Positions 1 through 39,478 of a stretch of DNA of 39,478 nucleotides are shown in pieces. The stretch covers positions 1-39,478 of IMG/VR virus record IMGVR_UViG_3300000270_000001; one strand, written 5' to 3'. The stretch is from a virus. The translations under genes were made by a program, and so were the position numbers. The notes beneath the pieces were generated by a model. The model searched no databases. It was not told the origin of the DNA and saw only the letters and a list, made by a program, of their open reading frames with translations. The first letter of the stretch is position 1. Each line of letters begins with the position of its first letter.

Positions 1-969
1 CACATCCGGGCGCTGTTCGGTAAGCGCCGCCACCACATCAGTCGCACTGAGCGCTGCGGCACCCGGCAGCGTCAGAACGACCGTTTCGCCACCCGAAGCG
101 GCTGTTTCTTTCGTTTTTGTCATCGAGGTTTTCCCGTTTCGTAAATCGGCGATCACGCCTTCGAGACTACCCAATCGGGTAGCCATACCTTTATCAACCG
201 CGTTTTGTCCGATTAAGATCCCACCACGGCCAAACTCGCTCATAACCGTGTCACGTTCTACCGCCATATTGCGGGCGACCCGGTCGATAAATACATCGGC
301 TAATTCATCCAGGCGCGACTGATACGCCGCGCGCCCGGCTTCACTTGCCGGATCCAGCCGTTTGTCTGGCGACTGACTGGACACAATTTCCAACGTTTCC
401 ACATCGTCACTGTCCGTGCTGCGCTGAATGGTCATCACTACACCGATGGAGCCGAGCCGCGCGGTTGCATCAATAACAACCTCATCAGCGGCCGTCGCAA
501 TCCAGTAGGCTGCCGACGCACCGTCACCGCCCACATAGGCAATAATTGGTTTCTTACCTCGGCCCTGGTAGATCATTTCAGCCAGTTCGTGAATACCGTC
601 GGCATCACCACCTGGCGAGTTAACATTCAGCACAATGCGGCGCACTGCCGGGTCATTTAATGCCTGGGTAAAATCTTGCGCTAACAGCTGCGTTGATGTG
701 CCACCGCAAATAGCCTGAAAATAACTGGTATAGCGACTGATCACGCCATTGACGTGGATAAGCGCGACACCCCCTTCGCGCATTTCCATGCCCGGAGTGA
801 GTGACTTTCCAGCCTTCCCCTCTACTGCTTGGGGATTTTCATCAAAAACACCTTCCAGCTCACTGGCTGAAAATTGTCGGTTGGCAATATCCCCCATTAA
901 CGTAAGCAGAGACTGATCAACCGCCCACATGCGCGACATCAGGTAATTGAGCGCGAACTGTTTTTTCAT
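1..969 (-). CDS. S49 (SppA/lambda gpC-like) head maturation protease, N-terminal 323 residues
   Basis: Serine protease that processes the portal/prohead in lambda-like heads. ATG at 969 overlaps the portal stop in an ATGA. The reading frame is open to base 1 and continues in frame from 39478, giving a protein of about 450 residues. The nucleophile region reads GASAAYWIATAAD with Ser152; the conserved Lys is probably Lys203 in SPDKRLD. An internal ATG at 121-123 (Met283) would give a separate C-terminal product of about 168 residues. In lambda the scaffold Nu3 is made from an internal start in gene C, so this could be a scaffold; its ribosome site is weak, so this is inference. Confident on family. 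Confidence 0.93.
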   Translation of the reverse strand, partial: MKKQFALNYLMSRMWAVDQSLLTLMGDIANRQFSASELEGVFDENPQAVEGKAGKSLTPGMEMREGGVALIHVNGVISRYTSYFQAICGGTSTQLLAQDFTQALNDPAVRRIVLNVNSPGGDADGIHELAEMIYQGRGKKPIIAYVGGDGASAAYWIATAADEVVIDATARLGSIGVVMTIQRSTDSDDVETLEIVSSQSPDKRLDPASEAGRAAYQSRLDELADVFIDRVARNMAVERDTVMSEFGRGGILIGQNAVDKGMATRLGSLEGVIADLRNGKTSMTKTKETAASGGETVVLTLPGAAALSATDVVAALTEQRPDV

Positions 970-2477
970 TCGTCAATATCTCCCTTGTTTAAGGCTGAGG
1001 ATTCCGGCGGCGAATAAATACCGCCCATTTCAACTTTATTTTCGACCCCCTCTTCTTTGCAGATCTGCTCCCAGCGCGCGCGGGCTTTCGCGTTGCGACG
1101 CATATTATCTTCCAGATCGCGGCCATATTCGGCGGCCTCAATTTCTGAGTTAGAAATATTGTTCGCCACCGCCTTGTTACGGGCGTTAATGTCTTGCTCT
1201 GGGTGTAAATGTCGCCACGCATCTGGGCGGGCATCATGTAACAACCAGGGCGCGCGGTTGGCAGCAAAGCCGGGGGCGCTCAAGAGGCCGATTAAAATGG
1301 CATCTTCAACAACCCAGCCCCAAATGCCTGACACGACTTGCGCACCCGACAAATTAATCTGTTCAAAGCTGATCCCGCGGCGGTACTCATTCATAAATGC
1401 GCGCACCAGGCGATCATTTAATCCTGCCCAGTCACCGGTCAGCATTGGGTGGGGTATATCTTGGCCAGTGGCGAGCAATAACGTCTGCTGGCGCTGAAAA
1501 TCTTTATATCCCTGCCCGGTATTATCGCCATCAAATAGCTCTAATTTTTCCCCAGGCACACCACGCAATACCGTACCAGCGGAAACGCTTTGCGCCTGCG
1601 GGGCGGCTTCACTATCATCACCGTGCAACCCTTTACCGGTTGCCGGATCAAATTCCCAGTCTAATTCTCCCGCCCCTTCACGATATAAAAACCCCGTAAA
1701 CGCCGAACGGTCCTTTTTACGGACCAATTCAGAGTCGTCATATTCATGAAACGTGCGGTCTTTCAATAAAGCCGCCGAGGTATCCGGTTCACCGCGCACT
1801 TGGCCGGGGCGGGTTGGCATATAATGATGAATAACATCACGCGCCGGCACTCGCTCCAGCTGGTTTAAGCTCACGCTATCCAGCCCATCATCGGGGTGCG
1901 CCTTATAAAACCAGAACGCCACTTTTAACTTGCCGTTAAACTCAACGCCCTGCACGATCCGCCGGGTTTTACTGAGCCTTTTATTAAAATCCATCGGGCA
2001 CATGTCAGATTCGAGGATCTCCACCTGGGTGGGCACCGTCAACCCCGACGATAAACGCCGTCGTAACCGGCGCACGAATACTTCTCCCGACATGCGGCGA
2101 CTTAATACCGCCAAGTGGACCAGCGCGCCAAAGTTCAGATCGCCCCACGGGTCGAGCTGAGTTGATACCACTTTCCACAGCTTGTTTAACGCCTGGCTAA
2201 ACTCGCTGTCTATCGCGGTACTCAATAACGTAAATCCTTTGCCGACTTCACTGGTGGTATTTTTATTGATTGCCGAGCGCATCAGTAAACTGTTGCGGTA
2301 TCCGGCGCGGGTACGATTGCGCAGCGGTTTACCCGCATTCGCTAAGGCGCGATTCGGTCCCATCGAGGGCGCATTCCAACCCGCCGCACGCGGTCCGCGT
2401 GTTGCGCCTTCATACGGTTGTTGCGCGCGCAGGGGATTACCGTCAAGGCCGACAATAACACCGGTATTTTCTCTCAT
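966..2477 (-). CDS. Phage portal protein, lambda gpB family
   Basis: 503 residues, close to the usual length of lambda-type portals (about 530). The portal forms the dodecameric ring through which DNA enters the prohead and to which the tail joins. The N-terminal part has the family pattern (NRTRAGYRNSLLMRSAINK, then a Gly-rich turn and TQLDPWGDLNF). The middle carries the RVPARDVIHHYMPTRPGQVRG stretch, which matches the portal consensus 'IPAeDviHlf...R.GQ.RG'. It overlaps gpW upstream and the S49 protease downstream by 4 bp each, as in lambda W-B-C. The C-terminal about 40 residues are charged and variable, as usual. Confidence 0.95.
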   Translation of the reverse strand: MRENTGVIVGLDGNPLRAQQPYEGATRGPRAAGWNAPSMGPNRALANAGKPLRNRTRAGYRNSLLMRSAINKNTTSEVGKGFTLLSTAIDSEFSQALNKLWKVVSTQLDPWGDLNFGALVHLAVLSRRMSGEVFVRRLRRRLSSGLTVPTQVEILESDMCPMDFNKRLSKTRRIVQGVEFNGKLKVAFWFYKAHPDDGLDSVSLNQLERVPARDVIHHYMPTRPGQVRGEPDTSAALLKDRTFHEYDDSELVRKKDRSAFTGFLYREGAGELDWEFDPATGKGLHGDDSEAAPQAQSVSAGTVLRGVPGEKLELFDGDNTGQGYKDFQRQQTLLLATGQDIPHPMLTGDWAGLNDRLVRAFMNEYRRGISFEQINLSGAQVVSGIWGWVVEDAILIGLLSAPGFAANRAPWLLHDARPDAWRHLHPEQDINARNKAVANNISNSEIEAAEYGRDLEDNMRRNAKARARWEQICKEEGVENKVEMGGIYSPPESSALNKGDIDE

Positions 2478-2689
2478 CGGATCCCCCTATCCACGCGCGT
2501 CACTATCCCACTCAGTGGGTTCGTTCTTACGCCTGCACTGTTAGCCAGCACCCGCACCACATGACGCCGGGCTTTCATCAAATCATCAATAGACCGATAA
2601 GTTGCTTCGCGGCCGTCAATTTTTACCGTTAGTTCACCGCTCACTATCGCTTCATCGAGGGCGTGTAAATCATCTTTTGTCAGTGCCAT
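2474..2689 (-). CDS. gpW-like head-to-tail joining protein
   Basis: 71 residues; lambda gpW is 68. The start MALTKDDLHALDEAI and the central IDGREATYRSIDDLMKARRHV follow the gpW pattern (helix, beta hairpin, helix), with the family's typical 'R.v.Y.s..dl...' core. In lambda, gpW stabilises packaged DNA and makes the connector surface for tail attachment. It sits exactly where expected, between terminase large subunit and portal, overlapping the portal start by 4 bp. No oddities. Confidence 0.92.
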   Translation of the reverse strand: MALTKDDLHALDEAIVSGELTVKIDGREATYRSIDDLMKARRHVVRVLANSAGVRTNPLSGIVTRVDRGIR

Positions 2690-2700
2690 TAGCCTCTACC

Positions 2701-3492
2701 TTAAAAACTCGAACGACGGCGACGCCGTTTCGGCGCTTCCACTTGTGCATTTTCATGGGTTAATAGCTCAACGCTTTCGTCAATAGGGACCGCCCACAAA
2801 GGTGGGTTATCCCAGTCAATCCGATCTGCTTTGCGCTCATAAATCGCGGCCCAGTTGTAAACAAATAAATCGAATGCCTCGTTTCGGGTATTACTGTTCG
2901 GCTTGCTCCATTTACCATCTGTTCCGCGTTCTTCCGCCGTCAGTTCATCAAAAAACGATTCCGGCAACCAATCCGGGAAATGCACATAACGGCGACCCGG
3001 GTCTGTTCTTGATAAGGCGTTGATCACCGTATCTTTAATGCGGTCTGTTAATAACAACCACACCGGCACATCCCCCACAGCGCGCGCCTTTCGGTCTGAG
3101 CGTTTGGTATTGTCCGGATAGCTTTTTTCAATGACAGGGGTTTCTTTACCACCTTGACCACCACGGCCTTTTATCAACATGAAACGGCGGGCACTGCCGT
3201 CCGTTTTCAGTTTGCGATAATAGGCATAGGCGGTATCGGTCACACTGGCGCTGCCGCCTTTTTTACCTTCACCGCCGGAATCACACACGGTCAGCATGAC
3301 CGGCATATAACGACCGGAGTCATCGCCAATGGGATAAGTTTTCTGCATCACCTTGCAGGTAAGCAGATCCCAATCTTCAAGGTGTGTCGCCGGACTTACC
3401 CGGACAAACTTCTCCGGCGCGTCCGGGTTAACCCGTTTCGATTTTTCAATGTTAAAACGGTCGATCACAACATGTTCAAGATCGACCCCCAA
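2701..3492 (-). CDS. terL: Terminase large subunit (GpA family), C-terminal nuclease part, separated by a frame break
   Basis: 263-codon open frame holding the C-terminal part of the large terminase. The sequence starting GVDLEHVVIDRFNIEK should directly follow VMVVGWG of the upstream fragment. Family features visible are a DWDLL stretch, the VTDTAYAYYRK region, a KGRGGQGG segment and VWLLLTDRIKDTVI, all typical of the GpA nuclease domain, and a basic tail KRRRRRSSF. The apparent start codon (ATG at 3490-3492) is probably not a real start; it lies on the frame break. Joined, the two fragments give about 700 residues against 641 in lambda gpA. As read here it is either an assembly artefact or a broken gene. 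Confidence 0.88.
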   Translation of the reverse strand: MGVDLEHVVIDRFNIEKSKRVNPDAPEKFVRVSPATHLEDWDLLTCKVMQKTYPIGDDSGRYMPVMLTVCDSGGEGKKGGSASVTDTAYAYYRKLKTDGSARRFMLIKGRGGQGGKETPVIEKSYPDNTKRSDRKARAVGDVPVWLLLTDRIKDTVINALSRTDPGRRYVHFPDWLPESFFDELTAEERGTDGKWSKPNSNTRNEAFDLFVYNWAAIYERKADRIDWDNPPLWAVPIDESVELLTHENAQVEAPKRRRRRSSF

Positions 3493-4802
3493 CCCACGAC
3501 CATGACTTCAAATCTGGCTTTTTTTCCGCCTTGCACATCGATTGCGGCTGTTAAGAATCGCACCCAAGTGGGCACCTCTTTGCTGCCCATGTCGACGCGA
3601 CGCGTCATTAAGTCACTGCTGGTGCGGGCTAAATCTTTCGGCGCGATAAATGCTTTGCCCTGGTCGGTATTTATCGTGGTTTGTAAATCGTTCAGTTCAC
3701 CGGTGGCCTCATAGGTCGCCATCGCTGCCAGGTATTTGTAAACTAATTCGTTCCAGGTCTGAAACGATGCCGTTGGTCCTTTTTGCCAAAAGCTGGCAAC
3801 GCGGGTTTCTCGGGGCTGACCAATGAGCTGGCCATCCTGATCCACCGTGCAACCCTGCGGCACCCAAACGCCGGTCGCATTCAAATGCGACTTGAGCGAC
3901 TTGCCGCGCGCCAGGCGCTGGTTTTCCTGAAGTAAGCTGCCGCAATGCGGACACCCCATATAGACATCTTTACTCGCCAGTACCGGGTCAAGTTCTTCGG
4001 TATTCCATTGTAATAACTGAAAATCCGGTTCGAACCACTCGCCACACTCTGGGCATTGCCAGTAAAACAGCCGTCGATCACCTAAGTTATACAGTGATAA
4101 AATGCCGTGTGTCGGCGGTGCTTCATGCGGCGAACTGACGCGGTGCGAGGGATCGAGTACATAAAACCCCGGCGAACTTTCTACCAGCGTCATGCCGCTG
4201 GACATAAAACTCTGTGTTCGTTTCGACGCTTGAAAATAGGTCGAGCCATCCCCGCCAACATTCAGCGGGATCCGGTCATAATCGGTAATACCGACGCGTT
4301 TCCAGGTGGAACTGGCAAAGGTATTTTTTGACGGCCAACCAATGTGTAAAAAATTGCCCGCCTTAAAGCGTTTATCGTGAATGTTATTGTCATGGGAACG
4401 CGGCGATAAGCACGCTTTCACCTCGGCGCTGGCATCAAAGCCACGCTCTAATCGTTTACGACTGTGCTCCGCCGCCTTACTCTGACTGATTTGCACCAGT
4501 AGAAAATCCGACGGGTCATTCACTATGGTGTCCATCACCCAGGCATCAATCAGCGATACTGATTTTGATGTCCGGGCAGGGCCTGCAAATATCACTGAGG
4601 TATAATGCCGTGATTTGAGACAGTCCATCGGCTCCCACATATACGGAACCAGGTCGCCATCCCAGGGCACCATCGTGTTACCCATTTCAACGTACAGCAA
4701 ACGGCGCGCACTTTGCGACAACGGTTCACGGTTCGGCGGTTTCACAATTTCAGCAACATCACAACGCACACGAAAAGGATTAGCGTATTCAGTTACAGAC
4801 AT
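3465..4802 (-). CDS. terL: Terminase large subunit (GpA family), N-terminal ATPase part, ends early by frame break
   Basis: 445 codons. The ATPase domain drives DNA translocation into the prohead. The P-loop-like segment AGPARTSKS is at about residues 73-81. A zinc-ribbon pair CPECGEW and CPHCGS lies near residues 250-290, as in other GpA proteins. The last six residues (SILNML) are out of frame. The true frame continues in the neighbouring fragment at 2701-3492 after a -1 shift at a run of five C on the plus strand (3486-3490). One extra base in that run would restore a single full-length frame. The start overlaps the TerS end by 14 bp. Confidence 0.92.
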   Translation of the reverse strand: MSVTEYANPFRVRCDVAEIVKPPNREPLSQSARRLLYVEMGNTMVPWDGDLVPYMWEPMDCLKSRHYTSVIFAGPARTSKSVSLIDAWVMDTIVNDPSDFLLVQISQSKAAEHSRKRLERGFDASAEVKACLSPRSHDNNIHDKRFKAGNFLHIGWPSKNTFASSTWKRVGITDYDRIPLNVGGDGSTYFQASKRTQSFMSSGMTLVESSPGFYVLDPSHRVSSPHEAPPTHGILSLYNLGDRRLFYWQCPECGEWFEPDFQLLQWNTEELDPVLASKDVYMGCPHCGSLLQENQRLARGKSLKSHLNATGVWVPQGCTVDQDGQLIGQPRETRVASFWQKGPTASFQTWNELVYKYLAAMATYEATGELNDLQTTINTDQGKAFIAPKDLARTSSDLMTRRVDMGSKEVPTWVRFLTAAIDVQGGKKARFEVMVVGWGSILNML

Positions 4803-5292
4803 CGGGTTCCGCCTCCTTCACTTGGAGATAAAGCTGCGAGCGAAACGCATCACCTTGCGTCTCTAACAGCTCCAGCTGCTCCGGCGTAAACAGGCCGGTG
4901 CGCTCCATTTTGTCGGGCATGTTTTCAAAAAATGACACCACCGCACTCAGGGTGGTGTAGAGATCTTGGCGATAATCCCCCTCGGGGATCAGCGCTTTGG
5001 CATCAACCAGGTATTTAACGCGCTCGTTTTCTGATTGAAACCATTCTTTTCTGTCCTTCGGTCGCATTTTGTCGGGATCATGTATCTCCGGCACAAAACG
5101 CGCCTCGGCATCAAACAACGCGGGGCCGACATCGGCTAAAGCATACGTTGCAGCGCCGCTGCGTTTACCACTGGCGCGCACGCCAGATTCACGCAGACGT
5201 TTACGCACGGTATCGCGACTGAGGTTAAACGCCTCTGCTATACGGGTAATGTTCCAGCTATAGGCGTCATTGATATGGCTAACTTCTGCCAT
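4789..5292 (-). CDS. terS: Terminase small subunit (Nu1/DUF1441 type)
   Basis: 167 residues. Nu1-like proteins bind cos and recruit the large subunit. Residues about 12-55 form a winged-helix domain (ITRIAEAFNLSRDTVRKRLRESG) of the kind that recognises cosB. The remainder is helical and would mediate oligomerisation and contact with TerL. It lies directly upstream of TerL with a short overlap, as in lambda. A free-standing copy of the winged-helix domain is encoded at 8560-8733, which suggests a duplication. The start ATG at 5292 is the first in frame. Confidence 0.88.
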   Translation of the reverse strand: MAEVSHINDAYSWNITRIAEAFNLSRDTVRKRLRESGVRASGKRSGAATYALADVGPALFDAEARFVPEIHDPDKMRPKDRKEWFQSENERVKYLVDAKALIPEGDYRQDLYTTLSAVVSFFENMPDKMERTGLFTPEQLELLETQGDAFRSQLYLQVKEAEPDVCN

Positions 5293-5320
5293 GCTGACTG
5301 CTCCAAACTGACGTCAAAAA

Positions 5321-5401
5321 AAAGGGATGGCCTCTGGTTTTCGCTGCTATTGCCCGAAGGCTGGCACTGTGTGCATGTCGCTAACTTTAATTCCAGAGGC
5401 C
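5321..5401 (-). terminator. Terminator-like inverted repeat with long loop; cos-site candidate region
   Basis: Arms GGCCTCTGG (5329-5337) and CCAGAGGCC (5393-5401) are a perfect 9-bp inverted repeat 55 bp apart. On the minus strand the second arm is followed, after a few bases, by a run of eight T (plus-strand A run at about 5316-5323). It sits in the 125-bp gap between Rz1 and terS, the place where lambda has cos. It may be an intrinsic terminator needing Q read-through, a cos/TerS binding structure, or both. Function is inferred. Confidence 0.45.
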
Positions 5402-5417
5402 AAATTAGGCATGACCG

Positions 5418-5678
5418 TCACTGCTGCGCCGAGGCACATTCGCGCAGGTCATGGATATAATTAACCAGCTCACCAACCGCAACGGGTGACAAGCAGACGC
5501 CGTCGTCACTCGTCTTGCGCCACTGAAGTTGTGGCGGCGTCGGGTCGCACGGGGTCGGTGGTGGTGTCATTTGGCACGACGTCAGGATCACCAAACAACT
5601 GAGTAAAAGCAGACGTTGGCGCAGCGGCCACGTTGGCACGCCGTTTTTCCCGCGCCTGCTGTTTGCGTCTTTTGTCAT
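5418..5678 (-). CDS. Rz1-like outer-membrane spanin lipoprotein
   Basis: 86 residues. A basic N-terminus and a short hydrophobic stretch (LRQRLLLLSCLVIL) are followed by lipobox L-T-S-C with lipidated Cys35, then a proline-rich mature start (TPPPTPCDPTPPQ). That is the hallmark of Rz1-type o-spanins, which help fuse inner and outer membranes at the end of lysis. The gene overlaps the 5506-5748 reading frame in another frame, the usual nested Rz/Rz1 layout. Two Cys in the mature part could form a disulphide. The short proline-rich body is typical. The true start could be a few codons downstream. Confidence 0.78.
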   Translation of the reverse strand: MTKDANSRRGKNGVPTWPLRQRLLLLSCLVILTSCQMTPPPTPCDPTPPQLQWRKTSDDGVCLSPVAVGELVNYIHDLRECASAQQ

Positions 5679-5748
5679 ACTGATCCCATTTATCTAACAG
5701 CCGATTAAAGAGTCCGGCGCAACTGCTCAGGGTCGTTAGTAGGTTCAT
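5506..5748 (-). CDS. Rz-position protein overlapping Rz1 (i-spanin candidate, no clear membrane anchor)
   Basis: 80 residues. Position and overlap with an Rz1-like frame suggest an i-spanin. The N-terminus (MNLLTTLSSCAGLFNRLL) is only weakly hydrophobic, followed by a charged helical stretch (DKWDQYDKRRKQQAREKRR) and a low-complexity acidic tail. A normal Rz has an N-terminal transmembrane anchor and long periplasmic coiled coil; neither is convincing here. It may use the weak segment as an anchor or may not be a spanin. It overlaps the holin end by 44 bp. Confidence 0.55.
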   Translation of the reverse strand: MNLLTTLSSCAGLFNRLLDKWDQYDKRRKQQAREKRRANVAAAPTSAFTQLFGDPDVVPNDTTTDPVRPDAATTSVAQDE

Positions 5749-6067
5749 TTGCTGCCTTGCGATAGTTGCCCGCCATTACTTTTAACAGCGCGATAAGCCA
5801 TGCGGGTAATTTTGCCACCCACGCCGGTGATAGCCAGGCCATTAACTGGGTCAATATCCAGGCTGCAAACCCCACAATCGTGATCCACTTTGCCGCCGCT
5901 TCACCGCCAACAACCACCGCCAGTAAATCAAACAGCGCGACCGTCTCCGGCGCAGTGTCCGGGGACAGCGTCATCGCGGATACGGTATTTGCCAATAGAC
6001 CACTGAAGATCAAGACAACCAGGACATAAAACCCGCCCCAGTACTTTAGTTGTTTTCGTGTTGCCAT
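5705..6067 (-). CDS. Putative holin (multi-spanning small membrane protein)
   Basis: 120 residues. Three hydrophobic segments are visible: about 10-31 (GGFYVLVVLIFSGLLANTV), about 58-80 (AAKWITIVGFAAWILTQLMAWL) and about 88-101. The C-terminal tail is charged (NYRKAANEPTNDPEQLRRTL). Size, topology and position between endolysin/methylase and the Rz/Rz1 pair fit a class I holin, which forms membrane lesions that release endolysin. I recognise no specific family; the call rests on topology and neighbourhood. Confidence 0.6.
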   Translation of the reverse strand: MATRKQLKYWGGFYVLVVLIFSGLLANTVSAMTLSPDTAPETVALFDLLAVVVGGEAAAKWITIVGFAAWILTQLMAWLSPAWVAKLPAWLIALLKVMAGNYRKAANEPTNDPEQLRRTL

Positions 6068-6720
6068 TCGTTCGTTCTCCCATTCAAATGGTTGTGAGCG
6101 TCGGGCGAAATATCATTCCCCCATGCCTGACGCGATAAGCGCTTGGCCGCAACCAGCGACGCGCCGGACCCAAAAAAGGGATCGACTACCACGTCACCGG
6201 GTTGACTGCTTTGCGCAATGAGGGTTTCAAATAAGGCGACCGGCTTTTCGGTCGGATAACCGCGATGCACGCGCTTAAACGCCAATACATCCGGCACACC
6301 CAGATCATTAAGCTTGCGTTTACCCTTTTCAAAAAACAGCACAAACTCACAGCGGGCGCGGTAGTGATACCCCATGCCAATGGCGCACTTATCCCAAACA
6401 ATGGGTTTCCAGAATTTAAACCCTGCCGCCTCGCCCAAAGGCTTCGCGTGAAACATGGTTTCCTGGTCACACATCAGATAAAAATGCGCGTTCGGTTTCA
6501 GGACGCGATAGACCTCAGTGAATAATTCACTAAAACGCGCGTTCGGGAATATCGAAAACCAGTTATTACTCGACGCTGAGCTGTGACTCAGTCGCGTGGT
6601 GGTCCCGATCTTGCGGTGTTTCTCCAACGACTCATACGGTGGATCCGTCACTAAAACATCAACACTGTTATCCGGCAGCGATTTAAGCCAGGCGACGGCA
6701 TCTTGTTGCGCTAATTTCAT
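6046..6720 (-). CDS. DNA (adenine-N6 or cytosine-N4) methyltransferase, phage type
   Basis: 224 residues. The catalytic motif IV DPPY is at residues 26-29 and the AdoMet-binding motif DPFFGSG at about 180-186. The order catalytic-then-AdoMet is the beta class of amino-methyltransferases. TEKPVALFETLI before the AdoMet motif is typical of the class. No restriction partner is near, so it is an orphan, probably protecting phage DNA or changing expression. It sits inside the lysis cassette between endolysin and holin and overlaps the holin start by 22 bp. Target sequence cannot be read from the protein. Confidence 0.9.
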   Translation of the reverse strand: MKLAQQDAVAWLKSLPDNSVDVLVTDPPYESLEKHRKIGTTTRLSHSSASSNNWFSIFPNARFSELFTEVYRVLKPNAHFYLMCDQETMFHAKPLGEAAGFKFWKPIVWDKCAIGMGYHYRARCEFVLFFEKGKRKLNDLGVPDVLAFKRVHRGYPTEKPVALFETLIAQSSQPGDVVVDPFFGSGASLVAAKRLSRQAWGNDISPDAHNHLNGRTNEWQHENN

Positions 6721-6800
6721 TTGCTATTCCTTAAAAAAAGAAGGCGGTGGCAAAACGCAACACCGCCAACAATAGGGCATTCCCTTGCTCACCCTATCAG

Positions 6801-7346
6801 TTACACATCGGCGAACGCGCGCACCCGCCAGCCGTTAATAAAGGCGGCCTGACTCGGGTCGTTATCGACAATGGCGCGATATACCCGCCAGGCTTGCCAC
6901 TTGATGCACACCATCAATTGATCTGCATCCATGCCGTTTAAGGCGGAGCGAGTCCGGGATCCGATAATGCCGTCCTCGGTCAGGTTGGCCCCCAGATCGT
7001 TGGCACTGCGCTGCGCAATAAGCGTGGCCGTTGTGCCGCGCATATTGACAAAGAAGTTAAACAGTTTGGTCGCTACCCGTTGATCGCGAATAGCACTGAG
7101 GCGGTAATGGTCCCAGAAATAGCGGCGGTAATACGCGCGCGCCGAATCTGGGGTTAACGCCAGAATGTCCTTGATATCGACATGCCCGTCGCCAGTCACA
7201 TCGCCGGCGGACACCGGTAATGTTTGTAAAAAACGCAGCGAAATACCGAACGCGGTCGCCCCGCCTTTATCCAGGGCGTGATTAACAAACCCGCCCTCGT
7301 GTTTTAATGCGTCGTCAAACGCCAGGTTAAACTCGCTCACCTTCAT
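6801..7346 (-). CDS. Endolysin: GH108-type N-acetylmuramidase with peptidoglycan-binding C-terminus
   Basis: 181 residues. The N-terminus carries the GH108 signature HEGG with catalytic Glu17, then LDKGGATAFGISLRFL. The C-terminal half (NFFVNMRGTTATLIAQRSAND, GIIGSRTRSALNGMDADQL) matches the small peptidoglycan-binding domain found with GH108. The enzyme cuts glycan strands of peptidoglycan during lysis. Residues 49-60 (DVTGDGHVDIKD) look like a calcium-binding EF-hand/dockerin loop between the first helix block and the rest. There is no signal peptide, so export would depend on the holin. Confidence 0.9.
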   Translation of the reverse strand: MKVSEFNLAFDDALKHEGGFVNHALDKGGATAFGISLRFLQTLPVSAGDVTGDGHVDIKDILALTPDSARAYYRRYFWDHYRLSAIRDQRVATKLFNFFVNMRGTTATLIAQRSANDLGANLTEDGIIGSRTRSALNGMDADQLMVCIKWQAWRVYRAIVDNDPSQAAFINGWRVRAFADV

Positions 7347-7357
7347 CCCCTTGCTGG

Positions 7358-7612
7358 TTAGTTTTTCAGCCTTGCCACATCCCGCTCCAGAGAATTAAGG
7401 CGGCGGTTCACTTCACGGCTGTCGTCACCCGCTCGGCGGATCTCGTTGCGCAGCTGCGCCACTTCTACCTGTAACTTTCCGATCTGGATCTGACTTAAAT
7501 TCAGTGTCGTCCCAACCCAAAGCAACATCGCAACCATGACGGCAGACACAATGCCAAAAAATACCTTGTCGGCAGTGGCGACATGCATATCTCTATTTGA
7601 TGCTTGAGTCAT
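7358..7612 (-). CDS. Small membrane protein with C-terminal coiled coil, first gene of the late operon
   Basis: 84 residues. One transmembrane segment at about 17-38 (VFFGIVSAVMVAMLLWVGTTL) is followed by a heptad-rich region (QIGKLQVEVAQLRNEIRR...REVNRRLNSLERDVARL). This resembles phage proteins with a membrane anchor and periplasmic coil (DUF2730-like or i-spanin-like). Because the Rz-position gene at 5506-5748 lacks an obvious anchor, this protein could be the inner-membrane spanin partner. That is inference. It follows the late leader terminator and precedes the endolysin by 11 bp. Confidence 0.6.
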   Translation of the reverse strand: MTQASNRDMHVATADKVFFGIVSAVMVAMLLWVGTTLNLSQIQIGKLQVEVAQLRNEIRRAGDDSREVNRRLNSLERDVARLKN

Positions 7613-7625
7613 AAATTCAACCTAT

Positions 7626-7666
7626 AAAAAAACCCCGACGCACATTCCGAAGAAGTGGTCGGGGTT
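7626..7666 (-). terminator. Leader terminator ahead of late operon (tR'-like)
   Basis: Arms AACCCCGAC (7631-7639) and GTCGGGGTT (7658-7666) form a 9-bp stem with an 18-nt loop. On the minus strand the stem is followed by seven T (7632-7626). It lies between the late promoter and the first late gene, 14 bp before that ATG. Transcripts from the promoter would stop here unless antiterminated. Confidence 0.85.
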
Positions 7667-7719
7667 TTCAATGTTTCGTTTCGCTGCGCTGCAATCGCAA
7701 CAACAACACGTTAGGGATA

Positions 7720-7748
7720 AATTTAAACTAAACTGCCAACCTTTGCAA
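7720..7748 (-). promoter_or_regulatory. Candidate late promoter
   Basis: On the minus strand, TTGCAA (7748-7743) and TAAATT (7725-7720) are separated by 17 bp. Transcription would start near 7712 and reach the terminator at 7666-7626 after roughly 45-85 nt, the geometry of lambda pR'-tR'. Read by eye, not scored. Confidence 0.55.
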
Positions 7749-7781
7749 CACAAAACGTGTAATTAACTACACATTTTGTGT
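7748..7781. promoter_or_regulatory. Two CI/Cro-type operators at the late promoter
   Basis: ACACAAAACGTGT (7748-7760) and ACACATTTTGTGT (7769-7781), 21 bp centre to centre, share ACAC-N5-GTGT with the operators at the cI/cro switch. They sit immediately upstream of and touching the late -35 box, so the lysogenic repressor may also shut the late promoter. Confidence 0.65.
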
Positions 7782-7812
7782 TTTACCTGCTAAACCTGCT
7801 TTTTATGGTTTT

Positions 7813-7924
7813 GTGACCTGTCACGCTCTCCCTGTTTGTAATGACATAATAATGTCGCTGCAGCATAGATAACGTTGTCTATGCTGCAGCGAATATAAAC
7901 AGATATAATGGTGTGACCCGTCAC
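7813..7924. repeat. Pair of GTGACCYGTCAC palindromes, 100 bp apart
   Basis: GTGACCTGTCAC at 7813-7824 and GTGACCCGTCAC at 7913-7924, each followed by GCT, are exactly 100 bp apart and flank the 36-bp lox-like palindrome. The second touches the 3' end of the gene at 7926. They look like binding sites for a dimeric protein; the protein is not known. Confidence 0.55.
7839..7902. repeat. Lox-like palindrome, copy A
   Basis: Arms CGCTGCAGCATAGA (7856-7869) and TCTATGCTGCAGCG (7878-7891) are perfect 14-bp inverted repeats around an 8-bp spacer TAACGTTG. Flanks (TAATGACATAATAATGT on the left, GAATATAAACAG on the right) recur at 20964-21077. The 14-8-14 layout resembles tyrosine-recombinase core sites. 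An operator or hairpin role is possible. The 313 bp between 7613 and 7925 hold only this, the GTGAC repeats, CI operators, late promoter and terminator. Confidence 0.75.
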
Positions 7925-7925
7925 G

Positions 7926-8279
7926 CTATAGCATTAATTCACGGGCCTGGGCGGTATGCCAGCAATCCTGCTCACCGTTAAATATGCCCTGGCAGCCGCC
8001 GGGCAATTTATCCCCGCATTTACCACAGCAACCGAGCTGCGCCAATTGTTGCGCCAGGCGTTCACTGTCACGGCGGATCAAGGTGGTAATATATTCATCC
8101 ATATCATAAGGACCGCGCACCCCGCCCCGGATAGCACAATTACGGGTGAGATCAGCCCGTTCCTGTTTTGATAGTTTGACCTCAATCACCTTGATCTCAA
8201 ACTTGGCCAAACGCTGGCGCTGAGCTTTCTTTCGCTCTGCGTCAGTCTTTGCCTTATTCGCTTTTGGCGGTCTAGCCAC
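7926..8279 (-). CDS. Basic protein with C-terminal Cys-rich (zinc-like) cluster, unknown function
   Basis: 117 residues. A Lys/Arg-rich N-terminus (RPPKANKAKTDAERKKAQRQRLAKF) is followed by a beta-helix-helix-like stretch (IKVIEVKLSKQERADL..., YDMDEYITTLIRRDSERL), then CCGKCGDKLPGGCQ and DCWH, which could bind a metal. This suggests a small nucleic-acid-binding protein. It is the last gene of the early leftward operon and overlaps its upstream neighbour by 8 bp. I do not recognise a named family. Confidence 0.65.
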   Translation of the reverse strand: MARPPKANKAKTDAERKKAQRQRLAKFEIKVIEVKLSKQERADLTRNCAIRGGVRGPYDMDEYITTLIRRDSERLAQQLAQLGCCGKCGDKLPGGCQGIFNGEQDCWHTAQARELML

Positions 8280-8544
8280 AGCCGTTCTCCCCGCAATCCG
8301 CTGTTGGTTTTACCAATGGCATAATATAAATCACTGTCGAACCGGTCAGCGTCTGTTGATAATTGAACGCCGCCTTCACCCCAAAAAAGGCACCGGCACC
8401 GGCCAACATCGATAACGTGAACACGGTCAGTATCATGCCGATGGCTTTATACATGGCGCGAGACCCTGCCAAATGCGCCCGCCATAACGCCCGGCGCAAC
8501 CCCACCCAATCCCGTTTTTTAATGCAATCGATCACCTGTTCCAT
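8272..8544 (-). CDS. Small membrane protein, unknown function
   Basis: 90 residues. An amphipathic basic N-terminus (IKKRDWVGLRRALWRAHLAGSRAM) precedes one clear transmembrane segment at about 35-60 (IGMILTVFTLSMLAGAGAFFGV), followed by a short tail with two Cys (ADCGENGCG). It belongs to the early operon, between the mini-Nu1 gene and the Cys-cluster gene. No family recognised. It might alter the host envelope or be superinfection related, but nothing in the sequence shows this. Confidence 0.6.
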   Translation of the reverse strand: MEQVIDCIKKRDWVGLRRALWRAHLAGSRAMYKAIGMILTVFTLSMLAGAGAFFGVKAAFNYQQTLTGSTVIYIMPLVKPTADCGENGCG

Positions 8545-8559
8545 TTATACATCTCCTGT

Positions 8560-8733
8560 CTATTCATAAATACTGCCACCAAATAATGCCGGCCCTACTT
8601 TGGCCATGTCATAAATAGGGGCGTTTGCTTCTTTGCCACTGGGCGCGATCCCGGCGGCGCGCAATCGCTTGCGCACCGTGTCCCGTGACAAGTCAAACAT
8701 TCGCGCTATCTGACTGATATTAAAATGGCGCAT
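8560..8733 (-). CDS. Free-standing copy of the Nu1/TerS winged-helix domain
   Basis: 57 residues, ATG at 8733 with a strong ribosome site (GGGGAGGAG) 6 nt upstream. The sequence NISQIARMFDLSRDTVRKRLR...GKEANAPIYDMAKVGPALFG lines up over nearly its whole length with TerS residues about 13-62 (NITRIAEAFNLSRDTVRKRLR...ADVGPALFD). It lacks the oligomerisation and TerL-contact region. It is expressed with early genes, not late genes. It could bind cos DNA as a competitor or act as a small transcription regulator. The duplication is seen; the role is inferred. Confidence 0.8.
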   Translation of the reverse strand: MRHFNISQIARMFDLSRDTVRKRLRAAGIAPSGKEANAPIYDMAKVGPALFGGSIYE

Positions 8734-8735
8734 TG

Positions 8736-9053
8736 TCACTCCTCCCCGCTCAGCGTGGCCACTTCGCCAGCGCTCAGCCCTTGCCCCGACTGAGGATCGC
8801 CAAGCACCTGACGATCCCGCTGACGACGCATACAAAAACCGAAAAACTGTCGACTCCCGCGAGCCTGTTGCCCGTGGTATGCGTTTGAGGCCCCAGGGTC
8901 CCCCGTGTTTCTGAGCGACTGAGCGCCGCAGAACCGCGCCACCACTGGCTTTACTGGGTGAGCGGTCGACCATGCCCAGACTATCAGCGCACCCTCCCAA
9001 GTGAGCCTCCGGGCTAAATTGTTATTGTCCTCTGTGATAAAACTCTCAATCAT
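8736..9053 (-). CDS. Hypothetical protein between integrase and mini-Nu1 gene
   Basis: 105 residues. It starts 3 bp after the integrase stop and ends just before the ribosome site and start of the mini-Nu1 gene, so spacing supports it as part of the operon. The N-terminus (MIESFITEDNNNLARRLTWEGALIVWAWSTAH) is plausible protein; the rest is Gly/Arg/Gln rich without a recognisable domain. A second open frame covers the same bases (8560-9000) but looks like a shadow. Moderate doubt that it is real. Confidence 0.42.
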   Translation of the reverse strand: MIESFITEDNNNLARRLTWEGALIVWAWSTAHPVKPVVARFCGAQSLRNTGDPGASNAYHGQQARGSRQFFGFCMRRQRDRQVLGDPQSGQGLSAGEVATLSGEE

Positions 9054-9056
9054 GGG

Positions 9057-10322
9057 TTAAGCCTCGCAGTGCTTGGGCTGGCCTTGGGTCAGCGGATTAT
9101 TGGATCTCGGTAATGTCTCGGTGGCGAATTCAGTCAAAAAAAAGTCTGAACGCTGGTTAAGATACTGATGGTATTGTTCAAGTGCCTGACGTTTCTGCGC
9201 CTCGGCAAAGGTATGAATGTATGCCTGGTCTAACTTGCTCATGGTGTGATTGAGTAGCAGCTCACCGATCATGTAATCAATGCCGATGTCAAGCCAGATG
9301 GTGCGCGCCGCTTTCCTTAATGAGTGACTGCGCCACTGGCCATCACTGATCTCACGGATCAAGTCGTTGGCCATGTTGCTGTTAATGGCTGCGCGTTTAC
9401 GTTTATTGGGAAACAGGAACGCGCCGCAATAGCCGGTACTGATCTGCCAGGTTCGATAAGCCCGCAATACTGACGCCGCCAACGCGGTGATAGGCAGATC
9501 ATACTTTTGCTTAGTCTTGGTGTGATGCTCCGGAATATGCCAGCGCAACGCCTCTAGGTTGATGTGGTCCCACTTAGCGCGGCGGGTTTCACCGATACGG
9601 GTGCCATGCAATAACATGATAACGACTAAGGTTTGTGATGATCGGGTGGCGGTTTTACAGCGTTCCAATATCTGCGGGAGTTGGTCAGTCTGGATCTCAG
9701 TGGGCTTAGCCTCGATAGTGGCTTCAATGAAATCATTGAATTGATACCCGGCCACCTTATTAGCGGGAATGTGTTTCAATCTATGAGCACGTTTAAACGC
9801 CTGCTTAAGCACACCCCAAACGGCGCGCACAGTGGCATTAGAATAACGCTCCTGCATAGGCCAGAATAATGATTCATCCAACTCAGTATGATTTAATTCG
9901 TCCAGGTTAAACGCGCCCAGGCGTGGGATAAGATGGCGGTTAACAGCCCATCGGATAGCTCGGCGGCGTGACTCACTCAGGTTGCGGTCGGTCTGGCTGC
10001 GATCACGATACCAGGTTAACAGTTCGGCGGTAGTCTGAAAGCCACCTGACAACTGATCAGCGTCTAGGTCAGCGGCTAAATTAGCCTCCAACACAGACAG
10101 CTTGGCGATCACGTCTTTTGTTTTAAGGTGGGGCCAGTTACCTATCTTGCGCCAGATCTCACGACCACGCAGGCACTTATATAGATGCCAGCTGCCGGAC
10201 TGACGGTCAAGACTGTAACGAAAACGCAATGAGTAACGCGGGTCACGCAACTGGCGCACGCTCTCCACTTTGGCATAACGGCGGATCACCGTATCGGAAT
10301 AACTAACAACATGAGTGATCAT
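9057..10322 (-). CDS. int: P4-like tyrosine recombinase / integrase
   Basis: 421 residues. Catalytic residues are visible: Arg242 (HGTRIGETRR), candidate Lys269/271, His333 and Arg336 (SHSLRK), His359 (LLNHT) and Tyr368 (LDQAYIH). The N-terminal arm-type and core-binding domains come first (about 1-200). It would integrate or excise the genome, resolve dimers, or both. It is not a protelomerase by motif. The start overlaps the preceding gene by 4 bp. Presence beside Rep and ParA is unusual, since an autonomous phage-plasmid needs no integration; dimer resolution on the lox-like palindromes is one possible role. Confidence 0.9.
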   Translation of the reverse strand: MITHVVSYSDTVIRRYAKVESVRQLRDPRYSLRFRYSLDRQSGSWHLYKCLRGREIWRKIGNWPHLKTKDVIAKLSVLEANLAADLDADQLSGGFQTTAELLTWYRDRSQTDRNLSESRRRAIRWAVNRHLIPRLGAFNLDELNHTELDESLFWPMQERYSNATVRAVWGVLKQAFKRAHRLKHIPANKVAGYQFNDFIEATIEAKPTEIQTDQLPQILERCKTATRSSQTLVVIMLLHGTRIGETRRAKWDHINLEALRWHIPEHHTKTKQKYDLPITALAASVLRAYRTWQISTGYCGAFLFPNKRKRAAINSNMANDLIREISDGQWRSHSLRKAARTIWLDIGIDYMIGELLLNHTMSKLDQAYIHTFAEAQKRQALEQYHQYLNQRSDFFLTEFATETLPRSNNPLTQGQPKHCEA

Positions 10323-10597
10323 GTGGCCTCTCTGACCGATACTTCAGTTACTTTAAAACGACCACGGCCTGATTTTTCACGCAAATAGAAACGACTGCAT
10401 GGCTCGCCGCACTCATCCACACCCACACCCCAAAAGGCATAGGTCTGCTTGACTTCCAGCGCTTCCTTATCGTTATCAAATGCAGTCTTGATGACTTGCT
10501 TAGCCTGGTCGAGTGACACCCAACCTTTGACGTACTCTTTATGATCGTAACCATCAAACCAAAGGAATATATGTTCCCCTTCCTGATACTTCGCCAT
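10319..10597 (-). CDS. Hypothetical protein directly upstream of the integrase
   Basis: 92 residues, ATG at 10597 and a 4-bp overlap with the integrase start. Rich in aromatic and charged residues (FLWFDGYDHKEYVKGWVSLDQAKQV, AFWGVGVDECGEPCSRFYLREK). It shows no HTH and does not look like a standard excisionase, though its place just before int would allow a recombination-directionality role. No family recognised. Confidence 0.65.
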   Translation of the reverse strand: MAKYQEGEHIFLWFDGYDHKEYVKGWVSLDQAKQVIKTAFDNDKEALEVKQTYAFWGVGVDECGEPCSRFYLREKSGRGRFKVTEVSVREAT

Positions 10598-10612
10598 TTC
10601 GTAAACTCCTTA

Positions 10613-11386
10613 TCATTCCGTTAATCGCGCCGATTTCACATCCAGTCTGGCCAATAGGACAAGCGTGTCTCGATGCTCTAGCGGCTGGTGATTCATCTTG
10701 TAACGCTGATTCAACAAGGCATTTTCTCGGTTATCTACCAGAATCAGGTTGTCAGGTTCGCAGTTGCACCGGTCGCCATCACGAAAACGGACATTATGAC
10801 CTTCAGGTATTGGCCCATGCTCTCGCTCATACACAACCCGTTGTTTTAAACCCCAGATATTCGGCTCGGCGGTTTTGGTCTCGATGTAACCCTCGACATT
10901 GACCCGCTCAGATCCGACAGGTCGATGATTCACGGGGCGACTGCCTTTTTGGAATGAACCGCTGTTCGGTTTCATCACGCCCTTGGTGCCCGCACTCCAG
11001 CTGGCTTGCCCTTTTTCAAAATGACCAGTCCTTCCAGACTTAATGCCATGATTACGAGTAAAACAACGAATTTGGCTTTCGGTCTTATTAGCATCAAAAT
11101 TGGCATTGAATTGCTTTGTTAACTCTCCCAATGCCCATTTTTGATAACCTTGCTTAATGAATTCGGCTTGCTCAGGCGTGTAAGAGCGGTAACGCCCCTT
11201 TGTAAGTCGGCCTTGCTTACGACCACAGGTAAATCTGTTGTTTTTAATGACCGCTTTTATTTGCTGTTGGGTCTTATCCAAGCCAAATGCCAGATTAACC
11301 GAGGCGGTCAACTCTGGAATACCCATCTGTTTGTAACCATCACGGATGAAGTCCAGGTGTTCGGCTGAATAGATAAAGCGCATCAC
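10613..11386 (-). CDS. HNH endonuclease with N-terminal DNA-binding repeats
   Basis: 257 residues. Two similar N-terminal segments (YSAEHLDFIRDGYKQMGIPELTA and YTPEQAEFIKQGYQKWALGELTK) each look like a Myb/SANT-like or HTH repeat. The C-terminal half has the HNH_3 pattern (VVYEREHGPIPEGHNVRFRDGDRCNCEPDNLILVDN), where the central His and Asn coordinate catalysis. It could be a homing-type free-standing nuclease or an early nuclease. The downstream neighbours are unbroken, so nothing shows recent insertion. It overlaps the next gene upstream by 4 bp (ATGA). Confidence 0.85.
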   Translation of the reverse strand: MMRFIYSAEHLDFIRDGYKQMGIPELTASVNLAFGLDKTQQQIKAVIKNNRFTCGRKQGRLTKGRYRSYTPEQAEFIKQGYQKWALGELTKQFNANFDANKTESQIRCFTRNHGIKSGRTGHFEKGQASWSAGTKGVMKPNSGSFQKGSRPVNHRPVGSERVNVEGYIETKTAEPNIWGLKQRVVYEREHGPIPEGHNVRFRDGDRCNCEPDNLILVDNRENALLNQRYKMNHQPLEHRDTLVLLARLDVKSARLTE

Positions 11387-11613
11387 TTCACCTCTAGCAT
11401 CTCAGGGAGCTGACCGTCACGAATGCTATGGCCTAACTCTTTTTGAGCCTCCAAAGCTAGCGCTCCAGCTGAAATAATTTCCTGAGAAACCGCCTTCACC
11501 GCCTTGCTGCGGTCGATCTCTTGCTTCAACTGTTCGCCTTTTAAATCCTCATCAGAAAGTCGCTCCAGCTGAGCAAACAGGTGATTGTTTAAATCTGAAA
11601 GTTTATTTTTCAT
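11383..11613 (-). CDS. Small phage protein of unknown function behind an iteron array
   Basis: 76 residues, largely helical and charged (LFAQLERLSDEDLKGEQLKQEIDRSKAVKAVSQEI). This pattern is common in temperate-phage early regions next to HNH genes, but no biochemical role is known to me. Its start lies 24 bp downstream of three perfect TTAACGAA iterons (11638-11661), so it is a candidate target of the partition regulator. The end overlaps the HNH gene start by 4 bp. Confidence 0.75.
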   Translation of the reverse strand: MKNKLSDLNNHLFAQLERLSDEDLKGEQLKQEIDRSKAVKAVSQEIISAGALALEAQKELGHSIRDGQLPEMLEVK

Positions 11614-11637
11614 GCTACCAATTCCACCTTTATTTGG

Positions 11638-11661
11638 TTCGTTAATTCGTTAATTCGTTAA
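11638..11661 (-). repeat. TTAACGAA iteron array (three perfect 8-bp units)
   Basis: Three contiguous units read TTCGTTAA on the plus strand, with a partial fourth to 11666. Same orientation relative to the downstream gene as the arrays at parA, parB-like and the tail gene E. Lies in the leader of the 11383-11613 gene. Confidence 0.85.
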
Positions 11662-11692
11662 TTCGTCATTTATTTACTGATATTATGGATAA

Positions 11693-11851
11693 CTATAAAA
11701 TGAAATCGTTTTCTATTTTTCGTTGTTCTTGAATGGTTTCAATACGGCGGCGGGTTGAAACCGCCTCACTATCAGGGCGAGGCGTTGACGGTTTAGACTG
11801 CTTACTGCGGCCACGGTTATGCGGGTGTTTGGGGTTAGAGGTTTTTAACAT
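11693..11851 (-). CDS. Small basic protein, unknown function
   Basis: 52 residues, ATG at 11849-11851, stop TAG at 11693-11695. The sequence is polar and basic (MLKTSNPKHPHNRGRSKQSK..., then STRRRIETIQEQRKIEND). The N-terminal KHPHNRGR motif would suit nucleic-acid contact, but it is too short to assign. It fits the early operon, between the 11872 gene and the iteron array. Supported by position and an uninterrupted frame only. Confidence 0.55.
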   Translation of the reverse strand: MLKTSNPKHPHNRGRSKQSKPSTPRPDSEAVSTRRRIETIQEQRKIENDFIL

Positions 11852-11871
11852 ACTCAAGATTCCTTATCATG

Positions 11872-12198
11872 TTAAGCAGCTTGCTTGCGTTCCTGTCGAT
11901 GTAATTCTGTCACCGACGCATTAAGCAATTCACGGGCAAATGTCGATCTCGGCATTACAAAGACGGCGACGGGTCCATCTTCAGTAATATACTTACCAGC
12001 AACCACATAGCCGGCTGGTTCTTTGGGTTTCCAGTTTTCGATAAACGCGTTACCGTCCTGCTGAAGCGAATCAATTTCAATCGTGGATAGCTCATCGATG
12101 TCTAACCGCGCAAATTCACAATCGAAACCGAGCGCATCAGCGAAAAGATCGAGACGTGCTCTTTCGTCGATTCCTTGAAATAGTGGGTGGATTAACAT
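11872..12198 (-). CDS. Hypothetical early phage protein
   Basis: 108 residues with an AAGGAG ribosome site before ATG 12198. Compact alpha/beta composition (LFQGIDERARLDLFADALGFDCEFARLDIDEL ... GYVVAGKYITEDGPVAVFVMPRSTF). No catalytic or DNA-binding motif recognised. The start lies inside the previous gene's 3' end (62-bp overlap), which is long but supported by the good ribosome site. Confidence 0.65.
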   Translation of the reverse strand: MLIHPLFQGIDERARLDLFADALGFDCEFARLDIDELSTIEIDSLQQDGNAFIENWKPKEPAGYVVAGKYITEDGPVAVFVMPRSTFARELLNASVTELHRQERKQAA

Positions 12199-12388
12199 GT
12201 TTGCTTTTCTCCTTGTCCTGATTGTTGTAATAATTTAGCCATTTACGGGTTTCTTCCCGTTCCAGCTCCGGTAATTGTTCCAAGCGGAGACGAAGCCGCC
12301 CGTCGCTCAATTCCTTACGGCGGCGCTGATACAACCACAGCGCAGCCTGTTTCTGGCACTGCCAGAGGAATTCCAGTTCACTATCCAC
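12137..12388 (-). CDS. Small charged early protein, unknown function
   Basis: 83 residues. Strongly helical and charged: FLWQCQKQAALWLYQRRRKEL, LRLRLEQLPELEREETRKWLNYY, ending in a basic tail (RNRRKSTSRSFR). It resembles accessory proteins found beside Q-type antiterminators, but no named family is certain. It overlaps the Q-like gene upstream by 8 bp and the downstream gene by 62 bp. Confidence 0.6.
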   Translation of the reverse strand: MDSELEFLWQCQKQAALWLYQRRRKELSDGRLRLRLEQLPELEREETRKWLNYYNNQDKEKSKHVNPPTISRNRRKSTSRSFR

Positions 12389-12806
12389 GAAAAGCTAACT
12401 CATTTGCCAGTAATTCGCGGGCCGCCGCTAATTGACGGCGGTATGTCCTTACGCTGACGCCCAGCACGTTTGCATTCTCAAACTGGCCCATGCCTTTGGG
12501 ATCATATCCCGGTAGACAACGGCGCTTAACGACCGCAGGCCAACCCGCGCAGTATTCCAAGCGCAGCACATCGGCGCGCAAAGAGTTCTGTGTGGCCATC
12601 TTCATCACCACGGCTTCGATTTTAGTTTCAATGCAATCAATAATCGGTTGACCACCGCCACCGGAGCCAAACAGCATTAGCCCTTTATTTTCTATCATCT
12701 TGGCCAACATGGACGAACCGCCCCCTTGAACTACGCCGCCGGAGTCACACCAACGCGCCCAGGCTTCCAGCAATTCATCAATGTCACTTTGGCGACGTCG
12801 TCCCAT
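12381..12806 (-). CDS. Q-like late antiterminator candidate
   Basis: 141 residues. The C-terminal half (LRADVLRLEYCAGWPAVVKRRCLPGYDPKGMGQFENANVLGVSVRTYRRQLAAARELLANEL) has the layout of phage Q/antitermination HTH regions: an R-L-x-Y helix, a linker, then an HTH like sigma region 4. The N-terminus has a Gly-rich loop (SGGVVQGGGSS). Early-operon position plus the promoter-terminator leader ahead of the late genes fits Q: it would modify RNA polymerase to read through terminators. The family call is moderate; it could instead be a plain activator. Confidence 0.55.
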   Translation of the reverse strand: MGRRRQSDIDELLEAWARWCDSGGVVQGGGSSMLAKMIENKGLMLFGSGGGGQPIIDCIETKIEAVVMKMATQNSLRADVLRLEYCAGWPAVVKRRCLPGYDPKGMGQFENANVLGVSVRTYRRQLAAARELLANELAFRG

Positions 12807-12823
12807 TTATTACTTCTCCGTTA

Positions 12824-13225
12824 CTATGCCGCCCGGGCGTATCGTGCCGAGATCTCGGATAAGACTTCCAACGGATCAAGATAATGACGCTCTCCGCCAG
12901 GGATAGATGTCACCATCAAATCAGTGCGCATAATGGGAATACAGCACGACGGCACGCCAGCCACATGCAGCAAATACCCGCCTTTTTTGCGGATCAGTTC
13001 TGCTTCTTCACACGTTTTTACATGCGATAAAACCAGCCCCATGTCTCGCGATTTACCATCGTCAAACTTTAAAATGACATCATCCAGCAACTCTGCACGC
13101 TTGACGCCATTTTCCGGCGAGCGCAGCGCAAACACACCTAAGCGTGACTTACCTGTTGCAATCAGGGCTGCTGCTATCGCATCCCGTTGCGCTTCCGCGC
13201 CACCAACTAAACCAACGATCAACAT
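12824..13225 (-). CDS. Deoxynucleoside-monophosphate-kinase-like protein with degenerate P-loop
   Basis: 133 residues. The N-terminus MLIVGLVGGAEAQRDAIAAALI occupies the P-loop position of phage dNMP kinases (usually GxxxxGKD) but lacks the Gly-Lys pair. The later VLSHVKTCEEAELIRKKGGYLLHVAG matches the family's 'd.R...Ea..i...GG..i.V' region. It is shorter than catalytic members (about 180-240), so it is probably not an active kinase. Second gene after cro in the early operon. Confidence 0.5.
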   Translation of the reverse strand: MLIVGLVGGAEAQRDAIAAALIATGKSRLGVFALRSPENGVKRAELLDDVILKFDDGKSRDMGLVLSHVKTCEEAELIRKKGGYLLHVAGVPSCCIPIMRTDLMVTSIPGGERHYLDPLEVLSEISARYARAA

Positions 13226-13227
13226 AC

Positions 13228-13455
13228 TTAGCCCCCAATGACCTGACTTAAATCACAATAATTCCGCGCCATCGGACCATAAATACCGTTGTAATCGACC
13301 AGCCCTTGAGTTTTAGCCACGATATTGATCGCAGAAACCAAGCGCGGCGCTTTTTCTTGCCGATACCAGGAATAAACCGTTCGCGGCTTTTCCTGGAGCA
13401 GCTGCGCGGCGGCATCAATACCGCCCACATTGTCAATCCATGCATAAAGTTCCAC
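13228..13455 (-). CDS. Cro-like regulator (first early gene)
   Basis: 75 residues from GTG at 13455, chosen because AAGGAGA lies 6 nt upstream; upstream codons would overlap the promoter. The sequence contains an HTH (GGIDAAAQLLQEKPRTVYSWYRQEKAPRLVSAINI) of the small Cro/YdaS-like type. It is divergent from cI with the shared operators between them, the standard lambdoid switch. It would compete with CI at ACAC-N5-GTGT sites and commit to lytic growth. Confidence 0.75.
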   Translation of the reverse strand: MELYAWIDNVGGIDAAAQLLQEKPRTVYSWYRQEKAPRLVSAINIVAKTQGLVDYNGIYGPMARNYCDLSQVIGG

Positions 13456-13488
13456 GAACTCTCCTTTCCTGACTACACTAAAAGATAG

Positions 13489-13516
13489 ACTATAACACTT
13501 TATGTGTACATGTAAG
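13489..13516 (-). promoter_or_regulatory. Early (cro) promoter with operator in its spacer
   Basis: On the minus strand CTTACA (13516-13511) and TATAGT (13494-13489) are 16 bp apart. The operator ACACTTTATGTGT (13495-13507) fills most of the spacer. Repressor bound there would block polymerase directly. Confidence 0.65.
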
Positions 13517-13545
13517 CAGTAAAAACCCCGCAAAACAAGAATTTT

Positions 13546-13578
13546 TTGTTGATTGTGACACTTTATGTGTAAAATAAT
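13546..13578 (+). promoter_or_regulatory. cI promoter with operator in its spacer
   Basis: Operator ACACTTTATGTGT at 13558-13570 is identical in all 13 bp to the cro-side site. Candidate boxes are TTGTTG (13546-13551) and TAAAAT (13570-13575), 18-bp spacing; a TTGATT/AATAAT pair shifted by 3 bp is also possible. The cI leader is about 100 nt. Confidence 0.55.
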
Positions 13579-13689
13579 CGCTATGTGGTATTATAACAAA
13601 GTAATACAGTCGGACTTTAAGCTCGGCGCAACTCCCCATTAGGGGCGAACAACATCAATAAATAGAGTTAACCCAGAAGGAAAGCCATA

Positions 13690-14334
13690 GTGGACATCAA
13701 GAACGTTATCGCAAAGCGACTACGCAATTGTCGCGCAGAGCAAGGACTGACAACCGAGGAAGTGGCAAAACGGCTGAACATCCTTCCAAGCCGCTATTCC
13801 AACTGGGAGTTAGCACTCCGAACGCCAAAAGAGCAACAGGTTTTCGACTTGGCCGATCTTTTCAATAAACCGCCAGCCTGGATAGCCGGTTTTTCCGATC
13901 AGGAAAGTCAGCCCGTAGATACACGCAATTTTATTGCGGTAAACCAAGCAACTATCAACGTCAACGACACGACTGTAAAATTGGAAACGACATCAAATAC
14001 AACCGCATTCAATCTCAGTTATATAGAAAAACGGGGACTAAATGAAAATAAACTGACGTCTATTCAAGCTACCGATGACAGCATGACAGGTCTAATAAAC
14101 GAAGGTGATGAATTACTTATCGACCGGACCCGAAATACCGTCAGCAAGGTGGACATGTTCGCTATGTTAGTGAATAGCCAGGTGTGGATCCGTTGGATAC
14201 GACCAGAACTAGACGGCAGTTATACAATAGCGGCGGAAGATACAGCACATTACCCAGATAACAAGTTGACCGCTGACGAAATGAAAAAATTGCAAATCAT
14301 TGGTCGTGTTGCTCGTATATCCAGAGATAGATAA
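13690..14334 (+). CDS. cI: CI-type lysogeny repressor (XRE HTH + S24 fold), catalytic Lys replaced by Arg
   Basis: 214 residues, GTG start with AAGGA upstream. The N-terminal HTH is at about 5-60 (IAKRLRNCRAEQGLTTEEVAKRLNILPSRYSNWE). The C-terminal LexA/S24 fold has Ser131 in DDSMTGLINEGDELLID. At the place of the catalytic Lys (FKK in lambda CI, VKRL in LexA) this protein reads VWIRWI, giving Arg168. No Ala-Gly or Cys-Gly pair is visible in the linker at 70-110. The dimerisation fold is kept, but self-cleavage looks doubtful, so induction may need an antirepressor. It should bind ACAC-N5-GTGT operators. Confidence 0.85.
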   Translation: MDIKNVIAKRLRNCRAEQGLTTEEVAKRLNILPSRYSNWELALRTPKEQQVFDLADLFNKPPAWIAGFSDQESQPVDTRNFIAVNQATINVNDTTVKLETTSNTTAFNLSYIEKRGLNENKLTSIQATDDSMTGLINEGDELLIDRTRNTVSKVDMFAMLVNSQVWIRWIRPELDGSYTIAAEDTAHYPDNKLTADEMKKLQIIGRVARISRDR

Positions 14335-14354
14335 CAAAAAATAAAGAAATAAAT

Positions 14355-14377
14355 GCGACCGTGGTCGCTTTTTTATT
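14355..14377 (+). terminator. Intrinsic terminator after cI
   Basis: GCGACC (14355-14360), loop GT, GGTCGC (14363-14368), then a T-rich run of nine or more. Separates cI from the LuxR-HTH/partition operon. Confidence 0.8.
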
Positions 14378-14396
14378 TTGCAAATTACCACTAAGA

Positions 14397-14440
14397 GTGT
14401 AAAACTACACCTATTGATATAGTTATTCACACTTTTAGAG
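14397..14440. promoter_or_regulatory. Promoter region of the 14450-16277 operon with operator-like half sites
   Basis: GTGTAAAACTACAC (14397-14410) is an inverted pair with the ACAC/GTGT halves in reversed order, and a following ACACTTTTAGAGG resembles a degenerate CI operator. No clear -35/-10 pair chosen. Suggests CI or Cro control of this operon; weak. Confidence 0.35.
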
Positions 14441-14449
14441 GGTCTTTAC

Positions 14450-14704
14450 ATGACCAGTACCTTAGTTGCAACACAAACCATTTCTCACCCTGTAAAGCTC
14501 ACCAGCGAAATGCGGAAAACGATTTATACAAACCTTCGTCAGTCAGCCGCGATGGCCTCCGGACTCGAAGCGATGGCCGTTCGAGCGCTGGAATTGGGCC
14601 ATACCACCGAGCAAGATCTGGACAGTATTGCCGACCTATCCACGCTACTGCGCAACGAATTAAGTCGAATATCAATCGTCATTAATGAGCTGTCAGGGGA
14701 TTAA
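14450..14704 (+). CDS. Small hypothetical protein upstream of LuxR-HTH gene
   Basis: 84 residues with ribosome site AGAGGG before ATG 14450. Mostly helical (LTSEMRKTIYTNLRQSAAMASGLEAMAVRALELGHTTEQDLDSIADLSTLLRNELSRISIVI). No motif recognised. It ends one base before the LuxR-HTH start, so the two are probably translated together. In VP882-like phages the gene beside the LuxR-type regulator can be an antirepressor (Qtip lies next to vqmA), but no similarity to Qtip can be claimed from the sequence. Confidence 0.65.
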   Translation: MTSTLVATQTISHPVKLTSEMRKTIYTNLRQSAAMASGLEAMAVRALELGHTTEQDLDSIADLSTLLRNELSRISIVINELSGD

Positions 14705-14705
14705 C

Positions 14706-15062
14706 ATGGAACTGATCACAGGGAATGACGTGATAGGGCTTGAAGGGCAAAATTTAAATAACCGCGAACTGCGCACACTGGTCGGCATGGCCGACGGTGA
14801 ACCCCCCTACCAAATAGCCGCCGCCGTAGACACTGACAGCATGGGACTCCGGCACATCGAGCGCAACATCCAACACAAGCTTGGCGCTAAAAACAAAACT
14901 CACATAATTACCCGAGGCTTTATCACCGGCGTATTAATCCCCAGGGCGCTGTGTTTACTGTTAGTTTTCAGCACGGTATTAGATACCAGCACCGACATGT
15001 ACCGCACCGGACGCGTCCGAGTATCAGCAGCCAGAACACGCACCCGGACAAGGAAAGATTGA
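14706..15062 (+). CDS. LuxR-type HTH protein with hydrophobic C-terminal segment
   Basis: 118 residues, ATG 14706 behind AGGGG. Residues about 15-75 form a GerE/LuxR HTH (LNNRELRTLVGMADGEPPYQIAAAVDTDSMGLRHIERNIQHKLGAKNKTHIITRGF). No ligand-binding domain precedes it. After the HTH comes a hydrophobic stretch (GVLIPRALCLLLVFSTVL) and an Arg-rich tail. Similar short LuxR-HTH proteins with a hydrophobic end occur in prophages of Vibrio and Shewanella relatives. It is probably a transcription factor, possibly membrane associated. The target is unknown; the position after cI suggests a role in the lysis-lysogeny decision. Confidence 0.75.
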   Translation: MELITGNDVIGLEGQNLNNRELRTLVGMADGEPPYQIAAAVDTDSMGLRHIERNIQHKLGAKNKTHIITRGFITGVLIPRALCLLLVFSTVLDTSTDMYRTGRVRVSAARTRTRTRKD

Positions 15063-15298
15063 TGTTAATTTTAAAGCAACCCGATGATAGCGAAATAGAG
15101 ATCTGCCTAACGGCTAAGATAGTGTGCAACAGCTGCACCAATGAAGCATACATTCCGGCCAAGACACCCGAACAAGCGGTCCAGGGCTTTAAATCCCTCG
15201 GGTGGCGTGCCTATGAAACTGACTATGAATTAGGAACCAGCGCCTGCCCGCATTGCGTTAACGAATTAAAACAAATAAATCAGGATATAAAACTATGA
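15062..15298 (+). CDS. Small CxxC zinc-ribbon-like protein
   Basis: 78 residues starting at ATG 15062, which overlaps the preceding stop (TGATG). Two Cys pairs, CNSC at about 21-24 and CPHC at about 63-66, could bind one zinc. The rest is a small alpha/beta domain (AVQGFKSLGWRAYETDYELGTS). Function unknown. Earlier in-frame ATGs lie inside the LuxR-HTH gene and are unlikely starts. Confidence 0.65.
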   Translation: MLILKQPDDSEIEICLTAKIVCNSCTNEAYIPAKTPEQAVQGFKSLGWRAYETDYELGTSACPHCVNELKQINQDIKL

Positions 15299-16137
15299 CC
15301 GAACTAACTCACGAACAACTTACCGAACAGGCACCTGATCAGCTTCTGGCCGCATTTGTCGAACGCTTTAACGATCTCACCTTTCATGCGGAAGAACAGG
15401 GCACCTTGATCGCACTGCTAAATCAACAGCTCGATGGCTATAAACGCCAGTGCCATTCCCAAACGGCGCAAATAAATGACTTAGAAAAAGAGAATTCAAC
15501 GTGTCGTGATATGGCATTACAAGCGGAAGGCATCGCCAACAAATCAATAGCACTTCAGCGTGAACGCGATAAATTGAAAGACCAGGTTAAACAACTGCAA
15601 CAGCAATACACGCAACTTAAAGGCGGCGATAATCCAAAAAGACTGCGCGAACAAATAAAGCGACTGAAAGAAGCGAACAGTAAACACCAGGCGCGCGTTA
15701 AAACGCTGGAACACGACGGGGCAAAATACCGCGCTGAATTAAGCCAACGGGAAAAGAAAGTAAACGAGGCCGACGCTAAGATAATCACGCTGCAAAAACA
15801 GTTATCACATGATACCGGTTCCGGACTTTACCATAACGGCCCTCACCATCTGATTGTTTGGCCGCAAAAAACCAAAATGCAGCGCCCGGACGGGTCAATC
15901 TTCGAAGGTCGTTCGCTGCTTTACTTGCATCAGTCTGGTCGAGGTGGGTTAATCACGTTTGACCCTGAAGCCGGCGCGAAACTTTGCGCCGCACCAAAGG
16001 GAGGTCTCCGCCCAAGTGGTGACTGCGTTGATTTTGCACATAACTGGTTATATAAGGTTAACGAACTACAAGACGGCATAGTCAGAGAAACTGACATGAT
16101 GCCCATCAATTACAACCCAGAACTAAGCGCGGCATGA
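15295..16137 (+). CDS. Coiled-coil protein with globular C-terminal domain, unknown function
   Basis: 280 residues. About residues 40-175 are a long coiled coil (QINDLEKENSTCRD..., LQRERDKLKDQVKQLQQQYTQLK..., LREQIKRLKEANSKHQARVKTLE). A compact C-terminal domain follows (GPHHLIVWPQKTKMQRPDGSIFEGRSLLYLHQSGRGGLITFDPEAG...). It overlaps its neighbours by 4 bp at both ends. Placement next to parA suggests a possible structural or partition accessory role, but no family is recognised. Confidence 0.65.
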   Translation: MTELTHEQLTEQAPDQLLAAFVERFNDLTFHAEEQGTLIALLNQQLDGYKRQCHSQTAQINDLEKENSTCRDMALQAEGIANKSIALQRERDKLKDQVKQLQQQYTQLKGGDNPKRLREQIKRLKEANSKHQARVKTLEHDGAKYRAELSQREKKVNEADAKIITLQKQLSHDTGSGLYHNGPHHLIVWPQKTKMQRPDGSIFEGRSLLYLHQSGRGGLITFDPEAGAKLCAAPKGGLRPSGDCVDFAHNWLYKVNELQDGIVRETDMMPINYNPELSAA

Positions 16138-16277
16138 TCCGCACTATTGTAATCATTGAAGATGAACAAGGGACCGAGATATTGATCAGCGGTCCTGACT
16201 GTCGGGTTCGCTATGAATTTGACAGCCTCGATGATGCGCTGGACGCGCTCCCCAACCTAGAAGAAACCCAAACCTAA
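16134..16277 (+). CDS. Very small acidic protein, unknown function
   Basis: 47 residues, ATG 16134 overlapping the preceding TGA in ATGA. Sequence MIRTIVIIEDEQGTEILISG..., then FDSLDDALDALPNLEE; a beta hairpin plus acidic helix is likely. Spacing and overlap support it as a real gene. Last gene before the operon terminator. Confidence 0.55.
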   Translation: MIRTIVIIEDEQGTEILISGPDCRVRYEFDSLDDALDALPNLEETQT

Positions 16278-16298
16278 CGCCCTATCCTGGGCGCTTTC
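16278..16298 (+). terminator. Weak intrinsic terminator
   Basis: CGCCC (16278-16282), loop TATCCT, GGGCG (16289-16293), followed by CTTTC. The stem is short and the T run is poor. Confidence 0.4.
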
Positions 16299-16306
16299 AT
16301 CACACT

Positions 16307-16346
16307 TTCGTTATTTCGTTAATTCTTTATTTCGTTACTTCTTGTT
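16307..16346 (-). repeat. Degenerate iteron array upstream of parA (five 8-bp units)
   Basis: In strict 8-bp register: TTCGTTAT, TTCGTTAA, TTCTTTAT, TTCGTTAC, TTCTTGTT. These are the TTAACGAA unit in reverse orientation with substitutions. Together with 16380-16403 they flank the parA promoter region and form the best centromere (parS) candidate. Confidence 0.7.
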
Positions 16347-16379
16347 TTCCCATTCTGATTGGGTTAATCTTTTACCACG

Positions 16380-16403
16380 TTAACGAATTAACGAATTAAC
16401 GAA
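16380..16403 (+). repeat. TTAACGAA iteron array in the parA leader (three perfect units)
   Basis: Three contiguous TTAACGAA units end 19 bp before the parA ATG. Likely operator/centromere for the ribbon-helix-helix protein at 17086, by analogy with omega-type and ParG-type regulators that bind short contiguous repeats. Confidence 0.85.
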
Positions 16404-16422
16404 CCACAAAGGATGTAAACCA

Positions 16423-17064
16423 ATGGGACAAATTATCAGTGTTATCGGGCAAAAAGGTGGCCCAGGCAAAAGCACCCTAGCCCGTGCAATCGGTACTTGT
16501 TACGCCGCTGCCGAATGGGATGTAAAAATCGCCGATCTCGATATTAATCAATCAACAAGCTTTACCTGGCTACAACGCCGGTTACATAACAACATCACTC
16601 CAGTGGTCGCCGTCGAAGTCTTTGGCACCGCAGGGCAAGCGATGAAACAGGCTGGCAACTATGATCTGTTTATTGTGGACGGAGCGCCCACCGCCAGCCG
16701 TGCAACAAGTGAGGTGAGTAAAGTCGCCGATCTGATTGTTATCCCTACCGGCTTAGCGCTGGATGATCTGGAGCCATCAGTTGGCCTGGCTAACAATTTA
16801 AAAAAAGAAGGCGTAAACCCGAAGCGGATTTGCTTCGTATTTAATCGCGCCAGTGGCTCAAAAGTTGAATACCAAGAGGCCCAGGATTATCTGAGTGATA
16901 CCCCTTACCACCTAATAGATGGTCGCATCGAGGATAAACCTTGCTATCGACAAGCCATGAACGAAGGCAGAAGCATCACCGAATCGCGCTTTAAACAACC
17001 TCGCGAAAAAGCTGATCACGTAGTTCAAAACATTATTAACCGACTTGAAGAATTAACGAATTAA
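16423..17064 (+). CDS. parA: ParA-family partition ATPase
   Basis: 213 residues, the short type Ib ParA without an N-terminal HTH. The deviant Walker A KGGPGKST is at 11-18, the Walker A' region is IADLDINQSTS and the Walker B-like region LFIVDGAP. Type Ib ParAs move plasmid copies over the nucleoid together with a small ribbon-helix-helix centromere-binding protein, which is encoded next door. Its last codons overlap an iteron array. This gene shows that the element segregates as a plasmid in lysogens. Confidence 0.93.
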   Translation: MGQIISVIGQKGGPGKSTLARAIGTCYAAAEWDVKIADLDINQSTSFTWLQRRLHNNITPVVAVEVFGTAGQAMKQAGNYDLFIVDGAPTASRATSEVSKVADLIVIPTGLALDDLEPSVGLANNLKKEGVNPKRICFVFNRASGSKVEYQEAQDYLSDTPYHLIDGRIEDKPCYRQAMNEGRSITESRFKQPREKADHVVQNIINRLEELTN

Positions 17065-17076
17065 CGAATTAACGAA
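17053..17076 (+). repeat. TTAACGAA iteron array between parA and the parB-like gene
   Basis: Three contiguous perfect units. The first half lies inside the parA 3' end (it encodes the last residues and stop) and the array ends 9 bp before the ATG at 17086. Confidence 0.85.
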
Positions 17077-17085
17077 GGAATTACA

Positions 17086-17325
17086 ATGGCTGGACCAAGC
17101 AAAAAACCAAGCCGTCTAGGTAAAGCACCTAGCAGCGAAGAAACACCTCACACAGTGGGTAATAACACCAGTAAAGCAGGCAATAGCGAACTTGTACCGC
17201 TGAACTTTAAAGTTCCAGCAGAGTTTAAACGAGATCTTAAAAGCTTTTCGGCTGGTCATGACATGAGCATGGTCGACGTACTGAAAGAGGCGTTCGAGTT
17301 ATATCGAGCGCAAAAAGGCGGGTAA
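17086..17325 (+). CDS. Ribbon-helix-helix partition protein (ParB/ParG-like)
   Basis: 79 residues. A flexible basic/Ser-rich N-terminus (AGPSKKPSRLGKAPSSEE) precedes a ribbon-helix-helix fold at about 43-75: ribbon ELVPLNFKVPAEFKRDLKSF, then helices SMVDVLKEAFELY. This is the form of ParG/omega centromere-binding proteins, whose N-terminal tail stimulates the ParA ATPase. It should bind the TTAACGAA arrays and also repress its own operon. Likely co-transcribed with parA. Confidence 0.82.
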   Translation: MAGPSKKPSRLGKAPSSEETPHTVGNNTSKAGNSELVPLNFKVPAEFKRDLKSFSAGHDMSMVDVLKEAFELYRAQKGG

Positions 17326-17342
17326 ACCGTGAATAGTTTGGC

Positions 17343-17368
17343 CGGCTGAAAGGTGAGATTTTCAGCCG
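17343..17368 (+). other. Strong stem-loop after the partition operon
   Basis: CGGCTGAAA (17343-17351) pairs with TTTCAGCCG (17360-17368) around an 8-nt loop. There is no T run on the plus strand, so it is more likely an mRNA stabiliser or leader element for the gene at 17406 than a terminator. Confidence 0.5.
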
Positions 17369-17405
17369 ACCGGACATAAAAAAACCAATGAGAATAGGAA
17401 TTACT

Positions 17406-17552
17406 ATGTCAGAATTAGATTATAACCGAATCCGCAAGATGCCGCTAATAGAGTTTATCAAGTTACCGCGACAACAACGGGCTATCGTCATAGCCAAACA
17501 GCCACAGTGGTTAGAGACTTTACTCAACCGACTGATAATTCAATACGGTTAA
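17406..17552 (+). CDS. Small hypothetical protein downstream of parAB
   Basis: 48 residues, ATG 17406 with AGGA upstream, stop at 17550-17552. The sequence (MSELDYNRIRKMPLIEFIKLPRQ, then IVIAKQPQWLETLLNRLIIQYG) is a plausible small helical protein. It is followed at once by an intrinsic terminator, which supports it as the last gene of the rightward operon. No function recognised. Confidence 0.55.
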   Translation: MSELDYNRIRKMPLIEFIKLPRQQRAIVIAKQPQWLETLLNRLIIQYG

Positions 17553-17562
17553 ACACGCCCAG

Positions 17563-17590
17563 GGCGCTAAATTGATAGCGCCTTTCTTTA
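17563..17590 (+). terminator. Intrinsic terminator ending the rightward operon
   Basis: GGCGCTA (17563-17569), loop AATTGA, TAGCGCC (17576-17582), then TTTCTTT. Confidence 0.75.
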
Positions 17591-17629
17591 AAAGAAGATA
17601 AAGCCTCACATATAACACCAGGGCTTTTT

Positions 17630-17815
17630 TTATGTTGATTCAATAATCCCTTTAATTTCACTAACTAATCCGCTGGTAAGTGTAATACCGGCATCAACCT
17701 CTTTTTCTGCATTGTCCCCCGAGTCATTTGCCCTAGCTATTACGCGCAAAACACACTCTATTTCATCACACAGTATATTGATTTTCGTCTTAATCATTTT
17801 GTTTTTTAAATCCAT
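17630..17815 (-). CDS. Small hypothetical protein on the opposite strand
   Basis: 61 residues (MDLKNKMIKTKINILCDEIECVLRVIARANDSGD..., ending LVSEIKGIIEST). It looks like a small helical protein. It is the only minus-strand gene in this plus-strand stretch and has no strong ribosome site that I can see. A weak stem-loop with a T-rich flank lies just beyond its stop at about 17601-17632. Could be real or spurious. Confidence 0.4.
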   Translation of the reverse strand: MDLKNKMIKTKINILCDEIECVLRVIARANDSGDNAEKEVDAGITLTSGLVSEIKGIIEST

Positions 17816-17878
17816 CTAATTGATACTTATACCAATATGAACCTGCTCCATTAGAGTGTAAACCCGCTCAGACAAAAC

Positions 17879-17917
17879 TGTCCTATACTCTGTGATATTA
17901 GGTTAAAATTGTCCTAT
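17879..17917 (+). promoter_or_regulatory. Direct-repeat operator before the XRE regulator
   Basis: TGTCCTAT occurs at 17879-17886 and again at 17910-17917, 31 bp apart (three helical turns), each preceded by AA[CT]. Located just upstream of the ATG at 17930; probable autoregulatory site. Confidence 0.5.
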
Positions 17918-17929
17918 GGGGTGTAATAA

Positions 17930-18259
17930 ATGTCTTATGAACCATTGATTCAGGCGATCAAGGCACGGCGAGAATTAGCTTCACTCTCCCAGGCTCAAGC
18001 CGCTGAAATGACGGGTGTTTCACTGAAAACATATCAGCGAATTGAAAACGGTGATACCGACATGAAAATGTCACACTACCGGATCCTAATTCAAAACCTA
18101 AAAGTGACAGATTTGGATATATCGCTGGATATGCTCGGAATTGATAAAACGACGCCCTGGGATGTGGCAGCAGCAGCAAGAACGCTATCACCGGAGGTAA
18201 GAACAATGCTTGTCACCCTGATCATGATGATACACAGAGACAAGCACGGCGATGAATGA
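17930..18259 (+). CDS. XRE-family HTH regulator
   Basis: 109 residues. HTH at about 5-60 (IQAIKARRELASLSQAQAAEMTGVSLKTYQRIENGDTDMKMSHYRILI). The C-terminal half is helical without a protease domain (WDVAAAARTLSPEVRTMLVTLIMMIHRDKHGDE). It stands alone on the plus strand between blocks and faces a direct-repeat operator. It may regulate plasmid maintenance or the opposing accessory operon; no toxin partner is visible beside it. Confidence 0.75.
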   Translation: MSYEPLIQAIKARRELASLSQAQAAEMTGVSLKTYQRIENGDTDMKMSHYRILIQNLKVTDLDISLDMLGIDKTTPWDVAAAARTLSPEVRTMLVTLIMMIHRDKHGDE

Positions 18260-18283
18260 ACGCTTATAAAATTATTATCTTAA

Positions 18284-18586
18284 TTAATTGTGAGATTTAC
18301 TCATTTCATCACCAACAATTTCAGGGGTTCTAGTACGTTCCCAGTGAAAATTATTAGGTGTTAGTTCAACATATTTTCCATTGTTAAAACGAGAAACCGC
18401 AGCTTTAAATTTTTTACCTCTTGGCATTTTGTTTTTCGAGAAAATCCCGCCTTGTTTCATAAACCAAAATTCGAATGGGTATTTAGCTGTAATTAAAAAA
18501 CAAGGAGGACGATCCACAGCTGTTCGTGGCTGTTCCATTGATGTACCATTAATCATAGCTTTACAGTCAGTTAGCATGTTTGCCAT
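18284..18586 (-). CDS. Hypothetical protein
   Basis: 100 residues. Contains PPCFLITAKYPFEFWFMKQGGIFSKNKMPRGKKFKAAVSRFNNGKYVELTPNNFHWERTR. No domain recognised; a mixed beta-rich basic protein. Last gene of the accessory operon that starts at the copy-1 promoter near 19260. The start lies 4 bp after the stop of the 18591-18767 gene. Confidence 0.55.
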   Translation of the reverse strand: MANMLTDCKAMINGTSMEQPRTAVDRPPCFLITAKYPFEFWFMKQGGIFSKNKMPRGKKFKAAVSRFNNGKYVELTPNNFHWERTRTPEIVGDEMSKSHN

Positions 18587-18590
18587 TTCA

Positions 18591-18767
18591 TTATCCTATA
18601 CGCTCGATTTTCAATTTGGGCTGAGAACTAGGATCGCCAGCAATATCTTCCACAGGTTGAGATTGAAGTATTTTCAAAGCCTCTTCGTGTGTGACATCCT
18701 CGGCAATAATTATCTCAGCAACATCAGGGATCAGTCTTACTACTTTATATTTTGATTCTTCACTCAT
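18591..18767 (-). CDS. Small hypothetical acidic protein
   Basis: 58 residues, ATG at 18765-18767, stop TAA at 18593-18591. Sequence MSEESKYKVVRLIPDVAEIIIAEDV, then EEALKILQSQPVEDIAGD. It fills exactly the gap between its neighbours with 4-bp spacing downstream, which supports it as real. No family recognised. Confidence 0.55.
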   Translation of the reverse strand: MSEESKYKVVRLIPDVAEIIIAEDVTHEEALKILQSQPVEDIAGDPSSQPKLKIERIG

Positions 18768-18782
18768 TGCTCAAGTTTCCCA

Positions 18783-18992
18783 TTATCTATTTAGGAGGCT
18801 TAAAGCAAATTGAGCTGCTTTGGCCTCGGTCATTGACCCAAGTTTATAAGGCCCTGCTTTACATGCCTGACAATACCAACCGTTCTTTCTAAAAGTAGCT
18901 GTCCCTGGTACATGGCTAAAACAAATGTGAGCCATATCATCAGCGTTGCAAATAGGACAGCCGGGGACGTTATAATCAATATTTTCAAACAT
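18783..18992 (-). CDS. Small zinc-finger protein
   Basis: 69 residues. Metal-ligand pattern CPICNADDMAHICFSH at about 12-27 and CQACKAG at about 42-48, i.e. two CxxC pairs with extra Cys/His. Likely binds one zinc and nucleic acid or protein. In the accessory operon, after a terminator hairpin that separates it from the gene at 19040. Function unknown. Confidence 0.65.
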   Translation of the reverse strand: MFENIDYNVPGCPICNADDMAHICFSHVPGTATFRKNGWYCQACKAGPYKLGSMTEAKAAQFALSLLNR

Positions 18993-19007
18993 TAAAGTAT
19001 CCCATAC

Positions 19008-19031
19008 AAAAAGAGCCGTTAAGCTCTTTTT
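19008..19031 (-). terminator. Bidirectional intrinsic terminator
   Basis: AAAAAGAGC (19008-19016), loop CGTTAA, GCTCTTTTT (19023-19031). Works on both strands; lies after the 19040 gene. Confidence 0.7.
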
Positions 19032-19039
19032 GTTTTTGA

Positions 19040-19210
19040 TTAGCAGCCAGCGGCTAGAGCCTCTCTAACCCAATCTTTTAATTTCGGCTCTGTTAATGCC
19101 TTTAACTTATTCTTTGCATTTTCTTGCTTTACATTAAACCCCGTAATACGGATATATTGCGAAATTTTAAAACCAACATATTCTTTTACTTTCTTCTCTT
19201 GATTAGTCAT
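19040..19210 (-). CDS. Small basic hypothetical protein
   Basis: 56 residues from ATG 19210 (MTNQEKKVKEYVGFKISQYIRITGFNVKQENAKNKLKALTEPKLKDWVREALAAGC). I choose this start because the leader before it (GGCGATAAACGTA) aligns with the leader and start of the 20111 gene, which shares the duplicated promoter. Upstream in-frame codons run through the promoter and are unlikely. No function recognised. Confidence 0.55.
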   Translation of the reverse strand: MTNQEKKVKEYVGFKISQYIRITGFNVKQENAKNKLKALTEPKLKDWVREALAAGC

Positions 19211-19237
19211 TACGTTTATCGCCATTCCGATTGATTT

Positions 19238-19303
19238 GGGCCATTCCCAAACCGTGAAATGATTATAGTGAACTTTGTTCACCACGTAAAGAACTTTGTT
19301 CAC
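19238..19303 (-). promoter_or_regulatory. Duplicated operator-promoter, copy 1
   Basis: On the minus strand TTTACG (19290-19285), 17-bp spacer, TATAAT (19267-19262). The spacer is filled by the palindrome GTGAAC-TTT-GTTCAC (19268-19282) and a second partial site lies at 19291-19303. 37 bp (19238-19274) are identical to copy 2. The XRE gene's stop codon lies inside the -10 box, and its last 14 codons are made of the operators. Confidence 0.8.
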
Positions 19304-19532
19304 CTTTTCGCGTGGTAATTTCGCAGAATTCATCCCATAGAACGGCACGACGTAATAAGCATTCAATTGCCAGCGCGGTTTGAAACGTACAAGGCTTAGG
19401 CTTGCTTTTATGTTCTAAATTAATAACATTGCGTTTTGTTGTCCAACCTAACGCGATAGCAAAATCATCTTGATTTAACCCGAGCAGTTCGCGGGCCTGT
19501 TTAACCTGCCCAGGTTCCATTGATTCAACCAT
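19263..19532 (-). CDS. XRE-family regulator whose C-terminus is encoded by an operator repeat
   Basis: 89 residues. HTH at about 7-60 (GQVKQARELLGLNQDDFAIALGWTTKRNVINLEHKSKPKPCTFQTALAIECLL). The last residues, RKGEQSSLRGEQSSL, are a repeat because they are encoded by the two operator copies; the stop TAA is part of the TATAAT box. It is probably the repressor of both GTGAAC-N3-GTTCAC promoters. It overlaps the upstream gene's stop (TAATG). The HTH is clear; the target is inferred. Confidence 0.78.
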   Translation of the reverse strand: MVESMEPGQVKQARELLGLNQDDFAIALGWTTKRNVINLEHKSKPKPCTFQTALAIECLLRRAVLWDEFCEITTRKGEQSSLRGEQSSL

Positions 19533-19795
19533 TATTTATACAACTTATCTAACGCTGTTTTGAAATCGGCGGCCAGTTCTTGAGCTGCCCGATCATCACT
19601 ATGTGCAATAGCGTCAAACGCGCCGGAAGCGTTAAGCATAACAAGGCGGTCGCCAGCTGCTTCTTTTGCCAACTTAACGGGATCGGCATTGTCGGCCAGT
19701 TCAACATTTAATTTTTTAAGGACTGTACGGGCGGCATCGCCTAAACTCTTATGCGCGGTGATCGTTCTATCGGCACTATCAACATTAAAATACAT
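19532..19795 (-). CDS. Hypothetical protein before the XRE regulator
   Basis: 87 residues. Soluble, alanine/aspartate rich (TITAHKSLGDAARTVLKKLNVELADNADPVKLAKEAAGDRLVML, then DRAAQELAADFKTALDKLYK). No motif recognised. The stop overlaps the XRE start, implying coupled translation; an antirepressor or cofactor role is possible, but nothing shows it. Confidence 0.6.
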   Translation of the reverse strand: MYFNVDSADRTITAHKSLGDAARTVLKKLNVELADNADPVKLAKEAAGDRLVMLNASGAFDAIAHSDDRAAQELAADFKTALDKLYK

Positions 19796-19813
19796 AATAA
19801 AAACCTCGGCAAT

Positions 19814-19828
19814 GGGGGCTAAGCCCCC
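19814..19828. other. GC-rich hairpin between accessory genes
   Basis: GGGGGCT-A-AGCCCCC, a short perfect stem between the 19836 gene and the 19795 start. On the minus strand a TTTTT run follows about 10 nt later; may attenuate transcription. Confidence 0.4.
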
Positions 19829-19835
19829 TGGTTAA

Positions 19836-20111
19836 TTAAATTTCTTCGGTGTGGTCTAGGTTGAATACATAAAGCGCTTTAACTACTTTTTTCTTTTCAT
19901 CTTCGCCACTTTTCGTTTTGACCTTTTTTTCACAAACCATAAATATTTTGCAACCTTTAGCACCTTTTTTAACTTTACGACCCTGCTCTTTCCACTGGTG
20001 AAAGCCTGCCCATAAATCAGATGCAAGGTTAAACGCTTCTTTGTGATCTTCTAGGTGTGCTTGATTGTTTACTGAGTAAGTTGCTTTAGTCACTGCGTTA
20101 ATGTTGTTCAT
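19836..20111 (-). CDS. ArdC-N-like small protein (antirestriction/ssDNA-binding type)
   Basis: 91 residues from ATG 20111, chosen because AAAGGTG lies upstream; the 4-codon longer GTG start overlaps that site. The segment AFNLASDLWAGFHQWKEQGRKVKKGAKGCKIFMVCEKK matches the ArdC N-terminal pattern (W...G..VrKGekg..I), known from plasmid antirestriction proteins that bind single-stranded DNA. Here only that domain is present. First gene of the operon driven by promoter copy 2. The family link is by pattern only. Confidence 0.55.
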   Translation of the reverse strand: MNNINAVTKATYSVNNQAHLEDHKEAFNLASDLWAGFHQWKEQGRKVKKGAKGCKIFMVCEKKVKTKSGEDEKKKVVKALYVFNLDHTEEI

Positions 20112-20136
20112 AATGTTTATCACCTTTGATTGGTTC

Positions 20137-20202
20137 GGGCCATTCCCAAACCGTGAAATGATTATAGTGAACTATGTTCACTATGTAAAGAACAAAGTTC
20201 AC
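20137..20202 (-). promoter_or_regulatory. Duplicated operator-promoter, copy 2
   Basis: TTTACA (20189-20184), 17 bp, TATAAT (20166-20161) on the minus strand. Spacer palindrome GTGAAC-TAT-GTTCAC (20167-20181); second site GAAC-AAA-GTTC (20190-20200). The leader has a hairpin (GGTTTGGG/CCCGAACC) that is also kept in copy 1 with changed bases. Confidence 0.82.
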
Positions 20203-20269
20203 TATTTTTAAAATGATTTAATGTCATACAGGAAACTACCAGGGCGAGGTATGTTAAAAAGGAATATCC

Positions 20270-20292
20270 AGCATAGACAAAATATCTATGCT
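20270..20292. repeat. Lox-like palindrome core, copy C
   Basis: AGCATAGA (20270-20277), 7-bp spacer, TCTATGCT (20285-20292). This is the core of copies A and B2. It overlaps the stop codon of the Dam gene, so palindromes lie at both ends of that gene. Confidence 0.65.
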
Positions 20293-20954
20293 TCTATTGC
20301 TTCAACGGCCATTATCGCCGCCAAGATTGCCAACCGTTCAGATTTAGGCAAATTTTTGTAATTTTCACCCCACCGATTAGCCTTTCTTTTAATACGTTGT
20401 CTGTCAGTAAAATCCTTACCCGCATAAGTAGCCCAATACACGCGATCAATCTCATAATTAAACCAGATTTTTTCCGTTCGAGGGCCACCGCGCGTCATAG
20501 CTTGCAGTTCGATACAATTCCAATCAGATAACAGCTCATCATATAAGGCGGACGGATAACCCGAAATGATAACCGCGCAAGGCAAATTTTTTAATAACGT
20601 TAATAATTCAACATGGTCAGCATCATCATATTCGTGTTTATATCGGTTGCGAGAAGTTCGAGTTTCTCCAACATACGGGGGATCAGCATAAACCACCTCA
20701 TCCCCCTTAAATTGATAATTCGTCAAAAACTCATGAGCGCAAACGTTAATCAGCTCGACTGGGTGAGCGCATTCAAAATTAACTAAAGGGTCTGCGTGAA
20801 TATCAATACCAATATTTTTTATTGCAGGGGGCTTTTTTTTCATGATAGCCCCACCACCTAAATGAGTCTCAATATAAGTGTTATGCGGTGGCATCATTGA
20901 AATGATATTTTGAAACAATCCAGAAGCTGCTTTTGATCCTAGATATCCACTCAT
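20286..20954 (-). CDS. dam: DNA adenine methylase, D12 (Dam) class
   Basis: 222 residues from ATG 20954, chosen for AGGGG 5 nt upstream; a start six codons earlier is possible. Motifs: GYLGSKAASGLFQ and THLGGGAIM (AdoMet site), VVYADPPYVG with DPPY at 91-94 (catalytic). It methylates N6 of adenine, classically GATC, though the target cannot be read here. Palindrome copies lie at both ends (20270-20292 overlapping the stop, 20964-21077 before the start), which suggests a cassette. There is no restriction partner. Confidence 0.88.
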   Translation of the reverse strand: MSGYLGSKAASGLFQNIISMMPPHNTYIETHLGGGAIMKKKPPAIKNIGIDIHADPLVNFECAHPVELINVCAHEFLTNYQFKGDEVVYADPPYVGETRTSRNRYKHEYDDADHVELLTLLKNLPCAVIISGYPSALYDELLSDWNCIELQAMTRGGPRTEKIWFNYEIDRVYWATYAGKDFTDRQRIKRKANRWGENYKNLPKSERLAILAAIMAVEAIEA

Positions 20955-20963
20955 CGAAACCCC

Positions 20964-21077
20964 TAATGACATAATAATGTCGCTGCAGTATAGATAAAAA
21001 TGACTATGTTGGCCACAAAGATTTTTTGTCGGTGCAGCATAGATAAAATTGTCTATGCTGCAGCGAATGTGAACAGG
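20964..21077. repeat. Lox-like palindromes, copies B1 (degenerate) and B2
   Basis: B1: 20964-21012 repeats the left flank and arm of copy A (TAATGACATAATAATGT, CGCTGCAG) but its right arm has decayed. B2: TGCAGCATAGA (21033-21043), spacer TAAAATTG, TCTATGCTGCA (21052-21062), then a flank like copy A's right side. Orientation is the same as copy A. The stretch 20955-21124 holds nothing else that I can see. Confidence 0.75.
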
Positions 21078-21124
21078 TTAAAAATCACTAAACAACATTC
21101 ATTTTAGCGTTTTAATAAGAATTT

Positions 21125-21364
21125 TCAGTTCAGGGATAATTGCAGCGATTTAGGCCCTATTGAACATAAATATGATAATGCGCATAGCGAGACCAGCGTT
21201 CGCTTGAATTTGCCCACGAACGCCGTAAAACCATCAATAATGTATGCCCGTTCACCGCAATTTTGAAAAGTTAATTTTGCACCGTTTTGGGGAAAGATGA
21301 GTTCAACGCGATCAACTCCCCAAATGGTTAAAAGTAACAAAGTCGCCTTACTTTTTATCTTCAT
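21125..21364 (-). CDS. Doubtful hypothetical protein overlapping kfrA end
   Basis: 79 residues (MKIKSKATLLLLTIWGVDRVELIFPQNGAKLTFQN...). It overlaps the KfrA stop by 17 bp with no ribosome site visible. Hydrophobic N-terminus and Cys/Leu-rich C-terminus (RTLVSLCALSYLCSIGPKSLQLSL). It could be a remnant or a chance frame. No function assigned. Confidence 0.3.
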   Translation of the reverse strand: MKIKSKATLLLLTIWGVDRVELIFPQNGAKLTFQNCGERAYIIDGFTAFVGKFKRTLVSLCALSYLCSIGPKSLQLSLN

Positions 21365-22298
21365 TGAGCAGGTTTAACTGATCTTCTTTACTTTTGCTCT
21401 CAGTTTTTTGCTGTAGGCTTTCATTTAGCGCAATAAGATTACCCTCTAATCTGTCAGCGCGGCTATTAGCTTTACCAAGATCAGCGCTCATCTGCTTAAC
21501 TTCTGCCTGGCTAAGCCCTAACTGCTCACTGGCCATTTCTAATTTAGTGCGTGTTGTCACCAGGGCGCGATCTTGTTCATTATATTGCAGAGTCAACGCT
21601 TCATGACGCTGTTTAGTATCAGCTTCTGATTGCTGACTAGCTTTTAGTTGCACGGCCAGTGAGCTGTTTTGCTCATGGGACACCTTAAGATCACCCGCCA
21701 ATTCATTATTTTGCTTACTCGATGCTGTGAGCTGGTCTTGTAACTGTTCGCCATGCTTATGCTCAACAACCAACTCACTGCGGAGTTCTTGCGCTATTTT
21801 ATCAGCCGCGAGCTTATCTTGTTGTAAATTATCAATGCGGCGCGCTTGCTGATCGGCGCGTTCGGTTAGCGTGGACAGTTCCATGCTTTGCTGTTGGGTT
21901 AATTGTTGTAACTGGGCTAACTCGGCAGTTAACCGCTCAACTTCATCAGCTTGTCGGTCAATTTCCGTAATATAGTTTTCAGTTTCGGCCACGAACTCAC
22001 TGCGATCACGCTCGAAAATAGCTTGCTCTGCTTTAAGTACGGTTTGAGATTCACGGGCTAACTCAGCCCAGACTGGACGCAACACGGATAATAAACGCTC
22101 TTCCGGCATATCTGGTAATGACTCCACAGCTTCAGCTGAACGTTGCTCTCGCCATGCCTTCAAATGCGGCGTGATACTGCTTAAGCTGCCGCGATTGTCG
22201 TTCATTTCGCGCAACTTGAGATTAGTCGGCTCTGTGCCCTGCGCTATTAACTGATCTGCTAAATCAAAAATGAGTTCTTTTGTTATTTTCTCTGCCAT
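21348..22298 (-). CDS. kfrA: KfrA-like plasmid DNA-binding coiled-coil protein
   Basis: 316 residues from ATG 22298 (AAAGGGTG upstream); a longer frame to 22343 would run through the operator. The N-terminal domain at about 1-100 matches KfrA_N (ITKELIFDLADQLIAQGTEPTNLKLREMNDNRGSLSSITPHLKAWREQR, PVWAELAR). The rest is a long coiled coil (AELAQLQQL..., RADQQARRIDNLQQDKLAADKIAQELRSEL). KfrA of IncP plasmids is an autorepressor that supports stable maintenance. The 17-bp inverted repeat at the promoter fits autoregulation. Confidence 0.85.
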   Translation of the reverse strand: MAEKITKELIFDLADQLIAQGTEPTNLKLREMNDNRGSLSSITPHLKAWREQRSAEAVESLPDMPEERLLSVLRPVWAELARESQTVLKAEQAIFERDRSEFVAETENYITEIDRQADEVERLTAELAQLQQLTQQQSMELSTLTERADQQARRIDNLQQDKLAADKIAQELRSELVVEHKHGEQLQDQLTASSKQNNELAGDLKVSHEQNSSLAVQLKASQQSEADTKQRHEALTLQYNEQDRALVTTRTKLEMASEQLGLSQAEVKQMSADLGKANSRADRLEGNLIALNESLQQKTESKSKEDQLNLLNEDKK

Positions 22299-22311
22299 GA
22301 GTATCACCCTT

Positions 22312-22355
22312 TGTAATAATGTAATGTAATCTATGTAATACATTACATTATTACA
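22312..22355. promoter_or_regulatory. KfrA operator: 17-bp perfect inverted repeat
   Basis: TGTAATAATGTAATGTA (22312-22328) and TACATTACATTATTACA (22339-22355) with a 10-bp spacer, 14 bp upstream of kfrA. Built of TGTAAT/ATTACA-type units; likely KfrA autorepression site. Confidence 0.75.
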
Positions 22356-22472
22356 TTACAGACGGCAAGCGGTTGATGAAATTAAATGATATAGATAAAT
22401 GGCCATGATAGCGGTGATCGGATCGATGGATTCAAAAGGGTGAAAAGACGGTGCAGGTCATTTACTTGCTTG

Positions 22473-22640
22473 TGGCCATCAGTTGTATTTAGGAGCGTAG
22501 CGACATCCCTTCCTCTGCTAAACCTGTTTTTAGCTCTTGGGATGCGATCATCTTGAGGTTCTTTCGTTGAGTCTATTTTACATGCTGAAACAATTGCTTT
22601 TAATGGCTCTGAGTGGAGCTGTAAGGCACTTTATTAACTT
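22473..22640. repeat. Noncoding direct repeat R1
   Basis: Diverged copy of R2 (22679-22846), 206 bp apart. Best-conserved core: AGGAGCG[TC]AGCGACATCC then CTTCCTYTGCTAAACCTG and TTTTT (22491-22531). A short piece of the core (TGCTAAACCTG) also occurs near 7789. Confidence 0.65.
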
Positions 22641-22678
22641 ATGGCTATAGTTAGTGGTGAATATTAAACTGGTGCCAG

Positions 22679-22846
22679 TGGCTATCTGTTGCAGTTAGGA
22701 GCGCAGCGACATCCCTTCCTTTGCTAAACCTGTTTTTGGCTTAGAGTATGCGTCCATCTTAAGGTTCTTTCGTTAAATCTATTTTGCGCTCTGAACTTAT
22801 TGTTTAAATGGCGCTGAATGCAACCAGGTGCGCTTTATTTAATGAT
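22679..22846. repeat. Noncoding direct repeat R2
   Basis: Partner of R1; the core is at 22697-22737 and similarity extends through GGTTCTTTCGTT to GCGCT. No reading frame is kept between the copies, so conservation is at DNA or RNA level. Confidence 0.65.
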
Positions 22847-23087
22847 GTAGGTGATTGGTTGTTAAATCTGGTGATATGGCTTAGGCGGGTTTGTTAGCTG
22901 CCAGTAATGCTATTTTGGAGTCCAGAGGGGTTTACCCCTTTGGGACAACTAACGCGCAGCGGTAGGCGTCAGACAAATAGATTCTCAACGGCTTTTCGTT
23001 GAGGCATTAGAATCTCTAGGATCTTACATTACCCCGCATGTTTTTAAGGGGTAATATTTTATATATCTTTTTATTATTCTTTTAAGC

Positions 23088-23096
23088 TTATCTACA
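23088..23096 (+). promoter_or_regulatory. Candidate DnaA box
   Basis: TTATCTACA, one mismatch from TTATCCACA, inside an AT-rich stretch downstream of rep. Confidence 0.4.
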
Positions 23097-23293
23097 ATAG
23101 ACAGTTAATTTTTTAAGAATTCTCTTAACATTATTTGAAATCACTTATTTTTTGCTTGTATAGAGAGAAGGGGTGAAACGTTGCGAAGCGGTTACCAATT
23201 GGCGTGATGATTATAGCGCTGAAGGCGCAAAAGAGATGATTTAAGCGGAGTGTGTTGATCCGGGCGTGTTATTACTGAATTTCAGGTACGACA

Positions 23294-23317
23294 AAGCCAC
23301 GGCGATTCCGTGGGCTT
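23294..23317 (-). terminator. Candidate rep terminator
   Basis: AAGCCCACGG ... CCGTGGCTT on the minus strand with one bulge; few T follow. About 25 bp after the rep stop. Confidence 0.4.
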
Positions 23318-23340
23318 ATTAGGCTTGCTTTGCTATTTGG

Positions 23341-24330
23341 TTATATTGTTTTTGTTTTGTTCCACTCGTCAAACGTACCGAACTTAGTGGCCGTTTTATC
23401 TTTGGCCTTCCTAAAGTCTTCACCGTTTTTGATTAACTCGTTCATGTATTCGATACGTTCGTTAGCATATTGGCGCTTAGCTTCTTGCGCTTCACTGCTA
23501 TCCGGCATGACTTTAGAGCGTTTCTTTTTGAATAGGTTTGTTATCGTGCCGCCAAGAACTTGCTTTTCTTTTACCTTGCGACGCGCAATTTTTGCGTCGT
23601 TACACTCGGGATTTTTAGATCGATATAACGAGCGTGATTTTTTCAACTTGTTAGAACAATAGGTTCTGAATTTTTTAAGTGCTTCATAACTCACCGCCCC
23701 CATAGCAACCAAGAAGTGAAAGTTTAGATTTTTAATTGCTGGCCGCGCACGCATTTTAGGTTTCATCATGCCGTTTGCTGACTTCTCATATTCGCCAGGC
23801 ACTTTTTCATATTGTTGGTGAACATCAAAAGCGCCCGCATTTTTTAAACGGCGAAAACCACGCCAAAAACGCTGTTCTGGCTGCGGGTTATCAGCTGGGC
23901 TTTTATGGTCAATCATCCCGGCAACGCGGGCAATTTCAACGCATGAGCGGTTGACAAATTCACCATTTGGTAACGGAGTCCCAACCTTCAGGCTTGAAAA
24001 CTCTGTCATGTGGATAATTGCCGACAATATTAACGACTCGGCTTCTCGCGCTTCACTGCGGTTTAACCTTGGCTGACCGTCCAGGTTACGCTTGCCGTTT
24101 AGGTTTGCTAACGTTGGCAATGTGACGGGTGAGTAATAGTAATCTTGCGCGGCTTTTATTAGCTTTTGCATTACTTGCGGCAAAACGCGCTTTGTATCAG
24201 GAATGGTAAATAAGTGCCAAGCAGGCGATAAAGGATCGTGACCGCAGCGATTACCAGAGCCAAGATAACGGCCCGGGTAAGGGTAATTTGAATGCGAACC
24301 GAGATCGGGCGCAGTTATAACGTCAAGCAT
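23341..24330 (-). CDS. Plasmid replication initiator (RepA-like)
   Basis: 329 residues, ATG 24330 behind AAGGAAGAAG. The body resembles theta-type Rep proteins of the RepFIIA/IncL-like kind: LNRSEAREAESLILSAIIHMTEF, a winged-helix-like NRSCVEIARVAGMIDH, RFWRGFRRLKNAGAFDVHQQY, and a Lys/Arg-rich C-terminus (FRTYCSNKLKKSRSLYRSKNPE...IARRKVKEKQ). Context supports it: an antisense-RNA-like hairpin upstream and a noncoding origin candidate downstream, as in IncFII. It would initiate replication of the circular prophage. The family is by resemblance, not a search. Confidence 0.72.
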   Translation of the reverse strand: MLDVITAPDLGSHSNYPYPGRYLGSGNRCGHDPLSPAWHLFTIPDTKRVLPQVMQKLIKAAQDYYYSPVTLPTLANLNGKRNLDGQPRLNRSEAREAESLILSAIIHMTEFSSLKVGTPLPNGEFVNRSCVEIARVAGMIDHKSPADNPQPEQRFWRGFRRLKNAGAFDVHQQYEKVPGEYEKSANGMMKPKMRARPAIKNLNFHFLVAMGAVSYEALKKFRTYCSNKLKKSRSLYRSKNPECNDAKIARRKVKEKQVLGGTITNLFKKKRSKVMPDSSEAQEAKRQYANERIEYMNELIKNGEDFRKAKDKTATKFGTFDEWNKTKTI

Positions 24331-24443
24331 TTCTTCTTCCTTTGCTGTTGCAAAGGCTTGCCTATTATCGCGTTCACTAGTACACTTAATCTTGTAACAG
24401 ATTTGTTTTGCGCTTTTGTTGTACTAGCGAACCGAATTTATGA

Positions 24444-24482
24444 AAGCCCTGTCGTTGGTAGCGACAGGGCTTCTCTGTTTTT
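24444..24482 (+). ncRNA. Antisense RNA hairpin/terminator opposite the rep leader (CopA/RNAI-like)
   Basis: AAGCCCTGTCG (24444-24454) and CGACAGGGCTT (24462-24472) form a perfect 11-bp stem with a 7-nt loop TTGGTAG, then TCTCTGTTTTT. The loop has the YUNR U-turn motif (UUGG) used by CopA/RNAI regulators. It lies antisense to the rep mRNA leader, 114 bp upstream of rep. The 5' end of the RNA is not located; no clear promoter chosen. The 24331-24571 gap contains this plus the rep leader. Confidence 0.6.
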
Positions 24483-24568
24483 ATAAGCTCGCCAAAATTT
24501 TTATCTATTTTTGTTTGTTTCACTCTAAAAATTCAAAACGCTGATCACGTCAACGCCCTAAGAACTCT

Positions 24569-24598
24569 ACTTTACACTTTTTGTGTATGGATCTGCAA
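24569..24598 (-). promoter_or_regulatory. CI-type operator in a candidate rep promoter
   Basis: ACACTTTTTGTGT (24574-24586) matches the cI/cro operators. On the minus strand it lies in the 18-bp spacer between TTGCAG (24598-24593) and TAAAGT (24574-24569). The operator also overlaps the stop of the 24572 gene. Suggests CI control of leftward transcription into rep. Confidence 0.55.
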
Positions 24599-24790
24599 GT
24601 TATTCTCGCATTTTAGCGATTTAACTGCCTGCCTGATCATGTGCAGTGATTGGATCAGCCCGGGATGTATACTCTCATCATTGTCAGTCGCCAGACATAA
24701 CCACTCTACATGATCATGGATCTGATTGATTGTGTCGACTTTATTGCTCTTAATCAAGATGTTTTCATTTCCGTTGCATATATTTGTCAT
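24572..24790 (-). CDS. LexA-controlled small protein, antirepressor candidate
   Basis: 72 residues with AAGGA before ATG 24790. Sequence: Asn/Ile-rich start (MTNICNGNENILIKSNKVDTI), then NQIHDHVEWLCLATDNDESIHPGLIQSLHMIRQAVKSLK; likely two or three helices. It is the only gene behind a perfect SOS box. It directly follows the tail-hub gene D, the position of the LexA-controlled antirepressor Tum in coliphage 186, though no sequence similarity is claimed. With a CI that seems unable to self-cleave, it is the best inducer candidate. Function inferred. Confidence 0.65.
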   Translation of the reverse strand: MTNICNGNENILIKSNKVDTINQIHDHVEWLCLATDNDESIHPGLIQSLHMIRQAVKSLKCENNLQIHTQKV

Positions 24791-24851
24791 AAAATTCCTT
24801 ACTGCTCGTGTTCCGGGGCAACCTAGGCATTCTAACCTAAATGACCCATAA

Positions 24852-24881
24852 CTGTATATTCATACAGTCTATTTTGTTTAA
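24852..24881 (-). promoter_or_regulatory. SOS (LexA) box and promoter
   Basis: CTGTATATTCATACAG (24852-24867) is a perfect CTGT-N8-ACAG LexA box. On the minus strand TTAAAC (24881-24876), 17 bp, TATACA (24858-24853): the LexA box covers the -10 and half the spacer. It drives the 72-residue protein. Confidence 0.85.
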
Positions 24882-24887
24882 TCTAGC

Positions 24888-25859
24888 TCAATCCGGTATC
24901 ACACAACTGGTTGACGTCGACGCCACCGTTCCCGGTTCGATAACATGATCAACGTCCTCAACCAACCATAATCCATTGGCACTTTTTTTATGATTAACCA
25001 GCCTGATCTGCCCTTCTGGCACAATTTCCGGAGACAGTGGCCGCGTAATAGACAAGGTGACTTTCCCGCGTTGCAACGATTTAAGCTTGGCGGAAGCCGC
25101 CGCTTTGGCGGTTTCTTGACTGGTATGCGTCTTGCGAATAGTAAACATGGGCGAGCCACTGCCCGCTTTTTCCGTGTTTTTTTGCTGATTAGTTTCATCA
25201 AACCAATACGCGATCACTGACTGGTAATCATTGCGCTCCTGGATAGTTACCTGCCCCGAACTATTTTCCGGATCGGTTATTTCAATGACTGGAATAGCGC
25301 GGCCACTGACCGTTTTAGATTTACCCTTCGGCACAACCACCAGGCGATTAGCCACCGGCTTAGCGATTGCGCCATGTTCGCGGGCTAATCGGGTTAGCAA
25401 ATTCATGTCTGATTCACCGCGCTGATCGATATGGTCAAAATGAATACGGCCCAGTTCTTCAGCGACAGCCGGTTCATAGTTATGCGCGGCGGCTATTTGC
25501 TGCACCAGGTCAGCCAGCGTGACATCGTCAAACGTTGCATCCCTGGGCGCTTTTATGCTGCCTTTCATTTTCGCGGCTTTAGCGTGAATGGTCAGCGTGT
25601 CATCATCTAACGGTTCTTCCAGCTCATCCACTTCGAACGTGCCTTTAAACACCAGGGCATCGGGCGAGCCAATATATACATCAAGCGTGGCACCGGTGGC
25701 GGGAAACTGGACCGCCTCGTCGCGATTATCCAGTTTGATGGTGACGGTGTCCGATTCTTCCCCCGCCGCATCATGTACCGCCAGCTGAAGCAGACGATCT
25801 CGGATCTGAGCGGTTATATCCTGGTCGTTGGCCAAAACCTTATATTCTGCATTTTTCAA
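24888..25859 (-). CDS. Tail hub / late control protein D (P2 gpD-like)
   Basis: 323 residues. gpD forms the baseplate hub under the tube, related to T4 gp27 and VgrG. Visible features: N-terminal ITAQIRDRLLQLAVHDAAGEESDTVTIKLD, central DVTLADLVQQIAAAHNYEPAVAEELGRIHFDHIDQRGESDMNLLTRLAREHG (the most conserved stretch) and a final beta domain. Last gene of the late operon, with gpX upstream by 15 bp. 'Late control' is a historic name; the role is structural. Confidence 0.92.
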   Translation of the reverse strand: MKNAEYKVLANDQDITAQIRDRLLQLAVHDAAGEESDTVTIKLDNRDEAVQFPATGATLDVYIGSPDALVFKGTFEVDELEEPLDDDTLTIHAKAAKMKGSIKAPRDATFDDVTLADLVQQIAAAHNYEPAVAEELGRIHFDHIDQRGESDMNLLTRLAREHGAIAKPVANRLVVVPKGKSKTVSGRAIPVIEITDPENSSGQVTIQERNDYQSVIAYWFDETNQQKNTEKAGSGSPMFTIRKTHTSQETAKAAASAKLKSLQRGKVTLSITRPLSPEIVPEGQIRLVNHKKSANGLWLVEDVDHVIEPGTVASTSTSCVIPD

Positions 25860-25874
25860 TTTATTAATTCCTTA

Positions 25875-26078
25875 TTAGTCCCAAAGCACAATCCGTGATT
25901 GTTGCACCGGTGCCAGATCGGGCAGATCGATATACACCCCATCGGGAAGCACTGCGCCGTAGCCGGCTAATCCCGGGTTTGCTTCCAGCACTGCCTCGGT
26001 TGCTTCTGGACGGCCTTTATAATAACGGTGACAAATTGCATCAAGCATGTCACCTGGGTTAGTTCGGTATCGCATCAC
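25875..26078 (-). CDS. Tail protein X (LysM-like)
   Basis: 67 residues. P2 gpX type: GDMLDAICHRYYKGRPEATEAVLEANPGLAGYGAVLPDGVYIDLPD is a LysM-like fold that binds peptidoglycan or the hub. Overlaps the gpU stop by one base, the usual U-X-D order. Confidence 0.92.
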   Translation of the reverse strand: MMRYRTNPGDMLDAICHRYYKGRPEATEAVLEANPGLAGYGAVLPDGVYIDLPDLAPVQQSRIVLWD

Positions 26079-26506
26079 TACACCTCATCATCACCGTATT
26101 CAGATATGGACAAATTACCCTTTTGTTCCAGGGCGGTGCCATCATCTAAAAACAGGGTTTCATTAACATCTAACTGCTCAATCACCCATAAGCCGAGATC
26201 TGCGCCGGCAGATACCAACGCACCATTCACCCACCGCGCCCCACCGGCGACCAAGCGCACCGGTAGACCTTTATCGCCAATGGCTTTGATCTGCTGAAAA
26301 CGTGCTAGGTCATGCTTATCTTGCGGATAAATAGCAATCTCCAGTGTTTTAGTGGTTGCTTCTGGTCCGTGGTACTGTTTGCCAGGCTTGCGCCCGTAGC
26401 GGTCTTTTTTGGCCCATCGCCACGACATGGATGTTTTTAAACTCTGGTATTGAGCATTGTTAACCCCGAACTGGAAATCGCCCAGGGCGAGCATTACATT
26501 TGCCAT
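26078..26506 (-). CDS. Tail protein U (P2 gpU-like)
   Basis: 142 residues. Family pattern: MLALGDFQFGVNNAQYQSLKTSMSWRWAKKDRYGRKPGKQYHGPEATTKTLEIAIYP, then GLPVRLVAGGARWVNGALVSAGADLGLWVIEQLDVNETLFLDDG. In P2, gpU is needed for tail assembly and likely belongs to the baseplate side of the tail. A 90-bp gap to the tape measure gene contains a small stem (GGCCATACG/CGTGTGGCC). Confidence 0.93.
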   Translation of the reverse strand: MANVMLALGDFQFGVNNAQYQSLKTSMSWRWAKKDRYGRKPGKQYHGPEATTKTLEIAIYPQDKHDLARFQQIKAIGDKGLPVRLVAGGARWVNGALVSAGADLGLWVIEQLDVNETLFLDDGTALEQKGNLSISEYGDDEV

Positions 26507-26596
26507 GCGTTATATTCCTCATTTTCAAACTTGCAGATCAGGCCATACGATTAATTGTCCGTGTGGCCAAAAATTAATTGTGACAGCATTCACATA

Positions 26597-29164
26597 TTAA
26601 TCAGAAAGACGGCTACGGTGGCGCTGAGCGTTGGCGCGGTCGCGTTCATCCAGCTGACGGCGCACTTCTTGCGCCAGGGCTGTTGTATCCATCCCCTCTG
26701 CTGCATGAATGGTGATCCCGCTGTAATCATTCGTTACATTACCCGCCGCCGGTGCCGAGGCTGAGGCAGGAATACCGCCGACCGCCAACACCTGGACTCG
26801 CCCAGATGTCACGGCATCACCGCCAGATTCACTATTACTACGCTGCGGGGCTTGCTCTGTGATCTGCTTAACTTGCTGATTCACATCCACCGACGCACCG
26901 TCACCGCCAAACAAGGAGTCCCACAAACCACCGAGCGTATCTTTGACCATGTTGATCGGATCTAATACCGCGCCGGTGATATATTCCAACGCCCCGGAGA
27001 ACATCGATGTAATACCATCCCATAAGCCACTGAAAAATTCCGTCAGCGGTGTCCAGGCTTGCATAATTGCCCCCATAGGAGAAAACGACAGCAACCCCTT
27101 GATGAACTCCCAACCGGACGAAAAGGCCGACGTGATACCGTCCCATAAGCCACTGAAAAAGCCGCTTATTGGCTCCCAGTATTTAATCACCAGGGCAACC
27201 ACAGCGATGAGCGCCATAATGCCCGCGATAACTAAACCGATAGGATTGGCCATCATGGCCGCATTCCAGGCCCATTGCGCAGCAGTTACCACAGCGGTGC
27301 CGCCAGCCTGGGCTTTTTGCACTCCGACCATCAACCACATTGACGCCACGGCGGCCAGCGTTCGGACTCTGGACAATGCCATTACCACATTATTTTTGAT
27401 GTTGCTCAGGGTTAACAGCGCCATCATCTTGCGGCCAAAGATCAGCATGTCGGAATAGGTTGAGAACGCGAAACGCGCGGCAATACTGGCCATTTTAAAG
27501 CCAATCAACGCCGATATCGCAATCGCGATGACATTAGACAGAAACGGGAATTCCTCCATCATATCCGCCAAGCCGTTGGCAAAGTCGCCCACAACACCGG
27601 CAGCAAACACCATTGTCGGCGCAAAGGCTTTACCCACCGACGCGGTCGCGTTCTGAACTCGCTGACCGAGTAACTGAAATGATTCAGCGGGTCCGGTCAG
27701 AATAGCCTGGGCCATCTTGTTCGTGGTATCCATACCGCCTGATAGTGATTCATTCATGCCGGTGATATTACCTTTTAAGGTGTCAATCTCCGGATACAGC
27801 AATTTAATCATGGCCACGGCTTCATCCGTGCCAAACGCGTTCTTTATCTCCTTTTCTTCCAGTGCGTCGATAGTGTCGCCATATTTATTGCGCAGCTCGC
27901 CCAAAATCTCCGGTGTTGATCTGAGTTGATTATTTGCATCAACAAAATTCAAACCTAATTTGTCCGCTGCTTTTGCGGCACTTCCTAAAAATGACTTGTA
28001 TTTAGTCGCCGCTTCACCGCCTGACATGGTGCCCTGTAACTGGCCCAAGATAGACAGCTGCTCTGCGAATGGTACGTTCGCGGATGTTGCTGCTGCGCCA
28101 AGTTTAGAGATCGCGGCGCTCATGTTCGCACCGTCGGTTTTAAACGCCTGTACACTGGACGCAATACCCGCCGAGAAATATTCCCCGAACTTCATATCGC
28201 GCTCAGCGTCTGATAGCTCATCCCAACCTTGAACAACCCCAGCACCAAACTGATTGAACTGCTTGCGATAGATGCCGTAACCGGTGGCAAATAGCCCGGT
28301 CATTTCCCCGGTCGTCGATTTGGTCGCGCCGGCAGTCATTGCCGCAATACGGGTGAACTCACCGACCGCTGCATCAGATAACGAACTAATGCCGGACTTA
28401 ATGTCATAACTTGCCCGGATAAAATCGCTTTGGGTGGTGCCCGCCCACTGATTAGAAAAATCCTTTGCTTGCTGGGTGATAGCAGCGATACCGGTATCAT
28501 CAATACCCAGGGATTGAATTTCGCCCTGGGCACTGGATATTTCACCGTAAGCATCAACTAATTTTTTAATACCAAATACAGCGGCACCCACGCCCACCGC
28601 ATCAGCACCGGCAGACATGCGCATGTCTTTATTACGTTGCGTGATCTCGCCGACTTGTTTCTGACGTTTGGCCACCTCGGCCAGTTTCTGCTGCTGTTGC
28701 TCCAGCTGCTGATTGTAACGTGTGGTTTCAGCGCGGATCTTTCGCGTTGCATCGTTTAAATTTTTCGTTGATACACCGGCGGCATTCATTTTGCCTCGAA
28801 GCTGTTGCAGCTCGACCTGCTCACTTTGCTGCTGTGCTTGTAAGCGGCGCACTTCAGCGGTGGCTTTCTTAAACTCACTGGTCATTTTCCGGGTTGGCGT
28901 GCCGGAGGCTTTCATCTCCTGGGATAGCTGGCCTACGCGGGCTTGGGCTTGCTGGAATGCCGTTTCGGTCTGGCTGGCACCTTGTTTGAGTTTACGGAAA
29001 TGCTCAATATCTTTGCTCATGTTGCCGAGACGGGTCAGCGCCTGCTGGCTTTTTTTCACCTCACCAGCCATGCGGGTGGTTTGGTTTGTGACTTTCTGCA
29101 CCGGCGCGGTGATCTTATCGACCATGCCCATGATTAGATTCAGCCGCATTGATTGATCGGCCAT
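26597..29164 (-). CDS. Tail tape measure protein (P2 gpT-like)
   Basis: 855 residues. The N-terminal 180 residues are coiled coil (QTRMAGEVKKSQQALTRL..., EVRRLQAQQQSEQVELQQLRGKMNAAG). The middle has Gly/Ala-rich TP901-type core (IKSGISSLSDAAVGEFTRIAAMTAGATKSTTGEMTGLF). Hydrophobic segments near 540-570 and 690-720 (ANPIGLVIAGIMALIAVVALVIKYW) are followed by repeated SGLWDGITS motifs (FFSGLWDGIT occurs twice), as is typical. It sets tail length and helps DNA pass the membrane. Intact, unlike TerL and capsid. Confidence 0.95.
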   Translation of the reverse strand: MADQSMRLNLIMGMVDKITAPVQKVTNQTTRMAGEVKKSQQALTRLGNMSKDIEHFRKLKQGASQTETAFQQAQARVGQLSQEMKASGTPTRKMTSEFKKATAEVRRLQAQQQSEQVELQQLRGKMNAAGVSTKNLNDATRKIRAETTRYNQQLEQQQQKLAEVAKRQKQVGEITQRNKDMRMSAGADAVGVGAAVFGIKKLVDAYGEISSAQGEIQSLGIDDTGIAAITQQAKDFSNQWAGTTQSDFIRASYDIKSGISSLSDAAVGEFTRIAAMTAGATKSTTGEMTGLFATGYGIYRKQFNQFGAGVVQGWDELSDAERDMKFGEYFSAGIASSVQAFKTDGANMSAAISKLGAAATSANVPFAEQLSILGQLQGTMSGGEAATKYKSFLGSAAKAADKLGLNFVDANNQLRSTPEILGELRNKYGDTIDALEEKEIKNAFGTDEAVAMIKLLYPEIDTLKGNITGMNESLSGGMDTTNKMAQAILTGPAESFQLLGQRVQNATASVGKAFAPTMVFAAGVVGDFANGLADMMEEFPFLSNVIAIAISALIGFKMASIAARFAFSTYSDMLIFGRKMMALLTLSNIKNNVVMALSRVRTLAAVASMWLMVGVQKAQAGGTAVVTAAQWAWNAAMMANPIGLVIAGIMALIAVVALVIKYWEPISGFFSGLWDGITSAFSSGWEFIKGLLSFSPMGAIMQAWTPLTEFFSGLWDGITSMFSGALEYITGAVLDPINMVKDTLGGLWDSLFGGDGASVDVNQQVKQITEQAPQRSNSESGGDAVTSGRVQVLAVGGIPASASAPAAGNVTNDYSGITIHAAEGMDTTALAQEVRRQLDERDRANAQRHRSRLSD

Positions 29165-29193
29165 AGATTTCTCCTACACAGAGGGCTAAAACC

Positions 29194-29229
29194 AAAAAAA
29201 GCCGGGCGACCCTTTAGGACCACCCGGCT
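29194..29229 (-). terminator. Intrinsic terminator between E/E' and tape measure
   Basis: On the minus strand AGCCGGG (29229-29223) pairs with CCCGGCT (29206-29200), with a paired inner region, followed by seven T. It overlaps the E' stop. Late transcription must read through it. Confidence 0.7.
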
Positions 29230-29641
29230 TATGCTTGTTCTTCTTTCGCCCGTTCGTGGCGCTTAATTGCAATGGAGTGCCAGCGCATTAGTTCTACCAG
29301 CGACATGTTTTCGGTGGTCAGCGCATCCCAGCCATTAAATACTAGGTATAGATCGGCCTCGACTTCCATCACATCGCCAGGAACGGGGGTCACTCCATGA
29401 AAAAAGCGACGACTTCCTGCTGTACAGTGATCAGGTCTTTCGGCGATAACTGATCATATTCGTTTGCAGTTAGGTTGGAAATGCGCGGCACTAGTGTGCG
29501 GTGCGCAGTCACATTCATACGCAACACATCAAAGTTATCTAAATTACGCAACTCACCGGCTTTCGGTTCGCGCAGTTCTACTGTTTTCAATTCTTCATCA
29601 CCACGCTTAAGCGGGCGGCTTAATACAACAGTTTTAGACAT
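29229..29641 (-). CDS. Tail chaperone fusion E+E' made by -1 frameshift
   Basis: About 137 residues when ribosomes slip at T TTT TTC (29405-29399). The E' part then reads in the -1 frame without stops: GVTPVPGDVMEVEADLYLVFNGWDALTT, ending MSLVELMRWHSIAIKRHERAKEEQA before TAA at 29231-29229. The WHSIAIKR-type C-terminus is the P2 E' pattern. Such G/GT-type pairs chaperone the tape measure before tube assembly. The slippery site, frame and position all agree. Confidence 0.8.
29390..29641 (-). CDS. Tail assembly chaperone E (P2 gpE-like)
   Basis: 83 residues. Family pattern: VVLSRPLKRGDEELKTVELREPKAGELRNLDNFDVLRMNVTAHRTLVPRISNLTANEYDQLSPKDLITVQQEVVAFF. It is the non-shifted product of the E/E' pair, upstream of the tape measure gene. 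An array of three TTAACGAA iterons lies 15 bp before its start, which is unusual for a structural gene. Confidence 0.92.
   Translation of the reverse strand: MSKTVVLSRPLKRGDEELKTVELREPKAGELRNLDNFDVLRMNVTAHRTLVPRISNLTANEYDQLSPKDLITVQQEVVAFFME
29399..29405 (-). promoter_or_regulatory. Programmed -1 frameshift site T TTT TTC
   Basis: Heptamer of the X XXY YYZ type in the zero frame (GCT TTT TTC), three codons before the E stop. P2 uses T TTT TTG at the same place. Confidence 0.8.
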
Positions 29642-29656
29642 TCTTTATTTCCCTTA

Positions 29657-29680
29657 TTCGTTAATTCGTTAATTCGTTAA
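29657..29680 (-). repeat. TTAACGAA iteron array upstream of tail gene E
   Basis: Three perfect contiguous units (TTCGTTAA on the plus strand), 15 bp before the ATG at 29641. Same unit, copy number and orientation as at parA. A stem GACACCC/GGGTGTC lies just upstream (about 29694-29713). Confidence 0.85.
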
Positions 29681-29721
29681 ATTGAAAATAGATCGACACC
29701 CGGTCAGGGTGTCGCATCGTA

Positions 29722-30231
29722 CTATTGCGCGAGGGCGTCGCGGATCGCCTGGTTGCGGTCTTTACCGTTAATGCGGAATACGTTGTTCATCTTATCGATG
29801 TGGATCACTTCTTTACCGTCAATTTCCAGTTCGAACATTTCCACCGCGATAGAGAATTTATTGGTCGCTTCACTTTCCGGTTTCCATTCGTTGAATTCCA
29901 CCGACTTCCAGAAACCCTGTTGACGCACAATGACGGTTTTAACTACGCCATCCATGTCCACAGCGCCGCGCACCGTAAACACTTCATCGCGACTTTCGCG
30001 AGAACCGACCAGGTCGATAACCTTGGTAGCGTAATCAGAAATAGTGACTTCACATTCCAGCTTTTCCAGCTTGCCCACATCGCGCTCAATATCGCCCGCC
30101 ACACCGGCCATCGTCTGATCGATAGTTTTGGTGACAACCTTCGGCAATGTCATCGTGTTACAAGTCCCGGCGAAACTTTCGTCTTTAAAAAACGCGTTAA
30201 TATCTACCAGGATGCTAGGCAGTTTTGCCAT
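29722..30231 (-). CDS. Major tail tube protein (P2 FII-like)
   Basis: 169 residues, usual length. Pattern: MAKLPSILVDINAFFKDESFAGTCNTMTLPKVVTKTIDQTMAGVAGDIERDVGKLEKLECEVTISDY..., with the C-terminal EVIHIDKMNNVFRINGKDRNQAIRDALA typical of the family. Stacked hexamers form the inner tube that is driven through the envelope on sheath contraction. Sits between sheath and chaperone E as in P2. Confidence 0.95.
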   Translation of the reverse strand: MAKLPSILVDINAFFKDESFAGTCNTMTLPKVVTKTIDQTMAGVAGDIERDVGKLEKLECEVTISDYATKVIDLVGSRESRDEVFTVRGAVDMDGVVKTVIVRQQGFWKSVEFNEWKPESEATNKFSIAVEMFELEIDGKEVIHIDKMNNVFRINGKDRNQAIRDALAQ

Positions 30232-30321
30232 GATTCAATCCTCTTAGGCCAAAGGCCATATTTAAATTAAGTTGATTAACCGCCTCAGAATAAGGCGGCA
30301 TTCAGGTCGTTGTATCGATGC

Positions 30322-31461
30322 TTAGCTAAAAATAGCTTCGTTATAACGGTCAGTGATGTGCTGACGGAAAGTCATGCGCTCGGCGATATCGAAGAAACCA
30401 AGGTCGTAATCCCAGTACACTTGACCCGTGCCAATAGCTGCAACATTCAGCTCTTTATCAATCCAGCACTCACCACCTGCGATCACTTCGCGCGATTTAA
30501 GACGGCGCAATAATTTGTTTACCCCGTTCTGAACCGACTCGACATAGTTCTTGGTGACGTTGCGATCAACGGCACTTTGATGTGCATACAAGATAGAATC
30601 ACCAACGAGGTAACGGATGCGTTGATGTGGCAACGTTTCTCCGTTCGCCAGATTGTTGCCCCAGAAATAGAAACCGCCATCCTGGTTAATGATGCAACAC
30701 ACGCTTTCGCTGTTATAGAGATTGGCTTTGCAGGTCGTCGAGCCAATCGTGTGATCAATCGGTTCTGAGGTGCCGATAATGCCGTAAATTTTACGATTCG
30801 ACGGGCTATGCCAGTAACCCTCCTCGTTATCTACTCGGACGATATGACCGGCGATAGTTGCCGACGCTTTACGGGTAACAATCTGCCCCGAACTATCGAC
30901 TAACTTAACGCCACAGTTAACGAAAAGCACTTCATCAAACAGCGCTTTTTCAGTAATGACACTAGAGTAACCGCTCTCGCTGCCATCAATGATCGGGATC
31001 GCGTTGAGCTTTTTGCCCACGGATTCCATTGCCGCGCCAATGCCCACCTTCTGCGAATATTCAGGGGCAATGATTAAACGCGGGCGAACGCCCAGTTTAC
31101 TTTCAGCAAACAACAGCGCTTTTAATCCGGTAAATGTTCCGGATTCGTTATCAAGTTCACCGATGAAATTACCGATAGTTTCAGTTTCATCCGCGCCCTC
31201 ATCAACGCGAATAACCACGACAATTGCGCCGGTCTGACGATAGATATCTTCCAGCGCGTGCTTGAGTGTGCCAGTGGTGCCGGCTTTAGCGATAAAGCTA
31301 TCGCTATTAACCAGGGTCGGTGTGTTTAACGGAAAGACAGCGGCATCAGCATCGTCCGCTGTTGCGACCAAGCCAATAGTACTCGCTGCCAGGATTTTGA
31401 TCGGGCGATTGGTATTTTGTAAGAAATACTGCTCGACACCATGAAGGTAATCAGCTGCCAT
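30322..31461 (-). CDS. Contractile tail sheath protein (P2 FI-like)
   Basis: 379 residues, close to P2 FI (396). Start MAADYLHGVEQYFLQNTNRPIKILAASTIGLVATADDADAAVFPLNTPTLV matches the sheath N-terminus. The C-terminal part (WYWDYDLGFFDIAERMTFRQHITDRYNEA-like region) is also typical. Proof that the tail is contractile. The gap upstream (31462-31579) has two terminator hairpins; the 90-bp gap downstream has a CCGCC/GGCGG stem. Confidence 0.95.
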   Translation of the reverse strand: MAADYLHGVEQYFLQNTNRPIKILAASTIGLVATADDADAAVFPLNTPTLVNSDSFIAKAGTTGTLKHALEDIYRQTGAIVVVIRVDEGADETETIGNFIGELDNESGTFTGLKALLFAESKLGVRPRLIIAPEYSQKVGIGAAMESVGKKLNAIPIIDGSESGYSSVITEKALFDEVLFVNCGVKLVDSSGQIVTRKASATIAGHIVRVDNEEGYWHSPSNRKIYGIIGTSEPIDHTIGSTTCKANLYNSESVCCIINQDGGFYFWGNNLANGETLPHQRIRYLVGDSILYAHQSAVDRNVTKNYVESVQNGVNKLLRRLKSREVIAGGECWIDKELNVAAIGTGQVYWDYDLGFFDIAERMTFRQHITDRYNEAIFS

Positions 31462-31490
31462 TTATCAGCTCCAAATTGTAAGTAAAAGAA

Positions 31491-31553
31491 AAGCCCTAAC
31501 GTAGAACGCAAGGGCTTTGATAAAATTCAGGTATAAAAAAACCGCTTTCGCGG
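31491..31553 (-). terminator. Two adjacent intrinsic terminators between tail fibre and sheath genes
   Basis: AAGCCCT (31491-31497) with AGGGCTT (31511-31517), and CCGC-TTTC-GCGG (31542-31553) followed on the minus strand by seven T (31541-31535). Only about 30 bp separate them from the sheath start, too little for an obvious promoter, so read-through is needed. Confidence 0.7.
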
Positions 31554-31579
31554 AATTTGTTAGTTTGTTATATCACGCT

Positions 31580-31879
31580 TTAAAATGTTGGTTTAATCGG
31601 CCAAACTACATCACTAGGGTCGGTATACGTTTGCGGAATATCCCGAAGCGCTTGACGATATAACGAAAGCTCAGATAATTTTTCGGTACTTAATGGGCTG
31701 TCTTGCCCCTGAGTCCAGTCCGTTTCAGCCAACAGTTGATTACGTTTTTGAGTTATTTCTTTCCATTTAACTGACTTTAGCGCAGCATCAATAATACTAA
31801 AATCAACACCCTCGCTAGCTAAATAATCAGACGTCACGTTGTAATAATGTTTACCGCTTATCTCTATATGAGAAATCAT
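31580..31879 (-). CDS. Tail fibre assembly chaperone
   Basis: 99 residues. The C-terminal part (KEITQKRNQLLAETDWTQGQDSPLSTEKLSELSLYRQALRDIPQTYTDPSDVVWPIKP) is the common Caudo_TAP-like chaperone signature ('R..lL..tDWt...D.pl......Yrq.LRDip'). These proteins help fold and attach the tail fibre encoded just upstream. Followed by terminators. Confidence 0.9.
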   Translation of the reverse strand: MISHIEISGKHYYNVTSDYLASEGVDFSIIDAALKSVKWKEITQKRNQLLAETDWTQGQDSPLSTEKLSELSLYRQALRDIPQTYTDPSDVVWPIKPTF

Positions 31880-31892
31880 AACTAATCCTATA

Positions 31893-32819
31893 CTACGCTG
31901 TTAATGGTACTGTTGAAGTTAAACAGTCCTTTATAATGTTTGGTGAAATCAAATCAGGGAGTGTTTCACCTGTATCTATCGATGACTGATGAAACGTAAA
32001 ATCCCAGATTATGTTACTATTGCCATATTGTTCTAATAAATATTGCAAACCAGTGGTGATTAAATCGCTCGACAAGTCACGTTTAGAAACAGTTGAATAA
32101 GAAATACAGACCGAATCCAGCCAACCCACCCCACCCGCGGTATGTTGATTGATTAATGGGCTGTTATTTATTTCAACCGCCCCCTTATAAATCACCACCT
32201 TACCGCCGGATGGATATGTACTGTAAGTTTTAAAAAGTGGCAATTCATAACTAACAAATGAACCTGATGACACCCATTCTTGCCAACGGCACGTGATGAT
32301 ATCAACACTATTTGAAATAAACATACTGTCGCGACTCAAGCTCAAACCATATGCAACTATTTTATCACCTACCTTTCTGGCTGCATGTGTTAATTTTGCT
32401 TTGACGTCATTACCATTCCAAGAGGCAAAAAGAATCACCTGATTTATTAGCGTGTAATCTTCATCTATAACATGAGTTTGCCCCCCACCTTTCAAATAGA
32501 TCTGCGTATATGTGCCGCTAAGCGTTTTTTTCAATGCCGCTACAACACTATTTATCGGTGTCGCTGCTGAGAGTCCATCATTATCAGCATTTCCATTTTC
32601 CGTATCGACGTATATAACCATATCAATTCGGTCATCAATCGCCGCAATAATATCACTCGTTGCTTGAGTGATTTTACTGTCCATTTCGACAATTTTGGAA
32701 TTAACTTTTAAATCAATCGCCGCCATTTTTCCGGAAACTTCTTGCGCAAGAGCTTGGCTTGCCTCTGTTTGTCCTGCTGATGCTTCTGTTAATTTTTTAA
32801 CTTCTAATTCAAGGCCCAC
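31893..32819 (-). CDS. Tail fibre protein (receptor-binding), C-terminal partner
   Basis: 308 residues from GTG 32819, chosen because GGAGGGG lies just upstream; the longer frame runs into the previous gene. A coiled-coil N-terminal part (EVKKLTEASAGQTEASQALAQEV..., DSKITQATSDIIAAIDDRI) leads to IYVDTENGNADNDGLSAATPINSVVAALKK, a common start of beta-helix fibre domains. The C-terminal about 200 residues are likely the host-recognition part and match nothing I know. Probably a separate fibre subunit working with the 32822 gene product. Confidence 0.78.
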   Translation of the reverse strand: MGLELEVKKLTEASAGQTEASQALAQEVSGKMAAIDLKVNSKIVEMDSKITQATSDIIAAIDDRIDMVIYVDTENGNADNDGLSAATPINSVVAALKKTLSGTYTQIYLKGGGQTHVIDEDYTLINQVILFASWNGNDVKAKLTHAARKVGDKIVAYGLSLSRDSMFISNSVDIITCRWQEWVSSGSFVSYELPLFKTYSTYPSGGKVVIYKGAVEINNSPLINQHTAGGVGWLDSVCISYSTVSKRDLSSDLITTGLQYLLEQYGNSNIIWDFTFHQSSIDTGETLPDLISPNIIKDCLTSTVPLTA

Positions 32820-32821
32820 AA

Positions 32822-33364
32822 TTACCCCTCCATTATGCGAATACGTTCGCTTAGTTGCATGTTCCAATGTGCATTTTTAATTACTCCCACACTGGTATTA
32901 ATTACCGCCGCTGCATTCGAAATAAATTTGTCTGCATAAGCGGCTAGTGACAGATCGGCTCCCGTTCCTACCACCGTGACGGATTGAGCAGGCAACGCCT
33001 CTAGCACCAAATCAAATCCGAGCAATAATGGTACTGCCTCAGATTTATACGCCAGCGGGCTATCTTTGTCAGACCACACGGCCAGCATGGTGCCATCTTC
33101 GAGCATAAAGCCGATTTCACGCACCCAAAATTCAGTGTCGCCATCAGCTAACGCCGTGACATGAATTTGATGATCATTAACCCGCTCGCCATCGGCAATC
33201 GGAATACGCATCCGTTCATTGGTTAAGCCTAACTCCCCTTTACTGGGCATTCGGCCGTTGTCACCCAGTGCAATATGGGTAACTTTAGCGGCGTAGCCTG
33301 TGTTCTCTGCATTGAATACAGCGGCTAGGCCCTTAGTGGTAATAATGGGTATTAACGCACTCAC
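32822..33364 (-). CDS. Tail fibre N-terminal (baseplate-attached) protein, gpH-like
   Basis: 180 residues from GTG 33364, which overlaps the gpI stop (GTGA) and has GGAGG upstream. Pattern: IPIITTKGLAAVFNAENTGYAAKVTHIALGDNGRMP...LTNERMRIPIADGERVNDHQIHVTALADGDTEFWVREIGFMLEDGTMLAVWSDKDSPLAYKSEAVPLLLGFDLVLEALPAQSVTVVG matches the DUF3751 phage fibre N-terminus. It attaches to the baseplate via gpI. Much shorter than P2 gpH; the distal part is on the next gene. Confidence 0.88.
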   Translation of the reverse strand: MSALIPIITTKGLAAVFNAENTGYAAKVTHIALGDNGRMPSKGELGLTNERMRIPIADGERVNDHQIHVTALADGDTEFWVREIGFMLEDGTMLAVWSDKDSPLAYKSEAVPLLLGFDLVLEALPAQSVTVVGTGADLSLAAYADKFISNAAAVINTSVGVIKNAHWNMQLSERIRIMEG

Positions 33365-34104
33365 GCGCTTGCCTCCATGTGTAGATAAATTACGGAATAG
33401 CCCCAGCACACCCCTGCTATCCCACAGCGACTTGGCCGAGGGTTAGCATCAAGGTGCAGTTGCTGAATGCTGCGAGATAACGAAAGCCCGGATGAAACAG
33501 AAATAGTCCCAACCGCGGCTTGGCTTACTAATGGTTCTTGCTTGGTATCGGCTTTCTTTCGGGCCAATGCGGCATTGCCGGATAAAGCCAATGCCATCGC
33601 AATGCGATTGGGGCCAAACTTAGCCCCTACTTTGAACTGAAAATGACTACGGGTGTTTTTTGCATTAACAATGGCACGGCGGATCTGGTCGTACATCTCA
33701 GGGTTTAATATCGTTTTTTCATTGGGCGTGATGTTTTCATTCGCCCACGCCGTCACTTCAAACGTGCCAGGTTCGCCAGCCGGCACTTTATCAAACCATT
33801 CGACTAAATCGGTAGAAACGCCCAAATCACTCAGGGCTTTTTCAACCGCAGGCCGAGTGCCCTTGATTCGATGAACATTGAGCGAGTTAGCCACCACGCG
33901 GCGTTTAACCGTTTCCGGCCAATCACTGCGCCATAAGTCCACCGACAAGGCCCACGCCAAAAACGGCAATACTTCCAGCGGACATGTCCACGGGTTCCAA
34001 AGCGTGGCAATGGGTATTTCTATTTGCTCTATCCGCGCCAGGGCCAGCTCTAAATCTCGTTCAAGATCGGACACATGGGACGGCAATATTGAAACAGACG
34101 CCAT
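33361..34104 (-). CDS. Baseplate wedge/tail protein I (P2 gpI-like)
   Basis: 247 residues. Pattern: SILPSHVSDLERDLELALARIEQIEIPIATLWNPWTCPLEVLPFLAWALSVDLWRSDWPETVKRRVVANSLNVHRIKGTRPAVEKALSDLG is the gpI core. The C-terminus is longer than P2 gpI (176 residues). It links baseplate J to the fibres. Confidence 0.94.
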   Translation of the reverse strand: MASVSILPSHVSDLERDLELALARIEQIEIPIATLWNPWTCPLEVLPFLAWALSVDLWRSDWPETVKRRVVANSLNVHRIKGTRPAVEKALSDLGVSTDLVEWFDKVPAGEPGTFEVTAWANENITPNEKTILNPEMYDQIRRAIVNAKNTRSHFQFKVGAKFGPNRIAMALALSGNAALARKKADTKQEPLVSQAAVGTISVSSGLSLSRSIQQLHLDANPRPSRCGIAGVCWGYSVIYLHMEASA

Positions 34105-34115
34105 ACACTCCCCTT

Positions 34116-34952
34116 TTAATCCACTAATTCAAACGTAATGGTAATGGCGGTGCAAAAGGGCGCTTGAATACCGGAGCAGATAACATCAGCCCAGTTATTT
34201 AGCTGCACTTCGTCCACCCCTTCCACGGTTAACGCGGCATGAATAGCCGATTCAACCACGCGACCTTTAAAACGATGTAAGGTCGCCACGTATTCAGTCA
34301 ACCTCGTCACAGCCGTTTGGTAAACCAAACTCGGATCAGGACCCACTTTAATAAACAGTTTGCCCGTAATGGCATAGGTCAATACCTCCGCCGCTTTCGG
34401 GGTTAATTTATCCGTTAAAGGTCTAAATGGTTGAGTGTAAGCATCAACGGCATCAAGTACCGACTGAGTGGGCACCCCTTGGCCGCTATGGCTAAGAATG
34501 TGCAAATCTACCGACACCGGAGCCGGACTGGATACCGTGGCCGCCTTTACATCAGGGTGAGCACTGCGGGCATGAAACTCATATGCGCCATCAGGCCCCG
34601 CCACAGATAAACCCTCGGGGGATTGTTGCAAGCGGTCACGATAAGCATCGTTACTTTCACCCTCAATCCGCAGCACCGGCGAACCATCGGGGTGTTTGTA
34701 ATACGTCACCCCGATATGATCCAGCTCAGGGCCTTTGGCATATGCCAGCATCAGCCCTCGGGCTTGGTCATTCGCGTCCTGACGCAACAAGGTTTCACGG
34801 TAAACACCGGCCAACGCAACCCGATAAGCTGGATCGGAAGGACTGGCATTCTCGATACCCGCTTTTTTGGCCACTTCGAGCAAAACATCTTCATAATTGA
34901 CTTGCTTGACCACATCAAGCGGTGGCAGCAATGCCAAGTTAATTCCTTCCAT
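34116..34952 (-). CDS. Baseplate wedge protein J (P2 gpJ-like)
   Basis: 278 residues; P2 gpJ is 302. Pattern: DVLLEVAKKAGIENASPSDPAYRVALAGVYRETLLRQDANDQARGLMLAYAKGPELDHIGVTYY, then GESNDAYRDRLQQSPEGLSVAGPDGAYEFHARSAHPDVKAATVSSPAPVSVDLHILSHSGQGVPTQSVLDAV. Related to T4 gp6 baseplate wedge. Overlaps gpW baseplate gene by 14 bp. Confidence 0.95.
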   Translation of the reverse strand: MEGINLALLPPLDVVKQVNYEDVLLEVAKKAGIENASPSDPAYRVALAGVYRETLLRQDANDQARGLMLAYAKGPELDHIGVTYYKHPDGSPVLRIEGESNDAYRDRLQQSPEGLSVAGPDGAYEFHARSAHPDVKAATVSSPAPVSVDLHILSHSGQGVPTQSVLDAVDAYTQPFRPLTDKLTPKAAEVLTYAITGKLFIKVGPDPSLVYQTAVTRLTEYVATLHRFKGRVVESAIHAALTVEGVDEVQLNNWADVICSGIQAPFCTAITITFELVD

Positions 34953-35298
34953 ATAAATCTATCCCGTCCAGTTGTACCGACTCATCCGTTACCAGGTGAT
35001 CGCCACTGACTGATATTTGAATATGATGTTTAGCCAAGCGAACAATGCTCATTTGATCTAACTTGAAATCATCAAGACCGTTCGCCTTGTTATTGATCGC
35101 ATTGGCTAATCGCACATAGGCATCCATCTGAAAACGTGAGTCAACATTGCGGTCAATTAACTCAAACAACATAGAGCCAAAATCACGCCGACCGACAATG
35201 CTGCCCAGCGGGGTATTTATCACATCGGCTAACCGCTGACGCAGATAAGGCACACCCGTGATCACTTCGCCGGTGGCCGCATTCATTCCGCTTTTCAT
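34939..35298 (-). CDS. Baseplate protein W (P2 gpW / T4 gp25-like)
   Basis: 119 residues. Pattern: MNAATGEVITGVPYLRQRLADVINTPLGSIVGRRDFGSMLFELIDRNVDSRFQMDAYVRLANAINN with the gp25/lysozyme-like fold RRDFGS signature; it starts sheath polymerisation on the baseplate. Order V-x-W-J-I is as in P2. Confidence 0.95.
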   Translation of the reverse strand: MKSGMNAATGEVITGVPYLRQRLADVINTPLGSIVGRRDFGSMLFELIDRNVDSRFQMDAYVRLANAINNKANGLDDFKLDQMSIVRLAKHHIQISVSGDHLVTDESVQLDGIDLYGRN

Positions 35299-35306
35299 TC
35301 ATGACC

Positions 35307-35504
35307 TCACTCAACCTTATACCCGCCGGCACTCGAACCACCGGCGACCGTTACCTGGGCATTTGCAGTCACTTCATCCACGACCGCGTTAGCGATGGCT
35401 TCCGCCATCTTGTTAACCCAGGAATGTTCCCCGGCAGCTTTTCCGCCCTGCGCTTCGAATTCGCTAACAATCTTGGCTTTAAGTCCGCTTTTACTCAGTG
35501 CCAT
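35307..35504 (-). CDS. Small conserved tail-operon protein, unknown function
   Basis: 65 residues (MALSKSGLKAKIVSEFEAQGGKAAGEHSWVNKMAEAIANAVVDEVTANAQVTVAGGSSAGGYKVE). Lies between baseplate V and W and shares one base with the V stop. Similar small proteins with a C-terminal 'V.v.GGSSAG.Y' are common in such operons; possibly a spike-tip or baseplate accessory. No proven role known to me. Confidence 0.75.
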   Translation of the reverse strand: MALSKSGLKAKIVSEFEAQGGKAAGEHSWVNKMAEAIANAVVDEVTANAQVTVAGGSSAGGYKVE

Positions 35505-36118
35505 TAGTTTTTACCTGCCGTCACCGTTGCTGACATGTCACTGTGTGGTAAGCCGGTAAAACTGCAAATACACTCACCTGTTACCACGCCGACCCCGCTA
35601 TTCATTTTTATCTTTTTACCGTTAACGACTACGTTGCCGCCCGCCTCGACATTGGCGTTTTCTTCACAATTGAGCGTGGCGTTTATACTGTTAACGGTAA
35701 TATCTTGTTGTGTGGTGATCTCGACATCGCCGACATTAAGCACGTCTAACTTATGACTGGCCCGATTATGGGCAACCTTTGAACCATCCCCGAACTCGAT
35801 TAAAAACAGATCCGGGTCATTGGATGGCGCAGCAAAGTCTTTGTGATAACTGCCAGGGAAAATTTCCCCCAGGGTTAAGTCTCCCTCACTGATCACCGTG
35901 ACACCTTCGCCCACTTCCGGCGACCACCACACAATGGCCTTTCCGGTGCGGATAGGTTTCCAGGGCAACCAAGCGGTAACTTGTTCGGGTCCGTATTCAA
36001 CCCGAGCCAGCGCTTTATCAAGGTCAACGGCTTTGATCTTGCCGCGCACCACCATTTGACCGACCCGACGTTCCAGTTCTTCCAAACGTTGAAATAACTC
36101 ACGCATCGGATCACTCAT
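35504..36118 (-). CDS. Baseplate spike protein V (P2 gpV-like)
   Basis: 204 residues from ATG 36118 (start within ATGAGTGA overlap with the upstream gene). Pattern: OB-fold region MVVRGKIKAVDLDKALARVEYGPEQVTAWLPWKPIRTGKAIVWWSPEVGEGVTVISEGDLTLGEIFPGSY, then repeated beta-helix strands (VGDVEITTQQDITVNSINATLNCEENANVEAGGNVVVNGKKIKMN). It is the membrane-piercing spike trimer. The longer upstream frame is not credible because it overlaps the neighbour. Confidence 0.94.
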   Translation of the reverse strand: MSDPMRELFQRLEELERRVGQMVVRGKIKAVDLDKALARVEYGPEQVTAWLPWKPIRTGKAIVWWSPEVGEGVTVISEGDLTLGEIFPGSYHKDFAAPSNDPDLFLIEFGDGSKVAHNRASHKLDVLNVGDVEITTQQDITVNSINATLNCEENANVEAGGNVVVNGKKIKMNSGVGVVTGECICSFTGLPHSDMSATVTAGKN

Positions 36119-36644
36119 CAGTCTTGCCCTCGTAATGCTGTTTATTATCAGCGCCGACATTGGGCGCTTCACCGACATAGACTTCCGTCGGTAAAAAGTC
36201 CGCATCTTGCCAAACTTCACCAACGTGAATAGTTTGTTCCCAGCTCACCGCCCAACTTTCAAACCCTTTGTCGTCCGGTTTAAACATGCCAGGGAACGCG
36301 TTCAACGCTTCCGGACGTTCAACCGCCTCACTCAATCCCCATTTGTTACCATTAATCAGGCGCAGCACCGCAACCGCAAAGTTACGGATCTCAAGTTCAA
36401 CCTGGGGCGTTTTAATGCTCAGGCAGCAATGGGCAACAAACTCAACCGTCACCGGTAATCGCCCACCGCTTACCCGCCCGCCAGGTTTCATTTCCACCGC
36501 TTCAATTAATACCGCTGGCGTGATAACCGTATCTCGGGCGGTCGGATCATAAGCGCGCACATCTTTGAGCATCGGCATATCAACCTTAATGGCCTGAGTC
36601 ATGGCTTCATGCAACACTGTTAAATCATCCTGTGTACCGATCAT
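36111..36644 (-). CDS. Tail terminator/completion-like protein
   Basis: 177 residues. Pattern: DDLTVLHEAMTQAIKVDMPMLKDVRAYDPTARDTVITPAVLIEAVEMKPGGRVSGGRLPVTVEFVAHCCLSIKTPQVELEIRNFAVAVLRLINGN resembles phage tail-terminator proteins (Gp37/minor tail type). It overlaps the Z-like gene by 4 bp. It likely caps the tail tube or sheath. The exact family is uncertain. Confidence 0.65.
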   Translation of the reverse strand: MIGTQDDLTVLHEAMTQAIKVDMPMLKDVRAYDPTARDTVITPAVLIEAVEMKPGGRVSGGRLPVTVEFVAHCCLSIKTPQVELEIRNFAVAVLRLINGNKWGLSEAVERPEALNAFPGMFKPDDKGFESWAVSWEQTIHVGEVWQDADFLPTEVYVGEAPNVGADNKQHYEGKTDE

Positions 36645-37279
36645 CGTTTTCCCCCTTCGAGATTGACTGCATAATTTAACTCTTGCTCCAACACCGTGCC
36701 AAAACGCTCCTGGGCACGGCGTTGATAGCGGCGAAAAATTTCACTGGCCACCGATTCCACATCAACCGCCACCCGCATCACCGGGAAACGGCCGCGATTT
36801 TCGGCGCTTTCCAGCCAGCTGCTGCGACTACTGGAACTTTTCCCGCTCCAACTGGGCAGATCTAAGCCCAAGGCGTGCGCCCGGGCTTTACGGATCCAAA
36901 CCCTCGGACCATCACCGTAAACGTCCCGATAAAATGCCCCGGCATATTTACGCTTGCCAACCGAGACACCCTTTTTGGTCTGCCGTGGTTTACCAATCAT
37001 TTCAACGGCTAATGGCGCAACGCCCATCCAGAGAATGTGCGCTAGGTCGGCACCACTGCCCGAACTTGTTGACGTGAGCCGCTGTTTAAACGCCTTTTGT
37101 GATATGCCCAGCGCTTGACTGACCTCGCGTGCCACGCGAGTACGCAGCCAGCGAATGGTCTTTTTCATCGCGCGCTTGGATGCCAGTTCCAGCTGTTTAG
37201 GTGTCGCTTGAATAAGCGCCGTAGCGCGGGTGATCTCCTGGGCAAAGTTAAGCTGAAGTTCAACGCCAGGTTGTGCCAT
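36641..37279 (-). CDS. Minor tail protein Z-like (lambda GPZ family)
   Basis: 212 residues; lambda gpZ is 192. N-terminal ELASKRAMKKTIRWLRTRVAREVSQALGISQKAFKQRLTS and the C-terminal RFPVMRVAVDVESVASEIFRRYQRRAQERFGTVLEQELNY fit the family, which acts in tail completion at the head-proximal end. A Ser-rich loop (SGKSSSSRSSW) in the middle is unusual. Overlaps the head-tail joining gene by 20 bp. Confidence 0.85.
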   Translation of the reverse strand: MAQPGVELQLNFAQEITRATALIQATPKQLELASKRAMKKTIRWLRTRVAREVSQALGISQKAFKQRLTSTSSGSGADLAHILWMGVAPLAVEMIGKPRQTKKGVSVGKRKYAGAFYRDVYGDGPRVWIRKARAHALGLDLPSWSGKSSSSRSSWLESAENRGRFPVMRVAVDVESVASEIFRRYQRRAQERFGTVLEQELNYAVNLEGGKR

Positions 37280-37628
37280 CGTTTAACTCCGTTGCGGTTG
37301 GGTCCGGCACGCCTTTGGCTAAGAAAACCTTGGTGCAACCGTGACTGTCATCTTCATGGTCGGCGGCGTAATATTCCACGCCACCGATGATAATGCGCCA
37401 GTCTTTGGATAAACCGACCACCTCATCAGTGATAACCGTTAGCGTGGGCTGGCGCTGCTTGAACACCAGCCCGCCATCGCGACCCTTGAGCAACCGATCC
37501 CCTTCGGGGTTAGAAAATACCCCTATGGGTGCAGGATCGAGTAGCACTCCGTTATCCGTCACAATAGTAATAGACTGACCTAACCGCCGAACAATCCGGC
37601 GGCTGGCACGTTGGAACGGGTCACGCAT
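37260..37628 (-). CDS. Head-tail joining protein (lambda FII-like)
   Basis: 122 residues. Features: VRRLGQSITIVTDNGVLLDPAPIGVFSNPEGDRLLKGRDGGLVFKQRQPTLTVITDEVVGLSKDWRIIIGGVEYYAADHEDDSHGCTKVFL, a mostly beta protein of the Phage_attach type. It lies right after the capsid gene, where lambda carries head-completion genes FI and FII. Confidence 0.8.
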   Translation of the reverse strand: MRDPFQRASRRIVRRLGQSITIVTDNGVLLDPAPIGVFSNPEGDRLLKGRDGGLVFKQRQPTLTVITDEVVGLSKDWRIIIGGVEYYAADHEDDSHGCTKVFLAKGVPDPTATELNDGTTWR

Positions 37629-37630
37629 GG

Positions 37631-37999
37631 TTATGCCGCCTTGATCGTTAAGCGGCGCACTGCAAGCGGGTTAGTACAAACGTTAATCACGTTAGATTGT
37701 GATTCGACGTCCACACCTTTGCCCATGCGCTTCGGCTCAGATTTACTGTAGTAAGGTAAGCCGGTGGTGTTCACTGTTTCGCTGTAGTTCGCCGGGGCGA
37801 AACGTGTCAGGAACAATTTAGGCTTATCCGTTGGGAATAGACGCGCCTCACCTTCTGGAATGATTAACTTGCCATTGATGTCATCTTCGTACTGTTCCCA
37901 AGTGGTGCCTTGCCATTCAATGCCACCGCTGACATCGTTTCGCAACGCTGCCGAGTCTTGGGCGCGGTCAAAGGCTTTGACAAAATCATCATTGTCCAT
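37631..37999 (-). CDS. Major capsid protein (lambda gpE-like), C-terminal part after a frame break
   Basis: 122-codon frame starting MDNDDFVKAFDRAQDSAALRNDVSGGIEWQGTTWEQYEDDINGKLIIPEGEARLFPTDKP, which is the second half of gpE-like capsids. Residues GIKGKRYHAFCSETFFASL just upstream are encoded in the same frame before the ATG, showing that the true protein extends into the 37999-38628 fragment. Combined length is about 333; lambda gpE has 341. The ATG is not a credible independent start. Confidence 0.9.
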   Translation of the reverse strand: MDNDDFVKAFDRAQDSAALRNDVSGGIEWQGTTWEQYEDDINGKLIIPEGEARLFPTDKPKLFLTRFAPANYSETVNTTGLPYYSKSEPKRMGKGVDVESQSNVINVCTNPLAVRRLTIKAA

Positions 38000-38628
38000 C
38001 AGTGAAGCAAAAAAGGTTTCAGAACAAAACGCATGGTAACGCTTGCCCTTGATGCCCTTTTGGTTTTCTTGGAGTCCGTCTTAGCCTTTAACAGCTGAGA
38101 GCGCATTGGCTTAGTAAAATCCAGCTCATTGGTAACGTCTGCCGCTTTAATGCCAAACACGGCATGTAAATCAACAATGACATTACCGCTTGCGCCCAGC
38201 ACTTTGCCCGTTAACGCGCCCGCTCGGAAGTATTCGATAGTTGCATCCAGGCTCATGCGGTGATCTTCTTGCTTTTCAGCAATTAGGGTGTCCAGCTGCT
38301 CCAGCTCAGTCTCTGAGCCAAAAGCGCGAACATTTTGAATGTCGTCGGCGTAGATGCTGGCTTCAAGTGGTAAATGCACCGCTTTAAACGTAAACGTTTT
38401 ACGGTTGCGATCTTCGGTATGCGTACCATCAGCGCCACGCTCTTTTTCCGGCACGATGATGATCTCACCGTCTTTAAATTCCACTTCCATCGAAGTGGTG
38501 CGAATGCCGCGTTCTTCAAAGATGCCCATCTCTGCGATACGCATCGGCGGCTGAGTAATGTTATTAATCGCCGCAGTCAGGCTGTTTACAGTGAATTTTT
38601 CGGACTCTAACGCTTGTTGAAGTTCCAT
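37999..38628 (-). CDS. Major capsid protein (lambda gpE-like), N-terminal part, ends early by frame break
   Basis: 209 codons, correct as capsid to about residue 190 (FTVNSLTAAINNITQPPMRIAEMGIFEERGIRTTSMEVEFKDGEIIIVPEKERGADG..., NELDFTKPMRSQLLKAKTDSKK). The last 20 residues are out of frame. The break is at a T4 run on the plus strand (38064-38067; AAAA on the sense strand). Adding one base there joins it to the 37631 frame. The HK97-fold capsid builds the icosahedral shell. Assembly error or mutation. Confidence 0.9.
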   Translation of the reverse strand: MELQQALESEKFTVNSLTAAINNITQPPMRIAEMGIFEERGIRTTSMEVEFKDGEIIIVPEKERGADGTHTEDRNRKTFTFKAVHLPLEASIYADDIQNVRAFGSETELEQLDTLIAEKQEDHRMSLDATIEYFRAGALTGKVLGASGNVIVDLHAVFGIKAADVTNELDFTKPMRSQLLKAKTDSKKTKRASRASVTMRFVLKPFLLH

Positions 38629-38659
38629 AAATCAAGATCTCTTTATCAAATTAAGGACG

Positions 38660-38695
38660 AAAAAAAACGGCTTGCTCTTATTCAGAGTTGAGCCG
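38660..38695 (-). terminator. Intrinsic terminator between decoration and capsid genes
   Basis: On the minus strand CGGCT...CTC, loop, GAG...AGCCG (38695-38668), followed by eight T or more (38667-38660). It would limit transcription into the capsid gene without antitermination. Confidence 0.65.
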
Positions 38696-38717
38696 CTTCA
38701 GTCAAATGGGTGAATGG

Positions 38718-39083
38718 TTAGCGAGGAACGATATTTAACGCCACCAATTCAGCGATAAACTCCGCTTTGCGGCCATCAGTAATACCTTCAGGCCAAATCA
38801 GTTTATCGGCGCGCACGGCACAAACACGGGTATGCGCGAGGCCGTTCTTATCTTCGTTTGATGCGTCAACATCGCCGAACAAGACACCTTTCGCATCCCC
38901 ACCAAACGCGGCCCCATCATTTAAATCTAATTTGACATATTTTGTACCTTCCGCATTCATTCCCAGCACTTCAGCGCTGACAAAGTTACCGCCGGTCAAG
39001 ATGATGCCGTCTTTCGATACTGATTTCATTTCACTGATCAAATGGGCGCTTTTACGGCCCGGTTGATTAAATACTTCGGTCAT
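38718..39083 (-). CDS. Head decoration protein (lambda gpD-like)
   Basis: 121 residues; lambda gpD is 110. Pattern: DGIILTGGNFVSAEVLGMNAEGTKYVKLDLNDGAAFGGDAKGVLFGDVDASNEDKNGLAHTRVCAVRADKLIWPEGITDGRKAEFIAELVALNIVPR matches the HDPD family ending. Trimers lock the expanded capsid at three-fold sites. Order protease-D-E is as in lambda. Confidence 0.94.
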   Translation of the reverse strand: MTEVFNQPGRKSAHLISEMKSVSKDGIILTGGNFVSAEVLGMNAEGTKYVKLDLNDGAAFGGDAKGVLFGDVDASNEDKNGLAHTRVCAVRADKLIWPEGITDGRKAEFIAELVALNIVPR

Positions 39084-39094
39084 AGTGACTCCCG

Positions 39095-39478
39095 TTACTT
39101 AGAGTTGCCCTGGCGCTTCGCGTAAATATCTTTCGCGCTTAACACCGTTCCTGTATTTTCCGCATCATTAATGTGACGCGAACCATCGCCATTTTCATCA
39201 CTGGCCGCTTTGGTTTCGTGAATGGCTTGGCCAACCAATTTGATCGGGTCTCCCATGTGGGCGACTAATGTTTCAAAACTACCCGACAACCCTGCCGCCG
39301 CGAGCGTATCTTTAAGCGCCCCAGCTGCTTTAATTTGCGACTGCGCGTCGGCTTTGGTAACGCCTTCTTTCAGTAAACTGGCGGATAATGCCGGGATACC
39401 CGCATCGGCGCACGCCTTGGCAATATCACCCGCCGCACTGATCGCTGATATTGGCGCAGGGCCGGTGATTGCAGACAG
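39095..39478 (-). CDS. S49 head maturation protease, C-terminal 127 residues (continues at 969-1)
   Basis: The open frame from 39478 down to 39095 has no start of its own. It reads LSAITGPAPISAISAAGDI..., KACADAGIPALSASLLKEGVTKADAQSQIKAAGALKDTL, ending KDIYAKRQGNSK. It joins base 1 in frame (...ALTEQRPDV then LSAITGP...). This is the scaffold-like C-terminal region that follows the protease domain in gpC-like proteins. A TTG at 39289 is not a likely start. Confidence 0.9.
   Translation of the reverse strand: MSAITGPAPISAISAAGDIAKACADAGIPALSASLLKEGVTKADAQSQIKAAGALKDTLAAAGLSGSFETLVAHMGDPIKLVGQAIHETKAASDENGDGSRHINDAENTGTVLSAKDIYAKRQGNSK

Follow-up and report, generated by a model that had tools for sequence, protein, structure and literature searches.

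How does a dormant phage sense DNA damage when its repressor appears to be unable to cleave itself? The stretch of DNA analysed here (39,478 nucleotides, hereafter called the window) is a virus record of IMG/VR with a P2-type tail. As it also encodes a ParA-type ATPase, a KfrA-like protein and a repA-like gene (Table 1), the window, according to its gene content, is a P2-tailed phage-plasmid. The repA-like protein shows 56% identity to the A. veronii protein at the repA position, and its gene stands where PE002A has a gene noted RepA and A. caviae one noted repA. The main survey of the induction of linear phage-plasmids, published in 2023, deliberately excluded phages with a non-cleavable CI (PMC10432266). 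LexA-controlled antirepressors of non-cleavable repressors are described for the Gifsy prophages, 186 and N15 (PMC3121763; PMC10432266). An initial annotation of the window proposed such an antirepressor role for a 72-residue protein encoded next to the baseplate hub gene D.

Table 1. Features of the window referred to in the text (aa, amino acids)
Feature	Position	Strand	Remarks
CI operator-like site ACACAAAACGTGT	7748–7760		Upstream of lysis cassette
CI operator-like site ACACATTTTGTGT	7769–7781		Upstream of lysis cassette
Divergent small gene in Cro position	13228–13533	-	TTG start, ATG at 13445; role suggested by position
CI operator-like site ACACTTTATGTGT	13495–13507		Near cI
CI operator-like site ACACTTTATGTGT	13558–13570		Near cI
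CI-like repressor, HTH and S24-like domain	13690–14334	+	Ser131 present; Arg168 at catalytic Lys position
ParA-type partition ATPase	16423–17064	+	Pfam search
KfrA_N-domain DNA-binding protein	21348–22343	-	Pfam search
RepA-like plasmid replication initiator, 329 aa	23341–24330	-	phrog_20951; directly behind 72-aa gene
Probable antisense RNA to repA leader	24358–24482	+	Promoter TTGCCT-17-TACACT (24358–24386); terminator stem 24444–24472
Possible CI-repressed repA promoter TTGCAG-18-TAAAGT	24569–24598	-	Operator in spacer; read from sequence by consensus resemblance
72-aa small acidic protein, predicted two-helix hairpin, candidate SOS antirepressor	24572–24790	-	ATG start, AAGGAA upstream
CI operator-like palindrome ACACTTTTTGTGT	24574–24586		Inside 3' end of small gene, upstream of repA
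Probable promoter TATACA (24858–24853), 18 bp, TAGAAT (24834–24829)	24829–24858	-	Promoter scan, by consensus match
Perfect LexA (SOS) box CTGTATATTCATACAG	24852–24867		Also conserved upstream of homologues
Baseplate hub gene D	24888–25859	-	Pfam Phage_GPD

The claimed 72-residue protein and the claimed perfect LexA box are both present. The product of the open reading frame is MTNICNGNENILIKSNKVDTINQIHDHVEWLCLATDNDESIHPGLIQSLHMIRQAVKSLKCENNLQIHTQKV. The box is the single perfect CTGT-N8-ACAG in the window, and with 16/20 matches to the E. coli 20-mer consensus it is also the only 20-mer of the window with at least 14 matches. The base composition alone would give about 0.6 perfect boxes per window; therefore, the lone box is weak evidence by itself. 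Its conservation in the homologues (see below) indicates that it is non-random. The initial annotation placed the box over the -10 element of a promoter with a 17-bp spacer. This promoter, TTAAAC-17-TATACA, has only 7 of the 12 consensus bases and is absent from the list of the promoter scan, so this part of the claim was not upheld. The scan gives TATACA-18-TAGAAT, and TAGAAT downstream of the box recurs in A. veronii, G005, G011 and W01. According to these matches, the -35 region is the more likely location of the box, with TAGAAT downstream of the box as the -10 element. The box is presumably occupied by LexA.

The 72-aa gene was regarded as the only immediate gene of this promoter. It does lie behind the box, but the description is incomplete because the repA-like gene comes next. 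A CI operator-like site and a probable antisense RNA are located between the two genes. The antisense RNA candidate has a strong terminator stem (folding z = -3.2) and resembles copA-type copy control. A similar arrangement is seen in relatives, and an Rfam search with the candidate gave no match.

Homologues of the small protein were collected from several sources. Those of the Vibrio phages VPHZ6 and K303 were found by tblastn; the K303 match is weak (E = 3) and was retained on account of its position and LexA box. The PE002A homologue was recognised in a record brought in through DNA similarity. Further members came from plasmid records of V. parahaemolyticus, A. veronii, E. ictaluri, A. 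caviae and P. aeruginosa, and PARCL1pr also carries a family member. A scan of viral contigs with the single 72-aa sequence found no relatives, a scan of genome contigs yielded only Aeromonas rivuli, and the first family alignment was too diverse for a pattern scan. In the first ten loci, including the window, a perfect LexA box is located 17–72 bp upstream of the gene in 10/10 cases. A CI profile was used to find 31 viral loci, and the small-protein profile matches 12 of 30 records from this set. Upstream of these matches, the box is perfect in G001, G014, G015, G021, G023, G026 and G029, has one mismatch in G002, G005 and G018 and two in G011, and is absent in G024.

As an independent test, ten plasmids (the W set) were picked solely for a CI homologue. 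The small gene is present in eight of them, six by profile match and two (W08 and W09) recognised via the box. All eight carriers have the box, seven in perfect form and W01 with one mismatch. W03–W07 combine a profile match with a perfect box, and in W08 and W09 a perfect box lies directly ahead of clear family members that the profile missed. In W10, a perfect box leads to a 63-aa open reading frame at the same place. The W-set records contain 18 perfect boxes in 498 kb, which corresponds to an expectation of ~0.004 per 110-bp upstream region. Altogether, 26 distinct homologues were collected, carried by elements of Vibrio, Aeromonas, Edwardsiella, Pseudomonas, Delftia and Halomonas. In this count of proteins, G001 and A. 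veronii are one entry, as are pVPGX2 and VPHZ6, and W10 is excluded. A perfect box (~17–100 bp from the gene) precedes 20 of the homologues, a box with a single mismatch precedes four and a box with two mismatches precedes one; the remaining homologue has none. Control of the small gene by DNA damage through LexA, in the window and some 25 relatives, is thus well supported at the level of sequence comparison.

Several records deviate from this pattern. The G024 homologue (L062/L084) has no LexA box. A divergent XRE gene lies opposite, and the palindrome AAAAATATCCGTAATGGATATTTTT is located between the two genes, which looks like an exchange of the SOS input for control by a transcription factor. 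The Spartinivicinus plasmid pC has a 63-aa open reading frame (L104 898–1089, + strand) that follows the end of a D-like gene, with a perfect LexA box ~60 bp ahead of it; the position is the same, and the sequence is too diverged to be recognised as a homologue. CI of the same kind is found without the small gene in G006–G010, G013, G030 and W02, so such a CI can exist without it, a point against the small protein as an antirepressor of CI. In G013, a perfect LexA box, CTGTATATATACACAG, is directly followed by an unrelated 83-aa open reading frame (L083 901–1152, - strand). As a general substitute for the small gene it was rejected, being absent from all others of the 15 records searched. A V. 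campbellii plasmid of the same phage-plasmid type encodes a UmuD-like S24 protein (L106 277–681, - strand) near a second perfect LexA box.

The CI of the window had been described as seemingly unable to self-cleave, and the present comparison agrees. The AlphaFold model of CI matches the lambda–186 hybrid repressor, 186 CI, lambda CI and LexA C-domains, which supports a degenerate S24 fold. In seven phages found independently of the Arg motif, the catalytic Lys position is Arg in six, and the segment is deleted in the seventh, VPHZ6. The catalytic Ser is lost in PE002A CI, and the Ser position is Ala or Leu in several members of the wider CI set. The viral contigs of the CI-profile set were found partly with a motif containing the Arg; the conservation of Arg in that set is therefore circular, and the set is uninformative at the Lys site. 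Self-cleavage is therefore improbable. The CI proteins of VPHZ6 (L011 6650–7168) and PE002A (L016 809–1324) are ~171 aa long, with internal deletions in the S24 domain that are different in each.

The word ACAC-N5-GTGT occurs at five sites in the window against 0.37 expected. Two of these lie at cI, two precede the lysis cassette and the fifth is at the 3' end of the small gene. These sites are putative operators of CI. In several small proteins the conserved C-terminal residues DTQKV coincide with the operator-like palindrome. The palindrome type at the small gene tracks that at cI, being ACCAC/GTGGT in K303 and G024 and TTCAC/GTGAA in G018. In PARCL1pr, a word identical at 17/17 positions is present at the small gene and at cI. 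The similarity between the cI and small-gene operators is 8.08/10 for matched pairs and 7.02 (sd 0.25) for permuted pairs, and no permutation reached the observed value; phylogeny is not corrected for in this test, and the agreement is limited to some of the pairs.

In all records examined the small gene adjoins a replication gene, and in none does it adjoin cI, which speaks against a role in the CI switch. The partners compared were the replication protein, the tail and CI. The RepA proteins of VPHZ6 and K303 are 81% identical, whereas their small proteins are only 28% identical. Conversely, the VPHZ6 small protein shares 44–46% identity with its counterparts in the window and A. veronii, whereas the RepA of the latter two has no relationship to VPHZ6 RepA or at most a very distant one. 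The tails of K303 and PARCL1pr are not P2-like (siphovirus tails without D), and the small gene is present there. CI is present throughout the records in which the RepA and tail types change. This exchange of RepA and tails around a persistent CI argues for CI, rather than RepA or the tail, as the functional partner of the small protein.

The small protein itself belongs to no known family, as had been claimed: searches of Pfam, PHROGs and NCBIfam were empty, and the PDB sequence search found no relative. AlphaFold predicts a two-helix hairpin (residues 17–36 and 43–68; mean pLDDT 83.8, pTM 0.66). Foldseek gave no significant structural match with this model, and a two-helix hairpin is not diagnostic. 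Chains of the TraM anti-activator (2q0o) can be superposed with a TM score of 0.67 and rmsd of 1.1, but the E value is ~3 and the match was taken as chance. In literature searches of open-licence papers, an earlier description of the gene was not found. As far as the libraries and these papers show, the protein family is undescribed; the role of a LexA-controlled antirepressor is itself already known.

Among the known systems, 186 Tum is likewise made from a LexA-controlled promoter and counters a repressor that is not self-cleaved, and the structure search with the window CI gave 186 CI among its best matches. Tum differs in being a 146-aa protein with a DinI-like half (PMC3121763). The 72-aa protein, at its length, lacks a DinI-like C-terminal half and has no match to Pfam DinI. 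It shows no BLASTP alignment to Tum, and the profile probability is 0.2%; the remark that it is not visibly Tum-like is thus correct. The statement that 186 keeps tum beside D is not. In the annotated 186 record, B, attP, int and cI come after D (19373–20542), and tum (29082–29522) lies near the other end. In the present group the small gene goes with repA, and homologues also occur in phages without D (K303 and PARCL1pr). The Gifsy proteins GfoA, GfhA and GftA, compared by description only, are also small proteins encoded outside the immunity region under LexA and directed against a non-cleavable repressor; unlike the present elements, these are chromosomal lambdoid prophages with the gene behind a dinI homologue in an operon (PMC3121763). 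N15 AntC, according to PMC10432266 (citing Mardanov and Ravin, 2007), is an antirepressor under SOS control from a phage-plasmid whose repressor is non-proteolytic. In contrast, N15 is a linear plasmid with telomerase, and AntC is encoded in a separate anti-immunity locus. The 72-aa protein has no similarity to N15 gp50 or gp51, the candidates for AntC. The Qtip/TF-smORF modules of VP882-like phages likewise comprise a small CI-inactivating protein encoded near the replication/partition genes of phage-plasmids. Their target is a self-cleaving CI, however, and a partner transcription factor turns them on independently of SOS (PMC10432266). The 72-aa protein and Qtip are not similar in sequence, and no transcription-factor gene adjoins the 72-aa gene in the window, compared with the XRE genes of VPHZ6, PE002A and G024.

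The location of the gene suggests another function, namely control of replication. IncFII plasmids have the arrangement copB-copA-repA. The small gene lies directly upstream of the replication gene with a probable antisense RNA between, in the same order, and it could encode a CopB-like or accessory factor for repA, or be the leader open reading frame of an SOS-induced repA transcript that raises the copy number. We regard this explanation as unlikely. The 19/19 homologues measured are acidic or neutral (pI 4.2–6.8), unlike the DNA-binding CopB; together with the lack of a family match, this led us to reject a CopB-type reading. The family persists where RepA has been swapped for an unrelated protein, and quite different small proteins accompany RepA proteins that are very similar. 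A separate CI operator-like site is located between the small gene and repA, and SOS induction of a copy-number repressor makes little sense. As an additional effect, SOS-induced transcription could still read through into repA.

A host-directed effector induced by SOS, such as an inhibitor of cell division or a modulator of RecA or LexA acting outside the CI switch, seems improbable to a similar degree. Phage SOS operons often hold such genes, for example the DinI homologues by the Gifsy antirepressors (PMC3121763). The 72-aa protein matches neither DinI nor any other family, and a DinI-type reading was rejected on this ground. Moreover, the LexA box of the small gene is the sole good one in most records, so that this explanation would leave the non-cleavable CI without a visible SOS input. 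Still less probable is that the small protein inhibits a phage regulator other than CI. A short XRE-type gene is divergent to the small gene in VPHZ6, PE002A and G024, which would offer such a target, but no XRE gene stands beside it in the window, K303, PARCL1pr or PAC1.3b, and CI is present in all of these.

We therefore favour the explanation that the 72-aa protein is an SOS-induced antirepressor that inactivates CI by direct binding, and consider it quite probable. Inactivation of CI is suggested by elimination and by the precedents of Gifsy, 186 and N15. The earlier proposal of an SOS-made inhibitor of a non-cleavable CI is strengthened by the conserved boxes, by a CI protease that is degenerate in all relatives and by the association with CI through changes of RepA and tail type; its argument from synteny with 186 is incorrect. 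In the dormant phage-plasmid, host LexA would hold the small gene off, and the non-self-cleaving CI would act at the ACAC-N5-GTGT operators to silence the early genes and lysis cassette as well as the phage promoter of repA. Upon DNA damage, LexA would be cleaved and the small two-helix protein made. The protein would bind CI directly and inactivate it, and lytic genes, lysis and replication from repA would be released together. The probable role of the small protein is thus to rouse the dormant phage through inactivation of a repressor that does not cleave itself. On balance, though with less assurance, we also favour a wider proposal: an undescribed family of SOS-induced two-helix antirepressors would be the DNA-damage trigger of widespread phage-plasmids with a non-self-cleaving CI, and its input could be exchanged (from LexA to XRE, as in G024) while the output is kept.

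If this is true, the family is another, unrelated solution to the task done by Tum, AntC and GfoA. A conserved trigger family would also answer how DNA damage is sensed by circular phage-plasmids of aquatic and clinical bacteria. One of these elements, A. caviae pACil-blaVCC-1, bears the name of a carbapenemase gene. Two copies of cI are found in records of about twice the phage size, the 76,588-base contig of L041/L042 and NZ_CP085886.1; these are possibly tandem dimers or assembly duplications.
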